From Pedobacter frigiditerrae (GTDB lineage Bacteria; Bacteroidota; Bacteroidia; Sphingobacteriales; Sphingobacteriaceae): a DNA stretch of 64,000 nt. Both the position numbers and the translations under genes were made by a program. This document shows positions 1-64,000 of the stretch, in pieces (positions within the stretch are counted from its first letter, which is position 1; each line of letters starts with the position of its first letter). Under the pieces are notes generated by a model. That model saw only the letters and a program-made list of their open reading frames with translations. It was not told the origin of the DNA and did no database searches. The stretch covers positions 310,301-374,300 of the forward strand of contig NZ_SJSK01000003.1 of NCBI RefSeq assembly GCF_004331645.1. Direction: 5' to 3'.

Positions 1-903
1 TTCCTCTTATTGTTTACCACGTATTTTGCCAAAGCACAAGAGTTTTTGCCGCTGTACCCTGTAAATAAAATTCCAAATTCAAAAGGTACCAAGCGAAAAG
101 ACAGTATTGCCAATGAGAGAGTATACAGAGTGGCTACACCTGGAATGTATTGCTTTTTTCCTGGTACACAAGAAAATAAGGGTGCTGCAGTAGTTATTTG
201 TCCGGGTGGTGGTTACGAACGATTAGCTTATGTGATTAGTGGTACACAGTTAGCTAAATGGTTTAATACGCTGGGTATTTCTGCTTTTGTATTAAACTAT
301 AGGTTGCCAAACGACCCTGATTTAGTAGAACGAGAAAAAGCACCTTTGCAAGATGCACAACGTGCTATAAAAGTAATTCGTAATAATGCCGTTAAATGGG
401 GTATCAAGCCCGATAAAATAGGCATACAGGGTTCGTCTGCTGGTGGGCATTTGGCAAGCTTAGTGGGTACGGCACCGGCCGATATCGTTAAAATAGGCGA
501 CCAGTTAGATACTGTCTCTGCTCTTGCTAATTTCATGATATTGGTTTCTCCTGTAATTGACATGGGCGCATATGCACACAAGGGAAGTAAGAAAAATTTA
601 TTGGGCGAAAACCCTACACCAGAAATCATAAAGCAGTATTCTACTCAATTGCAGGTTACTAAAAATACACCAATGTGTTTTATTGCTGATGCGTTTGATG
701 ATAAAACCGTAGACCCACACAATAGCCTGTTGTTTTATCAAGCGTTGCTAGAAAATAAGGTGACTAGCACTTTGCACGTATTTCCGCAAGGTGGTCACGC
801 TATCGCTTTACGTAATAACCCAGGTTCTACAGAAATGTGGACAAAACTCTGCGAAGAATGGATGGTAGAAATGTCTATTATTCCTTCAACCTTAAAAAAA
901 TAA
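1..903 (+). CDS. Secreted alpha/beta-hydrolase carbohydrate esterase (5' end outside window)
   Basis: Probably removes acetyl or similar ester groups from pectin or xylan side chains in the periplasm. The frame is open from base 1 and begins with a hydrophobic stretch ending FAKAQ, which reads as the tail of a signal peptide, so the true start lies left of the window; the TTG at 10 is not a convincing start. Counting from that TTG, an oxyanion-hole-like CPGGGYE lies near residue 66, the nucleophile elbow GSSAG has Ser143, Asp231 lies in DDKTVDP and His263 in GGHAIAL. That is a complete Ser-Asp-His triad. It ends 18 bases before the GH28 gene and probably shares its transcript. The alpha/beta-hydrolase fold is clear; the exact ester substrate is inferred from context. 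Confidence 0.85.
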   Translation, partial: FLLLFTTYFAKAQEFLPLYPVNKIPNSKGTKRKDSIANERVYRVATPGMYCFFPGTQENKGAAVVICPGGGYERLAYVISGTQLAKWFNTLGISAFVLNYRLPNDPDLVEREKAPLQDAQRAIKVIRNNAVKWGIKPDKIGIQGSSAGGHLASLVGTAPADIVKIGDQLDTVSALANFMILVSPVIDMGAYAHKGSKKNLLGENPTPEIIKQYSTQLQVTKNTPMCFIADAFDDKTVDPHNSLLFYQALLENKVTSTLHVFPQGGHAIALRNNPGSTEMWTKLCEEWMVEMSIIPSTLKK

Positions 904-907
904 CCTT

Positions 908-920
908 CCAAATATTTATA
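908..920 (+). promoter_or_regulatory. PUL leader motif CCAAATATTTATA, copy 1
   Basis: Thirteen bases immediately before the GH28 start. The identical 13-mer recurs at 3118-3130 in the susC leader, and a one-base-shorter form occurs at 15753-15764 before the GH3 gene. Its role is unknown: it could be a protein site, a translation leader element or chance in AT-rich DNA. Confidence 0.35.
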
Positions 921-921
921 G

Positions 922-2565
922 ATGAAAACTACAATTTTTACTGCCTTCATGTTAACTGTTTCTTCGTTGGTTTACGGACAAACAGCTAAAACAAAAACAT
1001 TTTCTTGGAACAACCTTCCTGTAATCAGCAAACCAGTATTTAAGAAGGATACTTTTAATATCGTTAAATATAGTGCAGTTGCAGACGGAATTTATTTAAA
1101 TACTGAAGCTATTAATAACGCCATTAACGATTGCAGCAAAAAAGGTGGTGGTGTGGTGCTTATCCCAGCAGGGCTATGGTTATCTGGACCAATATATTTA
1201 AAAAGCGGAGTGAACTTGCACCTTAAACAAGGAGCACATTTGGTTTTTACAACTGATAAAAGCAAGTATAAAATTGTAGAAGGAGATTATGAAGGGAAAA
1301 GTGCGGCAAGAAATGAATCGCCCATTAATGGAAAAAATCTACAAAACATAGCCATAACAGGTAAAGGTGTTATTGATGGCAGTGGTGATGTATGGCGTGC
1401 TGTTGGTCAAGGGCCACTTACCGCATCGCAATGGAAAGAAAAAATAGCTTCTGGAGGTGTGTTAAGCGATGACGGAAAGACTTGGTATCCGAGCGAACAG
1501 TTTAAGCAAGCGCAAGTAAAAGGCAAAAGCATGCTCATACAGCCAGGAATGGATTTGAGTGCATTTGCTGACATGAAAGATTTCCTTAGACCAAACCTTT
1601 TAGTGCTTAAAAACTGTAAAAAGGTATTAATTGAAGGCATTACCTTTCAAAATTCTCCGGCTTGGTGCCTTCATCCATTGATGTGTGAAGATTTAACTAT
1701 TTCTGGTATTAGGGTTAAAAATCCGCATTATGCGCAAAACGGCGATGGTATTGATATCGAATCATGTACTCGTTTTATCGTAGAAAATAGCGTGTTAGAT
1801 GTGGGAGATGATGCCATTTGCATTAAATCTGGAAAAGATGAAGAGGGTAGGAAAAGAGGCATTCCTTCTGCTCAAGGAATCATTAGGGGTAATCTGGTTT
1901 ATAGCGGCCATGGTGCTGTGGTAATTGGTAGCGAGATGAGTGGAGGTGCGAATAACATCTTTATCGAGAACTGTACTTTTATGGGAACAGATAAGGGTTT
2001 AAGGTTTAAATCGACTAGAGGAAGAGGCGGAGTGGTAGAAAATATTTATGCCAGGAACTTAACAATGAAAGATATTCTTCAAGAAGCTATCTTTTTTGAC
2101 ATGTTTTATTTTGTAAAGTTTGCTACCGACGGCAAACGTGATGAAACGCCTGTAGTGAATGAAGGAACCCCAATATTCCGTAACATGGTTTTCGATAACA
2201 TCATTTGCAACGGCGCTAAGATTGCGGTTTTTATAAGGGGTTTGTCTGAAATGAATGTGCAAAATATTACGCTTAGCAACTCTACCATCGCTGCCGATAA
2301 GGGTGTTGAATTGACGGATGCCACTCAGATTAAATTTGATAATGTTCGTTTCGTTGTTAAAAATCAGGTGCCAGTTTTCTCACTTACTGGCAGTAAGGAT
2401 ATCAGTATAAATAAGGTGCAATATAACAATGGCCTTCCTAGTTTATTGCAGGTAAATGGAGTAGGGAATGAGCGCATTCAAGTTCAGGGTACGGATTTAA
2501 AATCTACAGGTAAAACGCTTGAACTTAAAGGGGGTGCTAGTGAGAGTGCGGTTATTTATAAGTAG
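922..2565 (+). CDS. Glycoside hydrolase family 28 polygalacturonase
   Basis: Hydrolyses alpha-1,4 bonds in polygalacturonan by an inverting mechanism and is expected in the periplasm or outside the cell. The 547-residue protein starts with a signal peptide ending VYGQ. The four GH28 signatures are present in order: NGDGID (273-278), GDD (295-297), GHG (329-331) and RFK in place of RIK (361-363). The aspartates of the first two motifs are the expected catalytic residues. The N-terminal third contains the pectate-lyase-like entry domain usual in bacterial members. It follows the esterase closely, and a 13-base motif CCAAATATTTATA sits directly before its ATG, as it does before susC. Confidence 0.95.
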   Translation: MKTTIFTAFMLTVSSLVYGQTAKTKTFSWNNLPVISKPVFKKDTFNIVKYSAVADGIYLNTEAINNAINDCSKKGGGVVLIPAGLWLSGPIYLKSGVNLHLKQGAHLVFTTDKSKYKIVEGDYEGKSAARNESPINGKNLQNIAITGKGVIDGSGDVWRAVGQGPLTASQWKEKIASGGVLSDDGKTWYPSEQFKQAQVKGKSMLIQPGMDLSAFADMKDFLRPNLLVLKNCKKVLIEGITFQNSPAWCLHPLMCEDLTISGIRVKNPHYAQNGDGIDIESCTRFIVENSVLDVGDDAICIKSGKDEEGRKRGIPSAQGIIRGNLVYSGHGAVVIGSEMSGGANNIFIENCTFMGTDKGLRFKSTRGRGGVVENIYARNLTMKDILQEAIFFDMFYFVKFATDGKRDETPVVNEGTPIFRNMVFDNIICNGAKIAVFIRGLSEMNVQNITLSNSTIAADKGVELTDATQIKFDNVRFVVKNQVPVFSLTGSKDISINKVQYNNGLPSLLQVNGVGNERIQVQGTDLKSTGKTLELKGGASESAVIYK

Positions 2566-3041
2566 TAAGTTTTCTTGTTAAGTATATAATTACCGTTACT
2601 TCGAACTCAATTCTTCATTGAGGAGAAGTCTCTATTTTTCTTGGACACTGAATTAGCCTGTGCGATGCTGAGGTCAGTAGTTTATTGGCGAACAGATATC
2701 TCCTCGCTCCCGATAAGGGAGGTATCGTAAAGCACTACGAATAGCTCTTCCTGCCTTCCAAAGCATTAGGATTGCCAGTCAAGCTGGCAATGACGCCGTA
2801 TATTTTCAAAAAACTGCAATTAGCTATTCTGCGTTGCAAAGCAATAGGATTACCTTCTGATAGTTAGCGGACGAGTTGGCAATGACGCCCATATTTACTG
2901 AAAATCACTGCTATTTTAGCTAATCACGCTAAAAAATGCAATATTAATGCAATCGGTTGAACGTAGCGTTAAATGCGCTTCTAAATCAATATTTGAACCT
3001 ATTATATCAATTAGTGAACCCTCATTTATGGTGCCATGAAC

Positions 3042-3049
3042 TAAGTTTG
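3042..3049 (+). promoter_or_regulatory. Candidate susC promoter -7 box TAAGTTTG
   Basis: Matches the Bacteroidota housekeeping -7 consensus TAnnTTTG, about 140 bases before the susC ATG. I do not see a convincing TTTG -33 box at the usual spacing, so this is a weak call. Confidence 0.3.
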
Positions 3050-3117
3050 TATGGTATCTAAATCATTCATCCCGAAATTCAAGCGCAAGAATTAAAAGGA
3101 TGACCAAGATACAATAA

Positions 3118-3130
3118 CCAAATATTTATA
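3118..3130 (+). promoter_or_regulatory. PUL leader motif CCAAATATTTATA, copy 2
   Basis: Identical to the 13-mer at 908-920. It lies 57 bases before the susC ATG and is preceded by CAATAA, as is the related copy before the GH3 gene at 15753. Confidence 0.35.
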
Positions 3131-3187
3131 ATCGGTCACTTGTGGAAGCCAAAACCACAAATGGTCAAGAAAAACAACCAACCAAAT

Positions 3188-6100
3188 ATGAAAAAAATTT
3201 TACTTCAAACACTGTTGCTGTTGTGCTGTTGTGCGTCTGTATGGGCCCAAACTCGAACGGTAACAGGAAAGGTGGTCGACAAAGATGATCAAATCCTGGT
3301 CGGCGTAACCATTACCATTAAAGGCACTCAAACCCAAGTTATCACAGATGCCGGTGGAAAATTCAAGATCAACATCCCAACAACAGGCAATACCACATTG
3401 GTTGCAAGTTACATTGGCTCTAAATCTGTAGAGCTTAGTGTTGGCGACAAAAAAGAACTTCTTTTTGAAATGAACCAAGATGATGAAAGTACACTTGCCG
3501 AAGTTCAAGTGATTAACATTGGTTATGGCAAAGTCTCAAAAGACGCCATCACTGGAGCGGTATCGTCAGTAAGCGCCAAAGACTTAAAAGATTTCCCCGT
3601 AGCAACAGCAGCCGAAGCCCTTGCCGGAAAATTAGCTGGTGTTTCTGTGGTTACTTCAGAAGGAAAACCAGGTGCTGAGATTACGGTACGTGTAAGAGCG
3701 GGTAGTTCTATTACGCAAGACAACTCTCCACTATACATTGTAGATGGTGTACAACTAGAAAATGCGCTTTCAGTTGTATCTCCACAAGAGATTGAGTCGA
3801 TAGATGTATTAAAAGATGTGGCCTCTACCGCAATTTATGGTGCAAGGGGTGCTAACGGTGTTGTTTTAATCACTACTAAATCGGGTAGAAACTCGCGTAC
3901 TGTTGTTTCTTTAAGTAGCTATGCTGGTGTTCGTCAGATTACCAATGTGTTAGACGTAATGAAACCTTATGATTATGTGATGTATCAATACCAACTTTAT
4001 AATGGTAGCATAGCCGATAGAGAAGCGTTTGTAAAGAGATTTGGTGCTTACTCAGATTTAGATATTTATAAAAATGTTCCTTTTACAGATTGGCAAGATA
4101 GGGTATTTGGTCGTGAGGCTTTTTCTCATACAGAAAACATGACCATCAATGGAGGTACAAAAACTTCGAGTTACAACTTAAACGTTAATAACTACAAAGA
4201 AGATGGTATCATGCTCAACTCAGGAGCTGCTCGTACTTTTGTTTCTTTCCGTTTTGATAACTCTAGTTCTGATAAGTTTCGTTTTGGCTTTAATGCTAGG
4301 TATAGCCGTCAGAAGGTGTACGGTGCAGGAACATCCAATACGGGTAGCCAAAGTAACAACAGCTTAAGAAACGGCGTACGTTACCGTCCTTATGATGAAC
4401 CGGGTCAAAGCACAGATATTGATGAGTTCGATCCAGACTATGCTAACTTAACTAATTTAACAAGTCCAGTTTTAAGTGCCTATTCGGTTACTAAAAACGA
4501 TTACAATAATCAATTGGTTACCAGTGGGAATGCTCAGTTTACACCAATTAAAGGGTTAACTATTAAATCTCTTTTTGGGGTTACCAATGCCGAACGTAGA
4601 ACAGATCAATTTAATAGTGCGGTTACGGGTATTGCAAGGCAAAATGCTAATTTACCTGTAGTAAATTTAAGTAATGCCTCTACACTTACTTTAATCAACA
4701 CCAATACTGTTACCTATGATTTTGTCTTAGGTAAATCACATAAAATAGGTTTGTTAGCTGGTCAGGAAATTAACCAAAGTAGAACACGTAATGCAGCAAG
4801 TACCACGAAGTGGTTGCCAGTAGATTTAACAGCAGAACAAGCTTTTGCAGGTATACAAAAAGCAACACCACCAACTGGAGGTGTGCAAGATGCCCCAACT
4901 ACTTCAGAAGGTCAGAACAGGCTTTTCTCTTTGTTTGGTCGTGCTTCTTACAACTACAAAGGAAAGTACCTTGCTTCATTTATTGTTCGTAATGATGCAT
5001 CTTCTCTTTTTGCCCCAGAAAATCGCAATGCGCTGTTCCCTTCAGGGCAATTGGCTTGGCGTTTAAGTGAAGAAGAGTTCATGAAAAACCTTGATCTTAA
5101 ATGGTTGGGTAGTGCAAAAATTAGAGCTAGTTATGGTGCAGGTGGAAATAACCGTATTGCAACTGATCTTTGGAAAGTATTGTACTTAGGAGGAAGTAAT
5201 TATGGTTATGCAATTGACGAATCTGTAACGCCAGGTTTTGCCCCAAATGCATTGGCTAATCCAAACATTAGATGGGAAACTACAGTGTCAAGAAACCTTG
5301 GATTAGACCTTGCTTTTTTCAATAGCAGGCTTAATGCGACTTTAGATATCTATAACAACACAACAGACGATCTCTTATTATTAGCGAAAGTTCCAGTTAC
5401 TTCTGGGTGGACAGATCAACAACAGAATATTGGTAAAACCTCAAATAAAGGTATAGAATTGCAATTAAGTGGTGTGGTGGCTAATACCAAAAACTTTAGC
5501 TATAATATTAATTTCAATATTTACACCAACAAAAACAGGATTGTTAGTTTAGGTAACGACCAGTATGGTAATCCTAACAGTTCTTACGCTGTTGCATCGG
5601 GCGGAATTAATGGCTTCGATTTCTTAGCACAAGTGGGTGGGCCAATTGGCCAGTTTTATGGATATGTTAGTGATGGTCGTTATGAATTAAGTGATTTCGA
5701 CGTCACCTTTAATGCCACGGCAAATACTTACTCGTACGTTCTAAAAGCTGGTATTCCGAGTGCTAGGGCAATTGCACTGGGTAATAGAGACCCACAACCT
5801 GGAGACATGAAATTGAAAAAACTGACAGGAAATCCTGGTGATCCCATTTCTACAGATGACAGAACCGTATTAGGTAATGCGTTTCCAAAGTTTGCCGGTG
5901 GTATTAATCAACAGTTTAGCTACAAAAACTTTGATGCCAGTGTTTTCATGAACTTCTCGGTTGGTAATAAAACTTACAATGCCAACAAAACTGAGTTTAC
6001 TGGGCAATATCTTTATAAAGACAACAACATGTTAGCTGTAGTGGCCAATCGTTGGAAATCTTTTGATGACAATGGAAACAGGGTTACTGACCCTACACAA

Positions 6101-6427
6101 CTAGCTGCAATGAATCAAAATACAACGTTTTGGACGCCAGCAGGAGGTCAATATATTTTAACTTCTTATGCAATTGAAGATGGATCTTTCCTTCGTGTAA
6201 GTAACATCACCCTTGGTTATTCGCTTCCTCAATCTTTATTGAGTAAAACGAAAGTGTTCTCAAAATTCAGAATTTACGCTACAGTTAACAACTTGTATAC
6301 TTTCACAAAATATACTGGTTACGATCCAGAAGCGAATACTCGTAGAGGGCCATTAACTCCAGGAGTAGATTATGCAGCTTATCCTAGAAGCCGTTATGTA
6401 TTGGCAGGTCTAGATATCAGTTTTTAA
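3188..6427 (+). CDS. SusC/RagA family TonB-linked outer membrane transporter
   Basis: Outer-membrane importer for oligosaccharides, here probably pectin fragments, working with the SusD lipoprotein encoded next. The frame extends upstream to a TTG at 3140, but the ATG at 3188 begins a proper signal peptide ending SVWAQ (residues 1-21), so I use 3188 (1079 residues). A carboxypeptidase-regulatory-like domain covers roughly 23-100 (start RTVTGKVVDKDD). The TonB plug follows, with the motif NIGYGKVSKDAITGAVSSV, then a long beta-barrel ending in phenylalanine (AGLDISF). Length and layout are normal for SusC. The family assignment is firm; the substrate is inferred from the GH28 and PL1 neighbours. 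Confidence 0.95.
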   Translation: MKKILLQTLLLLCCCASVWAQTRTVTGKVVDKDDQILVGVTITIKGTQTQVITDAGGKFKINIPTTGNTTLVASYIGSKSVELSVGDKKELLFEMNQDDESTLAEVQVINIGYGKVSKDAITGAVSSVSAKDLKDFPVATAAEALAGKLAGVSVVTSEGKPGAEITVRVRAGSSITQDNSPLYIVDGVQLENALSVVSPQEIESIDVLKDVASTAIYGARGANGVVLITTKSGRNSRTVVSLSSYAGVRQITNVLDVMKPYDYVMYQYQLYNGSIADREAFVKRFGAYSDLDIYKNVPFTDWQDRVFGREAFSHTENMTINGGTKTSSYNLNVNNYKEDGIMLNSGAARTFVSFRFDNSSSDKFRFGFNARYSRQKVYGAGTSNTGSQSNNSLRNGVRYRPYDEPGQSTDIDEFDPDYANLTNLTSPVLSAYSVTKNDYNNQLVTSGNAQFTPIKGLTIKSLFGVTNAERRTDQFNSAVTGIARQNANLPVVNLSNASTLTLINTNTVTYDFVLGKSHKIGLLAGQEINQSRTRNAASTTKWLPVDLTAEQAFAGIQKATPPTGGVQDAPTTSEGQNRLFSLFGRASYNYKGKYLASFIVRNDASSLFAPENRNALFPSGQLAWRLSEEEFMKNLDLKWLGSAKIRASYGAGGNNRIATDLWKVLYLGGSNYGYAIDESVTPGFAPNALANPNIRWETTVSRNLGLDLAFFNSRLNATLDIYNNTTDDLLLLAKVPVTSGWTDQQQNIGKTSNKGIELQLSGVVANTKNFSYNINFNIYTNKNRIVSLGNDQYGNPNSSYAVASGGINGFDFLAQVGGPIGQFYGYVSDGRYELSDFDVTFNATANTYSYVLKAGIPSARAIALGNRDPQPGDMKLKKLTGNPGDPISTDDRTVLGNAFPKFAGGINQQFSYKNFDASVFMNFSVGNKTYNANKTEFTGQYLYKDNNMLAVVANRWKSFDDNGNRVTDPTQLAAMNQNTTFWTPAGGQYILTSYAIEDGSFLRVSNITLGYSLPQSLLSKTKVFSKFRIYATVNNLYTFTKYTGYDPEANTRRGPLTPGVDYAAYPRSRYVLAGLDISF

Positions 6428-6445
6428 CCATTAGCTCATTTGAAA

Positions 6446-8272
6446 ATGAAATCAACATATAAAAAATCAATCGTACTGTTAAGCATAGGGGCTTTTATCC
6501 TTGCTGGTAGTTCGTGTAAAAAATATTTAGATATTGAAAACCCTTCAACTATCTCACAAGAAGTAGCCTTTGAAAGCACCTCATATGCAAATACTGCCCT
6601 TATTGGGGTATATAACCTCTTACCTGGAGACAATGGCTTAACCAAGGAAGGTACCATCTGGTCCTTATCAACAGACGATTTTAAGACTTCTGGAAGTTAT
6701 AGCCCCGAAGACCGCAGAGGTATCAGCATGCACTTAGCCAGTAGTGCAAATGGCGAGCTTTTAGGAGCGTTTAACCAGCTTTATACAGGAATAGAAAGAG
6801 CAAACATCTGTATCAAAGGCATTAATAATTCGCCTATTTATGTTAATGCTGGCGCTAGTAAAGCAACAATGGGTAAGTATCTAGGAGAGGCGATGACATT
6901 AAGGGCATTATTCTATTTTACCTTGGTAAGAAACTGGGGTAGTGTTGTTGCACAATGGGAACCTTCTCTTGATGTGAAAGAATTAGATGCTCCGGTTACA
7001 GCAGGAACAGCTATCCTTGATAGACTATTAGCAGACCTAAAACTAGCAGAGGATTTAGTGCCTTGGCGTAGCGAGTCTGGTTATGGCAGCACAAGATGGA
7101 CTAAAGGAGCCGTTAAAGCCCTTAGAGCTAGGATAGCGCTTTTCCGTGGGGGTTACATGATGGATAAAGAAAGTCATACCATGGTGCGCAGTGCTGATTA
7201 TAAAAAATACTATCAAATTGCTTTGGATGAATGTAAAGACATCATGGCTAAAAGAGGAGAGCATAACCTTAATCCAGTGTATGAGAATGTATTTAAATCA
7301 TTGCATACCAGTACACGTTTTGATCCAACCTACGAGCTGATGTTTGAAGTTGGTGCTTTTGGTGCTGGCTCAAGAACAGATACCAAACTTGGCTACTACG
7401 ACGGAATGAGATTTAATGCTTCTTCGCGTTTTGGTGGCACAGGCGGTGGTGTTACTGCCATTGCAACTTACTTCTATGAATTTGATCAGTTAGGAGATTG
7501 CCGTAGAGATGTAACAATTGGGTCTTATGAAATTGATGCAAACTCTCAGAAAGTAATGAATACGCTTAATAACATGACTGATGCGAAATTTAGAAGGTCA
7601 TGGACCAATATCGCTGGTACAACACAAACCCTAGCGGTAAACTGGCCGGTGCTTCGCTTTGCAGATGTATTATTGATGTTTGCAGAAGCAGATAATGAAT
7701 TGAATAGTGGCCCTTCTGCTGCAGCGCAAGCCGCACTCTTAGAGGTAAGAAGTCGTGCTTTTGTGGGTTTTGAAAGCCGTATACCTATAATGCCTACAGA
7801 TTATGCTGGCTTTTTTGATGCCATCGTTAAAGAACGTTTGTTAGAGTTTGGTGGAGAAGCAGTTCGTAAATATGACTTGATCAGATGGAATATCATGGGC
7901 GCTAAGTTCGCAGAAGTTCGTATTAAGCTTCGTCAGTTGATGAGCGGTGAAGGTGCTTATGTAAATGTGCCTAAATATGTTTATGCAAAACCGGCAGTTT
8001 ATAATGTAATACCTTCTCAACAAGAGTTTAACACGTTAGATACTTACGGAGGTTCTCCTTCTGTTACCTTATTTCAACCAGGATTAGGTACATCAGGTGC
8101 GCCAACGGGTTATACCACCAAAAATTGGAGAGCATCAATTAACGAAGAGTACATCACGGGAAAATCATCAGGTTTTGCTACCTATTTTGAATCAAATAGA
8201 GCAGAAGTATTTCCTTTCCATAACGATGTAAGGCTCTACAATACTAAAATTGTTCAGAACTATGGCTATTAA
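6446..8272 (+). CDS. SusD/RagB family glycan-binding lipoprotein
   Basis: Surface lipoprotein that captures oligosaccharides and closes over SusC. The ATG at 6446 is chosen over an upstream TTG at 6440; the 608-residue product has a lipobox ending LAGSSC with Cys24 as the lipidated residue. The sequence CKKYLDIENPSTISQEVAF just after it is typical of the SusD N-terminus, and the C-terminal half carries the RagB/SusD pattern including ERLLEFGGEAVRKYDLIRW. It starts 18 bases after susC. The pair is a hallmark of polysaccharide utilisation loci. Confidence 0.95.
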   Translation: MKSTYKKSIVLLSIGAFILAGSSCKKYLDIENPSTISQEVAFESTSYANTALIGVYNLLPGDNGLTKEGTIWSLSTDDFKTSGSYSPEDRRGISMHLASSANGELLGAFNQLYTGIERANICIKGINNSPIYVNAGASKATMGKYLGEAMTLRALFYFTLVRNWGSVVAQWEPSLDVKELDAPVTAGTAILDRLLADLKLAEDLVPWRSESGYGSTRWTKGAVKALRARIALFRGGYMMDKESHTMVRSADYKKYYQIALDECKDIMAKRGEHNLNPVYENVFKSLHTSTRFDPTYELMFEVGAFGAGSRTDTKLGYYDGMRFNASSRFGGTGGGVTAIATYFYEFDQLGDCRRDVTIGSYEIDANSQKVMNTLNNMTDAKFRRSWTNIAGTTQTLAVNWPVLRFADVLLMFAEADNELNSGPSAAAQAALLEVRSRAFVGFESRIPIMPTDYAGFFDAIVKERLLEFGGEAVRKYDLIRWNIMGAKFAEVRIKLRQLMSGEGAYVNVPKYVYAKPAVYNVIPSQQEFNTLDTYGGSPSVTLFQPGLGTSGAPTGYTTKNWRASINEEYITGKSSGFATYFESNRAEVFPFHNDVRLYNTKIVQNYGY

Positions 8273-8282
8273 ACCTATCAAC

Positions 8283-9923
8283 ATGAAAACAACAAAATTT
8301 TCATTAAAAGCAGTATTACCGATAATGGTCATGTTGTTTACCATACTGGCTTGCCAGAAAGAAGATCCAAATGAAGGACTAGCGGCACCTCGCTTGTTTA
8401 AACCGGGAGCTATATCAATTAAAACAGATCAAACTTCTGCAAAATTAACTTGGGCAGCACCAATTTTAAGTTCAAATCTTAAACTTTCTTATTTAACAGA
8501 ATTCTCTCAGGATACTACTTTTGCCACTACAGAATTTGCTGTTAAAACAGATACAATGGGCGTTACCGTAACCGATGAGAAACTAACCGTTCGTAAAAAG
8601 TATTATGCTCGTGTTAAGGCATTGGCTACGGCAGATCAGCCTGAATCTCAATGGCAAAGAAGTAATGGTTTTACCGTAACAGGTGAGCAATTGTTTTTAC
8701 CGGTTCGCGAATTGGAAATCATGGAGACTCAAATCACCGTTCGTTGGAAACCTACTGTTGGATTAGATAAAATCACTTTAACACCTACCACGGGTGCTCC
8801 AATTGTGGTTAGCCTTTCGGTAGCAGATGCATTGGCTGGCGTAAAAGTAATTACTGGCCTAACACCAGATGTAAAGTACAGTACAGAGCTATTTCTTGGG
8901 GCAAAAAGCAAAGGATTATTGGAGATTTCTACACTGGCAGTAACCGTTTATTCGGTTATCCTTAATTCAGGTGCCGACTTGGTTGCCGCAATTAATTCAG
9001 CTGCCAACAATTCCATAATAGGTCTTAATCCGGGTACATATAGCGCTGGTTCGGCAGTATTTACGCTCTTGCAAAAATCGGTTACCTTAAAATCTACTTC
9101 TGGCAACCCATTAAACACCAAGGTTAATTTTAGGGAGTTTACCTTAAGAGGAACTGGCGCCGGCATCAGCCTTGATGGTATAGAATTAGATGGAACAGCT
9201 TCTGGGTCATTGTATTTCATTAATCCAACAGGTGTTGCTGCAGATGCAGAAAAGGCAGATTTTGCAAATGTGAAAATCAATAACTGTATTATTCATGGTG
9301 CAACCACAAGTTTCATGAGAGCAAATAGGGGGGCTGCAGCAAGTGATTATAAGATGGACCAAATTGTAGTAAAAAACACTATTGTATATGATATGGCTTC
9401 TACACTGGGTTATACATTTTTCCACTTAGACAAGTTGCAATTTAATTCGCTTACGGTAACCAAATCTACCTTTTACAATATCGGTAGGGCTTTTTTAACT
9501 TGTTCTACCGTAATTGCAAGTACGCCTCCAACCATTACCGTAGATTATTGCACCTTGAATAATTTTGGTGCAAGTAACAATTATATTTTCATGGATGCCA
9601 ATGCCAACCCGGTTAAGTTTGCTATGACAAATAGCATTATAGCCAATGTGCCAAGACCAGCTGGTACTGTAAATGGTGTGGTCATGAGGGCGAACGGAGC
9701 AGGCACAACAATGGTGTTTAGTTATAACAATACGTTTAATTTTACCAATGGAACAGGTACTGCGCTTACATTGCCAACTACCAATACTTCTCAAGCGGGT
9801 AATCTGGCTATAGTTTTAGATTGGACAGCAACAACGAATGTTTTTACACTTCCTGTTAATTCCCCTTTAAGGACTGCAAGTAGTGCAAGTGCACCAATAG
9901 GCGATCCAAGATGGACCTATTAA
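8283..9923 (+). CDS. Surface lipoprotein: FN3-like modules plus DUF4957/DUF5123-type beta-helix
   Basis: Probable surface glycan-binding or pectin-processing accessory of the SusCD system. The ATG at 8283 gives 546 residues with lipobox TILAC and Cys24; an earlier TTG at 8250 would overlap the susD end and lacks a signal. Two fibronectin-III-like segments cover about 45-130 and 145-225, with TSAKLTWAAP in the first. The rest has short repeats typical of a right-handed beta-helix, beginning near VILNSGADLVAAINSAANN, a pattern used by DUF4957/DUF5123 proteins next to SusD in pectin loci. I see no clear lyase catalytic set, so I favour binding over catalysis. It starts 10 bases after susD and is followed by a strong terminator. 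Confidence 0.75.
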   Translation: MKTTKFSLKAVLPIMVMLFTILACQKEDPNEGLAAPRLFKPGAISIKTDQTSAKLTWAAPILSSNLKLSYLTEFSQDTTFATTEFAVKTDTMGVTVTDEKLTVRKKYYARVKALATADQPESQWQRSNGFTVTGEQLFLPVRELEIMETQITVRWKPTVGLDKITLTPTTGAPIVVSLSVADALAGVKVITGLTPDVKYSTELFLGAKSKGLLEISTLAVTVYSVILNSGADLVAAINSAANNSIIGLNPGTYSAGSAVFTLLQKSVTLKSTSGNPLNTKVNFREFTLRGTGAGISLDGIELDGTASGSLYFINPTGVAADAEKADFANVKINNCIIHGATTSFMRANRGAAASDYKMDQIVVKNTIVYDMASTLGYTFFHLDKLQFNSLTVTKSTFYNIGRAFLTCSTVIASTPPTITVDYCTLNNFGASNNYIFMDANANPVKFAMTNSIIANVPRPAGTVNGVVMRANGAGTTMVFSYNNTFNFTNGTGTALTLPTTNTSQAGNLAIVLDWTATTNVFTLPVNSPLRTASSASAPIGDPRWTY

Positions 9924-9927
9924 AATA

Positions 9928-9970
9928 ATAATAAGATTAGGCTCGGCCGATGTTGAGCCTATCTTATTAT
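9928..9970 (+). terminator. Terminator closing the SusCD operon
   Basis: Long inverted repeat: the left arm at 9928-9944 pairs with 9955-9970 apart from one bulged T, with a 10-base loop. AT-rich flanks on both sides could let it work in both directions. It separates the transport genes from the regulator genes. Confidence 0.8.
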
Positions 9971-10052
9971 AAAAATTGTAGACAAGAACTCATAAAAACC
10001 TATCTATTAAGGATGGGTTTATTAATTTTGGACTAATAAACCTTTAGTGGCA

Positions 10053-10097
10053 CGTCATGCTCAGCTTGTCCCGATAGCTATCGGGAGGGCATCCTAA
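10053..10097. repeat. Solo half of the dispersed palindromic repeat
   Basis: These 45 bases are the exact reverse complement of the 3' half of copies 3 and 4 in the array at 27554-27784, including the nested palindrome CCCGATAGCTATCGGG. The rest of 9971-10239 holds no gene that I can see. Confidence 0.8.
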
Positions 10098-10239
10098 CGC
10101 ACCTGTAAATCATATATACTTGAATTTATATGATGATTTTCTGTTCGTTGCATAATGAAGATAATAGTGTCTGATGAAGAATTTAATGCTATTTTAACGC
10201 AAGATTAAAGTAATGCCTACCTGATTGAAGAAGAATCGA

Positions 10240-13200
10240 ATGAAACTAAAATATTTTCTTAAGCTAAAGTTTACTTTGATCTTATTGATGTTGATGGGCG
10301 AGGCCTTTGCTCAACCCCCAGTTAAGATAGAACATTATTCTACAGAAGATGGCCTTTCTCATGACATCATTACCTGTATGTACAAGGATAGTCAAGGTTA
10401 CATGTGGTTTGGCACTTGGAACGGGATTAATCGTTTTGACGGACATAACTTTACTTCTTTTACTTCTTCTCCCGGTCAAGTTTCCCAAATCAAGAATGTT
10501 AGGATAGAACAGATTTTTGAAGATCAGGCAAATCACCTTTGGGTTAAATCTTATGATGGCGAGGTTTATCGATTTGATAAAGGAACAGAACGTTTTACCT
10601 CTTTATCTAGTATTCTGTCACTTCAAAAGAAGATGATCTTCGATCGAATTTTAATGGTAGCGGATGGCAAACTTTGGGTGAGTACGATTAATAAAGGTGT
10701 TTTAGTTGTAGATGATGTAAGCCTAGCTTATTCAACTTGTCAAATTTTTGCAAATGTTATTGATCCTAAAACACGGCTTTCGTCAGATAAGATTAAATTC
10801 ATTTTTAGGGAAAATAAATTGAGTTATTGGGTTGGATCTTCGAACGGCTTATTGCATATTTTTAGCAAGGGAAACACCAGGTTTAGTTCCCAAGTAATGA
10901 ACACTGGAGGTAAACCTGGTGAAGAATTTTCTGCAGTAGCGGCCAACCAAGGGGAGCTTTATTTTGGTACTGCGAATGGAGATTTGGTTGTATTAGATAA
11001 AAGATCGGGTAGCCATCATCGTGTAAGGGTAAGCAATGGCAGAATCAATGGAATGTTACTGGCAAAAAAGACTGGCGATGTTCATGTTACCACAGCCTTA
11101 GGAGAATTAATCAGCTTTGATCCTAGGCATGGGTCGATGAGTAGTTATAATTATGGTCAACAAGTGGGGTTGTTCTCCATTTTTGAAGATAGAAGAGGCG
11201 ATTTGTGGATTGAGCCTCAGCAAAAAGGAGTAATTCGTTTTGATATTCAAAATAAGACCTTTAGTACGTTTTTGCAGAGAAATGATACTTTTAACAGTAC
11301 AATCCCCAATAATCATTACAGGGTTTTTGAAGATAAAAATGGAACAGTTTGGTCTATTTTAAGAGATGGCGGTTTTGGTTATTTCGATCATAAAACAAAT
11401 AAGTTCAATTACTTCTATAACGAGCCCGGGACTGCTCAACGTCGCATCTCTAACATTACTTTTGGTTCTTTTTACGACTCGGCCGGAATTATATGGCTAC
11501 ATACCGATCAACGTGGACTAGAAAAAATAATCTTTCATCCAAATGATTTTAAGCAAAGTTTAGTAGTTAACCCAGGTCTATTTAAATCTCAAAATGAGGT
11601 TAGGGGATTGTTGAGTGATAACCACAATAGGTTATGGGTTGGTGCAAAAAGTGGTCTGCTTTACATTTATGAAAATGGTATGCCTGCCAATATTACTTTC
11701 GAAAATGGATCAAAAGATCGCATTGGAATGGTGTATACGGTTATCCAGGCAAGAAATGGTGTAATATGGCTTGGAACTAAAGAAAATGGGCTTTTTAAGG
11801 CCGAACCTTTGAATGCTTCGCATACCAATTATCGCCTTACGCACTATGCAACCGAACAAAATAACCCAAATTCAATTAGCAGTAATCAAGTTTATTCAAT
11901 TGCCGAAGACAACCAGGGAAAAATATGGGTAGGTACCTTTGACTATGGATTAAACATGATTGATCCTCAAAAAGGAGATCGTATTTTTAAAAGGTTTTAC
12001 GATAAGTCAAATGGTTATCCGACTCTCTTTCATAAAATTAGGCATTTAGCTTTTGATGCAAGAGGTAGGTTGTGGATTGGCTCAACAGATGGCTTAGTGA
12101 TTGGTACACCCGTTGGTACAAACAACATGAAGTTCAGTACCTATACCAAACAATCTGATGATTTGCACAGCCTAGGCAACAATGACATCCAATTTATCCT
12201 TAAAGATCATTTAAACAGAATGTGGTTAGCCACATCAGGTGGAGGTTTAAATCTTGCTATTGAAAAGACTGGTTCACAATCGCTTAAATTTAACGTTTAT
12301 TCGACCAAAAATGGTTTAGGAAACAATTACATTTTAAGTTGTATAGAAGATAACCAGAATAGAATTTGGATAGCTACCAAAAGTACATTAACCAGGTTTG
12401 ATCCCACAAAAGGTAAATTTGATAATTTCAATTCTTATGATGGGGTGCCAACAGATGGTTTCTCAGAGGCTTCATGTCAACTAACAAGAGATGGTAAACT
12501 TGTTTTTGGAACAATTAAAGGCATACTCAGTTTTGATCCGACGCAAATTAAATACCATGCCATTCATGCAAATCTTGCTTTTACAGGTTTACAGGTTAAT
12601 AATGAAGATGTAACTATCGGAGGTGAGGAAAGCTTACTTCAAAAAAACATCAATTACACCAAAGAACTGAAACTAAGATATAATGAAAATACCATCAGTG
12701 TAGATTATACAGTTCTAGATTTTCGCTCAGTAGACAGGCAGAGTTACATGTACAGGATGAAGGGTTTAGATACCACTTGGCACGATAACAAAAACCAAAG
12801 AAGGGCAACTTATACCAATCTTCCACCAGGAGAGTATCTTTTAGAAGTAAAAAGCCCCGATTTAGATAACTATACTACCATTCCTGCCAAGGAATTAAAA
12901 ATTACCATATTACCACCACCTTGGAAAACATGGTGGGCCTACCTAATTTATTTCTTGCTTTTCTGTATTGCTATAGCAGTAACCAGAAGAATTGTGTTTA
13001 CCATGTTGCGTTTAAGGCAAGGCATTGCCATTGAGCAAAAAATGACGGCCTTAAAGATGACTTTTTTTACCAACGTATCTCATGAATTACGTACCCCACT
13101 TACCTTAATTGTAAATCCGATTGAAGAGTTGTTGCAACAAGAAAAATTAACTGAACAGGGTAGGGAATATGCAACCATTGTAAGTAGAAATGCCACAAGA

Positions 13201-14619
13201 ATGGTTCGTTTTGTAAATCAGTTGTTAGACCTCAGAAAAGCACAAAGTGGACAGTCGAAACTTAACTTGAGTAAAATTGAACTGAAAAGTTTTATACAAG
13301 AAGTGGCTGAAAACTTTCAAGAAGCCGCTAGGGCTAACCATATCACGCTTGAGGTAATTAGCGATGAGTCAATTGAAGTTTTAGCAGATGCTGATAAGAT
13401 GGAGACAGTGATTTACAACCTGTTGAGCAATTCTTTTAAGTTTTCACCGGCAGGAAAACGAATTGAGGTAAACATGGTTAAAGCGGCCAATGCCATTCAA
13501 ATTGTAGTTAACGATGAAGGCTGTGGCGTAAATGAGGATGATTTAGAAAACATTTTCTTATTGTATCATGAAAGCGAACATCCAGACACGCAACAGCTTA
13601 AAGGATCTGGAATTGGTCTGGCTTTAGCAAAAGAGTTGGTAGAACTCCATAATGGAACCATTAGCGCTGTAAATCGCGAGCAACAAGGACTTTCTATCAC
13701 TATTAGTTTACCATTGATAGCAAGCCATGTGGCGAAAGCAGAAAAAGAGAAGGTCAAAATATCTACTACAACAAGCATTGGATTACAAGTTCAAAACAAC
13801 AATGAACCTGCAGAGGAGATAAAGGAAAATGAGAAACAGCTCATCCTTTTAGTAGAAGATAATGAAGACATGCGTTCGTTTTTGGCCATTAACCTCAGTT
13901 CTACTTATAGGGTAAAAACAGCTGAGGATGGTTTGCAAGGCTTGGCAATGGCTAAGAAAATACAACCAGACCTTATTTTAAGTGACATCATGATGCCAAA
14001 AATGGATGGTATAGAAATGTTAGATCAATTAAAAAATGACCAAGAAACTAGCCATATCCCAGTGATTTTACTTTCTGCTAAAAGTGCCTTAGAAAGTCAG
14101 ATCACAGGATTAAAATATGGCGCCGACTATTACATCAGTAAACCTTTTGATAATGAATTGTTATTTGCTGCAATGGAAAACATACTCGATCAGCGCAAGC
14201 GTGTATTTGGTCAGTTTGTTTCCAAGCAAAAGGTAATGGATCTTGGTCCTAGCCAAATTGTGGTAACCTCTAAAGATGAACTCTTCCTGCAAAAGATTAT
14301 AACAATTGTAGAAGAGCACATGACCGATCCAAAATTTAATATAGATGCGGTTGCCGAAACCGTAAACATGGCTAGGGCTACTTTCTTTAAAAAGTTCAAA
14401 AGCCTTACACAACAAGCCCCAGTAGAATTTATTAGAGACATGAGGTTAAAACGAGCAAAACAATACCTTGATGCAGGTATGGGTAACATTACCGAAATTG
14501 CTTACACCGTTGGTTTTAGTAGTGCAAAATATTTCAGTACCTGTTTTAGGACCCTATATGGTATATCGCCATCAGACTACCTGAAATCAATTCATCTAGA
14601 CGAGAAAGATAATGCATAA
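10240..14619 (+). CDS. Hybrid two-component system sensor-regulator (HTCS)
   Basis: Senses a glycan breakdown product in the periplasm and activates the pectin locus. The ATG at 10240 gives 1459 residues with a signal peptide ending EAFAQ; the TTG at 10225 is rejected. About 14 two-component-regulator propeller repeats follow (for example DSQGYMWFGTWNGINRFDG). Then come a Y_Y_Y domain near 811-875, a membrane helix near 898-922, a HisKA domain with phospho-acceptor His948 ([10 protein letters not shown]), a HATPase domain, a receiver domain from about 1200 with Asp1249 (SDIMMPKMDG), and a C-terminal AraC-type helix-turn-helix from about 1355. All core phosphotransfer residues are present. Its end overlaps the next regulator gene by 8 bases. 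Confidence 0.95.
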   Translation: MKLKYFLKLKFTLILLMLMGEAFAQPPVKIEHYSTEDGLSHDIITCMYKDSQGYMWFGTWNGINRFDGHNFTSFTSSPGQVSQIKNVRIEQIFEDQANHLWVKSYDGEVYRFDKGTERFTSLSSILSLQKKMIFDRILMVADGKLWVSTINKGVLVVDDVSLAYSTCQIFANVIDPKTRLSSDKIKFIFRENKLSYWVGSSNGLLHIFSKGNTRFSSQVMNTGGKPGEEFSAVAANQGELYFGTANGDLVVLDKRSGSHHRVRVSNGRINGMLLAKKTGDVHVTTALGELISFDPRHGSMSSYNYGQQVGLFSIFEDRRGDLWIEPQQKGVIRFDIQNKTFSTFLQRNDTFNSTIPNNHYRVFEDKNGTVWSILRDGGFGYFDHKTNKFNYFYNEPGTAQRRISNITFGSFYDSAGIIWLHTDQRGLEKIIFHPNDFKQSLVVNPGLFKSQNEVRGLLSDNHNRLWVGAKSGLLYIYENGMPANITFENGSKDRIGMVYTVIQARNGVIWLGTKENGLFKAEPLNASHTNYRLTHYATEQNNPNSISSNQVYSIAEDNQGKIWVGTFDYGLNMIDPQKGDRIFKRFYDKSNGYPTLFHKIRHLAFDARGRLWIGSTDGLVIGTPVGTNNMKFSTYTKQSDDLHSLGNNDIQFILKDHLNRMWLATSGGGLNLAIEKTGSQSLKFNVYSTKNGLGNNYILSCIEDNQNRIWIATKSTLTRFDPTKGKFDNFNSYDGVPTDGFSEASCQLTRDGKLVFGTIKGILSFDPTQIKYHAIHANLAFTGLQVNNEDVTIGGEESLLQKNINYTKELKLRYNENTISVDYTVLDFRSVDRQSYMYRMKGLDTTWHDNKNQRRATYTNLPPGEYLLEVKSPDLDNYTTIPAKELKITILPPPWKTWWAYLIYFLLFCIAIAVTRRIVFTMLRLRQGIAIEQKMTALKMTFFTNVSHELRTPLTLIVNPIEELLQQEKLTEQGREYATIVSRNATRMVRFVNQLLDLRKAQSGQSKLNLSKIELKSFIQEVAENFQEAARANHITLEVISDESIEVLADADKMETVIYNLLSNSFKFSPAGKRIEVNMVKAANAIQIVVNDEGCGVNEDDLENIFLLYHESEHPDTQQLKGSGIGLALAKELVELHNGTISAVNREQQGLSITISLPLIASHVAKAEKEKVKISTTTSIGLQVQNNNEPAEEIKENEKQLILLVEDNEDMRSFLAINLSSTYRVKTAEDGLQGLAMAKKIQPDLILSDIMMPKMDGIEMLDQLKNDQETSHIPVILLSAKSALESQITGLKYGADYYISKPFDNELLFAAMENILDQRKRVFGQFVSKQKVMDLGPSQIVVTSKDELFLQKIITIVEEHMTDPKFNIDAVAETVNMARATFFKKFKSLTQQAPVEFIRDMRLKRAKQYLDAGMGNITEIAYTVGFSSAKYFSTCFRTLYGISPSDYLKSIHLDEKDNA

Positions 14620-15628
14620 AGAAGTTACCATATATGACATTGCCGAAAAGCTTTCTATTTCCGCTTCAACGGTTAGTAGAGCATTAAATGCAAACTCGCT
14701 TGTTAGTAAAAAGACACAGCAAAAGATAATTGCAATGGCAACTTCAATGGGGTATCGTAGCAATACCTTTGCGGCAAACTTGCGCATGCAACGGAGCAAT
14801 ACAATAGGTTTAATTGTGCCACGGTTAAATAGCTATTTCATGTCTGAGGTTATTTCAGGGATAGAAAGCGTAACAAACGATGCAGGCTATAATTTAATCA
14901 TTAGCCAATCCATGGAAAATGTAGATAAAGAAATCAGTAACCTCAAAACAATGTTTAACAACAGGGTTGATGGTTTATTGGTATCGGTTGCTGCTGGCAG
15001 TAATGGCTTAACGGGTTTTGATATTTTTAGAGACCGTAAAATACCTGTTCTTTTTTTTGATCGTGCACCACATGGATTAACCGTTCCATCGGTTACTATT
15101 GATAACGAAAATGCTGCCTTTTTAATTACTCAACATTTAATTGAGATGGGTGCAAAAAACATCTTTCACATTACAGGGCACCAATCTGTTAGTGTTTATA
15201 AGGAGCGAACTAGCGGTTTTAAAAGGGCACTTCTGGCTGCTGGCTTACCTTTTAATGAAAATCAGCTTATTGTTACCGATTTAAGTGAAAAGGCTGGAAT
15301 AGCTGCTGCAAAATTAATAGCAGAACTAAAAGGCGATGGTGTTTTTGCAGCTAATGATAGTTGTGCCGCAACTTGTATGAATGAGTTAAAATTGCAGGGT
15401 TTTAAGATACCCCAAGACGTAAAATTTGCAGGATTTAATAATGACCTGATCTCAAGAAATATCGATCCAGCCCTTACCACCATTAATTATCCTGGTTTCG
15501 AAATGGGGAAGGTCATCGCAGCTAAATTGCTTGATCATTTGAGTCATAAATCAGACCTACATTCGTCTCCACTCATTACCATGAAGTCTGAATTAGTGAT
15601 TAGAGCCTCTTCTAATTACAAACCTTGA
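14612..15628 (+). CDS. LacI-family transcriptional regulator
   Basis: DNA-binding regulator that should respond to a small sugar ligand. The 338-residue protein has the N-terminal LacI helix-turn-helix (VTIYDIAEKLSISASTVSRA, residues 4-23), the hinge region, and a periplasmic-binding-protein-like effector domain from about 60 (NTIGLIVPRL) to the end. Its ATG lies inside the last codons of the HTCS gene, overlapping by 8 bases in another frame, which implies translational coupling. It may set the response of the downstream GH3 and PL1 genes while the HTCS controls SusCD; that division is inference. Confidence 0.93.
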   Translation: MHKEVTIYDIAEKLSISASTVSRALNANSLVSKKTQQKIIAMATSMGYRSNTFAANLRMQRSNTIGLIVPRLNSYFMSEVISGIESVTNDAGYNLIISQSMENVDKEISNLKTMFNNRVDGLLVSVAAGSNGLTGFDIFRDRKIPVLFFDRAPHGLTVPSVTIDNENAAFLITQHLIEMGAKNIFHITGHQSVSVYKERTSGFKRALLAAGLPFNENQLIVTDLSEKAGIAAAKLIAELKGDGVFAANDSCAATCMNELKLQGFKIPQDVKFAGFNNDLISRNIDPALTTINYPGFEMGKVIAAKLLDHLSHKSDLHSSPLITMKSELVIRASSNYKP

Positions 15629-15722
15629 GCTAATCTGCCAAAATAAGAGCATAGCCTTCTATATATACCGTATTTTAAACCAGTTCGATTAATTTTTAGA
15701 CCTCTAAATGTGAGTTGCTACC

Positions 15723-15730
15723 TATGTTTG
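15723..15730 (+). promoter_or_regulatory. Candidate GH3 promoter -7 box TATGTTTG
   Basis: Fits TAnnTTTG and lies 60 bases before the GH3 ATG in a 162-base gap. No clear -33 box is visible. The PUL leader motif variant follows 22 bases later. Confidence 0.35.
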
Positions 15731-15752
15731 TTGTGTTACTACAACCAATAAA

Positions 15753-15764
15753 CCAAATATTATA
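15753..15764 (+). promoter_or_regulatory. PUL leader motif variant CCAAATATTATA, copy 3
   Basis: One T shorter than the copies at 908 and 3118. It is preceded by CAATAAA, which echoes the CAATAA before the susC copy. It lies in the 5' leader of the GH3 gene. Confidence 0.35.
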
Positions 15765-15790
15765 AACCAAGGATTCGTCCATCTCTTTGT

Positions 15791-18421
15791 ATGAACATTA
15801 AAAAGACCACTTATATCATTGCACTAGCTATTGTATGTTTTATCTCACAACCTACCTACAGTCAAGTTCAAAAATATCCTTTTCAAGATTATAAATTAAG
15901 CTTTGAAGTTAGGGTTAAGGATTTGGTGAGTAGATTAACCGTTGAAGAAAAAGTAGCACAAATGCTAAATTCCGCACCTGCAATTCCAAGGCTAGGTGTA
16001 CCTGCGCATGATTGGTGGAACGAAGTATTACATGGCGTTGCCAGAACACCATATAAAGTTACCGTATTTCCGCAGGCAATTGCAATGGCAGCTGGTTTTG
16101 ATAAGAATTCGCTGTATAAAATGGCCGATTATTCGGCACTAGAAGGGAGGGCTGTTTATAACAAGGCGGTGCAAGATGGAAAAGAAGGATCTAAATATGT
16201 GGGTTTAACTTATTGGACACCCAATGTAAATATCTTCCGTGATCCACGCTGGGGAAGAGGGCAAGAAACTTATGGTGAAGATCCTTTTTTAACAGCCATG
16301 CTTGGCGATGCTTTTGTAAAAGGTTTGCAAGGCAATGATCCGAAATACCTAAAAGCTGCCGCTTGTGCTAAACATTTTGCTGTACATAGTGGTCCAGAAC
16401 CGCTTCGTCATGTTTTTAATGTAGATGTGAGTGCTTACGACCTTTGGGATACCTATTTACCTGCGTTCCAAAAACTGGTAGTTGATTCTAAGGTTGCAGG
16501 AGTTATGTGTGCTTATAATGCATTTAGAACTCAACCTTGTTGTGCAAGCGATGTGCTTTTAACAGATATATTAAGAAAACAATGGGGCTTTAAAGGTTAT
16601 GTGACATCGGATTGTGGTGCAATAGACGATTTTTATAAAAAACACAAAACCCATAAGGATGCAGAATCTGCAGCTGTTGATGCTGTATTTCATGGCACAG
16701 ATGTAGATTGTGGCAAGGAAGCTTATTTTGCCTTGGTACAAGCAGTTAAAAATGGCAACATCACCGAAAAACAGCTGGATGTTTCTTTACATCGATTATT
16801 CATGATTCGCTTTCAGCTTGGTTTGTTTGATCCAAAAGAAATGGTTAAATATGCGCAAACGCCTGCTTCGGTATTAGAAAGTGCGGCACATAAAGCCCAT
16901 GCCTTAAAAATGGCACAACAATCCATGGTGTTGCTTAAAAATGAAAACAATACACTTCCGCTTCGTAAAGACTTAAAAAAGATAGTTGTACTAGGGCCAA
17001 ATGCAGCCAATTCAGTTTCTATACTGGGTAACTATAATTGCAATCCAACAGAGTTGAGTACTGTGTTAGATGGTATCAAGCAAAAGGTTGGCAAAGGCAC
17101 CCAAGTGGTTTATGAAAAAGCCATCAACTTTACCAATGCCAACATGTTGGTTTTTCAAGATGTAGAAAGCCAATGTACATTTGAAGGCAAACAAGGCTTT
17201 AAAGCTGAATATTTCAATAATATTGCCTTAACGGGTAAACCGGTAGCCATTCGTCAAGAAACAAAAGTTAACCACGCTTGGCAAGAAGGAGAAAATGTAA
17301 TTGGCAATTTAGCCGCAAACGACTTTTCTGCCCGCTATACCACTAATTTTAAAGCAAAGGCAAGTCAGAAATTGGCTTTTGAACTAGAAGCCGATAATGG
17401 CTATCGTTTAATCTTAAACGGCAAAATAGTTTTAGATGAATGGGTAAATAAGAAAAAAGAGATTAAACGTTTCGAGCTGGAGACAAAAAAAGATACCATT
17501 TATAACTTGGTTGTAGAGTTTTGGCAAGGAGACGGTCAGTCTAATGTGAGGATGGACGTGGGCAATTACGTACAAACTGATTTTAATGCCCTAGTTGCCA
17601 AACATAAGGATGCTGATGCTTTCATATTTGTGGGTGGTATTTCGCCACAGCTAGAAGGCGAACAAATGAAAGTTGATGAACCTGGATTTACTGGGGGAGA
17701 CCGTACTTCAATATTATTGCCAGCAGTGCAAACCGCGTTAATGAAAGCTTTAAAAACGAGTGGTAAACCTGTTGTATTTGTCATGATGACAGGTAGCGCC
17801 ATTGCAACACCTTGGGAGTCTGAAAACATTCCTGCCATTCTTAATACTTGGTATGGTGGTCAATCTGCAGGTAAGGCAGCTGCCGATATTCTTTTTGGCG
17901 ATTATAACCCATCAGGGCGATTGCCAATTACATTTTATAAAAGCGATAGCGATTTAGCCGATTTTAACGACTACAACATGGAAAATCGTACTTATCGTTA
18001 TTTCAAGAATAAACCACTTTATGGCTTTGGCTACGGATTAAGTTATACCAGTTTCAGCTATGCTAAACAAAGTATTCCTGCAACAGTTGTGAGAGGCAAA
18101 AATGTACCTATTGCCGTAACGGTAACCAATAATGGTAAAATGGCGGGTGATGAAGTGACCCAACTTTACATCGTTAATCAGAATAAATCCATTAAAACAG
18201 CTATTAAGGCTTTAAAGGGTTTCGAGAGAATTAACTTAAAAGCTGGCGAAAGTAAAGTGGTTAAGTTTCTATTAACGCCAGACGATTTATCATACGTAGA
18301 TGCTAATGGTTTGAAACAACGATTTAAAGGAAACCTGCAAATCACCATAGGCGGTAGTCAGCCAGATGAACCAAACCAAACAAGTGGCAACGTATTAAAA
18401 AGCATCATCAATATTAACTAG
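15791..18421 (+). CDS. Glycoside hydrolase family 3 with inserted PA14 domain
   Basis: Retaining exo-acting beta-glycosidase, probably a beta-xylosidase or beta-glucosidase trimming side chains in the periplasm. The 876-residue protein has a signal peptide ending QPTYSQ and the N-terminal GH3 barrel. The nucleophile Asp274 lies in VTSDCGA, and KHFAVHSGPEP is also present. The C-terminal alpha/beta sandwich is interrupted by a PA14-like domain at about 468-600, starting GFKAEYFNN, a carbohydrate-binding insert known in some GH3 enzymes. It ends in a fibronectin-III-like domain (VTVTNNGKMAGDEVTQLY). The PA14 insert accounts for the extra length over the second GH3 at 48092. Substrate specificity cannot be read from the sequence. 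Confidence 0.93.
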   Translation: MNIKKTTYIIALAIVCFISQPTYSQVQKYPFQDYKLSFEVRVKDLVSRLTVEEKVAQMLNSAPAIPRLGVPAHDWWNEVLHGVARTPYKVTVFPQAIAMAAGFDKNSLYKMADYSALEGRAVYNKAVQDGKEGSKYVGLTYWTPNVNIFRDPRWGRGQETYGEDPFLTAMLGDAFVKGLQGNDPKYLKAAACAKHFAVHSGPEPLRHVFNVDVSAYDLWDTYLPAFQKLVVDSKVAGVMCAYNAFRTQPCCASDVLLTDILRKQWGFKGYVTSDCGAIDDFYKKHKTHKDAESAAVDAVFHGTDVDCGKEAYFALVQAVKNGNITEKQLDVSLHRLFMIRFQLGLFDPKEMVKYAQTPASVLESAAHKAHALKMAQQSMVLLKNENNTLPLRKDLKKIVVLGPNAANSVSILGNYNCNPTELSTVLDGIKQKVGKGTQVVYEKAINFTNANMLVFQDVESQCTFEGKQGFKAEYFNNIALTGKPVAIRQETKVNHAWQEGENVIGNLAANDFSARYTTNFKAKASQKLAFELEADNGYRLILNGKIVLDEWVNKKKEIKRFELETKKDTIYNLVVEFWQGDGQSNVRMDVGNYVQTDFNALVAKHKDADAFIFVGGISPQLEGEQMKVDEPGFTGGDRTSILLPAVQTALMKALKTSGKPVVFVMMTGSAIATPWESENIPAILNTWYGGQSAGKAAADILFGDYNPSGRLPITFYKSDSDLADFNDYNMENRTYRYFKNKPLYGFGYGLSYTSFSYAKQSIPATVVRGKNVPIAVTVTNNGKMAGDEVTQLYIVNQNKSIKTAIKALKGFERINLKAGESKVVKFLLTPDDLSYVDANGLKQRFKGNLQITIGGSQPDEPNQTSGNVLKSIININ

Positions 18422-18438
18422 CTTAATCTCATTTAAAG

Positions 18439-19935
18439 ATGATTGAAAATACCTTTTGGAGAAGTACAATGATAATTTCATTAGCCTTTCTCGCCATCAA
18501 TTGTAAAAAAACAAAAACTGTTCAAACTGAAGAGGTAAAAACCAATACGGAAAAGCCTGTTCAAGTGAATGAAACAGCGATTGCTTTTCCGGGTGCAGAG
18601 GGTTTTGGAAAAGAAGTAACTGGCGGGAGAGGTGGTAAGGTAATTAAGGTTACCAATCTGAATGATAATGGTATCGGTAGTTTTAGAGCAGCAGTTGATG
18701 CAACTGGAGCAAGAATTATCGTATTTGATGTATCAGGAACAATTGAACTAAACAGCGCCATAGAATTAAAAAATAAAGACATCAGCATTGCCGGACAAAC
18801 TGCACCTGGAGATGGGATTACCTTAAAAAACTATCCACTGAATGTGAAAACGGCCAATGTGATTATTCGCTTCATGAGGTTTAGGATGGGCGATGAAAAA
18901 GCGGTAGAGGCAGATGCGATAGGGGGTTTCGAATCGAGGGATATCATGGTAGACCATTGCTCCATGAGTTGGTCTACAGACGAATGTGTTTCATTTTATA
19001 ACAATGATAATCTCACGCTGCAGTGGTGTATCATTTCAGAAAGCCTAAGAGTTTCTGCCCATGGCAAAGGTGCTCATGGTTATGGCGGCATTTGGGGTGG
19101 GAAGAATGCCTCCTTTCATCATAACTTAATGGCAAACCATGATAGTCGCAATCCAAGGTTTGGAGAGCGAGAAGGCACAGCTTATGCATTAACAGATTTG
19201 GTTGATGTAAGAAATAATGTTTTCTATAACTGGGGCAGTAATAGTGCTTATGGTGGCGAAGCGATGAACATCAATCTCATTAACAATTATTACAAACCCG
19301 GACCAGCAACTAAAAATAAGGATCGCATCTTTTCCATTGACAAATACATGAAGTCAACTGCCTCGCCAATTTATAACCAATGGGGTAAGTTTTACATTGC
19401 GGGTAACCATGTAGATGGAAGAACTGCGCCAACAAATGACAATTGGAATCATGGAGTTTACAATCAGTTTCATGGCAGCTATGGAACAGTTTCGCAAGCG
19501 GATAAAGACGCGATGAAACTAGCCAATCCGCTAGAAATAAATAACAATGTAACCACTCATACCGCAATAATGGCGTATCAAGTGGTGCTTGATTTTGCAG
19601 GAGCATCCCTAAAAAGAGATGCCATAGATCATCGTATAATTGAGCACACCAGAAAGGGAACTTTCACTGCAAATGGATCTAGTGGAGAGACTAACAGTAC
19701 CAATGGAATTATAGATAAGCAGAGTGATGTTGGTGGCTGGCCATTTTTAAATACTGGAACCGTTTTAACAGATACAGATTTGGATGGGATACCTGATGAT
19801 TGGGAGAAAGCCAATAAACTCGATCCAAATAAAGCCAATGCAAATGGAAGGGATTTAAGTACGGGTTATGATAATATTGAGGTTTATGTAAATTCTTTGG
19901 TTAAGCAGCTTACAGCACAACAGTACAAAAAATAG
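18439..19935 (+). CDS. Polysaccharide lyase family 1 pectate lyase, lipoprotein
   Basis: Cleaves polygalacturonate by beta-elimination. The 498-residue product begins with a short lipoprotein signal ending LAINC (Cys22 from the ATG at 18439; a second ATG at 18469 would remove the positive residue from the signal). FPGAEGFGKEVTGGRGGKV and GSFRAAVD are characteristic of bacterial PL1 enzymes. The beta-helix core includes DHCSMSWSTDECVS, and NPRFGER probably supplies the catalytic arginine. The C-terminus DTDLDGIPDDWEKANKLDP is the calcium-type tail often seen in these proteins. It follows the GH3 gene by 17 bases and is followed by a terminator, so the two probably form an operon. Confidence 0.93.
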   Translation: MIENTFWRSTMIISLAFLAINCKKTKTVQTEEVKTNTEKPVQVNETAIAFPGAEGFGKEVTGGRGGKVIKVTNLNDNGIGSFRAAVDATGARIIVFDVSGTIELNSAIELKNKDISIAGQTAPGDGITLKNYPLNVKTANVIIRFMRFRMGDEKAVEADAIGGFESRDIMVDHCSMSWSTDECVSFYNNDNLTLQWCIISESLRVSAHGKGAHGYGGIWGGKNASFHHNLMANHDSRNPRFGEREGTAYALTDLVDVRNNVFYNWGSNSAYGGEAMNINLINNYYKPGPATKNKDRIFSIDKYMKSTASPIYNQWGKFYIAGNHVDGRTAPTNDNWNHGVYNQFHGSYGTVSQADKDAMKLANPLEINNNVTTHTAIMAYQVVLDFAGASLKRDAIDHRIIEHTRKGTFTANGSSGETNSTNGIIDKQSDVGGWPFLNTGTVLTDTDLDGIPDDWEKANKLDPNKANANGRDLSTGYDNIEVYVNSLVKQLTAQQYKK

Positions 19936-19990
19936 ATAATTCTATAAGATCTTGTTACTCTTTCATACAGGTAACATATATTTGGTTAAA

Positions 19991-20014
19991 GGCTACCTGG
20001 ATGGGTAGCCTTTG
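19991..20014 (+). terminator. Terminator after the pectate lyase gene
   Basis: GGCTACC (19991-19997) pairs with GGGTAGCC (20003-20010) across a 5-base loop and is followed by TTTGCT. It marks the end of the pectin locus on the + strand. Confidence 0.7.
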
Positions 20015-20034
20015 CTATTATGATATAAAACGGG

Positions 20035-20522
20035 CGTCATTCCCTTGCATCCAGATAGCTATTGGGAGGGAACCTTAAAGCATTATGCATAGCTATCTGG
20101 CCTTCTTATCGCATTACGATTGCCAGTCGAGCTGGCAATGACGGACGTGGTTTGCTAGGCAGCTTGCAACCCCTCAAAGTCCCACAGTTGGATGGTAGTG
20201 TATGCTGTTTATGATGTAGAATATGCATCATTCTCATGCAAACGAGAATCTTAATGCGTTAAGCATGCTTGTATAACCGACCCACCGCATTACGATTGCC
20301 AGTCGAGCTGGCAATGACGTACGTGGTTTGCTAGGCAGCTTGCAACCCCTCAAAATCTTACAATCCTTCCCTAAGCACGAGGACTGGCCTTATTCCGATA
20401 GCTATCGGGAGGGAACCTTAAAGCGTTATGCATAGCTATCTGGCCTTCTTATCGCATTAGGATTGCCAGATGCCTGTCCCGTCCCGAAAGCTATCGGGAT
20501 CTTCGGGAAGCTGGCAATGACG
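20035..20522. repeat. Cluster of dispersed palindromic repeats
   Basis: The gap 19936-20673 has no gene after the terminator. It holds three elements: 20035-20143 (CGTCATT at one end, AATGACG at the other), 20225-20319, and 20393-20522. Segments 20111-20178 and 20287-20354 are a direct duplication of 68 bases with about one mismatch. Bases 20339-20414 also match, inverted, the region 41850-41928. The palindrome GATAGCTATC appears several times. Confidence 0.8.
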
Positions 20523-20673
20523 CCCTAAACGAACTGTTAAAGTCCCTTACCTCTTTAGCATTTCTTTTGTTTCTTATGTGGTTCAAAATCTTAGATTTTC
20601 TAAGCTGTCTTAGATGGTAAAAGGTTTTTAAACATCAATATCTCTCCATTTTCTCTTATCTTTAACCCACTCT

Positions 20674-23595
20674 ATGACCGATAAAGAAGATTCAAATAAG
20701 CTTGACTATGGAAAACTGGCGCCAATATTAAAGGCCGACAAAACTTCGCAGTTAAACCTATCAGCTCATCTTCCCAAGAAAATGGTCGTTATTTTCAGTC
20801 GCCATAAGTACTATAGGCATTTGGTGGTAGAACTGGCGAATGTAGAAGTAAGCAAAAATGGTAAACTCAAAAATCCCATTCAAGTTCTCGATCCACTAGA
20901 CCTGGTTTGGAAAACAGAAAAACAAACTGAACTTAAGTTTTATACGGGTATTTCTCGTTTCAAGAACAATTACAACGAAAGTAGAAACGGCTCTGATTTA
21001 GAAGCGCTAAAAGCAATTGCTACAAACCCACTTCATTTAGAGTTTTACCTGCATGATGAAAAGATAAATTCCATCGTAAATGCCAGTTCGGTAATAAAAA
21101 TCAAACTCTCTATCCTCAAAGTAAATTTGGAGCTGAGTGTAGATGAAAGAGGTGATAGCTTTGCGATTTCTGGTTTATTACACCTTAACGGTAAAACCTA
21201 CGATTTAGAAGATATCAAACTTCGTTTCCATTATTTTGTGGAGATTAAGGATCAACTGCATTTGATAGCTAATCCTTATGTGCTCAGTGTGATCGACTTC
21301 TTTAAGCAACATCAAAATAACTTGGTGATTGAGCGTGCTGAATATGAGGTATTCCAAGAGGATATTTTATCGAAGATAGAAGAGAAAATCAAAATCAACT
21401 ATGCCTACCTCAAACCTGCTACCAAAAAACAAATAGAAGAGCAAGGTTTTGATTTAGAGAATGAGCAAATCATTTATTTAACAGAGTCTGAAGATTTTGT
21501 ATTGCTTACACCGGTCATGCGTTATGGCGGACTAGAAATTCCTGTCATCTCTCAAAAACAAATTCAGGCAAAAGATAAAAGAGGAAAGATTTTTACCCTT
21601 GATCGGGATGATGAAAAGGAGCTGCAGTTCATTACCAACATCGCTAAAATGCATCCTTATTTCATGGAGCAAGCAAAAGAGTTTGGCGATCAACGCCACG
21701 CCGATTGTTTTTGGATGCATCGCAAACATTTCTTAGAACCAGGCTGGTTTCTAGAGGCTTTCGAATCTTGGCGAAGTAAAGGGATTGCCATTCTAGGTTT
21801 CAATGAGTTAAAGGATAATAAAATCAGTCAATATAAAGCCGAAATAGCCATTAACGTAATAAGTGGGATAGATTGGTTTGAAACAGCCATTAGGGTTAAA
21901 TTCAACAAACAAACCGTTTCCCTTAAACACTTGCACAAATCCATTAGAAACAAAAATAAGTTTGTGCAATTAGACGATGGAACCATGGGCATCTTGCCCG
22001 ATGAATGGTTGCAAAAGTTTGAAGGTTATTTTGGCGCAGCAGAAGTTGTAAGGGAGAGCTTACATACACCCAACATCAATTATGCAACGGTTGAAGAATT
22101 GTACGAAGATGAATTGTTAGATATCGAAACCAAGCAACGACTGGAATTGTATCGCGCTAAACTTTCGGCATTCGAGAATATAGAAGAGATCCAAGTACCT
22201 GCTGCGTTAAACGCAACCTTACGTGGTTACCAAAAAGAAGGCTTAAACTGGCTCAACTTCTTAGACGGTTTCAACTTTGGAGGTTGTTTAGCAGATGACA
22301 TGGGCTTGGGCAAAACGGTTCAAGTACTGGCATTCATCCTTTCTCAAAAGGAAAAAATGGGACACAATACCAATTTGGTGGTGGTGCCAGCTTCTTTGGT
22401 GTTTAACTGGCAACAAGAGATTAAGAAGTTTGCCCCAACGTTAAAGGTGCTAACTATTTATGGTGCCGACCGAGCAAGGATTGTAGCCGATTTTGATCAA
22501 TATGAAGTGATCCTAACTTCTTACGGAACATTATTGGCTGATGTAAGGTTCTTAAAAGATTACCGTTTCAACTATATCTTTTTAGATGAATCGCAAACCA
22601 TTAAAAACCCCGATTCACAACGTTACAAGGCAGTGCGATTATTACAATCGAGAAATAAGGTAGTGATGACCGGAACGCCAATAGAGAACAATACTTTCGA
22701 TTTATACGGACAGTTATCTTTCGCCTGTCCAGGTTTATTAGGCAGTAGAGAACATTTTAGGCAGATTTATTCTGTTCCCATAGATCAGTTTAAAGATGCC
22801 AAACGTGCTGCCGAACTACAAAAACGCATTAATCCTTTTTTATTAAGGCGCACCAAAGAACAGGTAGCACAAGAATTGCCAGATAAAACCGAAATGGTCA
22901 TCTATTGCGAAATGGGTACGCAACAGCGTGAAATTTACGAAAGTTGTCGCACAGAGATCAGGGATTATTTAATGGGCACAGCCGAAGACGAACTTAAACG
23001 AAGTAGCATGCACGTACTGCAAGGCATTACCAAATTGAGGCAAATCTGTAATTCCCCAGCCATTTTAAGTAAGGAGAAGTATTATGGTGATGCTTCGGCC
23101 AAAATGGATGTGCTGTTAGAACAAATTGAAACTAAATCACCACATCATAAAATATTGGTCTTTTCTCAGTTTGTAAGCATGCTAGAATTGGTAAAGGCAG
23201 CACTAGAACAACGTCAAATTCAATTTGCTTATTTAACCGGACAAACGAAAAATAGAGAGAGCGTTGTAGATTCTTTTCAAAATGACTCAGAAGTTAGGGT
23301 GTTTTTAATTAGCTTAAAAGCGGGTGGGGTAGGCCTAAACCTAACCAAAGCCGATTATGTTTACCTCATCGATCCTTGGTGGAATCCTGCAGTTGAAAAC
23401 CAAGCCATAGACAGAGCTTACAGAATTGGGCAACATCAAAATGTAATGGCAGTGCGATTAATTTGTCCAGATACCATCGAAGAAAAGATCATGCTGATGC
23501 AAGAAACCAAAAAAGACTTAGCCAGTGATTTAATTAAAACCGAAGAATCTATCTTCAAATCGTTAACCAAGAAGGATTTGTTGGAGTTGATATAA
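20674..23595 (+). CDS. SNF2-family DNA-dependent ATPase (DEAD/DEAH helicase-like)
   Basis: ATP-driven DNA translocase; bacterial members are linked to RNA polymerase recycling or chromatin-like remodelling, but the exact role is unknown. The 973-residue protein has an uncharacterised N-terminal half and then a complete SNF2 motor. Motif I is DDMGLGKT (Lys547), motif II is LDESQ (638-641 DESQ, where many homologues have DEAQ or DEAH), motif III is MTGTPIENN, and the helicase-C part has GGVGLNLT and DRAYRIGQ. Start ATG 20674 follows an AT-rich leader. It stands alone between repeat clusters. Confidence 0.93.
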   Translation: MTDKEDSNKLDYGKLAPILKADKTSQLNLSAHLPKKMVVIFSRHKYYRHLVVELANVEVSKNGKLKNPIQVLDPLDLVWKTEKQTELKFYTGISRFKNNYNESRNGSDLEALKAIATNPLHLEFYLHDEKINSIVNASSVIKIKLSILKVNLELSVDERGDSFAISGLLHLNGKTYDLEDIKLRFHYFVEIKDQLHLIANPYVLSVIDFFKQHQNNLVIERAEYEVFQEDILSKIEEKIKINYAYLKPATKKQIEEQGFDLENEQIIYLTESEDFVLLTPVMRYGGLEIPVISQKQIQAKDKRGKIFTLDRDDEKELQFITNIAKMHPYFMEQAKEFGDQRHADCFWMHRKHFLEPGWFLEAFESWRSKGIAILGFNELKDNKISQYKAEIAINVISGIDWFETAIRVKFNKQTVSLKHLHKSIRNKNKFVQLDDGTMGILPDEWLQKFEGYFGAAEVVRESLHTPNINYATVEELYEDELLDIETKQRLELYRAKLSAFENIEEIQVPAALNATLRGYQKEGLNWLNFLDGFNFGGCLADDMGLGKTVQVLAFILSQKEKMGHNTNLVVVPASLVFNWQQEIKKFAPTLKVLTIYGADRARIVADFDQYEVILTSYGTLLADVRFLKDYRFNYIFLDESQTIKNPDSQRYKAVRLLQSRNKVVMTGTPIENNTFDLYGQLSFACPGLLGSREHFRQIYSVPIDQFKDAKRAAELQKRINPFLLRRTKEQVAQELPDKTEMVIYCEMGTQQREIYESCRTEIRDYLMGTAEDELKRSSMHVLQGITKLRQICNSPAILSKEKYYGDASAKMDVLLEQIETKSPHHKILVFSQFVSMLELVKAALEQRQIQFAYLTGQTKNRESVVDSFQNDSEVRVFLISLKAGGVGLNLTKADYVYLIDPWWNPAVENQAIDRAYRIGQHQNVMAVRLICPDTIEEKIMLMQETKKDLASDLIKTEESIFKSLTKKDLLELI

Positions 23596-23602
23596 GGAAA
23601 TC

Positions 23603-23715
23603 CGTCACCTCGACAGGGCGCTTGTCTGTCCGGCAGACAGCTAGCGACGAGAGATCTCTTACTAAATAAACAGATAGTAAATAACTTATAGATTTCTCCT
23701 AAAGTCGAAATGACG
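23603..23715. repeat. Dispersed palindromic repeat, TTCGAC subtype
   Basis: Begins CGTCACCTCGAC and ends GTCGAAATGACG, 113 bases, between the SNF2 gene and a terminator. Relatives lie at 50279-50394, 58718-58784 and 63313-63359. The inner part contains TGTCTGTCCGGCAGACAG, a further inverted repeat. Confidence 0.75.
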
Positions 23716-23727
23716 TAAATTAAAAAA

Positions 23728-23757
23728 AGAGATACCCAACTGGTATCTCTTTTTTTA
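23728..23757. terminator. Bidirectional-looking terminator
   Basis: AGAGATACC (23728-23736) pairs with GGTATCTCT (23742-23750) over a 5-base loop, with an A-tract on the left and a T-tract on the right. Confidence 0.8.
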
Positions 23758-23853
23758 TGAGTACCTAATTGCTTAATTACCTGTAACAAAAATAAATTCT
23801 CATGCTCCAAACATTTTAATAACATAAATGTTAAACCTAAAAAAACAGAAACC

Positions 23854-24048
23854 ATGGGATTACTAAGAACAGCAATAATTGGAGCGGCCATCTATGGCGC
23901 CTATAAATACATCACTAAACCTGATGAAATAACTGGAAAATCAATTGTAGATGATTTGAAAGAAAAAGCACCAGAATGGATGGACAAAGCAAAAGCCTAT
24001 AAAGACGATCTAGAAGCTAAGTACATGAATGATGATTTAGCGAGATAA
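23854..24048 (+). CDS. Small YtxH-like membrane protein, 64 residues
   Basis: Function unknown. One hydrophobic N-terminal helix (LLRTAIIGAAIYGAYKYI) is followed by a charged, helical tail rich in Lys, Asp and Glu. This recalls YtxH-type stress-associated small proteins, although the similarity is only in layout. It has its own terminator at 24068-24094. A degraded copy of its last codons, stop and terminator lies at 28886-28938, so the gene was once duplicated in this region. Confidence 0.7.
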   Translation: MGLLRTAIIGAAIYGAYKYITKPDEITGKSIVDDLKEKAPEWMDKAKAYKDDLEAKYMNDDLAR

Positions 24049-24067
24049 GCTAGCTTAAAAAGATAAA

Positions 24068-24094
24068 AGAGGTTGTGAAAGCAACCTCTTTTTT
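24068..24094 (+). terminator. Terminator of the 64-residue protein gene
   Basis: AGAGGTTG (24068-24075) pairs with CAACCTCT (24082-24089) over loop TGAAAG, then a run of T. A collapsed version with the loop deleted is at 28912-28938. Confidence 0.85.
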
Positions 24095-24168
24095 TGTGCC
24101 ATAAAACAAACATATATAGGAACAGGGAAATGAAATGCTTCAAAAGCAGGATTTTCTTTGAAAATATA

Positions 24169-24206
24169 CGTCATTGCCAGCTTGACTGGCAATCTTAAAG
24201 CGATAG
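24169..24206. repeat. Half copy of the dispersed palindromic repeat
   Basis: Starts CGTCATTGCCAGCTTGACTG and continues to TCTTAAAGCGATAG. It is the inverted arm of the element seen at 2776 and 27500. It lies between the 64-residue protein gene and the end of the response regulator gene. Confidence 0.7.
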
Positions 24207-24270
24207 AAGGCTGAATAGATAGGGTTAAAGCGCAAATTGAACCAATTTTCACCAACCGAAACAACATAAA

Positions 24271-25023
24271 TTACAATTTCAGCAAAGACTTAACCTCGCT
24301 TTTTCGTTGTTTAGCAATGGGTATCTTTTGTGCAGTATGATCCAAAATCAAATAACCAGCATCTTCATTTAAAATACTGGTAACATGTGTTTTATTTACC
24401 AAATGAGATTGGTGGCAACGCACAAAACCATACGGACTTAATAATTCATCATATTCATAAAGCGGCTTGGAAATGAGGTGTGATGAGCCATTAATCAAAA
24501 AAAATGTGGTGTAATTATTAGAAGACTCGCACCTAACTATATCTTTAACGGGAACTAAATAGGTTTCTTTTTGTGTAGGCAAAGCTATTTTTTGACTATC
24601 ATTATTTTGCTTTTTATCTAATAGTTGGAGGAGATTATCTAGTCGAGCATTTTGCTTTTTAGCTTGAACTGATTGTTCAATTCTCTCTACAGTTCTTGTG
24701 AGTTCTGTAATGTTAATGGGTTTCAGTAAATAATCTAATGCCGAAAATTTAATGGCCATGATTCCATAACTGTCGTATGCCGTTACAAAAACCACGTCAA
24801 AATCTGGTTCATTTATAGATTTTAATAAATCGAAACCATTTTTACCTGGTATCTCGATATCTAAAAACACCACATCAGGCTTTAATTCGATAATTTGAAT
24901 TTTAGCCTCATCAGCATTGGTGGCTGTAGCTAATACATTAATTGATGTGCAATGCCTATTAAGCAAGGCCTTTAGGTTGCTGTTATTGATCAGCTCATCA
25001 TCTACAAGTATAGCCGTAATCAT
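24271..25023 (-). CDS. LytTR-family response regulator
   Basis: Transcription regulator phosphorylated by the adjacent sensor kinase. The 250-residue protein has a receiver domain with the acidic pocket DDE (8-10) and phospho-acceptor Asp55 (VVFLDIEIPG). The conserved Lys lies in YLLKPI, and a C-terminal LytTR DNA-binding domain covers about 145-250 (RCHQSHLVNK, with IPIAKQRK near the end). Its ATG overlaps the kinase stop codon by 4 bases, so the two are translationally coupled. The target genes are not evident. Confidence 0.93.
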   Translation of the reverse strand: MITAILVDDELINNSNLKALLNRHCTSINVLATATNADEAKIQIIELKPDVVFLDIEIPGKNGFDLLKSINEPDFDVVFVTAYDSYGIMAIKFSALDYLLKPINITELTRTVERIEQSVQAKKQNARLDNLLQLLDKKQNNDSQKIALPTQKETYLVPVKDIVRCESSNNYTTFFLINGSSHLISKPLYEYDELLSPYGFVRCHQSHLVNKTHVTSILNEDAGYLILDHTAQKIPIAKQRKSEVKSLLKL

Positions 25024-26441
25024 ATCCAGTTTTTAAATGTTAAAATGGCTTCTGTACCGGCTACCTTATTAAAAGTTAACACAATAGATCGTTCTTTTTC
25101 CATTTTATTAATGGTTTGTATTCGCTCTGCGGTTAAAGAAAGACCATAACCATCATTCTGTTTATCATCCACCCATGTGCCATTATCTTTTATCACAATT
25201 ACAAAAGTATCTTCTTTAGTGCCTTCCTTGCATATAATCAACAATCTGCCTTGATCTCCCAAATTGCCAATTCCGTGTTTAATGGCATTCTCAATCAATG
25301 GTTGCAACAACAAAGTTGGTATTTCTATCAGCGAAAGGTTTAACTCATCAGCAATTTCTATGGCCCAAGAAAAATTAAACCTAAAGGCTTCTAGTTTGAT
25401 GTATAAGCGCATCATCTCTAAGTCCTTATCCAACGTGGTATAAACTTGTTGGCTGGTAGCCAGTGTTTGCCTCAATAAAGAACTAAATTCTTCCAGGTAC
25501 TGGTTAGCTTCATCTATGCGATCGGTATTCATTAAGCCCTGTATAGAACTCAAGGCATTAAAGGTAAAATGCGGATTAAGTAAGGATTGTAAGCGAATAG
25601 CTGCCTGTTCTAACTTGCGCTGTTCTTTCCTGGAAGTATTAATTTTCCTAACGAATGAAATAATCGAAAAAGCAAATATAGCAAACATGAGCAAAGCAAG
25701 GGTGTTCCTAGACTGATACCAATAGGGCTCTGCATAGATGGACATTACAGCCGTACTTTCGCGCTGGTCAACGTAATTCAAACGAAGTTCGTAATAGGTA
25801 TTGGATTCGAAATCTAAATCTTTTATGGCGTATTTGTCTGTTCCTTGTTGCGTTCTTCCAGTTTTTAAGTCGCGTAAAGTATATTCTATATCCATCGCTT
25901 CATAATCCAAACGTTGCTTAAATGTTAATGTTACTTTTTTACCGGGCGGCGATCTAAAAACGCCTGCTTTTCCCTCTTCTTTTGAAGTGTAGAGATGATG
26001 ATCATTTTCGTCGTAAAACGAAATGATTGGAAACAACTTGGGCCTTTGCAGGATATACCTTTTGATTAAATTTTTTGACCTGATGTCATGTAAATCGATA
26101 TAAAAATCATTGCCAGGGGTTAAATAAATGGCAGCATCAAATGGATTCTCAATTTTTTTTTCAACCGATCCATTCTTGAAGTATGCACGCACAAATATCC
26201 CTTCTGCTATTTTAAGGGCTTCATTAACTTCAATTTCTATGTAGCCGCCTGTTGCTAAAACCTTTACCGTTTTACCCTGATGAATAACTTTAATCTGGTT
26301 ACCTTCTATGCCAGCAGGATTAAACCTAAGATAATCATTAGCTTGCTGAGCCCGACTATTAGTCCCTGCCACCAAGAGCAATAAAATTACGGTTACAAAC
26401 CGACCGACTTTTGCTGAAAAAAGTGTTGAATATGAAATCAT
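25020..26441 (-). CDS. LytS/YehU-type sensor histidine kinase with periplasmic domain
   Basis: Membrane sensor for the coupled LytTR regulator. The 473-residue protein begins with a signal-like segment ending SRAQQ, followed by an extracellular region of about 200 residues with beta-sandwich character. A membrane helix near 235-258 (LALLMFAIFAFSIISFV) comes next, then the His_kinase domain with LLNPHFTFNALSS (His291), and a HATPase domain with QPLIENAIKHGIG. The layout matches the kinases encoded with LytTR partners in Bacteroidota. The N-terminal ligand is unknown. Confidence 0.92.
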   Translation of the reverse strand: MISYSTLFSAKVGRFVTVILLLLVAGTNSRAQQANDYLRFNPAGIEGNQIKVIHQGKTVKVLATGGYIEIEVNEALKIAEGIFVRAYFKNGSVEKKIENPFDAAIYLTPGNDFYIDLHDIRSKNLIKRYILQRPKLFPIISFYDENDHHLYTSKEEGKAGVFRSPPGKKVTLTFKQRLDYEAMDIEYTLRDLKTGRTQQGTDKYAIKDLDFESNTYYELRLNYVDQRESTAVMSIYAEPYWYQSRNTLALLMFAIFAFSIISFVRKINTSRKEQRKLEQAAIRLQSLLNPHFTFNALSSIQGLMNTDRIDEANQYLEEFSSLLRQTLATSQQVYTTLDKDLEMMRLYIKLEAFRFNFSWAIEIADELNLSLIEIPTLLLQPLIENAIKHGIGNLGDQGRLLIICKEGTKEDTFVIVIKDNGTWVDDKQNDGYGLSLTAERIQTINKMEKERSIVLTFNKVAGTEAILTFKNWI

Positions 26442-26670
26442 AATAGTAGCTAATATATAGATTATGGGGTAATTATTGTTTTAACAATGGCAATCGTAGC
26501 ATATAGCCATTGAATTTCTAAAGCTTTATTGAAACCAAAATTACAACGCCATCAACACAAAAAATAACAACACTGTGAGGATAGGAGCTATGGATGTGAA
26601 TTTGGATGTGTTAAGTTTTGAATAAACTAATAGCCTTTCCAATTGTTAACCATAATCTTAATGGATGATT

Positions 26671-27321
26671 ATGAAAAATATAAGCTGTTTATTGATCTGC
26701 CTTTTGTTGCTTGCCTGTGGACAAGGCGAAAGAACTGAAACAAAAACTGAAAAAGACACTACGAAGCAAGCTGCTGCAGCTGAAAATAGCCAAGAACCAG
26801 AAACTACAAACCCAAATTCTGTAGCCGCCATCAAACAAGCTTATGCTACTTCCGTAAACCTAATTCAATCAGGTCAACTTGATTCGGTATCCTATAATTA
26901 CAATTGCCAACAGGAGCGAAGCGGTAAGATTGTCTATTTCTCGAAAAACGGTAAATTAATGATGATAAAACACAGCTACAATGAGTACAGCCATTTTGAG
27001 GCCACAGACCAGTATTTTGTAAATGACAATCAGCTGTATTTTGCACATTTGAATAGCTTAGTATGGAGTTTTGTTGCTGGAGAAGGGGATGGAGCTACCA
27101 AAGATGACATTACAGAATCACGGTTGTATGTGGTAGATAACCACGCTATACTTTGTTTAGAGAAGAAATTCACAATCAGAAAAAACGCCAAGGATAACCC
27201 TAAAGCGGAGAATGTGCCCAACAAGGTTGTAAACTGTAAACCGGTAAATGGATTATTGAAAGATTTTGATGCTTTGGTGTCTTTTAAGGATAAGGGAAAT
27301 AAAGATTGTTTGGGGAAGTAG
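26671..27321 (+). CDS. Putative lipoprotein of unknown function
   Basis: I do not recognise this protein. The ATG at 26671 (216 residues) gives a clean lipoprotein signal CLLICLLLLAC with Cys16; an in-frame ATG at 26665 adds two residues and cannot be excluded. After the lipid anchor there is a low-complexity linker rich in Thr, Glu and Lys, then a compact domain with SGKIVYFSKNGKLMMIKHSYNEY and two cysteines late in the chain. It is divergent from the LytS gene and may share its regulatory region. A tandem repeat array follows 16 bases after its stop. Confidence 0.7.
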   Translation: MKNISCLLICLLLLACGQGERTETKTEKDTTKQAAAAENSQEPETTNPNSVAAIKQAYATSVNLIQSGQLDSVSYNYNCQQERSGKIVYFSKNGKLMMIKHSYNEYSHFEATDQYFVNDNQLYFAHLNSLVWSFVAGEGDGATKDDITESRLYVVDNHAILCLEKKFTIRKNAKDNPKAENVPNKVVNCKPVNGLLKDFDALVSFKDKGNKDCLGK

Positions 27322-27337
27322 ATGATTTGAAATCGGC

Positions 27338-27808
27338 CGTCATTCCCAGGCAGGTGGGAATCCTAAGGCGTTATGTATGCCTACTCTGCCTGCTAAAGCA
27401 TTAGGATGCCCAGTCAAGCTGAGCATGACGAATCTTTTCTCGTTACGTCATTCCCACGCAGGTGGGAATCTTAAGGCATTATGAATGCTTACTCTGCCTG
27501 CTATAGCATTAAGATTGCCAGTCAAGCTGGCAATGACGAATCATTTCTGGTTACGTCATTCCCAGGCAGGTGGGAATCCTAAGGCGTTATGTATGCCTAC
27601 TCTGCCTGCTACAGCATTAGGATGCCCTCCCGATAGCTATCGGGACAAGCTGAGCATGACGAATCATTTCTCGTTACGTCATTCCCACGCAGGTGGGAAT
27701 CCTACGGCATTATGAATGCTTACTCTGCCTGCTACAGCATTAGGATGCCCTCCCGATAGCTATCGGGACAAGCTGAGCATGACGAATCATTTCTGGTTAC
27801 GTCATCCC
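27338..27808. repeat. Tandem array of palindromic repeats (4 full copies and a stub)
   Basis: Copies span 27338-27430, 27446-27538, 27554-27661 and 27677-27784, with a truncated fifth at 27800-27808. Each starts CGTCATTCCCA and ends ATGACG. They are separated by nearly constant 15-base linkers (AATCATTTCTGGTTA). The period is 108 bases for the first two and 123 for the next two, the difference being an inner palindrome CCCGATAGCTATCGGG. Short open frames across the array are by-products. The stub ends where the higher-GC segment of the DUF6266-like gene begins. Confidence 0.92.
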
Positions 27809-27835
27809 AACGAAAAACGCTCAACGCTCAACGTA

Positions 27836-28627
27836 CTAATACCCCTTTTCATCAAATTGATGCCATCCCTTGGTAAGCGCTGGGTCAGTAATTCCATCCG
27901 CTATGTGGGCATGCAATATGGCCGCCGGATTAAAGTCCTTGGTATTAATGGTGGTCTCACCGATAAAGGTCTCCTCCACATACTGAAGCGAGATGGCTGT
28001 AACGTACAAGCATCCCGGTATCATCTCAAACTCAAAGGTCTGGGAGGCCACAAGGCTGGGCTTATAGGTGTAGGGGATATCCATCACCTGTGGTTCGGCA
28101 AATTTTGTGCTTCCCCTTTTCAGGTCTATGCCAATGGTGGCAATCAATAGCTTGCAGGTTTTAAGTCGGTCAATTGGCCACTTAAGGTCGGTGGGTATCT
28201 TTATCTCGGGTACGGTAACCTTCAGGGTGTTGCCTTCAATAGTAACTTGGGGCTGCACATAAAAATGATTCTTGACCATAGAGCCAACATTGAACTCAAA
28301 ACCAGCAAGTGTACGGAAACTGTCGGCATTAAAATCAAATTGCTTTTCTGGATCCCTCGCAGCTGTTAAACAACGCAGTATTTCGGTATTGGACCTATAG
28401 ATCATTGTCCCGTCATAGAACTTTCCACAGATATAGCCAAGCCCCCGCCTGATTCCCCCGGCTAGCTTGCTCGATTTACCGAAGAGCGTTGCCGCTTTTT
28501 TTGTGCCCTCGGTACGGTGGCTCTTGATAACCTTTGGCAAGCCTGAAACAACTTGGGTGCCCCTGTACTCACGAAATACCAGGCTGCCAGCCTTGCCCTT
28601 TATAAATTTTCCCTTAATTGTTCCCAT
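27836..28627 (-). CDS. DUF6266-like protein of unknown function
   Basis: Function unknown. The 263-residue protein opens MGTIKGKFIKGKAGSLVFRE and continues with GLPKVIKSHRTEGTKKAATLFG. This resembles the N-terminus of the Bacteroidota DUF6266 family, which I recognise by pattern only. The C-terminal half is beta-rich with no catalytic motif visible, and there is no signal peptide or membrane helix. Base composition is clearly richer in G and C than the flanking genes, which suggests transfer. Its 5' region contains three clusters of 11-bp repeats (28650-28867) and its 3' end abuts a repeat array cut mid-copy. The gene with its repeats may form one mobile unit; that is inference. Confidence 0.75.
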   Translation of the reverse strand: MGTIKGKFIKGKAGSLVFREYRGTQVVSGLPKVIKSHRTEGTKKAATLFGKSSKLAGGIRRGLGYICGKFYDGTMIYRSNTEILRCLTAARDPEKQFDFNADSFRTLAGFEFNVGSMVKNHFYVQPQVTIEGNTLKVTVPEIKIPTDLKWPIDRLKTCKLLIATIGIDLKRGSTKFAEPQVMDIPYTYKPSLVASQTFEFEMIPGCLYVTAISLQYVEETFIGETTINTKDFNPAAILHAHIADGITDPALTKGWHQFDEKGY

Positions 28628-28649
28628 ATCCTTTGTCTTTTGTTCGTTA

Positions 28650-28707
28650 TCCAGTCGTGACGTCGTCGCTACTGCTTATGTACAGCATCGTACCAACGTC
28701 GTATCAG
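28650..28707 (-). repeat. 11-bp phased repeats, set 3 (next to the DUF6266-like gene)
   Basis: Read on the minus strand, consecutive 11-mers begin CTGATACGACG, TTGGTACGATG, CTGTACATAAG, CAGTAGCGACG and ACGTCACGACT. They resemble the CWGnTACGAnn consensus of set 1 but lie in the opposite orientation and are less regular. The exact 10-base inverted pair GTCGTATCAG (28698-28707) and CTGATACGAC (28846-28855) links the two sets. Confidence 0.6.
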
Positions 28708-28751
28708 AGTTGTAGTGTTACAATAGTAAATGTAATACATAAACATAAAAA

Positions 28752-28779
28752 GTCCAAGTTTTTATTGAAATACTTGGAC
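28752..28779. repeat. Central hairpin of the DUF6266 upstream region
   Basis: GTCCAAGT (28752-28759) is the perfect inverse of ACTTGGAC (28772-28779), with a 12-base AT-rich loop. The right arm is also the first unit of the TTGGAC repeat set, so hairpin and array overlap. Confidence 0.7.
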
Positions 28780-28817
28780 ACATATTGGACTTATATTGGA
28801 CTCATATTGGACTCATT
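28774..28817. repeat. 11-bp phased repeats, set 2 (TTGGAC type, four units)
   Basis: Four contiguous 11-mers: TTGGACACATA, TTGGACTTATA, TTGGACTCATA and TTGGACTCATT. The 11-base spacing puts each TTGGAC on about the same face of the helix. The units do not keep a reading frame, which argues against coding. Confidence 0.92.
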
Positions 28818-28823
28818 GCATTT

Positions 28824-28867
28824 CTGTTACGACGCAGATACGATTCTGATACGACCCAGAAGCGATG
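28824..28867. repeat. 11-bp phased repeats, set 1 (TACGA type, four units)
   Basis: Four contiguous 11-mers on the + strand: CTGTTACGACG, CAGATACGATT, CTGATACGACC and CAGAAGCGATG, consensus CWGnTACGAnn. They start 6 bases after set 2. The set ends a few bases before the broken copy of the small-gene 3' end. Confidence 0.9.
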
Positions 28868-28871
28868 TTGG

Positions 28872-28903
28872 TATGAATAAATTCCGATGATTTAGTGAAA
28901 TAA
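28872..28903 (+). pseudogene. Remnant of a second copy of the 64-residue YtxH-like gene
   Basis: Bases 28886-28903 read Asp-Asp-Leu-Val-Lys-stop, matching Asp-Asp-Leu-Ala-Arg-stop of the gene ending at 24048. Similarity continues through the spacer (TAG, TT, AAAAGATAAAAGAGG) into the terminator. The preceding ATGAAT is also shared but is followed by 7 extra bases. Everything upstream of about 28870 is replaced by the 11-bp repeats, so the gene was cut or overwritten there. Confidence 0.65.
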
Positions 28904-28911
28904 AATAGTTT

Positions 28912-28938
28912 GAAAAGATAAAAGAGGACCTCTTTTTT
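28912..28938 (+). terminator. Collapsed terminator of the small-gene remnant
   Basis: AAAAGATAAAAGAGG is followed directly by ACCTCTTTTTT. Compared with 24060-24094, the 11 inner bases are deleted, leaving the near-perfect palindrome AGAGGACCTCT with almost no loop. It is probably a weak or dead terminator. From here to 29160 I see only AT-rich leader sequence. Confidence 0.55.
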
Positions 28939-29160
28939 GTTAAGTAAATTATTTAATAGAATTGTGCCATCCTTTCTTTAGCTAACGCATATGCAAGCCC
29001 TTATAAAAAAAAGCATTGTACTAACTGATCCTCACTAAGGTAAAATAGCCGTAGATGAAGGAAAACCACTTTTTTGATAAAGTAAGCAATATAAAATTTG
29101 GAGGCAAGCTATTGATTTAATAAAAATTTCTTTATAATTTTCCTATATGTTTTCCAATTG

Positions 29161-29176
29161 GTTGCTCTTGAGCAAC
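29161..29176 (+). promoter_or_regulatory. Palindrome in the leader of the poly-HAMP kinase gene
   Basis: GTTGCTCTTGAGCAAC is a perfect inverted repeat, 22 bases before the ATG at 29199. It could be an operator or a small leader hairpin affecting translation. There is no direct evidence for either. Confidence 0.4.
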
Positions 29177-29198
29177 GCGATCTTTATCTAATTAACCA

Positions 29199-32100
29199 AT
29201 GAACAGCAAAGAGCTCACAGTTGCAGTACCAAATTCAAAAAAAACCATTAATGGGTCTCTCGACCTAAAAGAATTGTTAAACGTACTATCCTCTGTAAAG
29301 AGTGGCAGATTGAACATTCGGATGCCGGTTACGCAAGCAGGTATTGAAGGTAGAATTTGTGAGGTACTCAATGATATCATAGACATGAACCAGCGACTTG
29401 TGGCTGAATTGTCTTCTGCTGAAAAAAACATTGGAAAGAAAGGAAATCTTTCTAAAAGGATAGAACTTCCCGAAGCAAAGGGAGAGTGGGCAGATGGTGT
29501 AAGTTCATTAAATACCTTAATTACCGATCTTACTTCGCCAACATTGGAAATCGCCAACATGATTAACTCCGTTGCCAATGGTGATCTTTCTAAACATATT
29601 CCCTTAGAAATAAATGGACAACCATTGAAGGGCGAATTTCTTCGAATTGCAAAGGAGTCAAATCAGATGTTATCTAAACTGAGGCTTTTTTCAATGGAAG
29701 TTACCCGGGTTGCTCGTCAGGTAGGTTCTGAAGGTAAGCTAGGTGAACAGGCTAAGATTAAAGGAGTTGCTGGGGTTTGGGCCGAATTGACCGACTCTGT
29801 AAACCAAATGGCAGGTAACTTAACTGCTCAAGTAAGGAATGTTGCAGCAGTAACAACAGCGGTAGCCAAAGGAGATTTATCAAGGAAAATCACGGTGGAG
29901 GCGAAGGGCGAGATCTTAGAGCTTAAAAATACAATCAATACGATGGTAGATCAGCTCAACTCTTTTTCTTCTGAAGTAACTCGTGTAGCCCTAGAGGTAG
30001 GAACAGAAGGTAAACTGGGCGGACAGGCCGAAGTACCTGGGGTTGCAGGAACATGGAAAGATTTAACAGATTCGGTGAATAGGATGGCTGGGAACCTTAC
30101 CTCGCAGGTAAGGAACATCGCAGGGGTAACCACGGCGGTGGCCAACGGTGACCTTTCTAAAAAAATCACAGTAGATGTAAAAGGAGAGATGTTAGAGCTG
30201 AAGAAAACCATTAACACCATGGTAGATCAGCTGAATTCATTTGCCTCAGAGGTAACACGTGTAGCTTTGGAGGTAGGTACCGAGGGTAAATTAGGAGGGC
30301 AAGCAAAGGTAAAAGGTGTTGGAGGGGTTTGGAAAGATTTAACTGATTCGGTAAATCAAATGGGTAGTAACCTGACCGATCAGGTGAGGAATATTGCAGG
30401 GGTAACTACTGCGGTAGCTAAGGGAGATTTATCTAGAAAAATAACGGTAGACGCAAAAGGCGAGCTATTGGAATTAAAGAACACCATTAATACAATGGTA
30501 GATCAGTTAAATTCATTTTCTTCTGAGGTAACCCGGGTAGCTAGAGAGGTAGGGTCTGAAGGGCAATTAGGTGGACAAGCCAATGTTCCTGGTGTGGGTG
30601 GTACTTGGAAAGATTTAACGGATTCGGTAAACCAAATGGCGGGTAACCTAACCGGACAAGTAAGAAATATTGCAGAAGTAACTACTGCTGTGGCCAAGGG
30701 AGACCTTTCTAAAAAAATCACAGTAGATGTACAGGGAGAGATGTTAGAACTCAAAATCACCATTAACACGATGGTAGATCAATTGAATTCGTTTGGTTCG
30801 GAGGTAACACGTGTGGCTCGTGAGGTTGGTTCAGAGGGTCAGTTAGGTGGGCAGGCGAACGTGCCTGGTGTAGGTGGTACTTGGAAAGATTTAACAGATT
30901 CTGTAAATAAGATGGCAGATAACCTGACCTCTCAGGTGCGTAACATTGCAGAGGTAACCACAGCTGTAGCCAAAGGTGATCTTTCTAGGAAGATTACCGT
31001 AAATGCAAAGGGTGAACTTTTGGAACTGAAAAACACCATTAATACGATGGTAGATCAGTTGAGGGGATTTGCATCTGAGGTAACCCGTGTGGCAAGGGAG
31101 GTAGGTTCTGAAGGACAATTGGGTGGTCAGGCAAATGTACCAGGCGTAGATGGTACATGGAAAGATTTAACCGATAGTGTAAACAAAATGGCGGGTAACT
31201 TAACCGCCCAACTAAGAAATATAGCTGATGTGGCTATCGCGGTAGCTAATGGAGATTTATCTAAAAAAATTACGGTAGATGTAAGGGGAGAAATTTTGCA
31301 ATTAAAAGAAACCATCAACACGATGGTAGATCAGTTGAGGGGATTTGCATCTGAGGTAACTCGTGTGGCACGTGAGGTGGGAACCGATGGTAACCTTGGT
31401 GGACAGGCCTTTGTACCTGGGGTTGCCGGAACGTGGAAAGATTTAACTGACTCTGTAAATCAAATGTCTAGTAACCTTACTTCTCAGGTACGAAACATTG
31501 CCGAGGTAACCAAGGCTGTTGCCAGTGGAGATTTATCCAAAACGGTTATCATCGACGTAAAGGGAGAAATGATGGATTTGAAGAATACCATCAATACGAT
31601 GGTAGATCAGCTCAATTCATTTGCATCTGAGGTAACCCGTGTGGCAAGAGAGGTAGGAACCGAAGGTAAGCTTGGTGGACAAGCACAAGTAAAAGGTGTA
31701 GGTGGAACATGGAAGGATCTTACCGATTCAGTAAATCAGATGGCATCTAACCTTACCGGACAGATACGTGGTATTGCAAAAGTAGCAACAGGCATTGCAA
31801 AGGGGAATTTGAAGCAACGATTATCCATTAATGCATTAGGTGAGGTTGCTCAATTAACAGACACCATTAATGAGATGATTGATACACTTGCCGTATTTGC
31901 CGATCAGGTAACCACCGTGGCACGTGAGGTGGGTGTACAAGGAAGATTAGGGGGGCAGGCTAGTGTACCAGGGGCTTCTGGAACTTGGAAAGATTTAACG
32001 GAAAATGTAAATCAGCTAGCACAAAATCTAACTACGCAAGTACGTTCTATTTCTGAGGTAGCATCTGCAGTAACAAAAGGAGATTTAACACGAACCATTA

Positions 32101-34847
32101 GGGTAGACGCAAAAGGGGAATTGGAGGCATTAAAGGATACCATTAACCAAATGATTGCCAACCTAAAAGGCACTACCTTGAGGAACCATGAGCAAGATTG
32201 GTTAAAATCTAACTTGGCCAAATTTGCACAGATGTTGCAAGGACAGCGTGATCGAAATGCAGTAGCCAATAAAGTATTATCTGAATTGGCCGAGCTTGTA
32301 AATGCCCGATATGGTGCTTTTTATATCTTAGAACAGTTAGAGCCTTTAGATGAGCCTAAACTTAAATTGTTTGCGGGTTACGCCCATAAAACTACAAAGA
32401 AGATTAACCAAGAATTTTCATTAAGCGAAGGGCTTGTTGGGCAGTGCGCCATAGACAAAGAACAAATTAGGATCACTAATTTCCCCAATGATAACCTACA
32501 AATCAGCTCAGGAATTGGTAGTGCTACACCATTAGATCTCGTGATCCTTCCTGTATTATTTGAGAACAATGTGAAGGCAGTAATCGAATTGGCCTCTTTT
32601 GATACTTTTAGTGATACTCACATCGATTTCTTAGATCAATTAACAGAGAGTATTGGTATTGTACTAAATAATATTGAGACTAATACACGTACAGAAGAAT
32701 TGTTAACCCAATCGCAATCTTTAGCAGGAGAACTTTCGGCACAACAAGAAGAATTAAGAAGGGCAAATGATGAATTACATGATAAAGGAAGGTCATTAGA
32801 GGAAAAAGCAGAACAATTAACACTTACCTCTAAATATAAATCAGAGTTTTTGGCGAACATGTCTCATGAGTTGAGGACACCACTCAATAGCTTACTGATT
32901 CTAGCGCAACAACTCTTTGAAAACCATGATGGCAATTTAACCGAAAAGCAAATCAAATATGCAAAAACGATCCACTCATGTGGAGACGATTTGATTCAAC
33001 TGATCAATGATATCCTCGATCTTTCAAAAATCGAATCTGGCGTAATTTCAGCAGATGTACTTCCTGTAAGCTTTAAGGAAATAGCCTCGTTCGTTGAATC
33101 TACCTTTAAACCAATCTCAGAAACTAAAAACCTAAAATTCGAAATCAATATAGAAAATGGTTTGCCTGAAATGATTGAAACAGATATACAACGTTTGAAC
33201 CAGATTTTGAAAAACTTATTATCAAATGCATTTAAGTTTACCGAAAAAGGTAGTGTAAAGTTAAATATCTTTAAGCAGTTTATCACTGCTGATGGTACTT
33301 TGAAAAAGAATGAGGAAGTTATCGCCTTTTCAATCGAAGATACTGGGATAGGCATTTCCAGAAATACCCAAGGGATTATCTTTGAGGCTTTTCAGCAAGC
33401 TGAGGGCTCTACGAGTAGGAAATATGGCGGTACCGGACTTGGGCTATCCATTAGCAAGGGTTTTGCCGAATTATTAGGTGGAACAATTACGGTTGGCAGT
33501 GAGCTTGGAAAAGGAAGTGTATTTACGTTATTGCTTCCAATGAAGTACAAAGAGGGTGCCTCAGTGGCACCTGAGGGTTTGGTGAAAGAAATCTTTAATA
33601 CTAACCATCCTCGCACTAATCTAATTGATGTTGCTGAACACCAAGTAGAAGATGACCGTCATCATATTGTAGCAGAAGACAAAGTAATTATTGTAATTGA
33701 GGATGATATTCGATTTACAAAAATTGTAATGGATAAGGCACATGACATGAATCTAAAGGTAGTAGTAGCCATAGGTTATTTTGAAATTTTTGAAAGTATC
33801 CAGAAATACAATCCAATTGCCATCACCTTAGATGTTAACATGCCTGATTCAAATGGATGGAAAATATTAAAACTACTTAAAAGTGATATTTCATTAAGAC
33901 ATATCCCAGTTCACTTGATTTCTGGAGAGGATAACAAAGCCTTTGCACTAAAATTAGGTGCTAAGAGTTTTAGCCTCAAACCATTATCGAATAAGACATT
34001 GGATGATCTCATTTCTGGAATTATCGCTTTTAGCGAACAGAAGCTTAGAAAGGTGTTGGTTATAGAGGATAATGAAGCTGAGCTGGATAGGATTACGGAG
34101 CTATTGAAAAATGATGGGACGGTAATTTACTCCTCAAGTACGGCGAAAAAGGGACTTTCTATGCTCAAGGATGAAATATTCGACTGTATCATTTTAGATT
34201 ACATGTTACCAGATGTGAAAGGAATGGAATTGCTGAACAAAATTAACCTATTGAAACGTCCGCAAACCACCATCATTATCCATTCTGCCAGGGAGTTTAC
34301 CCATGATGAACTTACACAACTCAAAAGGCTTAATCATAGGATAATTACTAAGACACCTAATTCTAACATAGATCTATTGGAAGCCATGTTGACCCTGTTG
34401 CATATCAACAAGAATCAACTCAATGAGCAAAAAATTAAGCTCATCCAGAAACTACAGACCGGAAGTGATATTCTAAATGCAAAAAGGGTTTTAGTGGTAG
34501 ATGATGATGTAAGAAACCTCTTTGCGCTGACTGCTGCATTTGAAAGATCAAATATCGATGTGCTAACAGCAGAAAGTGGTAGAGATGCCATCGAAATATT
34601 AAAGGGTAGTAAGAAAATAGATATTGTGCTCATGGACATCATGATGCCAGAAATGGATGGATACGAAACTATTCAGATGATTAGGAAAGATCCAAAGCAT
34701 AAAAACCTTCCAATTATTGCCGTTACTGCAAAGGCAATGATTGGCGATAGACAAAAATGTATTGCTTCTGGTGCGTCAGACTATATTACCAAACCAGTAA
34801 AAACAGACCAGTTACAATCATTAATGAAAATATGGTTGATTAAGTAA
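29199..34847 (+). CDS. Soluble poly-HAMP hybrid histidine kinase with GAF and three receiver domains
   Basis: Large cytoplasmic phosphorelay kinase of 1882 residues. No signal peptide or membrane helix is visible. Residues about 40-1000 are a chain of HAMP-type units with a 92-residue (276-base) period; nine share the core [19 protein letters not shown] and [11 protein letters not shown]. This pattern is well known from fungal group III (Nik1/Os-1) osmosensing kinases. A GAF domain covers about 1010-1160, then a coiled coil, HisKA with His1223 ([12 protein letters not shown]) and a HATPase domain near 1328-1449. Three receivers carry Asp1545, Asp1667 and Asp1813; the last ([11 protein letters not shown]) is the most canonical. 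It is followed by a REC-kinase gene 6 bases on, so the two probably work in one relay. Confidence 0.95.
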
Positions 34848-34853
34848 TTAAGG

Positions 34854-36095
34854 ATGAACGTTGATAAAAATATTAAAATTCTGATCGTAGACGACAACGA
34901 GAACAATTTATTGTCTATTGAAGTAGCATTGGAAGGTGGGGGTTATAGCTTTTCACGTGCATTGTCTGGGCGTGAGGCTTTAAGAGTGTTACTTCATGAT
35001 CAAGACTTTTCTCTAATTCTTTTAGATGTAAAAATGCCAATCATGGATGGTTACGAAACTGCGGAACTAATCTATGAGCGAGATAGCCTTAAGGATATTC
35101 CCATCATTTTTATTACTGCGCATGACTACGAAGAGGCAGCCATGTTTAAAGGTTATAGCGCTGGTGCGGTTGATTTTATCCGTAAACCTTTTAATCCAGA
35201 GATGTTAAGGACTAAAGTAGCTGTGTTTGCAGAGATTTTTAGAAAAAACCAGCTGCTTAAAAAACAAGAAGAGCGATTAAAAGCGAGTAATGAAAAACTA
35301 GTAATGTTAAATGCGGAGCTAGAAAACAGGGTAATGGAACGTACGGCCGAACTCCAAGACCTAAATACAGAATTGAGGGCGCTGAATCTCTCTAAAGATA
35401 GGTTTCTTTCAGTAATCTCTCATGACTTGAGAAACCCATTAAGTAGCATTCTCATTTCTGCTGAATTTATGAATAAACAGGCAGAAAAGATTACTGAAAA
35501 GCAAATACTTAGCCTATCAGGCATTATACACAAAACAGCAAAAGAGATTCTCCAACAATTGAACGATTTAGTAGATTGGGCCTTAAAGCAACGAGAAAAG
35601 TCTAAATTTACTCCATGCAAGCTAGATCTCGGAAATGTAATAGACCAATCATTCGAATTGTTAAACTCCTTTGCAAATCAAAAAAAGATCAATTTAATTA
35701 ATGATGTAAAAGCAGATATCTGCGTAAATGGCGATGAGCATATGCTACGCTCCATTTTACAAAACATCATTACCAATGCTATAAAATTCACCTCAATTGG
35801 CGGAGAACCGATTAGGGTAACTGCAAGTGTATTAGGAGATGAAGTAGAGATTCGCATAACTGACCATGGCATGGGTATGTCTGCTGAGGTTATTCAAGCG
35901 TTTCAGGATTTAAAAGATAGCAAGTCTGAACTAGGTACAGAAAAGGAGCGAGGTAGTGGATTAGGCCTGTTATTGGTAAGGGAGTTTGTTGCGCAGCATC
36001 AAGGAAGCATTGCCATAGAAAGCAAGTTAGGTTATGGTACTACCTTCAAATTTACCATTCCTGTTTTTGTAGAAATGGATGTAGCGGATTATTGA
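34854..36095 (+). CDS. Receiver-histidine kinase (REC-HisKA-HATPase)
   Basis: Soluble signalling protein of 413 residues encoded 6 bases after the poly-HAMP kinase, with AAGGATG around its start. An N-terminal receiver has acidic residues DDN (13-15), phospho-acceptor Asp58 (LILLDVKMPIMDG) and the conserved KPF. A coiled-coil linker follows (NEKLVMLNAELENRVMERT), then HisKA with His190 (VISHDLRNPLSS) and a HATPase domain with GSGLGL near the end. The order receiver-then-kinase suggests it takes phosphate from the upstream kinase and passes the signal on. Its final output is unknown. Confidence 0.93.
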   Translation: MNVDKNIKILIVDDNENNLLSIEVALEGGGYSFSRALSGREALRVLLHDQDFSLILLDVKMPIMDGYETAELIYERDSLKDIPIIFITAHDYEEAAMFKGYSAGAVDFIRKPFNPEMLRTKVAVFAEIFRKNQLLKKQEERLKASNEKLVMLNAELENRVMERTAELQDLNTELRALNLSKDRFLSVISHDLRNPLSSILISAEFMNKQAEKITEKQILSLSGIIHKTAKEILQQLNDLVDWALKQREKSKFTPCKLDLGNVIDQSFELLNSFANQKKINLINDVKADICVNGDEHMLRSILQNIITNAIKFTSIGGEPIRVTASVLGDEVEIRITDHGMGMSAEVIQAFQDLKDSKSELGTEKERGSGLGLLLVREFVAQHQGSIAIESKLGYGTTFKFTIPVFVEMDVADY

Positions 36096-36266
36096 TTTCC
36101 AAAGGAGGGTTAAGGCATAACGATAGCAAACGACAAAAATTTGCACGTGAGCACCAAAACAATGAATAAATAAAAGGTCCTTTTGATGATCTCTAATTTA
36201 ATATATTAGCCATACAAACCAGTAAAGCCATGGCTCAAATACAACCACTTATAGTTGCATTGGAGA

Positions 36267-36686
36267 ATGTTTTTGGCTGGTATAAGAAAGTTATATGCAA
36301 GTTTACTAAACACACAAGCAACTGTGGAAAACACCAGCGACATAAGCATTGGAAAAGACAAATGGATAAAGTGGGTTGACTGGGACTCGAATGCAGTTGT
36401 GTGTGACATTGATGTTGAAATTACAACAACTGAACCATTTTGGAGATATTTGGAAACACAGTGTGAATCTGCTTGTTGCGGTATTGGCGCATATGCGTTT
36501 TGGACAAAAGACATATTAAATGCAAAGACGTTGCTTGGAAATCCAAATATTAAGAATGAGTTTGTAGACCTAAAGGAAAAAGTAGAAGCTATTAATGGAA
36601 ATGTAGTATGTAGTGATTATCTAAATAACTTGTTTGACAAAAATGTTTTTATCCAACTGTTAGACCATATAATAAGCAATTTATAA
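36267..36686 (+). CDS. DUF6331-like small protein, first gene of the cassette-like run
   Basis: Function unknown. The core PFWRYLETQCESACCGIGAY resembles the conserved Cys-Cys-Gly-Ile motif of DUF6331-type proteins, recognised by pattern only. With the ATG at 36267 it has 139 residues; a TTG at 36255 in the same frame is possible. A more natural start, ATG 36230 (MAQIQPLIVALENVFGWYKK), lies in another frame and would join this frame near 36290 only through a frameshift, so the gene may be slightly damaged. Aspartate is often GAC here, unlike the kinases just upstream. An attC-like inverted repeat follows 6 bases after the stop. Confidence 0.6.
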   Translation: MFLAGIRKLYASLLNTQATVENTSDISIGKDKWIKWVDWDSNAVVCDIDVEITTTEPFWRYLETQCESACCGIGAYAFWTKDILNAKTLLGNPNIKNEFVDLKEKVEAINGNVVCSDYLNNLFDKNVFIQLLDHIISNL

Positions 36687-36692
36687 AACCTG

Positions 36693-36827
36693 CATATAAC
36701 AGCACCTATCCAAAAGTGGAGATTCAGTGGTTAAATCAAGCTTTGTGCATCAATCAAAGTCTGTGCTTGGTTGACATTGAATTGCTTCGAAATCGCCACC
36801 TTCGGGTAGCGCCAAAACGTTATACGT
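36693..36827 (+). repeat. attC-like inverted repeat A
   Basis: Starts CATATAACAGCACCTATCC and ends GCCAAAACGTTATACG, 135 bases. The outer TATAAC pairs with GTTATA, and the inner AGCACCTATCC pairs imperfectly with GGGTAGCGCC. The next ATG is 15 bases beyond the end. The right end CCAAAACGTTA is shared exactly with site D. Confidence 0.5.
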
Positions 36828-36841
36828 AATTGCCAGAAAAA

Positions 36842-37273
36842 ATGAAGACACTGACTTCTATAATAATTTTTCTATTTGTGACCACAACATCGTTCGGTCA
36901 AGACATTTCTGGCACTCCTTACGGACTGACAGCTGAAGACAATGAGATATGGTTAAAAAAAGTATTATTGTCCGACAAGGAGACAAAACTAACTTTAATT
37001 CAGCATAGATTTTTTAGACAAAAGGAGTTTAAGAAGTTAGCAAATGACGCTATACCAATATTAATTGCAAACGGTATTGTCGTAAATGAAGTAGCAAATA
37101 TCGAATTAAGGAATTTATTGGTCAATCAACTTACACCAGACAACGTTCAGGTTACAATATTGGATAAGGAACCAGAAGGACTTTATGTCAATAAAGCTTG
37201 GACAGGAATTATTATCTTAAATATTAAAGACAGGAAAATAAACAAGCTATTGAAAAGACAAAAATCTTTATAG
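36842..37273 (+). CDS. Secreted hypothetical protein, 143 residues
   Basis: I do not recognise this protein. The ATG at 36842 gives a signal peptide MKTLTSIIIFLFVTTTSFGQ; a TTG 12 bases earlier is rejected. The mature part is mostly helical with a short C-terminal Lys- and Ile-rich strand (IIILNIKDRKINKLLKRQ). It has no cysteine motif or recognised domain. It is the sole gene between attC-like sites A and B, starting 15 bases after A, which is the spacing expected of a gene cassette. Confidence 0.65.
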   Translation: MKTLTSIIIFLFVTTTSFGQDISGTPYGLTAEDNEIWLKKVLLSDKETKLTLIQHRFFRQKEFKKLANDAIPILIANGIVVNEVANIELRNLLVNQLTPDNVQVTILDKEPEGLYVNKAWTGIIILNIKDRKINKLLKRQKSL

Positions 37274-37285
37274 ACAATTGCAACT

Positions 37286-37420
37286 ACGTATAACAACACG
37301 TTTAAGTTAAGCCTCGGGCTAAGTGCAAGCATAATAATTTGAAGTTATTTATTTAGTTTAGTGATGTGGGTAATTTGTGCAAATAAATTTAGGCTCAACT
37401 TAAACCTATAAACCGTTACC
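37286..37420 (+). repeat. attC-like inverted repeat B
   Basis: Outer TATAAC (37289-37294) opposes GTTA (37415-37418). The inner arms GTTTAAGTTAAGCCT (37300-37314) and AGGCTCAACTTAAACC (37391-37406) are complementary with one mismatch across 15 positions. Total 135 bases, the same as site A. The next ATG is 11 bases beyond the end. Confidence 0.6.
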
Positions 37421-37430
37421 AGCCACTATA

Positions 37431-38090
37431 ATGACAAACGAACAGACATACAAACAAGTAATAAATAAAATCGATTGGCTACTAGAGATTGCCAAGCGAA
37501 AAAACTGGACAATTATGCTTAAGCCTTTCATCGACAGGCCTGCGACCGTAGCAGAAATAGATTCTGTTGAAATGCAAATTGGAAAGACTATACCTGACGA
37601 CTTAAGAAAGTTATTCTATTTTTCTAAACATTTAGAATTTAGCTATCAATTTGACGAAACACTTTCAGAGGAGTTCAGACAGAATTTTTCTGGTGACATT
37701 TATTGGAATTTAAATTCACTTGCAGAACAATACACTAATTTTCAAGAATGGATAAAAGCATCCATTGACCCAGAATATAACGACATAGAAGCAATCGAAA
37801 TAATGGAAAAACTATGGCAAGACAAATTGCCTATGATGGATGTTCCAAATGGAGACATAATCGCCATTGGAAATAGTCCTTCCGAGATAATATATTTTTC
37901 TCACGAAGGAGACACTATGCACGGCAAAATCCTGGGTGACAACTTGTGGAATTTTCTTGACTTCTATTCACGAATTGGATTTGCGGGGAGTGAAGATTGG
38001 CAACTTGAACCATTCTTCGACTTTGACAAAAATATTATGGTAACACAAGGAGACAAAGTTGACAGATATGGCCAACTGTTAGAAAAATAA
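37431..38090 (+). CDS. SMI1/KNR4 (SUKH) family protein
   Basis: SUKH-fold proteins in bacteria often act as immunity proteins against polymorphic toxins; that role here is inference. The 219-residue protein has the family pattern: an acidic helix start (TVAEIDSVEMQIGKTIPDDL), RKLFYFSKH, then a central GDIIAIGNS and IIYFSHEGD before the C-terminal helix. It has no signal peptide. No toxin gene is visible nearby. Aspartate is almost always encoded by GAC in this gene, in contrast to GAT in the pectin locus, supporting a foreign origin. It lies between attC-like sites B and C. Confidence 0.8.
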   Translation: MTNEQTYKQVINKIDWLLEIAKRKNWTIMLKPFIDRPATVAEIDSVEMQIGKTIPDDLRKLFYFSKHLEFSYQFDETLSEEFRQNFSGDIYWNLNSLAEQYTNFQEWIKASIDPEYNDIEAIEIMEKLWQDKLPMMDVPNGDIIAIGNSPSEIIYFSHEGDTMHGKILGDNLWNFLDFYSRIGFAGSEDWQLEPFFDFDKNIMVTQGDKVDRYGQLLEK

Positions 38091-38095
38091 CGGCT

Positions 38096-38180
38096 GTTAA
38101 CAAGTGTTTTGCATTAGGCGGGCTGACGTATAAACTTGAAGCATGTACCGCCACCTTCGCCAATCCACGTAAATTATGTT
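38096..38180 (+). repeat. attC-like inverted repeat C (degenerate)
   Basis: The left arm TTAACAAGTGTTTTGCATTA matches the left arm of D (TAACAGGAGTTTTGC). On the right, CGCCAATCCACG partly complements TGCATTAGGCGG, but a clean GTTA end is missing. The site looks decayed. Confidence 0.4.
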
Positions 38181-38201
38181 CCATATTAGTACGAAATCTC
38201 A

Positions 38202-38657
38202 ATGAAAGAACTAATTCCTACAATAAACGAAATTGTTAAATATGGACTGCTACCAAACTTGACAATATCTGACAAAGAAAAATTGCTGGAAAGAAACCTT
38301 GTGAAAATTTACGACCTGTATTTTGACATAAAATACGAATTTGATGAAACCGATTTCCCTGACTTTGACCAATCGCTACTTCCCGACATCAGACAAAATA
38401 TTTCAAGTAATTTTAAGGACTTTGGATTTTACAAAACCATTCTAGATATTAATGATGTTAACAATTTAACAGACATTGCACTTGGAGATGCAATGGACGA
38501 TTTGAGCGACATCATCCTAGACCTTTTAGAAATTAAATGGCGAATTGAGAATAATAGCTTGGCAGATGGACTTTGGTATTTTCAATTTATTTTCCATGGA
38601 CATTCGCAACAACATATTCTTGACTTACTGAATTTTATGAAACAGAAAAATGAATAA
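38202..38657 (+). CDS. DUF5063 family protein
   Basis: Function unknown; DUF5063 proteins are widespread in Bacteroidota. The 151-residue product carries the characteristic LGDAMDDLSDIILDLLEIKW block followed by LWYFQFIFHGHSQQHILDL, and DFDQSLLPDIRQNISSNFKD before it. It is soluble, with no signal peptide. Full family length is present, so the gene looks intact. It sits between sites C and D with a 21-base leader. Confidence 0.85.
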   Translation: MKELIPTINEIVKYGLLPNLTISDKEKLLERNLVKIYDLYFDIKYEFDETDFPDFDQSLLPDIRQNISSNFKDFGFYKTILDINDVNNLTDIALGDAMDDLSDIILDLLEIKWRIENNSLADGLWYFQFIFHGHSQQHILDLLNFMKQKNE

Positions 38658-38667
38658 CAATACGTCA

Positions 38668-38717
38668 CATAACAGGAGTTTTGCTAATTTTTCGGCGACA
38701 GGCTCCAAAACGTTACC
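38668..38717 (+). repeat. attC-like inverted repeat D (compact)
   Basis: CATAACAGGAGTTTTGC at the left and GCTCCAAAACGTTACC at the right enclose about 17 bases. TAAC pairs with GTTA and GTTTTG with CAAAAC, with four unpaired bases (AGGA) on the left arm only. This strand asymmetry is a known trait of integron attC sites. The total is only 50 bases. Confidence 0.6.
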
Positions 38718-38787
38718 TGCCATGCGTAGCGACACTGCTAACTTTGAATTGACTTTAAGAAACGAACACTTTAATTAAACAACCTTG

Positions 38788-39675
38788 ATGAAATACTTTT
38801 TGACATTTATTCTTCTGGTAACAGCAACTTTTACAAAGGCTCAAATAAGACTTGAACAAAAGGACTTAAACAATTTAATAGCTATAAGTGAACTATATTC
38901 ATACAATACAAATGCAAAAGGTGACAAATTTGCCAAAGCAATTGACTCATTAAGGACACCTAAGCTTAATCATATTATTGATGCTTTAATTGCAGTGGGT
39001 AAAGGTGACATGACAATTTTAGAGAATCGCTTTCTAGAAAGGCCAGATAACGAAGAGTTAGTATTGTGGTATGTCATTCGTGAAATCCATTACAATAGGA
39101 TAAACGAAAAACTCACACCAAGACCAGTTGCAGTTGTAGCAAATGAAGTTCTTTCCAAGAAGATTGATAGCCTATGGTTGCTTGGTAACTACTACTATCG
39201 CATTCATGGCGGAATCGCTACATTATTTAACGATGCTGATTTGAGTAAGCATAATTTCAACATTGACGGTTTAGGATTTAAAGACGAAACTGAAAAGGCA
39301 ATCTTCTTTTTGAATATGATGAATACCTTGGTTGGTGGGCGATTCAAGGTTCTTCAGATGATGAAGAACAATAAAAAGATACTTGAATTTTGCGACAAAC
39401 TTCCAAAATTTAATGACAAGGAATATTTCTACTTTAAAAACTTTGACTATGATGACTTTGATTGGATTGGATACGATAAAACAGAATCATACAATGAAAG
39501 ACACATTGGAGGTTTTTACAGTATATTGATTGCACAATTCAGCGCAATTGCTGAATTAAGGGGCAAGAAGGATGCGCAAGAAATTTATTTCAATTCTATT
39601 CTACACGAGCCAAAATATTTTAAGTTCACTCCATCAAAAGGCGACTTACAATCACTCTATGACAAATCTAAATAA
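38788..39675 (+). CDS. Secreted hypothetical protein, 295 residues
   Basis: I do not recognise this protein. The ATG at 38788 begins a signal peptide ending FTKAQ; the preceding TTG is ignored. The mature protein is largely alpha-helical, with a repeated-helix feel (AIDSLRTPKLNHIIDALIAV, RFLERPDNEELVLWYVIREI) and an aromatic, acidic stretch FDYDDFDWIGYDKTESYNE. It may be a periplasmic helical-repeat protein. It shares a cassette-like interval with the next gene, which starts 35 bases after it with no repeat between. Confidence 0.65.
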   Translation: MKYFLTFILLVTATFTKAQIRLEQKDLNNLIAISELYSYNTNAKGDKFAKAIDSLRTPKLNHIIDALIAVGKGDMTILENRFLERPDNEELVLWYVIREIHYNRINEKLTPRPVAVVANEVLSKKIDSLWLLGNYYYRIHGGIATLFNDADLSKHNFNIDGLGFKDETEKAIFFLNMMNTLVGGRFKVLQMMKNNKKILEFCDKLPKFNDKEYFYFKNFDYDDFDWIGYDKTESYNERHIGGFYSILIAQFSAIAELRGKKDAQEIYFNSILHEPKYFKFTPSKGDLQSLYDKSK

Positions 39676-39710
39676 CTTAGAACGATACAGCTACACACCG
39701 CAAAAGACAA

Positions 39711-40235
39711 ATGAAACAACGGACACAAATAATATTTACAATTTTCTTTGTCGCTTATTTGTCGACCGTTTTGTTGACTGATATTTCGTTGACAGGATTT
39801 TGGACAGATGTAATCTTTTCAGTGTGTCTTTCAATTTTCGCTTTGCTACTTGTATTTACAAACAAGACAGACGGAATCTGGTTGACAAAGACAATAAATA
39901 TTTTGTGTTCAATAATTGTCTTTGGAGTTTTAGGACTAAATATCATTAATCCATTTGCTATTGACACCCTTAAACTTCGGGGTTTCTATTGTCAGTCGGT
40001 TGACGGGCGACTTTTCAATGCTTACTTTAAACCAGTTGGTGCGTATTCGGGTGGTTACGGAAACTTTTGGATTGCAGAAACACCAAAATATTTCCCTTTG
40101 ATTGAATGGAGAGTTTATTGGGACAGAACAGTTCACCATGATTTTAATGACGATAAATCTGAAGGTGAACCAATAGACAATTATGAGGTAGTTCGAAGTT
40201 ATATCAAGAACGAAGTGATTGGCAAACAAAAATGA
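39711..40235 (+). CDS. Membrane protein of unknown function, 174 residues
   Basis: I do not recognise this protein. Three hydrophobic helices occupy about residues 8-25, 32-50 and 63-82, followed by a soluble C-terminal part with GRLFNAYFKPVGAYSGGYGN and an acidic run near DFNDDKSEGE. It is encoded with the secreted protein upstream, which suggests they act together at the cell envelope. A left-arm motif TAACACTAGTTTTGA follows the stop, but no matching right arm. Confidence 0.6.
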   Translation: MKQRTQIIFTIFFVAYLSTVLLTDISLTGFWTDVIFSVCLSIFALLLVFTNKTDGIWLTKTINILCSIIVFGVLGLNIINPFAIDTLKLRGFYCQSVDGRLFNAYFKPVGAYSGGYGNFWIAETPKYFPLIEWRVYWDRTVHHDFNDDKSEGEPIDNYEVVRSYIKNEVIGKQK

Positions 40236-40254
40236 AACAAGAAGCACGTACTAG

Positions 40255-40270
40255 TAACACTAGTTTTGAG
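40255..40270 (+). repeat. Orphan left arm of an attC-like repeat (site F)
   Basis: TAACACTAGTTTTGAG aligns with TAACAGGAGTTTTGC of D and TAACAAGTGTTTTGC of C. I find no GTTA right end before the convergent gene at 40380, so the cassette run seems to be truncated here. Confidence 0.4.
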
Positions 40271-40379
40271 TTAGGTAGGCTGATTGCAAAATTCACCAGT
40301 AGTTTTTCAATTTAGCTGTTCGAGTTGTTCTGCATCAAGGACATTCCTCTTGGAAAAGCAACAATATCGTTTTGCTAAC

Positions 40380-41423
40380 TTATTTGCAATATTTAAGCAG
40401 TAATTCATCAGCAATGTTTTTTCCTAGTAGTTTTATTTTATTCCAATCTGCACAAGCTCCTTTGATGTTGCCTAACATTTGTTTACAAATGCCACGTTTA
40501 TATAAATTATCCGTATCATCTCCCTTGGCCTCTAGTGCCTTATCAAAATAATAGAGTGCCAGCTCATGATCTTTATTTTGATAAGCAGCATTGGCTTTTT
40601 GACCATTAAAATAGCTTGGCAATGCCTGATCAGAAGTAAAGTATTGAAGGCTTAGGTCCATCAAGACTTTTACATTTTTACCATTATGTTGTGCTGGTAT
40701 CCACATGTTTTTTGCACTATTAAAGGCTTTAACATATTCTGCATCAAACTTTGGATTGATGCCTTGAATAATCCTTAAGCTATCTGGTTTTCCATTTTCA
40801 TCAATGATAAAGGTGCAATCGAACTCACCACTTTTAACATCCTTTTTGTTATTTCGAATTCTGTCGTAGATATAAGTTTGAAAAGCAGGGCCTTTAAACT
40901 GGGCATAAATTTTCTGCCCAGATTTATAAGTGGTGTCTGTTCCCTTGATGCTAAAAATATCATCGGGGCTAAGGGCTAAACTTCTTTGAACTAATTTTTC
41001 GTTGTAAAGCGTGTATTTAATGGCTTTGGGATCTTCTAGGTCACCTCTTTGAGATGCACTGGCTAATACTAATTTTTCAGGTGTATTTTCAATAATTCTC
41101 ATGGTATTCAATACAAAACCAACATCGTTTTTAAGCAATAACAGATTTCCTTTTACTTCAAACAAGAATGGCGTACCTAAATCATCGTAAACACCAGCAT
41201 AATTTAATTTATTTGGATTGCTGAAGGTATATTTAACGTAAGAATATTTCAGTATGTTATCGTCTGGTAGCTCATCATCGCTTAGGTATGATATTTTGGT
41301 AGCCACGTAGGTTCCATTTAATTTTATTTGTGCATGGGTTAATAAGGGATGTACTAGTAAGGTTGTGAGTAGGATAAGACGTATCAGTAGGTTGACAGTC
41401 TTTATTTTGTGCGTAGGGTTCAT
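40380..41423 (-). CDS. Secreted TonB-C-like plus TPR protein
   Basis: The 347-residue protein starts with a signal peptide ending LLTHAQ. The N-terminal half (about 35-180) is a beta-rich lipocalin-like or hypothetical region. A TonB C-terminal-like segment follows near 195-265 (GEFDCTFIIDENGKPDSLRI, then AKNMWIPAQHNGK). Residues 280-345 form tetratricopeptide-like repeats (AAYQNKDHELALYYFDKALE and LYKRGICKQMLGNIKGACAD). Bacteroidota often join TonB-C modules to periplasmic proteins that do not energise transporters, so the role is open. It is convergent with the cassette-like run. Confidence 0.75.
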   Translation of the reverse strand: MNPTHKIKTVNLLIRLILLTTLLVHPLLTHAQIKLNGTYVATKISYLSDDELPDDNILKYSYVKYTFSNPNKLNYAGVYDDLGTPFLFEVKGNLLLLKNDVGFVLNTMRIIENTPEKLVLASASQRGDLEDPKAIKYTLYNEKLVQRSLALSPDDIFSIKGTDTTYKSGQKIYAQFKGPAFQTYIYDRIRNNKKDVKSGEFDCTFIIDENGKPDSLRIIQGINPKFDAEYVKAFNSAKNMWIPAQHNGKNVKVLMDLSLQYFTSDQALPSYFNGQKANAAYQNKDHELALYYFDKALEAKGDDTDNLYKRGICKQMLGNIKGACADWNKIKLLGKNIADELLLKYCK

Positions 41424-42056
41424 AAAAGCGTTTAGGTTTTAAATATAATGTATTGAATTATATTTAGAAAATAGGATGTTGCTATCAGGTTAACAATGGA
41501 ATTTGTCACTTAGTTAGCTCAGGTCTGTGGCGTGTGGAAAAAGTATTGCACTATCAACAGCAGTTCACTAGCGAGTCGAACCAATCTCCTTTTACAAGTA
41601 ACCGCTTTTCCTGGTAACTTACTCTAACGCTCAGGCTTTCCCCGCTCTTTGCCGCGGGGGCAATTTACCTTTTCCTTGATGAAAAGGTAACCAAAAATCA
41701 AGGCTGTAAATGCCTAGTCGGATAAGTACGTTAATTGTTTTTATACCGCAAGCTGAGCCGTTCGGCGAAAAGCCTTCACTTCTCCATCTTGCTGATTTAT
41801 TGCTAGAGAGGAGATCTGCTTTAAACAATTAACTACTTCTCCTTCCTTTTGCTTCCGATAGCTATCGGAATAAGGCCAGTCTCGTACTTGGGCTAGGACT
41901 GTGTAGTTTTGAGGGGTTGAAAAGCTACATAAAACTAACACTCAAGCTAGCTCATGGCCGTGGTGGTTAAAAAGGGATCAAAGGGCAAATTCAAAAACTA
42001 GGTATAGCACATACTACATGCATGCTCCAGTTTGGGAAGAACATTGATAAACTAAA
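41424..42056. repeat. Intergenic repeat region with several hairpins
   Basis: No real gene is seen. TTACCTTTT (41665-41673) pairs with AAAAGGTAA (41682-41690), and CCCGC...GCGGGG forms another stem near 41640-41660. Bases 41850-41928 are an inverted relative of 20339-20414, sharing CAACCCCTCAAAA and TTATTCCGATAGCTATCGG. Short open frames across this part on the minus strand are not credible genes. Confidence 0.7.
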
Positions 42057-43385
42057 TTATTTTGTATTGCAAGTGATCTGCTTTAGCATGAAAGAGAGGA
42101 AAAAACCAAAGGCTACATAACCAACAAAGATGATAAAGCCTGGCTGTAATGAAGTGTAATTGACGGTTGCCGTTCTTAAAAACTCGTCTTTCATGTTCAA
42201 TCCTGAGAGTTGACTTTTTAGAATTCCATTTAAACCGATATAAGTCATCAATATACCTACCACCATGACATCGGCCATGTCCCATTTGCCAGACTCGAAA
42301 GTCAAGTATCTTGTAATGCCATTTTCTGCAATTATTGGCTTGCAAAGCATGTGGATTCCTCTTGCAGTAATGCGCAAGATGGGTAGTATAATTACGAAAA
42401 GTATAATGATGATACCCACGGTAATTGCATCGGGTTTAGGCTGCTGTATCAGTACTTCTCCAATACCTAAGATACTTTTACTTTGGAAAAAAAGCACCTG
42501 ATTTTCAAAAACTACCTTTTCGCCCATCATTAGAAATTCAAAGGAACTCAATCGAGCATCTACTTCAATAATGGAAACCGTTACACCAATTATCAATAAG
42601 GCCAAAGCAAAAAGTAAAGACATTATGAATAAGGTACTGTGTAAATGGGTCTTTTTTCTCAAGATGACCCAAGCAACAAAGGCCATTGCTACACAGCCTA
42701 GCATGGCATATGCATAGTTATAGGTAACCTTACGGCTATTGTTTAATTTGGTTTCTATTTGTTTATTGAAAGCCTGTTGGTTATTAACGTGGTACTTTTT
42801 ATACACTTGTTTAGTTACTTGATAGATCGCCACTTTTGTGCTATCAAAGGTTTGGTCTACCAGCTTATCGAATTTATCAGTTGCAATATTCTTCAATTTA
42901 TTGGTTGCTCTTTGGCTAGTTATTCTATTAACAATGGTATTAGCAAAGGAGGGAACCTGAGCGTGAATTTCTTTAGGGTCAACAAATTGCTTAAAGGCAA
43001 ACTTCTTTAGTTTATTACCAATGCCTTTTTGTGGTTTGGTAATTTCCTTGGTAACTTTACTAATCATGGCGTGGAGTTGCGTTTCGATATCTTTCCGGAT
43101 TTCTTTTTTTTGCTCCTCAGTTATTTTAAAACCTTTTATTTCCTTGGTTACGATATGCGAAATCTTATCCCGCCAAAGATCTACTGAAAATACACCAAAG
43201 GTAATGCTGTTTACAGTGGCATAATCCTCGGCAATTTGTTCTTGCTCGTTAGATAGGGTATAGAGCTTATAACCACAATAGCCTTCCCCAACAAGGAAAA
43301 TACCAAGGCCCAAAATCAAAAGAACGTTAGCTAGCCTATTCTTTGGAGCTTTCTGTTGCGGTTGCTTATCTTTTTTGGCGGTCAA
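42057..43385 (-). CDS. PqiA-like inner membrane protein, copy 1
   Basis: Related to paraquat-inducible protein A, which in Proteobacteria works with MCE proteins in envelope lipid handling. The 442-residue protein has one N-terminal helix (LANVLLILGLGIFLVGEGYC), a soluble helical region of about 150 residues, and a C-terminal PqiA domain with about four helices. That domain contains the hallmark ESGKWDMADVMVVGILMTYI. It is longer than standard PqiA modules because of the periplasmic insert. It lies 51 bases from a paralogue of identical length, and no MCE gene (pqiB-like) is near. Confidence 0.82.
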   Translation of the reverse strand: MTAKKDKQPQQKAPKNRLANVLLILGLGIFLVGEGYCGYKLYTLSNEQEQIAEDYATVNSITFGVFSVDLWRDKISHIVTKEIKGFKITEEQKKEIRKDIETQLHAMISKVTKEITKPQKGIGNKLKKFAFKQFVDPKEIHAQVPSFANTIVNRITSQRATNKLKNIATDKFDKLVDQTFDSTKVAIYQVTKQVYKKYHVNNQQAFNKQIETKLNNSRKVTYNYAYAMLGCVAMAFVAWVILRKKTHLHSTLFIMSLLFALALLIIGVTVSIIEVDARLSSFEFLMMGEKVVFENQVLFFQSKSILGIGEVLIQQPKPDAITVGIIIILFVIILPILRITARGIHMLCKPIIAENGITRYLTFESGKWDMADVMVVGILMTYIGLNGILKSQLSGLNMKDEFLRTATVNYTSLQPGFIIFVGYVAFGFFLSFMLKQITCNTK

Positions 43386-43436
43386 GGTTGTATTGGGTTT
43401 ATATGGGTTAAAATTCTATTTTTTGTTGATAATTAA

Positions 43437-44765
43437 CTAAGAGGCATCGTTGGGTGTAATGAACTTGAGAATGGTTGATAAGATTAAACCAAAGAGTACA
43501 AAAGCGATGAATATGATATAGCCGGGTTGTAGGGCGGTATTATGAGTTGAGATCATGGTGAGTGAGTTTACAGGAACATTAAGCTGTTGCAATTGATTTT
43601 CTAGCAAACCATTTAAGCCAATGTAGGCCATCAGTATGGCGATTACGAAGACATCGGCCATGCTCCATTTACCAGATTGGAATGCAAAATATTTGATGAC
43701 TTTGTTTTCTGCCCAACTCTTTCTCCCGAGCAGGTGTATACCTGTTGAACTGAGTTTCATGATGGGGAAAAGTATACTGAATACTAAGATAAGCACACCT
43801 ACGAGGATTGAATCAATTGCCGTTCCTTTAACAAGGATAATGACTACATCTAAAATGCTCTTGCTTTCAAAAAACAAAACTTGGTCTGGGAAGCTAACGT
43901 GTTGGCCAAGCAACACAAAATCTAAAGCGTTGATACGAGCATCTACTTCAATCATTGATGCGGTAAGGCCAACACCAAGTAGGATGAAGGCAAAGAGCAA
44001 TGACATGATAAATAAGGTAGCGTGTAATGCTTTTTGTTTCCTGAAGATCCACCATAAAGTGAGCAACAGCACGATGCAAATGAGCATGGCTGAGCAATAA
44101 GTATAGGTAGCGGTTTCGATGCGTTTGAGTTCTGACTGGATTTTTTGGTTCAGTTGCTCATTAGAATCAACCTTGTACTTTTTGTACACCTTATTGATGG
44201 CTACGGCATTGGCTGTTAAAATGCTGTCAATTACATCGCTCTGTTCAAACTTGTCGAGCTCTTGGAGTGCCATTTTACTCAGCTGTTTCTTGTTATTGGG
44301 ATTGTCAATTTTCTTCATCATGGTTCTGGCCATGCCAGGTACCTGTTTCTTGATGGTATCAACATTTACAAAATTTTTAACTGCGAACTTGACTAATTTA
44401 CCCCTAAGAGATTTTTTTTCTGGTTTGATTACCAGTGCTTCGGCCTTATTGATGAGTGCGATAATGACCCCTTCTGTTTCTTTTTGAAGCGCTTTTTTCT
44501 CTTGAGCCGTGATGTTTAAGTCTCTAACCTGGTGTTTAATGATATGTTCTACCTTATCGTGCCATTGATCAACAGAAAAAAGACCTAAATTGATATTGTT
44601 CATATCGGCAAAGTCCTTCTTTAAACGTTCTTGACGTTCTGAAAGTTCATGTAGCTGAATTCCAAAGTATCCCTCTCCAATTAATAACAAGGAGAGTCCT
44701 ATAATCAATAGGATTTTGATTAGGCTTGATTTTTTAGGTGGAATTGTTTGTGTGTTTTTAGACAA
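43437..44765 (-). CDS. PqiA-like inner membrane protein, copy 2
   Basis: Paralogue of the downstream gene: also 442 residues with the same plan, namely an N-terminal helix (IKILLIIGLSLLLIGEGYF), a soluble insert, and a C-terminal PqiA domain with QSGKWSMADVFVIAILMAYI. The two have diverged considerably, so the duplication is old. The pair forms an operon on the minus strand, with this copy first. Function in lipid or envelope homeostasis is inferred from the family. Confidence 0.82.
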   Translation of the reverse strand: MSKNTQTIPPKKSSLIKILLIIGLSLLLIGEGYFGIQLHELSERQERLKKDFADMNNINLGLFSVDQWHDKVEHIIKHQVRDLNITAQEKKALQKETEGVIIALINKAEALVIKPEKKSLRGKLVKFAVKNFVNVDTIKKQVPGMARTMMKKIDNPNNKKQLSKMALQELDKFEQSDVIDSILTANAVAINKVYKKYKVDSNEQLNQKIQSELKRIETATYTYCSAMLICIVLLLTLWWIFRKQKALHATLFIMSLLFAFILLGVGLTASMIEVDARINALDFVLLGQHVSFPDQVLFFESKSILDVVIILVKGTAIDSILVGVLILVFSILFPIMKLSSTGIHLLGRKSWAENKVIKYFAFQSGKWSMADVFVIAILMAYIGLNGLLENQLQQLNVPVNSLTMISTHNTALQPGYIIFIAFVLFGLILSTILKFITPNDAS

Positions 44766-44899
44766 GTGCGTAGATTATTGGCTAGTAACAAAAGAGGAGA
44801 GAGATTGTTTTGGAGAGGGATTTGGAATTGGATAAATTAAACCCTTATGTCTTTAACATGTTTTAACACTTTAACGAAAGTGACAGGGTTTATCTTTTT

Positions 44900-44907
44900 T
44901 ATATTTG
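44900..44907 (+). promoter_or_regulatory. Candidate -7 box TATATTTG
   Basis: Fits TAnnTTTG and lies 30 bases before the ATG at 44938. No good -33 element is visible at normal spacing. Confidence 0.4.
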
Positions 44908-44937
44908 AAATAACATATAAAACCTTAAATCAAAACA

Positions 44938-45495
44938 ATGAAAAATATAATTTTAATTATCTTGACAACTTTCGCCTTAACAACTTATGGCCAAGACAAA
45001 TACAATTATGTAAGCTTTAACAAGCTGACAGAAGTTGAAGGAACTGAATATGTTATTACTGGAATTGAAAATTGGGGCAAAATGGAAGGTTTGAAGAATA
45101 GATACCTTTTATTTATTGACACTAAAAGTGGACAGACCAACCAGGTTTACTATCCAAACGAAGGATATTTTCAGAAAGTTGAACAAGTAAAAATTGACAG
45201 CTTAGGAATTAATTGTTTACTTGTTTCAGCAAAGACTATTGACCTAGACGGAAAGAAAGGAATTGACTGGAGTGACCCAACCCAAATTATAGTTTTATCA
45301 ACAGATGGAAAACAAAAAACTCAACTTACTGACAGCAAATTATTTGTAAGCACTTGGGTAGTTAATAAGAAAACAGGAACTATCATTATTACCGGTCATT
45401 ACGATACAAACAATAATGGCAAACAGGACAAAACAGACAAGAACGAAATTGGAATTTACGACTTGAAAACACTGAAACTGATTAACAAAATTTAA
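44938..45495 (+). CDS. Secreted hypothetical protein, 185 residues
   Basis: I do not recognise this protein. A signal peptide ends ALTTYGQ. The mature part is beta-rich, suggesting a sandwich or partial propeller, and carries an EF-hand-like acidic loop DTNNNGKQDKTDKNE near the C-terminus that could bind calcium. Base usage (frequent GAC for aspartate, ACA and AAC runs) is like the cassette-type genes at 36-40 kb rather than the adjacent PqiA genes, so it may have been acquired separately. Confidence 0.65.
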   Translation: MKNIILIILTTFALTTYGQDKYNYVSFNKLTEVEGTEYVITGIENWGKMEGLKNRYLLFIDTKSGQTNQVYYPNEGYFQKVEQVKIDSLGINCLLVSAKTIDLDGKKGIDWSDPTQIIVLSTDGKQKTQLTDSKLFVSTWVVNKKTGTIIITGHYDTNNNGKQDKTDKNEIGIYDLKTLKLINKI

Positions 45496-45507
45496 GGCTG
45501 AATTGGA

Positions 45508-45698
45508 CCAGCTGTTGGTGATGTGCTATGCCAAAGGTCACATGGCGATGCCCTTGACACATTCCTTTAGGAAAAGGCATCTCGAACTTCCTGTTATTGG
45601 GATTTGTAATCCCATTAACCAGGACACGGATACTCTTTCAATATTCAACTAATGGATCACTCCAAACTCGCCTGCCGGTAGACAGGGAATGACAAATT
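45508..45698. repeat. Dispersed repeat family 3, copy 1
   Basis: Contains GACCAGCTGTTGGTGATGT, the palindrome GGGATTTGTAATCCCATTA (45599-45617), then TATTCAACTAATGGATCACT and GGGAATGACAAA. The same order of motifs occurs at 47198-47336, and the last half at 46138-46232. Confidence 0.7.
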
Positions 45699-45711
45699 AA
45701 ACTAAGGATAA

Positions 45712-46122
45712 TCATTCTCCCTCTATTTTCTCTTTTGTTTCATCACTTCTATTCAATATAGACAGATCAAAAATACCTAGCAAAACAATCCATATCACAA
45801 AGCAGGTGGCAAGTACCATTAGTCTGCTATCATGGGTTGCTACCACAACGATAATTGCAACGGCGAGCACTAATGAAAGGACTCCTACAATATATTTTGT
45901 GACAGCACTCGAAAGTGCATTCCTAAATTCATTAATCGTATTATATATCATAAGGACTAAATATATGATAATAGAGCAATTAATAAACACATCTAGGGTA
46001 TCTAACCCTTTATCGAACATTCTGCCAGAATCCAATATTGCGCCAGCGATGAAAATAATACGTGTGATCAACCAGAAATAATAAGTTCGATGAAAAAAGT
46101 GTTTCATAATGTTATTTTCCAT
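45712..46122 (-). CDS. Membrane protein of unknown function, 136 residues
   Basis: I do not recognise this protein. Four hydrophobic helices are visible (FWLITRIIFIAGAI, INCSIIIYLVLMIY, YIVGVLSLVLAVAIIVVV, MVLATCFVIWIVLLGIF), with a charged C-terminal tail. The frame runs up to an ATG at 46158, but those first codons fall inside a dispersed repeat (46138-46232), so I prefer the ATG at 46122. A further ATG at 46107 is also possible. Confidence 0.55.
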   Translation of the reverse strand: MENNIMKHFFHRTYYFWLITRIIFIAGAILDSGRMFDKGLDTLDVFINCSIIIYLVLMIYNTINEFRNALSSAVTKYIVGVLSLVLAVAIIVVVATHDSRLMVLATCFVIWIVLLGIFDLSILNRSDETKEKIEGE

Positions 46123-46137
46123 AAAAGTATTGTTTTT

Positions 46138-46232
46138 TTGATTAATCCCATTAGCCAAAACACTGATGTCTTCTAGTATTCAACCGTTAGATTCCCCCGA
46201 AGTCGCCTGCTACCGATAGGCAGGGAATGACG
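46138..46232. repeat. Dispersed repeat family 3, partial copy
   Basis: Shares TAATCCCATTA, AGTATTCAAC and GCAGGGAATGACGAA with the copies at 45508 and 47198. The 5' half of the element is missing. Confidence 0.65.
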
Positions 46233-46242
46233 AAACCTCATA

Positions 46243-46365
46243 AACAAAAAAGCCTCCAACTTTCGTTGAAGGCTTTGTGAACCTCACTGACATTTTCTCG
46301 AACCACTTTGTGTCAGATTTAAAACGTATAATTAATCTGGCTGATGAATTAGATGACAAATATTG
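46243..46365 (-). ncRNA. Candidate structured RNA ending in a terminator
   Basis: On the minus strand there are, in order, CAGATT/AATCTG and CTGACA/TGTCAG inverted pairs, the latter enclosing GTGGTTCGAG, and then a strong terminator (AGCCTTCAACGAAAGTTGGAGGCTTTTTT region, 46249-46275). The TTCGA loop and the terminator type recall the tRNA 3'-end copies at 47377 and 47554. It may be a decayed tRNA-like sequence or a small RNA. Nothing else is visible between 46366 and 46642. Confidence 0.3.
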
Positions 46366-46642
46366 AAAGTTCTCTATTGGAGTTTCTTGTGATTTCACCA
46401 CAGTAGTGTAATAATAAGTGCATTAAACTTATATTTTGGTATGAAATGAATTAATATTTGTTGATCTTGATATTAATGCGCAAGTGACGCCGCACTTAAC
46501 GGTTGCAGTAGGGATCTCATTTCCATCAATTGCATTTAAATCGTGTAATAATAGTAACTGTCGGGAATATGCGAATTAGAAAGTAGATAAAAGAGAGGGG
46601 AAACAATTTGAATTGATTTTTTAAAATGCCATCTTTATCACA

Positions 46643-47107
46643 ATGGAACAAAAAACAACTTTCCAGTTTATATCAGAGCCGGCAGACGTAAATTACGGTG
46701 GTAACGTGCATGGTGGTAGTGTAATGAAATGGATTGATCAAGCGGGTTATGCTTGTGCTAGCTCATGGAGTTCCAGCTATTGTGTCACAGTATACGTGGG
46801 CGGCATCCGATTTTATTCTCCCATTAAAATTGGGCACATCGTTAAAGTTGAAGCCGAGGTAATTTATACTGGATCTACAAGCATGCATATTGCCATCAAT
46901 GTTTTTTCAAGAAACATTAAACGCCAAGAATTTGAAAAGAAAACCCATTGTATTATTGTATTTGTAGCTGTAGACGACGAGGGTATACCTGTAAAAGTCC
47001 CTAAGTTCTACTCCAAAACAGATGAAGAACAGCAGATGGAGCAATATGCCATCAAACTGATGGATTTAAGGAAACAAATTGAAAATGAAATGAAGCCATT
47101 TTTGTAA
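46643..47107 (+). CDS. Acyl-CoA thioesterase, hotdog fold
   Basis: Hydrolyses acyl-CoA to free acid and CoA in the cytoplasm. The 154-residue protein matches the YciA/ACOT type in length and motifs: NYGGNVHGGSVMKWIDQAG holds the Asn, His, Gly-Gly and catalytic Asp region, followed by the strand VGGIRFYSPIKIGH and VKVEAEVIYTGSTSM. It acts as a homo-oligomer in known members. Acyl-chain preference cannot be read. It stands alone, with repeat-rich DNA on both sides. Confidence 0.9.
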   Translation: MEQKTTFQFISEPADVNYGGNVHGGSVMKWIDQAGYACASSWSSSYCVTVYVGGIRFYSPIKIGHIVKVEAEVIYTGSTSMHIAINVFSRNIKRQEFEKKTHCIIVFVAVDDEGIPVKVPKFYSKTDEEQQMEQYAIKLMDLRKQIENEMKPFL

Positions 47108-47197
47108 ATATTGATTCTCTATTAGTAAAAACTGATAGTTTAAACCATGATCCGCGCACATTGATCTGGTTCAAAGTCTCATTATCGAAAATTTATT

Positions 47198-47336
47198 TCG
47201 ACCAGCTGTTCGTGATGTCCTGAAAGGTATCTCGAATTACTTATCCTTGGGATTTGTAATCCCATTATAAAATGCCTACACTTATTCTTCGAGTATTCAA
47301 CTATGAGATCCTTCGCGGGCTCAGGATGACAAACCA
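47198..47336. repeat. Dispersed repeat family 3, copy 2
   Basis: Contains GACCAGCTGTTCGTGATGT, the identical palindrome GGGATTTGTAATCCCATTA (47249-47267), TATTCAACTATGAGATCCTT and CAGGATGACAAA. The 47108-48091 gap holds this repeat, two tRNA 3'-end copies with terminators, tRNA-Lys, and AT-rich leader DNA. Confidence 0.7.
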
Positions 47337-47340
47337 TGTT

Positions 47341-47393
47341 AAAACAAAAAAGCCTCGCCTTTCTGTGAGGCTTCTCGTGATCCCGCTGGGATT
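47341..47393 (-). repeat. tRNA-Lys 3'-end copy with its own terminator, copy c
   Basis: GTGATCCCGCTGGGATT (47377-47393) is identical, 17 of 17, to the 3' end of tRNA-Lys plus flank (47695-47711), in the same orientation. Next comes the hairpin AGCCTCACAGAAAGGCGAGGCT with a T-tract on the minus strand. The body of a tRNA is absent upstream. Confidence 0.75.
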
Positions 47394-47524
47394 ATAAGAT
47401 ATGTTCCCTCCGCATTGACCTTGTCCAAAGCCTCATTCCTGCTATACAGGAATGTCTCTGAATAATCTTTAAGGAATTTAACTAATAGATTCCTCCGAAG
47501 TCGGAATGACGAAACGAAGTAAAA

Positions 47525-47570
47525 CGAAAAAAGCCTCACTAGTGTGAGGCTTTGTGATCCCGTTGGGATT
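47525..47570 (-). repeat. tRNA-Lys 3'-end copy with its own terminator, copy b
   Basis: GTGATCCCGTTGGGATT (47554-47570) matches the tRNA 3' end with one mismatch. It is followed on the minus strand by hairpin AGCCTCACACTAGTGAGGCT and T-tract. Upstream, at 47609-47660, lie T-arm pieces GTTCGAACCCAGG (minus orientation) and GTTCGAATCCCAG (plus orientation). Confidence 0.75.
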
Positions 47571-47654
47571 TTTCGCTCGCTTTAGCCAGGCACAAACCCG
47601 CTCAAGAAATAGTTCGAACCCAGGCCAACGCTTCTGTTCGAATCCCAGTGGGAA

Positions 47655-47695
47655 TAAAACAAAAAACCTCCAAGCTTTAGGCTTGAAGGTTTTTG
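47655..47695 (-). terminator. Terminator of tRNA-Lys
   Basis: On the minus strand, AACCTTCAAGCC pairs with GGCTTGGAGGTT-type bases around a short loop, followed by a run of T. It begins directly after the tRNA 3' end. Confidence 0.8.
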
Positions 47696-47768
47696 TGATC
47701 CCGCTGGGATTCGAACCCAGGACCACTACATTAAAAGTGTAATGCTCTACCAGCTGAGCTACGGAATC
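47696..47768 (-). tRNA. tRNA-Lys (anticodon UUU)
   Basis: All arms fold by eye. The acceptor stem is GATTCCG with CGGGATC (one T-G pair), and the D-arm is GCTCAGCTGGTAGAGC. The anticodon stem TTACA/TGTAG holds loop CTTTTAA, giving anticodon TTT. The T-arm CTGGG-TTCGAAT-CCCAG is perfect, and the discriminator is A. CCA is not encoded, as is common in this phylum. Length 73 bases. Confidence 0.96.
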
Positions 47769-48091
47769 AATTTAAAGTATTCGTTTAACCGTTTCCTTTA
47801 AAGTGGTGCAAATATAGCTTTATGGAATTTTTAATGCAAGGTTTTTTTTCGGCAATGCCGTAGTCTACTGATTTATAAGGTGATTAATTGTAAATAGACA
47901 TAGAATAGGGTTATGTTAGTTAGAGGTTATGGTTTTATTAACTTATTAGTTTAGTTGTTGAGGCGTTGTGTTGTTGAGTAAAAAGAATGTAGAGTGGTAG
48001 AAAAAATGCATCATTTCAATTTAACAATAGGTGTTTTAGAATTAAAAAATTTGTAAAATTGTTTACGATTCAAGCTAATTCACCATCCTAT

Positions 48092-50251
48092 ATGCACTCC
48101 AAGTTCATCATTCCCCTTTTATTTTTTTGTACGGCCAGCTGTTTTGCTCAAGATGCTCCTTATTTAAATGCCAAATTACCTTTGGAAACTCGGGTTAAGG
48201 ATTTGCTAAAAAGAATGACTTTAGAAGAAAAAGCATTACAGATGGATAATCGTACGCCAGCAATTGACCGGTTAAAAATACCTGCTTACGATTGGTGGAA
48301 CGAAGCTTTGCATGGGGTGGCAAGGGCTGGTTTAGCTACTTCATTTCCTCAGCCTATTGGCTTGGCCGCTACCTTTAACACCAATGGTATGTTTACAATG
48401 GGTACGATGGTTAGCGATGAGGCAAGGGCAAAACACCATCAATTTATTAGCGAAGGAAATAGAAAGGAATATACTGGATTAACATTCTATTCGCCCAACG
48501 TAAATATCTTTAGAGATCCGCGTTGGGGTAGAGGTCACGAGACTTTTGGCGAAGACCCTTATTTAACCGGGAAACTGGGCGTAGCTTTTGTAAAAAGCAT
48601 GCAGGGCGATGATCCAAGATACTTTAAAACCATTACTACTGCTAAACATTTTGCTGTACATAGCGGTCCAGAACCCAGCAGGCACGAGTTTGATGCCAGA
48701 CCGAGTAAAAGGGATTTATGGGAAACTTATTTACCTGCTTTTAAAATGTTAACGCAAGAAGGCCACGTTTATTCGTTCATGTGTGCCTATAATCGCCTTT
48801 ATGGCAAACCTTGTTGTAGCGATGCCTTTTTATTGAATGATATTTTACGAAATAAATGGAATTTCAAAGGTTTTGTGGCCACAGATTGTGGTGCTGTTTA
48901 TGATTTTTACATGTTCCATAAAACCGCTAAAGATAGTGTAGAAGCTGTAGCACAAGCAATAAAGGCTGGCGCAGATAACCAGTGTTATGGTTATACAAAA
49001 GCAGTTATTCCTGCCATACAGCAAGGTTTATTGAAGGAAAGCGAACTAGATACGGCAGTTGCTCGTTTATTAAGGGCGAAGTTTAAATTAGGTGTTTTTG
49101 ATGCTGATGAAGCTAATCCTTATTCGAAAATCCCTTATAGTATAGTTAATAATGAGGCGCATCAAGCGCAAGCTTTACAAATGGCGAGGGAATCTATTGT
49201 ATTGTTAAAAAATGCAGGAAATGTTTTGCCCTTAAAACACAGCCTTAAAACTTTGGCTGTAATTGGCCCGAATGCGAATGATGCTGAAGTTTTACTGGGA
49301 AACTATAATGGTGAGCCTAAACATATCGTTACGCCCTTAGAAGGCATTCAAAAAGCTTTCTCGAACACTAATGTGATGTATGCTAAGGGATGCAACGTAA
49401 TAGACACCCCAAATTATAATCCTAAAAAAGAATTCGATGAAGCATTAGCCATAGCCACAAAAGCAGAAATGATTGTATTTGTAGGTGGCATTTCACCAAG
49501 GTTGGAAGGAGAGGACTTAAAGGTAAAGGTTCCTGGTTTTTTAGGTGGGGATAAAACAGATTTAAATTTACCAGCAGTACAATTGAAACTTTTAAAAGAA
49601 CTGAAAAAACTGGGTAAGCCTATTGTATTGGTCTTACTAAACGGAAGTGCTCTATCCATTAACTGGGAACAAGAGAACTTAAACGCCATTGTAGAGACTT
49701 GGTATGGCGGCGAAAAAGGTGGTGCGGCATTGGCTGATGTATTGATAGGCAATTACAATCCAGCTGGAAGATTGCCTGTTACATTTTATAATTCTATTAA
49801 TGATATTCCTGCTTTTGATAATTACAGCATGGAGGGAAAAACTTATCGTTATGTAACCAAACCTGTACTTTATCCCTTTGGTTATGGCTTAAGTTACACG
49901 AGTTTCGCCTATAGCGGATTGAAATTATCGGCTACACAACTCAATAACAAAACACCTTTACGCATTAACTTAACTATTAAAAATTCAGGTACTTATGATG
50001 GTGATGAAGTAGTACAGCTTTATATTAAACAAGCTGGTGCTGATATGCCAATTAAGGAGTTAAAAGGTTTTAAACGTATCCATTTAAAGAAGGGTACACA
50101 GCAGCATTTGACCTTCGAATTAAAGGCCTCAGATATTCAACATTATGATGTGAAGCTTGATGATTTGAAAACTAAAACAGGGAAGGTTCAGGTATTGATT
50201 GGCCCGTCTTCTGCAGTTGCAAGGTTGGTTGGAAGTTTTGAGATCAGGTAG
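48092..50251 (+). CDS. Glycoside hydrolase family 3, no PA14 insert
   Basis: Exo-beta-glycosidase, likely a beta-xylosidase or beta-glucosidase in the periplasm. The ATG at 48092 gives 719 residues with a signal peptide ending CFAQ; the TTG at 48059 has no signal context. GH3 landmarks include DRLKIPAYDWWNEALHGVAR, KHFAVHSGPEPSRH, nucleophile Asp265 in VATDCGA, and a C-terminal fibronectin-III-like domain (NSGTYDGDEVVQLYI). It is a paralogue of the enzyme at 15791 that lacks the PA14 domain. It stands alone, about 28 kb from the pectin locus, with no regulator beside it. Confidence 0.94.
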   Translation: MHSKFIIPLLFFCTASCFAQDAPYLNAKLPLETRVKDLLKRMTLEEKALQMDNRTPAIDRLKIPAYDWWNEALHGVARAGLATSFPQPIGLAATFNTNGMFTMGTMVSDEARAKHHQFISEGNRKEYTGLTFYSPNVNIFRDPRWGRGHETFGEDPYLTGKLGVAFVKSMQGDDPRYFKTITTAKHFAVHSGPEPSRHEFDARPSKRDLWETYLPAFKMLTQEGHVYSFMCAYNRLYGKPCCSDAFLLNDILRNKWNFKGFVATDCGAVYDFYMFHKTAKDSVEAVAQAIKAGADNQCYGYTKAVIPAIQQGLLKESELDTAVARLLRAKFKLGVFDADEANPYSKIPYSIVNNEAHQAQALQMARESIVLLKNAGNVLPLKHSLKTLAVIGPNANDAEVLLGNYNGEPKHIVTPLEGIQKAFSNTNVMYAKGCNVIDTPNYNPKKEFDEALAIATKAEMIVFVGGISPRLEGEDLKVKVPGFLGGDKTDLNLPAVQLKLLKELKKLGKPIVLVLLNGSALSINWEQENLNAIVETWYGGEKGGAALADVLIGNYNPAGRLPVTFYNSINDIPAFDNYSMEGKTYRYVTKPVLYPFGYGLSYTSFAYSGLKLSATQLNNKTPLRINLTIKNSGTYDGDEVVQLYIKQAGADMPIKELKGFKRIHLKKGTQQHLTFELKASDIQHYDVKLDDLKTKTGKVQVLIGPSSAVARLVGSFEIR

Positions 50252-50278
50252 CTTTTCGCCATCTCAACTCGATGTATT

Positions 50279-50394
50279 CGTCATTTCGACGATAGGAGAG
50301 ATCTTCGAGTTAATTCTTCCTGCAGATATCTCCTCGCTCCCGAAGATCCCGATAGCTATCGGGACGGGACAGGTGCGCTGCGTTTGATATGACG
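50279..50394. repeat. Dispersed palindromic repeat, TTCGAC subtype
   Basis: Begins CGTCATTTCGACGATAGG and ends GATATGACG, 116 bases. It includes CCCGATAGCTATCGGG and GATATCTCCTCGCTCCCGA, the latter also seen at about 2695. It lies just after the GH3 stop and may serve as a hairpin at the transcript end. Confidence 0.75.
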
Positions 50395-50428
50395 TTAAGG
50401 AACCAAAAATTATTATGATATTCGCAAC

Positions 50429-50926
50429 ATGAAGAATAAAGCAATTTTTTTAGATAGAGACGGTGTTTTAAACCACGAAATCAATGATTATATATGCCGT
50501 AAAGAAGACTTTGAGGTATTGGAGTATCAAATACCTCCATTAAAAAAGTTCTATGATGAAGGGTATTTATTAATAGTTATCACCAATCAAGGTGGAATTG
50601 CTTTAAAAAGATATACAGAAGAAGGCTTAGCAGAAATGCATCAAATCTTATTTGATACTTACAAAAAACAAGGTGTAGAATTTATCGATGCCTATCATTG
50701 TCCGCACCACCCAACAGTTAACGACCCTTGTTTATGCAGAAAACCCGGTTCTGGTATGTTATTAGATGCAATTGCTAAATATGATATTGACCCAGCTTTA
50801 TCTGTTATGATTGGCGATAAACCTAGAGATGTTGAAGCGGCAAACGGAGCAGGAGTGAAGGGAATATTGATTGAGCCAGATGAACAGATAGATTACGATC
50901 AAGTGAAAGCTGTTTTATTTGGCTAA
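50429..50926 (+). CDS. HAD-family bisphosphate phosphatase, GmhB type
   Basis: Likely D-glycero-D-manno-heptose 1,7-bisphosphate 7-phosphatase or a close relative, acting in the cytoplasm in heptose precursor synthesis. The 165-residue protein has HAD motif I FLDRDGVLN (nucleophile Asp9, acid Asp11), motif II ITNQ, the zinc loop CPHHPTVNDPCLCRKP, and motif IV GDKPRDVEAA. The zinc-binding Cys/His pattern separates GmhB-like enzymes from histidinol phosphatases. No other heptose genes are nearby, so the exact substrate is uncertain. Confidence 0.88.
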   Translation: MKNKAIFLDRDGVLNHEINDYICRKEDFEVLEYQIPPLKKFYDEGYLLIVITNQGGIALKRYTEEGLAEMHQILFDTYKKQGVEFIDAYHCPHHPTVNDPCLCRKPGSGMLLDAIAKYDIDPALSVMIGDKPRDVEAANGAGVKGILIEPDEQIDYDQVKAVLFG

Positions 50927-51296
50927 TGTTTTACCATCTAAGAGAATCTAAGAAGGAAAAGATAAATGAATAAGGAGCAAGGAACTGAAATATAAACTGC
51001 ATAACCAGGAAATAAGATCAACCATATAAGGCATATAAGAAAATCTAAGAGTAAGGAAACAAAGGGACGATGAGTAAAGAATAAATAGAAAACTTATCGC
51101 TTCGCTATAATAGCCTTATGTTTTCTATATTTCTATGTTGTTAACCAACGCCAACACCTTTACCTTACTGCCCTTACCTGCCTGCCGCAGGGATGGATTT
51201 CTTAGATGGTGAAACCAAAAAAAAGCCCCGATAATTCGAGGCTCTTTCTGTAAAATATTAATGGTTATCCTTCGAAAAGCTCAGGACGACAGTTGA
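50927..51296. other. Gene-free gap with degenerate repeats
   Basis: Contains AATCTAAGA-type repeats (CCATCTAAGAGAATCTAAGA near 50934, and again near 51030) that resemble, inverted, the sequence at 20586-20630. A terminator for the minus-strand gene lies at its right side. Near 51270, CTTCGAAAAGCTCAGGACGA is a remnant of the dispersed repeat. I see no gene. Confidence 0.6.
51217..51243 (-). terminator. Terminator of the transaldolase-family gene
   Basis: On the minus strand AGCCTCGA (51243-51236) pairs with TCGGGGCT (51231-51224), one mismatch, loop ATTA, followed by eight T residues. Confidence 0.8.
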
Positions 51297-51956
51297 TTAT
51301 TTTCCGCTTGCTTTAGCGTGATCTGCTAAGAAAGTAGCTAAACCGCTATCAGTTAATGGGTGTTTCAATAAAGCAGTAATTGCAGCTAAAGGAGCAGTAA
51401 TCACATCAGCACCTAATTTAGCACATGCAACAATATGTAATGGCCCGCGGATAGATGCAGCTAAAATCTGAGTAGGGTAGCCATAGTTGTCAAATATTAA
51501 ACGGATGTCTTCAATTAATTGCAAACCATCAGTGGAGATATCATCTAAACGACCTAAGAATGGAGAAACATAAGTTGCACCAGCTTTAGCAGCTAATAAC
51601 GCCTGACCAGCAGAGAATATTAAGGTACAGTTAGTTTTAATTCCTTTATTGGTGAAATATTTAATGGCTTTAACACCATCTTTAATCATAGGAACTTTTA
51701 CTACGATTTTAGGATTTAAAGCAGCTAAAGCTTCACCTTCTTTAATGATACCTTCGTAATCAGTAGCAATTACTTCAGCACTAACGTTATCATCAACAAT
51801 ATCACAAATCGCTTTATAATGAGCAATTACATTTGCATCGCCAGTAATACCTTCTTTAGCCATTAAGCTAGGGTTGGTAGTTACACCGTCTAAAACGCCT
51901 AAATCTTGTGCTTCTCTAATGTTGTCAAGATTTGCAGTATCAATAAAAAATTTCAT
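51297..51956 (-). CDS. Transaldolase / fructose-6-phosphate aldolase family (TalC/MipB type)
   Basis: Class I aldolase-fold enzyme of the pentose phosphate or fructose-6-phosphate route, cytoplasmic. The ATG at 51956 gives 219 residues starting [13 protein letters not shown], the classic N-terminus of the short transaldolase type. GVTTNPSL and VVKVPM follow, with Schiff-base Lys87, and then the barrel motifs [16 protein letters not shown] and FLGRLDD. A longer reading frame extends 96 bases upstream to 52052, but this would run into the SRP RNA terminator. Family members of this size can be transaldolases or F6P aldolases, and I cannot decide which. Confidence 0.93.
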
Positions 51957-52008
51957 AATTTTAATAGTATTTATAAGAATATGGTTCGGTTCAGAAGAAA
52001 CCCTGATT

Positions 52009-52028
52009 AAAAAAAGCCCTTTCAGGGT
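52009..52028 (-). terminator. Terminator of the SRP RNA
   Basis: On the minus strand CCCTGAAAGGGC forms a short stem followed by seven T residues, about 15 bases past the RNA 3' end. Confidence 0.75.
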
Positions 52029-52042
52029 GGAGGGAAAAAAAT

Positions 52043-52139
52043 GGGCAAGCAACTTTTATCGCACCGCTACAACCTTCTACCCTTGCTTCGTTCCCGCCCT
52101 GGGGGAGTTCAAAGGGAGCTGATCGTAAAAGACTTGCCC
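52043..52139 (-). ncRNA. ffs: Signal recognition particle RNA (4.5S type)
   Basis: Pairs with Ffh to target membrane proteins. On the minus strand the RNA begins GGGCAAG and ends CTTGCCC, closing a long hairpin. The apical part has the conserved Ffh-binding pattern CCCCCAGGGCGGGAACGAAG followed by CAAGGG, close to the GGAAG...AGCA asymmetric-loop signature of bacterial SRP RNAs. The size of about 97 bases fits the small bacterial type. The exact ends are estimated. Confidence 0.85.
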
Positions 52140-52729
52140 GGCACAAAGGTAGAAAAAGGAAGCGTTTTACGAAAAGAAAAATGCGAAAAATAATATAGTG
52201 TTGACTGTTAGTTGATTATATTTAAAATTGTTGTATTGTTAGGTTACTTTATTGCTTAATTAAATTCAAAATAGGTAAATTAGAAGACAAAATAGTGTAT
52301 TTCGGTCGGTGAGGACACAGACCAATAGGAATGGCTGTATGTTTCGACAATTCTGTGTTTCTAGCATTGATATGGTAGATAAATAGTCGACGCCATGCTC
52401 AGCTCATTCTGATAGCTGTAGAGAAGGAATGGCAAAGCATTAAGAAATGGGCATTAGGCTTGTCTTTCGCTTTAAGATACCCAATCAATTGGGTATGACG
52501 CCACTGAAAAAACCTGTTCTAAGCTTAAAATTTCAATTTCTTATGCTTGAATAGTATTTTTTTGGTTTATCAATATTGCAAATGATATCGTTAACAATTA
52601 TTAAATTAGCAATTATAAGTTAAAATAATAGCTAATATATGAATGTATCTCAAAAATATTACCGATTATGTAATTTGTCATAAAAAATCAGTATCTTAGT
52701 GTTTCCTATACACTAACTAACAAACCAAC
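52140..52729. repeat. Intergenic region with one dispersed repeat before gltB
   Basis: A repeat element spans 52391-52500, from CGCCATGCTCAGCT to CAATTGGGTATGACG, and is a diverged copy of the 20035/27338 family. A short hairpin GGTCGGTGAGGACACAGACC lies near 52305. The last 200 bases are very AT-rich and presumably hold the gltB promoter, but I see no clean TAnnTTTG box. Confidence 0.6.
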
Positions 52730-55700
52730 ATGGAACACTTGAATGAACAACAAGGACTATACCGAAAAAGTTTCGAACACGATGCCTGTGGTATCGGTTT
52801 CGTTGCCCACGTAAAAGGCCGAAAATCGCACCAAATTATTTCAGATGCAATTACCATTCTCGAAAACCTAGATCACCGTGGAGCTTGTGGAGCAGAGCCA
52901 AATACTGGAGACGGAGCAGGCATCATGATTCAAGTACCACATGAATTTTTATTCGACGAATGTTTAAGAACCGGTTTTAGCTTACCTGCTTATGGAGATT
53001 ATGGCGTTGGCCAACTCTTTTTACCTAAAGAAATACGTGCAAGAGAAGAATGTCGTGAGATTATTTATCGTACTGCCGAAAAACTAGGCCTTGAAGTACT
53101 AGGCTTTAGAAAAGTACAGGTTGATACTACGGATATTGGTAACATGGCACTTTCTGTTGAGCCAGAAATTGAGCAGGTATTTGTAGCCAGACCTTATGAC
53201 ATTGCTGAAGGAGCAGATTTTGAACGTAAACTTTTTGTCCTTAAAACCTATTTAACCAAAACAATTTACAATACTGTTGATGGTAGTAAAGAGAATTTCT
53301 ACATTGTATCTTTCTCTTCACGTACCATTATATATAAGGGTCAACTTACTTCTTTACAAGTAAGAACTTATTTTACCGAGTTAAGTGATAAACGCATGGT
53401 TTCTGCGTTTGGCTTAGTTCACTCACGTTTTGCTACCAATACTTTCCCTTCTTGGAGATTAGCGCAACCATTTAGGTTTATTGCCCACAACGGAGAGATC
53501 AACACTTTGCAAGGAAACTTAAACTGGTTTAGGTCTAGCGTAAAATCTTTCGCATCTCCTTATTTTACGCCAGAAGAATTAAATATGATTCTTCCTGTAA
53601 TTGATGAGACACAATCAGATTCTGGTTGTTTGGATAACGTAGTTGAACTTTTATTACACGCTGGTCGTTCATTACCTCACGTTTTAATGATGTTAATTCC
53701 TGAAGCTTGGGATGGTAACGAAGATATGGATCCAATTAAAAAGGCATTCTATCAATTCCATGCCTCGTTAATGGAGCCATGGGATGGACCTGCTGCAATT
53801 GCCTTTACTGATGGTCGTTTAATTGGTGCTACCTTAGACCGTAATGGTTTACGTCCGTCTCGTTATGTGCTAACTAGCGATGATAGGGTAATCATGGCGT
53901 CAGAATCTGGTGCTTTAGCAATTGACCAAAGTACGGTTATTGAAAAAGGCCGATTAACACCAGGCAAAATGTTTGTTGTAGATATGCAACAAGGTAGAAT
54001 TATCAGCGATCAAGAAATTAAACAACAAGTTTGTGGTCGCCGTCCTTATGCAGACTGGATTAATCAATATCAAATTAAATTAGAGGAATTGCCAGAACCA
54101 AGGGTAATGTTTACCAACTTGGCCGAAGATTCTATCTTTAAATATCAACAAGTTTTTGGTTACAGCAGAGAAGATATCGATTTGTTGTTAAAACCAATGG
54201 CAATTGAAGGTAAGGAAGCGATAGGTTCGATGGGTACAGATACGCCTTTGGCTATTTTATCTAAACGCCCACAACATTTATCTTCTTACTTTAAACAGTT
54301 ATTTGCTCAAGTTACCAATCCCCCAATTGACCCCATTCGTGAGAAAGTGGTGATGTCCTTAGCAGGATTCATGGGTAACAATGGTAACTTATTGGAAGAA
54401 AATCAAATGCAGTGTCACTGTGTGGGTATCAAACATCCAATATTAACCAATTTAGAACTAGAAAAGCTACGTAGTATAGATACTGGGTTGTTCCAATCTA
54501 AAACACTTCAAATGTATTTTAGAGCAGATGGCAAACCTGGAGCAATGCAAAAAGCTTTAGATCGTTTATGTCGTTATGCAGTAGATGCAGTTGAAGATGG
54601 TTTCCAAGTAATCGTGCTTTCCGATAGGGCAATCGATTCAGAACATGCTGCAATTCCTTCTTTATTGGCAGTTTCTTCAGTACACCACCATTTGATCAGA
54701 AAAGGTTATCGCGGTGCAGTAGGTATTGTGGTAGAAGCTGGTGATGTTTGGGAAGTTCATCATTTCGCTACCTTAATTGGTTTTGGTGCAACTGCTGTTA
54801 ACCCATATTTAGCATTAGAAACCATCAGAAGATTTGATGCTGAAAGTGGTTTAAGTCAGGAGAAGTTAATTTCTAACTATATCTACGCTACAAATAATGG
54901 TTTATTAAAGATTTTCTCTAAAATGGGAATTTCGACATTACAATCTTACCATGGTGCACAGATATTTGAAATTTTAGGTATCAATCAGCAAGTAGTAAAT
55001 ACACATTTCACAGGCGCTGTTTCTCGTATCGGTGGATTGGGTTTAGATGAAATTGCTCACGAAACATTAATTAAACATCGTCGTAGTTTCGGACCAAAAA
55101 CACAAGCAGAACCAATTTTAGCTGCTGGTGGAACTTACAAATGGAGAAGACGTGGTGAAAAACACTTGTTTAATCCAGAAACCATTCACTTGTTACAAAA
55201 TGCAACAAGGAGAAATGATTTCGCTACTTTCAAAAGATATTCTAAATTAATTAATGAGCAAACTGCTCAGGCCTATACCATTCGTGGATTATTGGAATTT
55301 GATTATTCTCGCCCTGCGATAGGATTAGATGAGGTAGAATCTACTGAATCTATCTTAAAAAGGTTTGCAACTGGTGCCATGTCGTTTGGTTCAATTTCTC
55401 ATGAAGCACACTCCACTTTAGCAATTGCCATGAACCGCATCGGCGGAAAAAGTAATACTGGAGAAGGAGGAGAGGATGAAATGCGTTACCAGACAATGGC
55501 AAATGGCGATTCGATGCGTTCTGCAATTAAACAAATTGCTTCTGCTCGTTTTGGTGTAACCAGTTATTACTTAACTAACGCTGATGAGTTACAGATTAAA
55601 ATGGCTCAAGGTGCAAAACCGGGAGAAGGTGGTCAGTTACCTGGCCACAAAGTGGATGATTGGATTGCAAAAGTTCGTCACGCTACACCGGGGGTAGGTT

Positions 55701-57238
55701 TAATCTCGCCACCACCACACCATGACATCTATTCAATTGAAGATTTAGCACAGCTGATTTTCGATTTGAAGAATGCCAACAGGGCTGCTAGAATTAACGT
55801 AAAGCTAGTTTCTAAAGCAGGTGTAGGTACCATTGCTGCCGGAGTTGCAAAAGCACACGCTGATGTAATTTTAGTATCAGGTTATGATGGCGGAACTGGT
55901 GCATCACCTTTAACCTCAATTCAACATGCAGGTTTGCCATGGGAATTAGGTTTAGCAGAAGCTCATCAAACTTTAGTAAAAAATAGGTTAAGAAGTAGGG
56001 TTGTTGTACAAACTGATGGTCAGCTAAAAACTGGTCGTGATATTGCCATTGCCGCTTTATTAGGGGCAGAAGAGTGGGGTGTAGCCACAGCGGCTTTAGT
56101 AACTGCTGGTTGTATCATGATGCGTAAATGTCATTTAAATACTTGTCCGGTTGGTGTGGCAACACAAGATCCAGAATTAAGAAAGCTATTTACTGGCGAT
56201 GCTGACCATGTGGTTAATCTATTCCATTTCTTAGCAGAAGAATTACGTGAGATCATGGCCGAGTTAGGTTTCAGAACAATCAATGAAATGGTTGGTCAGT
56301 CTCAAGTATTAAAAGTGAGAGCGATTGGTGATGAAGATTGGAAATTGAAATATGTAGATTTATCTCCAATCTTGTATAAAGAACCATCAAATGGTTTACC
56401 ATTAACTCAAACCGAATTCCAAGATCACGGGTTGGATAACGTGTTAGATCATCAATTAATTGAAAAAGCACAACCTGCTATTTTAAATAACGAACCAGTA
56501 TTTGCCAACTTTGATGTTAAAAATACAGATAGGGCGTTAGGAACAATGTTATCTAACGAAGTTTCTAAGGTTCATAAAGGTGCTGGATTACCAGCAGACA
56601 CCATCAACTTTAAATTCCATGGTTCTGCTGGACAAAGTTTTGGTGCCTTTGCCGCTAAGGGTTTAACCTTATCATTAGAAGGAGAAGGAAATGACTATGT
56701 GGGTAAAGGTTTATCAGGTGCTAAATTGGTTATTTATCCATTCGGAGATATCACTTATGTACCAGAGCAAAATATCATTATTGGTAACGTAGCACTTTAT
56801 GGTGCGACTTCTGGAGAGCTATATGTAAGAGGTAAAGCAGGTGAGCGTTTTGCTGTACGTAACTCAGGTGCAACTGCAGTAGTAGAGGGAGTAGGAGACC
56901 ATGGTTGTGAGTACATGACAGGTGGAGAGGTTTTAGTAATTGGAGATACAGGAAGTAACTTCGCTGCAGGAATGAGTGGTGGTATCGCCTGGATTTACGA
57001 TGTAAGCAAAACCTTTGCTAACAAATGTAACCCAGAGATGGTTGATTTAGATCCACTACAGGCAGAGGATGAGGAAAGGATTCAGACTTTATTGAAGAAT
57101 CATATCAGATTAACTAGCAGTAGAGTTGCAGAATTTATTTTAAGCGATTGGGAAACACAATCTGCACATTTCGTTAAAGTTTTCCCTAAAGAATACAAAG
57201 CAGTTTTATTACAACGTCAACAAGTTAAAATCAATTAA
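52730..57238 (+). CDS. gltB: Glutamate synthase large subunit
   Basis: Makes two glutamates from glutamine and 2-oxoglutarate, with the small subunit supplying electrons; cytoplasmic. The 1502-residue protein begins with a short propeptide and catalytic Cys20 (DACGIGF) of the glutaminase domain. A central domain follows, then the FMN synthase domain with GGKSNTGEGGEDE and PGVGLISPPPHHDI, and the 3Fe-4S cysteines 1128, 1134 and 1139 in CIMMRKCHLNTC. The C-terminal GXGXG beta-helix (GGEVLVIGDTGSNFAAG) ends the chain. Length is normal and all key residues are present. gltD begins two bases after the stop. Confidence 0.98.
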   Translation: MEHLNEQQGLYRKSFEHDACGIGFVAHVKGRKSHQIISDAITILENLDHRGACGAEPNTGDGAGIMIQVPHEFLFDECLRTGFSLPAYGDYGVGQLFLPKEIRAREECREIIYRTAEKLGLEVLGFRKVQVDTTDIGNMALSVEPEIEQVFVARPYDIAEGADFERKLFVLKTYLTKTIYNTVDGSKENFYIVSFSSRTIIYKGQLTSLQVRTYFTELSDKRMVSAFGLVHSRFATNTFPSWRLAQPFRFIAHNGEINTLQGNLNWFRSSVKSFASPYFTPEELNMILPVIDETQSDSGCLDNVVELLLHAGRSLPHVLMMLIPEAWDGNEDMDPIKKAFYQFHASLMEPWDGPAAIAFTDGRLIGATLDRNGLRPSRYVLTSDDRVIMASESGALAIDQSTVIEKGRLTPGKMFVVDMQQGRIISDQEIKQQVCGRRPYADWINQYQIKLEELPEPRVMFTNLAEDSIFKYQQVFGYSREDIDLLLKPMAIEGKEAIGSMGTDTPLAILSKRPQHLSSYFKQLFAQVTNPPIDPIREKVVMSLAGFMGNNGNLLEENQMQCHCVGIKHPILTNLELEKLRSIDTGLFQSKTLQMYFRADGKPGAMQKALDRLCRYAVDAVEDGFQVIVLSDRAIDSEHAAIPSLLAVSSVHHHLIRKGYRGAVGIVVEAGDVWEVHHFATLIGFGATAVNPYLALETIRRFDAESGLSQEKLISNYIYATNNGLLKIFSKMGISTLQSYHGAQIFEILGINQQVVNTHFTGAVSRIGGLGLDEIAHETLIKHRRSFGPKTQAEPILAAGGTYKWRRRGEKHLFNPETIHLLQNATRRNDFATFKRYSKLINEQTAQAYTIRGLLEFDYSRPAIGLDEVESTESILKRFATGAMSFGSISHEAHSTLAIAMNRIGGKSNTGEGGEDEMRYQTMANGDSMRSAIKQIASARFGVTSYYLTNADELQIKMAQGAKPGEGGQLPGHKVDDWIAKVRHATPGVGLISPPPHHDIYSIEDLAQLIFDLKNANRAARINVKLVSKAGVGTIAAGVAKAHADVILVSGYDGGTGASPLTSIQHAGLPWELGLAEAHQTLVKNRLRSRVVVQTDGQLKTGRDIAIAALLGAEEWGVATAALVTAGCIMMRKCHLNTCPVGVATQDPELRKLFTGDADHVVNLFHFLAEELREIMAELGFRTINEMVGQSQVLKVRAIGDEDWKLKYVDLSPILYKEPSNGLPLTQTEFQDHGLDNVLDHQLIEKAQPAILNNEPVFANFDVKNTDRALGTMLSNEVSKVHKGAGLPADTINFKFHGSAGQSFGAFAAKGLTLSLEGEGNDYVGKGLSGAKLVIYPFGDITYVPEQNIIIGNVALYGATSGELYVRGKAGERFAVRNSGATAVVEGVGDHGCEYMTGGEVLVIGDTGSNFAAGMSGGIAWIYDVSKTFANKCNPEMVDLDPLQAEDEERIQTLLKNHIRLTSSRVAEFILSDWETQSAHFVKVFPKEYKAVLLQRQQVKIN

Positions 57239-57239
57239 G

Positions 57240-58706
57240 ATGGGAAAAGTGACAGGATTTTTTGAATACGAAAGAGTTTCGCCTTCAAGACAAGAACCAA
57301 AAGATCGTTTACAACATTATAACGAATTCCTAGATCCGCTTCCGGCAGAACAGTTAAATAAACAAGCCGCTCGTTGTATGGATTGTGGCGTTCCATTTTG
57401 CCAATCAGGTTGCCCATTAGGTAATGTTATACCAGAATTTAATGATGCAGTTTATAAGGGAGAATGGTTAAATGCTACTGAAATATTATTAAGCACTAAT
57501 AACTTCCCAGAATTTACAGGAAGAATTTGCCCTGCACCTTGCGAAAGCGCTTGTGTGCTAGGTATCAATAAATCTCCAGTATCAATTGAGGAAATTGAAA
57601 AACACATTATAGAAATTGCTTTTGAAAAGGGTTTCATCAAAGCAAATGCACCATTAATTAGAACAGGCAAAAAAGTGGCTGTAATTGGCTCTGGTCCGGC
57701 AGGATTGGCAGCTGCAGCTCAACTGAATAAAGCTGGTCATGAAGTAGTGGTTTTTGAACGTGATGATGTTCCAGGTGGTTTATTAAGATACGGTATTCCA
57801 GATTTTAAACTACAAAAAGATGTAGTAGAGAGAAGGATTAACTTAATGGAAGAAGAAGGCATTGTATTTAACTGTAATGCTAACGTTGGTGAAAATGTAG
57901 AATTAAGTACCTTATTAAGAGATTATCAAGCTATTGTATTGGCAGGCGGTTCTACTATTCCGCGTGACTTAAACTTGCCGGGAAGAGAATTAGAAGGTAT
58001 TTATCCTGCAATGGACTTCTTAAAGCAACAAAACAAAAGAGTTGGTGGTAGACCAATTGTAGGCAAGGAATTAAAAGCAACTGGTAAAAACGTAATTGTA
58101 ATTGGTGGTGGAGATACAGGTTCAGATTGTATTGGTACATCAAACCGTCAGGGTGCAAAATCGGTTACGCAGTTTGAGATCATGCCAATGCCACCACAAA
58201 GCAGAACTGAGCATATGCCTTGGCCACAATACCCAATGTTGTTAAAAGTAACTTCATCACATGAGGAAGGTGCACATAGGAATTGGGCGGTTAATACACA
58301 GAAGTTCAATGCTGATGAAAACGGTAATTTAAAATCTTTAAGTGTTATTGAGGTGCAATGGGAAATTGATGCCAATGGAAGAGCTTTAGGTTTCAAAGAA
58401 GTTCCAGGTACAGAAAAAGAATATCCTTGTGAATTGGTTTTATTAGCGATGGGTTTCTTGCATCCTCAAAAAGAAGGATTAATAGAAAAACTAGGTGTAG
58501 AATTAGATGTGCGTGGAAATGTAAAGGCAGTTGAAGGTGAGTTTCAAACTAATATTCCGAAGGTTTTTGCCGCTGGTGACATGAGAAGAGGTCAGTCTTT
58601 AGTTGTATGGGCCATTTCTGAAGGAAGAGAAACCGCTAGAAAAGTAGATGAATATTTAATGGGTTACAGCAAGTTGCCATCTAAGGATGCTGTTGCTTAC
58701 GCATAA
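57240..58706 (+). CDS. gltD: Glutamate synthase small subunit (NADPH-dependent)
   Basis: Oxidises NADPH on FAD and passes electrons through iron-sulfur clusters to GltB. The 488-residue protein has the N-terminal cysteine motifs CMDCGVPFCQSGCPLGN and CPAPCESAC. The first dinucleotide-binding motif is GSGPAGLAAA, the second GGGDTGSDC, and there is a C-terminal FAD contact, FAAGDMRRGQSLVV. The single-base gap to gltB indicates one operon with coupled translation. Confidence 0.97.
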   Translation: MGKVTGFFEYERVSPSRQEPKDRLQHYNEFLDPLPAEQLNKQAARCMDCGVPFCQSGCPLGNVIPEFNDAVYKGEWLNATEILLSTNNFPEFTGRICPAPCESACVLGINKSPVSIEEIEKHIIEIAFEKGFIKANAPLIRTGKKVAVIGSGPAGLAAAAQLNKAGHEVVVFERDDVPGGLLRYGIPDFKLQKDVVERRINLMEEEGIVFNCNANVGENVELSTLLRDYQAIVLAGGSTIPRDLNLPGRELEGIYPAMDFLKQQNKRVGGRPIVGKELKATGKNVIVIGGGDTGSDCIGTSNRQGAKSVTQFEIMPMPPQSRTEHMPWPQYPMLLKVTSSHEEGAHRNWAVNTQKFNADENGNLKSLSVIEVQWEIDANGRALGFKEVPGTEKEYPCELVLLAMGFLHPQKEGLIEKLGVELDVRGNVKAVEGEFQTNIPKVFAAGDMRRGQSLVVWAISEGRETARKVDEYLMGYSKLPSKDAVAYA

Positions 58707-58717
58707 GAAAAGGAAAG

Positions 58718-58784
58718 CGTCATTTCGACAGTGCGCAGCGACGAGAAGTCTATCTAGCAGATTTCTCCTAACGTTGAAATGACG
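58718..58784. repeat. Dispersed palindromic repeat, TTCGAC subtype
   Basis: Begins CGTCATTTCGACAGTGCGCA and ends GTTGAAATGACG, 67 bases, just after gltD. It is the shortest full-length copy of this subtype in the window. Confidence 0.75.
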
Positions 58785-58794
58785 ATAAATTAAT

Positions 58795-58840
58795 AGCCAC
58801 AGATTCGCAGATTTTAAGTCTGAAGGTCTGTGGCTTTTTG
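58795..58840 (+). terminator. Terminator of the gltBD operon
   Basis: AGCCACAGA (58795-58803) pairs with TCTGTGGCT (58827-58835), with T residues after. The loop contains a smaller inverted pair, CAGA...TCTG. Confidence 0.8.
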
Positions 58841-58863
58841 ATTTTATTAATTAGTTTAGGTAA

Positions 58864-59340
58864 ATGAAAAACTATCAAAAAGAAATTGTTTGGTTTGTTG
58901 TTTTATGTCTAATTTCTATTCTTCTTTCCTTTTATATGGGGATAGGCTTTGGTAGTCACAGTATTGATATTAACCTTCATGATACTTATTTCTTAGTGAA
59001 GAGTAATCTCTTCTTTTTTATATGTTGTATGTTAGTTTTTTACCCAGTTTATTTGGTAAGAATTTTAATTGTAAGATTAGAAAATCTAATTGCTAACTGC
59101 ATATTTTTAATCCTAAATTTTTTATTGACGCTAGTTATGGTCTTTGGTACCATATTTCAATATAAACTTGCAGGCGAAACCATCTATCCGCCACTTTCAG
59201 CCGTTCCTGTTGAAGTTAAGAACGGTGGATTAGGCAACTTCTTTTATATATCAATTGCCATTTCATTATTATTAATTGCATTAGAAATTTTTATTGCTCG
59301 TAAGACCTTAGCGAAAAACAGCATTAATTCAAAGAAATAA
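58864..59340 (+). CDS. Four-helix membrane protein with cytochrome-oxidase-I-like HDTYF motif
   Basis: Function unknown. The 158-residue protein has about four hydrophobic helices. Between helices 1 and 2 it carries INLHDTYFLV, which recalls the HDTYF motif of cytochrome c oxidase subunit I. It has no equivalent of the haem and copper histidines, so it is not an oxidase subunit by itself. The rest is Ile-, Leu- and Phe-rich with a basic C-terminus (ARKTLAKNS). It is transcribed alone after the gltBD terminator. Confidence 0.65.
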   Translation: MKNYQKEIVWFVVLCLISILLSFYMGIGFGSHSIDINLHDTYFLVKSNLFFFICCMLVFYPVYLVRILIVRLENLIANCIFLILNFLLTLVMVFGTIFQYKLAGETIYPPLSAVPVEVKNGGLGNFFYISIAISLLLIALEIFIARKTLAKNSINSKK

Positions 59341-59420
59341 AAGTCAATACCTTGTTCTTATTTTTTTGAAACGAGCAAGAAGTAAAGTAAAATGAAGGGC
59401 GGGTTTAGCCAAAAGCTGGT

Positions 59421-59482
59421 GTCATTGTTTTTCTAAATAAATTATTTGACTTTGCCTAGTAGATTGCCACGTCGCAATGACG
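59421..59482. repeat. Degenerate dispersed repeat
   Basis: Begins GTCATTGTTTTTC and ends CGTCGCAATGACG, with AATAAATTATTTGAC in the middle. It lies between the membrane protein gene and the oxidoreductase operon. Confidence 0.55.
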
Positions 59483-59574
59483 GCTCTTACTATAGAATCC
59501 TTCTAAATTGCCAAAACCTAATGAAAGAAATTTTGTTATTCCGATATTAGAGAAATAACCATTCCTTATTTATT

Positions 59575-60195
59575 ATGGCTGAAATTGATACTAACCAATC
59601 TGGTGATACACGCCGTGATTTCTTAAAAAAATCTACACTTATTACTGCACTATCCTTAACGCCTTTAACGGTTTTAAAAGCGGCAGACAATAAAGTAGAT
59701 GAGCAATTTGCAGAACTTTTTGAGAAAATCCCCTTGAACTTGAAGGTAAATAACAAGCCTTTTTCTTTAAAAGTAGAGCCTAGAGTTACGCTTTTAGATT
59801 TATTAAGGGAGCAATTACGCTTAACGGGTACTAAAAAAGGTTGCGACCATGGGCAGTGTGGCGCTTGTACAGTTCACGTAGATGGCGTTAGAGTAAATTC
59901 TTGTTTGAGTTTGGCAGTAATGAACGAAGGAAAGAGCATTACTACCATTGAGGGTTTAGCCAATGGCGATGTACTACATCCAATGCAAGCTGCTTTTATT
60001 AAACATGATGGTTTTCAATGTGGTTATTGCACACCAGGACAAATCATGAGCGCTGTGGCTTGTATTCGTGAAGGTCACGCTAATTCTAAGGAAGAAATCA
60101 GGGAATACATGAGTGGAAATATTTGTCGCTGTGGCGCTTACCCTAACATAATTGATGCGATACAAGAAGTTAAAGAAAAGGGAGCAGCGATATGA
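59575..60195 (+). CDS. Aldehyde oxidoreductase / xanthine dehydrogenase family, [2Fe-2S] subunit (PaoA-like)
   Basis: Electron-transfer subunit of a periplasmic molybdenum hydroxylase. The 206-residue protein starts with a twin-arginine signal (TRRDFLKKS), so the complex is probably exported folded. The plant-type [2Fe-2S] site is GCDHGQCGACTVHVDG with a further Cys in RVNSC. The second cluster uses CGYCTPGQ and GNICRCGAY. This matches PaoA of the E. coli PaoABC aldehyde oxidase. The next gene overlaps by 4 bases. Confidence 0.94.
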   Translation: MAEIDTNQSGDTRRDFLKKSTLITALSLTPLTVLKAADNKVDEQFAELFEKIPLNLKVNNKPFSLKVEPRVTLLDLLREQLRLTGTKKGCDHGQCGACTVHVDGVRVNSCLSLAVMNEGKSITTIEGLANGDVLHPMQAAFIKHDGFQCGYCTPGQIMSAVACIREGHANSKEEIREYMSGNICRCGAYPNIIDAIQEVKEKGAAI

Positions 60196-61175
60196 TTAAT
60201 TTCCAATACTTAAGAACTACGGTTGTTAAAACCGCGTTGGGTTTAGTGAGTAAAGATCCAAAAGCAACATTTATTGCTGGGGGAACGAACTTGGTTGATT
60301 TAATGAAAAGGGGAGTAACCGCTCCAGAAAAGCTGATTGATATTAATCACCTGCCTTTAAAACAGATTGAGTTAAAAAATAACATATTGCATATTGGCGC
60401 ATTGGTTTCTAATTCGGCATTGGCTGAAAATGCGATTGTTGCAGCCAAATTCCCCTTATTAATGTTGGCTTTGCAATCTGGTGCTTCCGCACAATTAAGA
60501 AACGTAGCTACTGTTGGTGGTAACATGATGCAACGCACACGTTGTGGTTATTTTTACGATACCACAATGCCTTGCAATAAACGGGAGCCAGGAACAGGTT
60601 GTGGTGCAATTGGTGGTTACAATAGAATGCATGCCATATTCGGCACATCAGCATCTTGTATTGCTGTTCACCCCAGTGACATGTGTGTTGGTTTAGCCGC
60701 ATTAGATGCTCAAGTAGTTATTGCTGGTACGAAAGGTGAAAGAAAGATAAACTTTGTAGATTTTCACCGTTTAGCTGGTACAACACCAGAAAAAGACAAT
60801 AATTTGCAAAAAGGTGAATTGATTGTGAGGTTAGAAATCCCAGTAAACAATTTAAACAAGCATATTCATTATTTAAAAGTAAGAGACCGTTCTTCTTATG
60901 CTTTTGCCTTAGTTTCTGTTGCGGCTGCATTGGAGATTAAGGATGGCTCTATTACAAATGTTCGTTTGGCAATGGGTGGTGTTGCACACAAACCTTGGCG
61001 ATTGACAACTGCTGAAGCATTTTTAAAAGGGAAAACAGCAACTCCAGCAAATTTTGAGGAAGCTGCAAAACTTGCTATGAAGGATGCTAAAGGTTTTGGA
61101 GAAAATGATTTCAAACTAAAGCTTGCCCCAAACTCAATTATTGAAGCGTTAACTATTGCCAAATCGAAAGCGTAA
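60192..61175 (+). CDS. Aldehyde oxidoreductase FAD-binding subunit (PaoB-like)
   Basis: Carries FAD and passes electrons to the final acceptor. The 327-residue protein has the FAD motif FIAGGTNLVDLMKRGV near the start and GASAQLRNVATVGGNMMQRT in the middle. It also has a cysteine-rich insert (RCGYF, MPCNKREPGTGCG, SASC) that in PaoB-type subunits binds an extra [4Fe-4S] cluster. The C-terminal CO dehydrogenase flavoprotein domain is present. Overlaps of 4 bases with the gene before and 1 base with the gene after show a tightly coupled operon. Confidence 0.93.
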   Translation: MINFQYLRTTVVKTALGLVSKDPKATFIAGGTNLVDLMKRGVTAPEKLIDINHLPLKQIELKNNILHIGALVSNSALAENAIVAAKFPLLMLALQSGASAQLRNVATVGGNMMQRTRCGYFYDTTMPCNKREPGTGCGAIGGYNRMHAIFGTSASCIAVHPSDMCVGLAALDAQVVIAGTKGERKINFVDFHRLAGTTPEKDNNLQKGELIVRLEIPVNNLNKHIHYLKVRDRSSYAFALVSVAAALEIKDGSITNVRLAMGGVAHKPWRLTTAEAFLKGKTATPANFEEAAKLAMKDAKGFGENDFKLKLAPNSIIEALTIAKSKA

Positions 61176-63304
61176 TGGGAAATTTATTTTTTAAAGATGA
61201 AAACGACCGTGTAGACGGTGTTGATAAGGTAACTGGAAAGGCTAAATATTTTGCAGAGTATCAATTACCTGGATTAACTTATGGTGTTTTAGTTACGAGC
61301 ACTATAACCAAAGGAAAAATAACAGCAATAGATAGCAAAGCAGCTTCGGGAGCTCCGGGAGTTTTGGGTGTACTATCTCACTTAAATAAACCTTCAGTTG
61401 CTGGATATGAAGCAGAAGGTGGTGCAAAACTGAAGATATTTTATACTGACCAAGTTTTATTTAATGGGCAACCAATTGCCTTAGTTGTGGCTGATACTTT
61501 TGAAAGGGCCACTTTTGCAGCATCTTTAGTTAAGGTAACTTATGAAAAAGGAGCTTTTAATACTGATTTTGAGAAAAGCATTAAAGATGCCAGTGTAAAA
61601 AAATTACAAGGTGCTGCACCTTATGTAAGAGGCGTGGAAAATGCTTATAAAACTGCCGAAGTACAGGTTGAGCAAACTTATGTAATGCCAGTTGAAACTC
61701 ATAATCCGATGGAATTGCATGGGATTATTGCAGATTGGCGACCAAACGACCAAGTTACAGTTTATGCCAAAACACAAGGTGTAAAGGCTACCCAAAACAC
61801 AATTGCTGGGGCGTTTAAAATTCCTGCGGAAAGTGTTCAGGTTAATTCTGAATTTGTGGGAGGTGGTTTTGGAATGGCTTTAAGAACATGGCCTTTGGAA
61901 ATTGCTACGGTGATGGCATCTAAACATCTTAAAAAGCCTGTTAAGCTAGTTATTACCCGCGACCAGATGTTTACAATGGTTGGTAACAGACCTGCGGCAC
62001 ATCAAAAGATTGGCTTAGGCGCAACTAAGGATGGCAAAATTACAGGTATCACGCATACAGCTTTTGGACAAAGCTCTACATACGAGAACTTTACTGAAGG
62101 CGTAGTGAACATGAGTAAGTTTATGTACAGTTCTGAAAATGTGAATACCAATTATTACATCGTTCCACTAGATATGAGTGTGCCTATTTGGATGCGTGGA
62201 CCAGGTGAAGCGACGGGAGCCTTTGCTTTAGAAAGTGCTATTGATGAAATGGCTCACGCTTTGGATATGGATCCACTAGACTTTAGGATTAAAAATGATC
62301 CAGAAAAGGACCCTGCTCAAAATAGACCATTTTCTAGTAAATATATTAAGGAAGCTTATAAATTAGGTTCGGCCAAAATTGGTTGGGATAAAAGGAAAAA
62401 CAAACCTAGAAGCATTGTAGAAGGTTCTTGGAACGTAGGCTATGGTGTAAGTATTGGTGTGTTTAATGCTGGTAGAGGTAGAGCTAGTGTAAAAGGTATC
62501 TTAAAAGCAGATGGAACTTTGGTTTTACAAAGTGCCACAAGTGATATTGGTCCAGGAACTGGAACAGGAATGGGATTAATTGCTAGTAAGCTAATGAATA
62601 TCCCTACTGATAAAATTACGTTTGAGTTAGGCGATTCTTCTTTACCACCAGCACCAAGTCAGGGTGGCTCTGCTACACTTTCTACAGTTGGTTCTGCTGT
62701 TAATGATGTTTGTGTAGCCTTAAAAGCAACTATTGCAGAATTAGCAGCTAATTCAAATATGGATGCTACCTCTAACTTTGTTGATGTATTGAAGAAAAAC
62801 AACTTACCGATGATTGAAAAAACCATTCAATCGTCTCAGAATAACCCAGATGCAAAGAATTATTCGATGTACTCTTTTTCTATCCACTTTGTGCAGGTTA
62901 AAGTGCATCAATTAACGGGTGTGGTAAAAGTGAGTAAAATTGTTTCTGTTGGAGATAGTGGAAAGATTGTTAGTCCGAAAACAGCTCGTAGCCAGATGGT
63001 TGGTGGTGCAGTTGGTGGCATTGGAATGGCCTTAACAGAAGAAGCCATTTTAGATAATCGCTATGGCAGATATGTAAATAACAACTTTGCTGATTACCAC
63101 GTTCCTGTACATGCAGATGTACCTGAGGTGGATGTAATTTTTATTGATAAACCAGACCCAATTGTAAATCCGATGGGAGCGAAGGGAATGGGAGAGATTG
63201 CAATCATTGGTTTTGCCGGTGCAGTTGCTAATGCTGTTTTTAATGCAACGGGTAAAAGGATAAGAAGTTTACCAATTACACCTGATAAAGTTTTGATGGG
63301 TTAG
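61175..63304 (+). CDS. Aldehyde oxidoreductase molybdenum-binding subunit (PaoC-like)
   Basis: Catalytic subunit holding the molybdenum cofactor; oxidises aldehydes or related substrates to acids. The 709-residue protein has the two xanthine dehydrogenase domains, with VDGVDKVTGKAKYFAEY at the N-terminus. Cofactor-contact stretches include GGGFGMALRTWP and QGGSATLSTVGSA. The catalytic glutamate is Glu674 in GAKGMGEIAI. Its start codon shares one base with the previous stop. No XdhC/PaoD-type cofactor insertion gene follows in the window. The substrate is unknown. Confidence 0.94.
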   Translation: MGNLFFKDENDRVDGVDKVTGKAKYFAEYQLPGLTYGVLVTSTITKGKITAIDSKAASGAPGVLGVLSHLNKPSVAGYEAEGGAKLKIFYTDQVLFNGQPIALVVADTFERATFAASLVKVTYEKGAFNTDFEKSIKDASVKKLQGAAPYVRGVENAYKTAEVQVEQTYVMPVETHNPMELHGIIADWRPNDQVTVYAKTQGVKATQNTIAGAFKIPAESVQVNSEFVGGGFGMALRTWPLEIATVMASKHLKKPVKLVITRDQMFTMVGNRPAAHQKIGLGATKDGKITGITHTAFGQSSTYENFTEGVVNMSKFMYSSENVNTNYYIVPLDMSVPIWMRGPGEATGAFALESAIDEMAHALDMDPLDFRIKNDPEKDPAQNRPFSSKYIKEAYKLGSAKIGWDKRKNKPRSIVEGSWNVGYGVSIGVFNAGRGRASVKGILKADGTLVLQSATSDIGPGTGTGMGLIASKLMNIPTDKITFELGDSSLPPAPSQGGSATLSTVGSAVNDVCVALKATIAELAANSNMDATSNFVDVLKKNNLPMIEKTIQSSQNNPDAKNYSMYSFSIHFVQVKVHQLTGVVKVSKIVSVGDSGKIVSPKTARSQMVGGAVGGIGMALTEEAILDNRYGRYVNNNFADYHVPVHADVPEVDVIFIDKPDPIVNPMGAKGMGEIAIIGFAGAVANAVFNATGKRIRSLPITPDKVLMG

Positions 63305-63312
63305 TTAAGTTT

Positions 63313-63359
63313 GTCACGTTGAGCTTGTCGAAACGTCCTTCGACAAGCTCAGGATGACA
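63313..63359. repeat. Short palindromic repeat acting as a hairpin
   Basis: GTCACGTTGAGCTTGTCGAA and TTCGACAAGCTCAGGATGAC form a long imperfect stem with a short loop, between convergent genes. It probably ends transcription in both directions and belongs to the TTCGAC repeat subtype. Confidence 0.8.
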
Positions 63360-63367
63360 ATACTATT

Positions 63368-64000
63368 TTACTTTTCTGTTGGGTTCTTTTTACCAGTCAA
63401 TAACTTCTCTACAGTTTTTTGTATACGTTCTAATCTTGTTTTTTCTTGTTTAGCGGTGATTACCCAAAGCACATATTCTTTGCGATTAGTATAAGATATT
63501 GATTCATAAAAACTTAAAGCACTGCTTTGTTTTTCCAACTCCGCTTTTAGGTCTGCAGGGAGAGTTACGATTTTATTGGTTATATCAACATAGTTGCTAT
63601 AATCATTGGTTTGTATTTCTGCATTACCGCGACCAGATTTCTTTTGGGCATTAACTGGTTTAATTCTTATGGCTGTCCAAGTCTCATCTATTGCAGCAGA
63701 AGCACAAGGTGTTAAATTATAGACTTTTAAATCATCCCAACCCATCATTAAGTTTAAGTCGCTAGCTAGTTTAGATTTAGCTTTTGGATAGATAATCCAA
63801 CAAATAGTTTTATCATTAATCAACTTGGCCTCTTGATTTAATGTGGCTAATAAATCAGCTTTTGTGATGGCGAAAATTAATAAGCCATCATAATTTTCTA
63901 CATCACTAGGTGAAATGCTTATTTCTGATGGAATATCGCCAATAATATTTGGAAAGTTTTCTGGTGCATTCAATACTTTTACCTTAAAACCAGATTTGAT
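63368..64000 (-). CDS. DUF3052-like plus OmdA (YdeI) domain protein (5' end outside window)
   Basis: The frame stays open to base 64000 (upstream codons read IKSGFKVKV before LNAPENFP), so the start is beyond the window; the TTG at 63973 is not the start. The N-terminal part has the DUF3052-like pattern DGLLIFAITKADLL and CWIIYPKAKSKLASDLN with GWDDLKVYNL. The C-terminal part, LPADLKAELEKQSSALSFYE and KEYVLWVITAKQEKTRLERI, matches the OmdA/YdeI domain linked to bacteriocin protection. The joining of the two domains is found in Bacteroidota. Cytoplasmic; precise role unknown. Confidence 0.75.
   Translation of the reverse strand: MKSGFKVKVLNAPENFPNIIGDIPSEISISPSDVENYDGLLIFAITKADLLATLNQEAKLINDKTICWIIYPKAKSKLASDLNLMMGWDDLKVYNLTPCASAAIDETWTAIRIKPVNAQKKSGRGNAEIQTNDYSNYVDITNKIVTLPADLKAELEKQSSALSFYESISYTNRKEYVLWVITAKQEKTRLERIQKTVEKLLTGKKNPTEK

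Follow-up and report, generated by a model that had tools for sequence, protein, structure and literature searches.

Helically phased 11-bp repeat arrays upstream of DUF6266-type genes in Pedobacter: a candidate family of dispersed extragenic elements

In the 5.81 Mb genome of Pedobacter frigiditerrae, a 240-bp block of 11-bp units lies between a minus-strand gene for a 263-aa protein and the gene for a multi-HAMP hybrid kinase. What kind of element is it, and does it occur elsewhere? The window, by which we mean the whole 64,000-nucleotide stretch that was analysed, is contig C7:310301-374300. The 263-aa gene (27836..28627, minus strand) is transcribed away from the array. The hybrid kinase on the other side (29199-34847, 1882 aa) has about ten HAMP repeats, visible as a 276-bp DNA repeat, with GAF, HisKA and HATPase domains and three receiver domains. 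Tandem 108/123-bp repeats starting CGTCATTCCC, at 27338-27809, are a separate dispersed repeat that also flanks loci L015, L016 and L020 in the genome.

The whole element occupies 28640..28880 and is given no strand. Read in the direction of the gene, it begins with an outer arm of 11-bp CWGnTACGAnn units (28814..28865, plus strand), followed by the inner array of four 11-bp TTGGACTCATA units (28774..28817, plus strand; GAGTCCAnnnt in gene orientation), the central dyad GTCCAAGT...ACTTGGAC (28752..28779, strandless, core-to-core spacing 22 bp), degenerate AT-rich inverted units (28718..28751, minus strand) and a gene-proximal outer arm of inverted 11-bp CWGnTACGAnn units (28665..28717, minus strand), which is complementary to 28814-28865. 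The inner-array unit closest to the dyad also serves as one dyad arm, and the inverted inner units are degenerate at the same position in relatives too. The region folds as a single long imperfect hairpin (z -5.7 on the plus strand and -3.0 on the minus strand).

Much of this layout had been predicted from the letters alone. The hairpin at the dyad and a third run in the opposite orientation, at 28665-28717 and pairing with the distal outer arm, are both borne out, and the 11-bp period stands far above background: lag-11 identity within 28650-28867 is 31/44, while 5000 dinucleotide shuffles averaged 16.5 and never exceeded 25. The claim of two perfect four-unit runs has to be softened. The TTGGACTCATA run does have four units but is not perfect, because its matches amount to 90% (TRF), and the CWGnTACGAnn run (about 28822-28866) is present but looser than claimed, with 68% matches at period 11 and 82% at period 22.

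The original prediction also called the gene DUF6266-like. It is that and no more: the protein has no Pfam match even at E<=10, and its relationship to PF19781 is a profile-profile link (hhalign probability 77%, E 2e-5) over residues 1-111, only the N-terminal part being aligned. The locus falls below the Pfam gathering cut-off for PF19781 and is not among the six PF19781 loci of its own genome. An AF2 model (pLDDT 91.6) predicts a basic N-terminal four-strand beta-meander, helices, and then a C-terminal Ig/FN3-like beta-sandwich; no recognised DNA-binding domain is seen in this predicted fold, and PDB sequence and fold searches and viral structure searches with the protein returned weak or generic Ig-like matches only. 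Over the 60-68 residues at the N-terminus, net charge averages +8.9 in one of the two families and +8.5 in the other, versus +1.4 in 113 control ORFs, and because this segment is so strongly basic we consider nucleic-acid binding by it plausible, judging from sequence. Homologues of the gene were absent from phage collections, plasmid collections and IMG/VR. When genes neighbouring the homologues were clustered, neither a conserved neighbour nor a regulator gene emerged, and the open-access papers searched make no mention of DUF6266.

Homologues of the window gene were found in 21 of 59 relatives searched, and at 40 GTDB loci that are by name nearly all Pedobacter, with Flavobacteriaceae included. 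The original prediction hinged on related genes carrying such repeats, and they do. An array was called when the lag-11 score reached 25/44, a value that shuffles reach in 0.6%. By this threshold an array of about four 11-bp units plus dyad lies upstream of 33 of 39 homologues, in Pedobacter and Flavobacteriaceae (with arrays also in Mesonia, Pustulibacterium and Flavobacterium), compared with none of 40 regions downstream of homologues and none of 154 upstream regions of neighbouring genes (Fisher 2e-31 against these control regions). A few homologues, L200 and some 10-bp cases, depart from the pattern. Upstream of homologues, period 11 and its multiple 22 alone are clearly raised. Many genuine DUF6266 genes (PF19781) carry arrays too: 21/35 pass at lag 11, some use period 10, and among those that lack an array are genes standing second in a gene cluster. 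Their motifs (AACAGGGACTT, TTCGGGAAGCG, TTTAGTCGTAC and GGTTACCTTTT) are unrelated. Arrays with period 10 instead of 11 occur at a subset of DUF6266-type genes, in loci of G013, G019, G023 and G024 (L153, L155, L141).

Most DUF6266-type genes have an array 100-350 bp upstream, and at nearly all homologues of the window gene it lies 100-250 bp before the ATG. It holds 3 to 8 units and, at nearly all homologues, the order is the same and in one orientation, with direct units first, the dyad next and weak inverted units last. The dyad cores are 22 or 23 bp apart in 31 of 34 arrays, and therefore the helical phase continues through the centre.

Arrays are also found without the gene. The window's genome has seven further clear copies of the element (77-86% identity by BLAST, in non-homologous flanks) as well as more distant TATGGACTTAC-type copies, and dispersed copies were likewise seen in G006, G022 and G032. 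Gene remnants remain at L019 (residues 2-39) and L061 (residues 1-47), and at L021 a C-terminal fragment lies on the other side, but most solo arrays of this genome lack such a remnant and are nonetheless well preserved, so that the gene, if it acts in dispersal, would have to do so in trans. Six copies in G022 share a common order of unit variants and similar end borders, and in G032 the array begins at the first unit. Borders are fairly sharp within each of these two genomes and differ between families.

A covariance model of the AGTCCA-type array, built from 29 sequences, found arrays in Pedobacter only among 59 genomes, with 44 matches in the window's genome (palindromic sites match on both strands) and none in 11 Pedobacter genomes lacking the window gene. 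Across 36 Pedobacter genomes, 19 have both gene and array, two the gene only, four the array only and 11 neither (Fisher 2e-4, uncorrected for kinship); all four with the array only hold PF19781 genes. A motif-free scan of 0.82 Mb of contig C7 gave 12 eleven-bp arrays, none in coding sequence and nine not beside a DUF6266-type gene, while 1.15 Mb of Pedobacter without either family gave none, a comparison of one contig of one array-bearing genome with four other genomes. In 166 kb of gene flanks in other Pedobacter there was no further array. One site on the same contig, G000:C7:510633-511400 (L179), has three 11-bp arrays with motifs AAGTCCAAGTC, TCGAACGATCC and CTTCGGGAAAG within about 700 bp and no obvious gene between them; the last resembles the array upstream of the DUF6266 gene L068. 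Another recurrent dispersed array, four units of CATCCTTCGTT and then TTTATAGGC, is found at G000:C7:668091, at C7:725800 and at L052, with no recognised DUF6266 gene adjoining.

Insertion sequences land beside these arrays. The one-contig genome G006 contains nine copies, one of them interrupted, of an element whose sequence features place it in the IS3 family: orfA/orfB, a DDE integrase-like OrfB and ends TGTCGATT...AAGACA of the TG...CA kind. Its ends read TGTCGATTCC and GGATAAGACA, and seven copies show matching 3-bp duplications in the sequence itself. An 11-bp array adjoins the right end of every one of the nine, always in one orientation: six of AGTCCACGTCT type, two of AGTCTATGGTG and one of AACCCCATCCC. 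The distance from the IS to the first unit is 22-23 bp in seven copies and 12 bp in one (L336), while the remaining IS is within its array. In G035 an 80% relative is found about 18 bp away from GGTCTATTCnT units, in G024 a 43% relative adjoins an 11-bp palindrome, and in P. hiemivivus and Pedobacter sp. ok626 IS ends are at the usual distance from TACTCCAACTA arrays. At L204, L205 and L206, in the latter two organisms, left and right IS ends are fused into a remnant of about 36 bp, TGTCGATTCCTAAAAAAGCTATATACGGATAAGACA. Since the arrays used differ in sequence, the IS responds to something common to such arrays. A reading made from one locus could show neither a dispersed family nor an insertion target.

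Drawing on the observed architecture, gene association, dispersal and IS targeting, we propose that the element in the window belongs to a family, not described before, of palindromic arrays that are extragenic and helically phased and go together with the DUF6266 superfamily; to this we give a probability of roughly 0.45. In such an array a dyad is flanked on one side by about four direct units of 11 bp and on the other by degenerate inverted units, often with outer 11-bp arms. Each turn of the helix may present one unit, always on the same face of the DNA, to a protein molecule, with co-operative binding about the dyad. The likeliest binder would be the DUF6266-type protein through its strongly basic N-terminal domain, each paralogue being matched to its own motif. 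Same-flavour copies may then have spread through the genome without the gene, by or with this protein. The array, or its complex with the protein, would also act as a docking target, with IS3-family transposases inserting roughly two helical turns beyond the first unit, whether it is the complex or the DNA shape that they recognise.

The same observations have to be weighed under other explanations. A gene that travels together with the region controlling it could produce the gene-array association, and the array might be an operator, on whose phased sites a separate regulator or the gene product controls the DUF6266-type gene, solo copies being leftovers of gene loss. We think this unlikely, though deserving of serious weight. 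It accounts for the fixed place upstream of the gene, the single orientation, the differing motifs of paralogues and the truncated gene starts that persist at L019 and L061, as well as for the mscL-rpoN interval, which holds array and gene in one species and a solo array of different flavour in another. It does not account for well-conserved solo arrays that mostly lack a gene remnant, nor for the genes downstream of them: among 18 solo copies, the first gene met in array direction is co-oriented with the array in 8 and opposed to it in 10. There is also no conserved regulator gene nearby and no convincing promoter between array and ATG, where the Bacteroidota promoter consensus scores a mean of 8.0 versus 7.3 in shuffles, out of 10, at no consistent position. 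Dispersal without the gene would come more naturally if the arrays were MITE- or REP-like elements moved by an unrelated transposase, with DUF6266-type genes as passengers that carry one. Copies in G022 and G032 that are nearly identical and end fairly sharply agree with this, as does the patchy occupancy of orthologous sites (the unit behind a MATE gene is present in G022, and the window's genome has nothing there). Set beside a MITE, with its defined terminal inverted repeats and target duplications, the arrays have complementary outer arms and fairly sharp borders within one genome, and no duplication was seen. We judge this a rather improbable account, given that no transposase is known as a candidate (Y1_Tnp is absent from the array-rich G012, G026 and G032 and has 4-5 copies in the array-free G005 and G007), that no terminal repeats, target duplications or clean empty site with a target duplication were seen around solo arrays, and that it leaves unexplained why unrelated motifs keep a constant 11-bp step beside one gene superfamily.

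The long hairpin raises the further thought that the array serves the DUF6266-type mRNA as a structured leader RNA and works through attenuation or by binding a protein. Its predicted folding is strong, core stem pairs show some compensatory change, and the two outer flanks of an array match each other as complements better than swapped controls do (mean 18.6 versus 14.7, 0/2000 permutations). Yet in 11-12 of 29 sequences two positions inside the stem fail to pair, a constant helical phase across the loop is not expected of an RNA, solo copies lie in either orientation between genes that they could not lead, and the IS recognises the same feature in DNA; we regard a leader as very improbable. 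No Rfam family matched at gathering thresholds except tRNAs in the flanks, and a weak MIR841 match merely reflects the long hairpin. That the repeats are ordinary slippage satellites without function is hardly credible. Unit number does vary from 3 to 8, and the window has 7-bp as well as 108-bp repeats, but slippage is contradicted already by the gene association; moreover, upstream of the homologues no period other than 11 and its multiple 22 is enriched, the 12 noncoding arrays on contig C7 compare with none there at lags 10 and 13, the dyad spacing is fixed and the dispersed copies share a unit order. The original prediction had left three options side by side, a protein-binding platform, a leader RNA and the recognition region of a mobile unit. 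The leader is now disfavoured, and a dispersed recognition-platform DNA element is favoured because the helical phase runs through the dyad, solo copies lie in either orientation and the IS inserts at a phased distance.

Phased arrays with some of these properties are known. The parC centromere of plasmid R1 consists of sets of 11-bp direct repeats around a promoter, with one ParR protein per helical turn; the arrays described here share the 11-bp direct repeats but are chromosomal, dispersed, dyad-bearing and variable in motif, and clustering of neighbours into families gave no conserved ParM or ParR neighbour of array genes. MraZ, a small protein, recognises a small number of direct repeats that stand about one helical turn apart in front of its gene, with period 10, whereas our arrays have period 11 and are dispersed, and the protein has no Pfam relation. 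TnsD-directed insertion at attTn7 likewise keeps a constant distance and orientation from a recognised site, but here the targets are numerous arrays that differ in sequence, and what inserts is an IS3-type element.

Closest in organisation are REP/REPIN sequences with their RAYT genes (PMC3116915, PMC2817692), which are also dispersed extragenic palindromes with a genome-specific flavour beside an associated gene and gene-less copies elsewhere. They differ in that the present elements are 11-bp phased direct repeats around a dyad, roughly 110-240 bp long, and in that a DUF6266-type protein takes the place of the Y1 transposase as partner, Y1 genes failing to track the arrays. The arrays resemble REPIN/RAYT systems in having dispersed palindromes beside a gene but are not members, because the Y1 tyrosine transposase that defines those systems was looked for and is absent from three array-rich genomes. 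Nor are they REPs in the strict sense of a 20-40 bp palindrome with a GTAG or CGTC tag (PMC3733652), as the elements are about 110-240 bp and no such tag is in the consensus. IS1397 and ISKpn1 are IS3-family elements that target REP sequences (PMC1525189) and so insert specifically at extragenic palindromic repeats, as does the IS found here; unlike them, it keeps in most cases to a fixed, phased distance from the repeat and outside it, always has one orientation, and uses arrays of unrelated motif. The open-access literature searched gave no account of 11-bp repeats in Pedobacter or Bacteroidetes intergenic regions, and an earlier description elsewhere is possible.

The DUF6266 superfamily, with up to 25 copies per genome, gains a testable partner in its upstream DNA array. 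A bolder extension, which we put forward tentatively and hold to be less probable than not by a clear distance, would see in the superfamily a protein class of a new kind, whose members recognise their cognate phased arrays and spread them, and which in Bacteroidota would correspond to RAYT-REPIN without being homologous to it: recognition would depend on the 11-bp phasing and the dyad, motifs would drift freely, and landing pads for IS3-family elements would be created. An IS beside repeats of unrelated motif is an unusual target choice, and the arrays would explain IS hotspots in Bacteroidota. If true, this would be a new kind of intergenic repeat system outside the world of Y1 transposases, with repeats that hold their geometry while their letters change.
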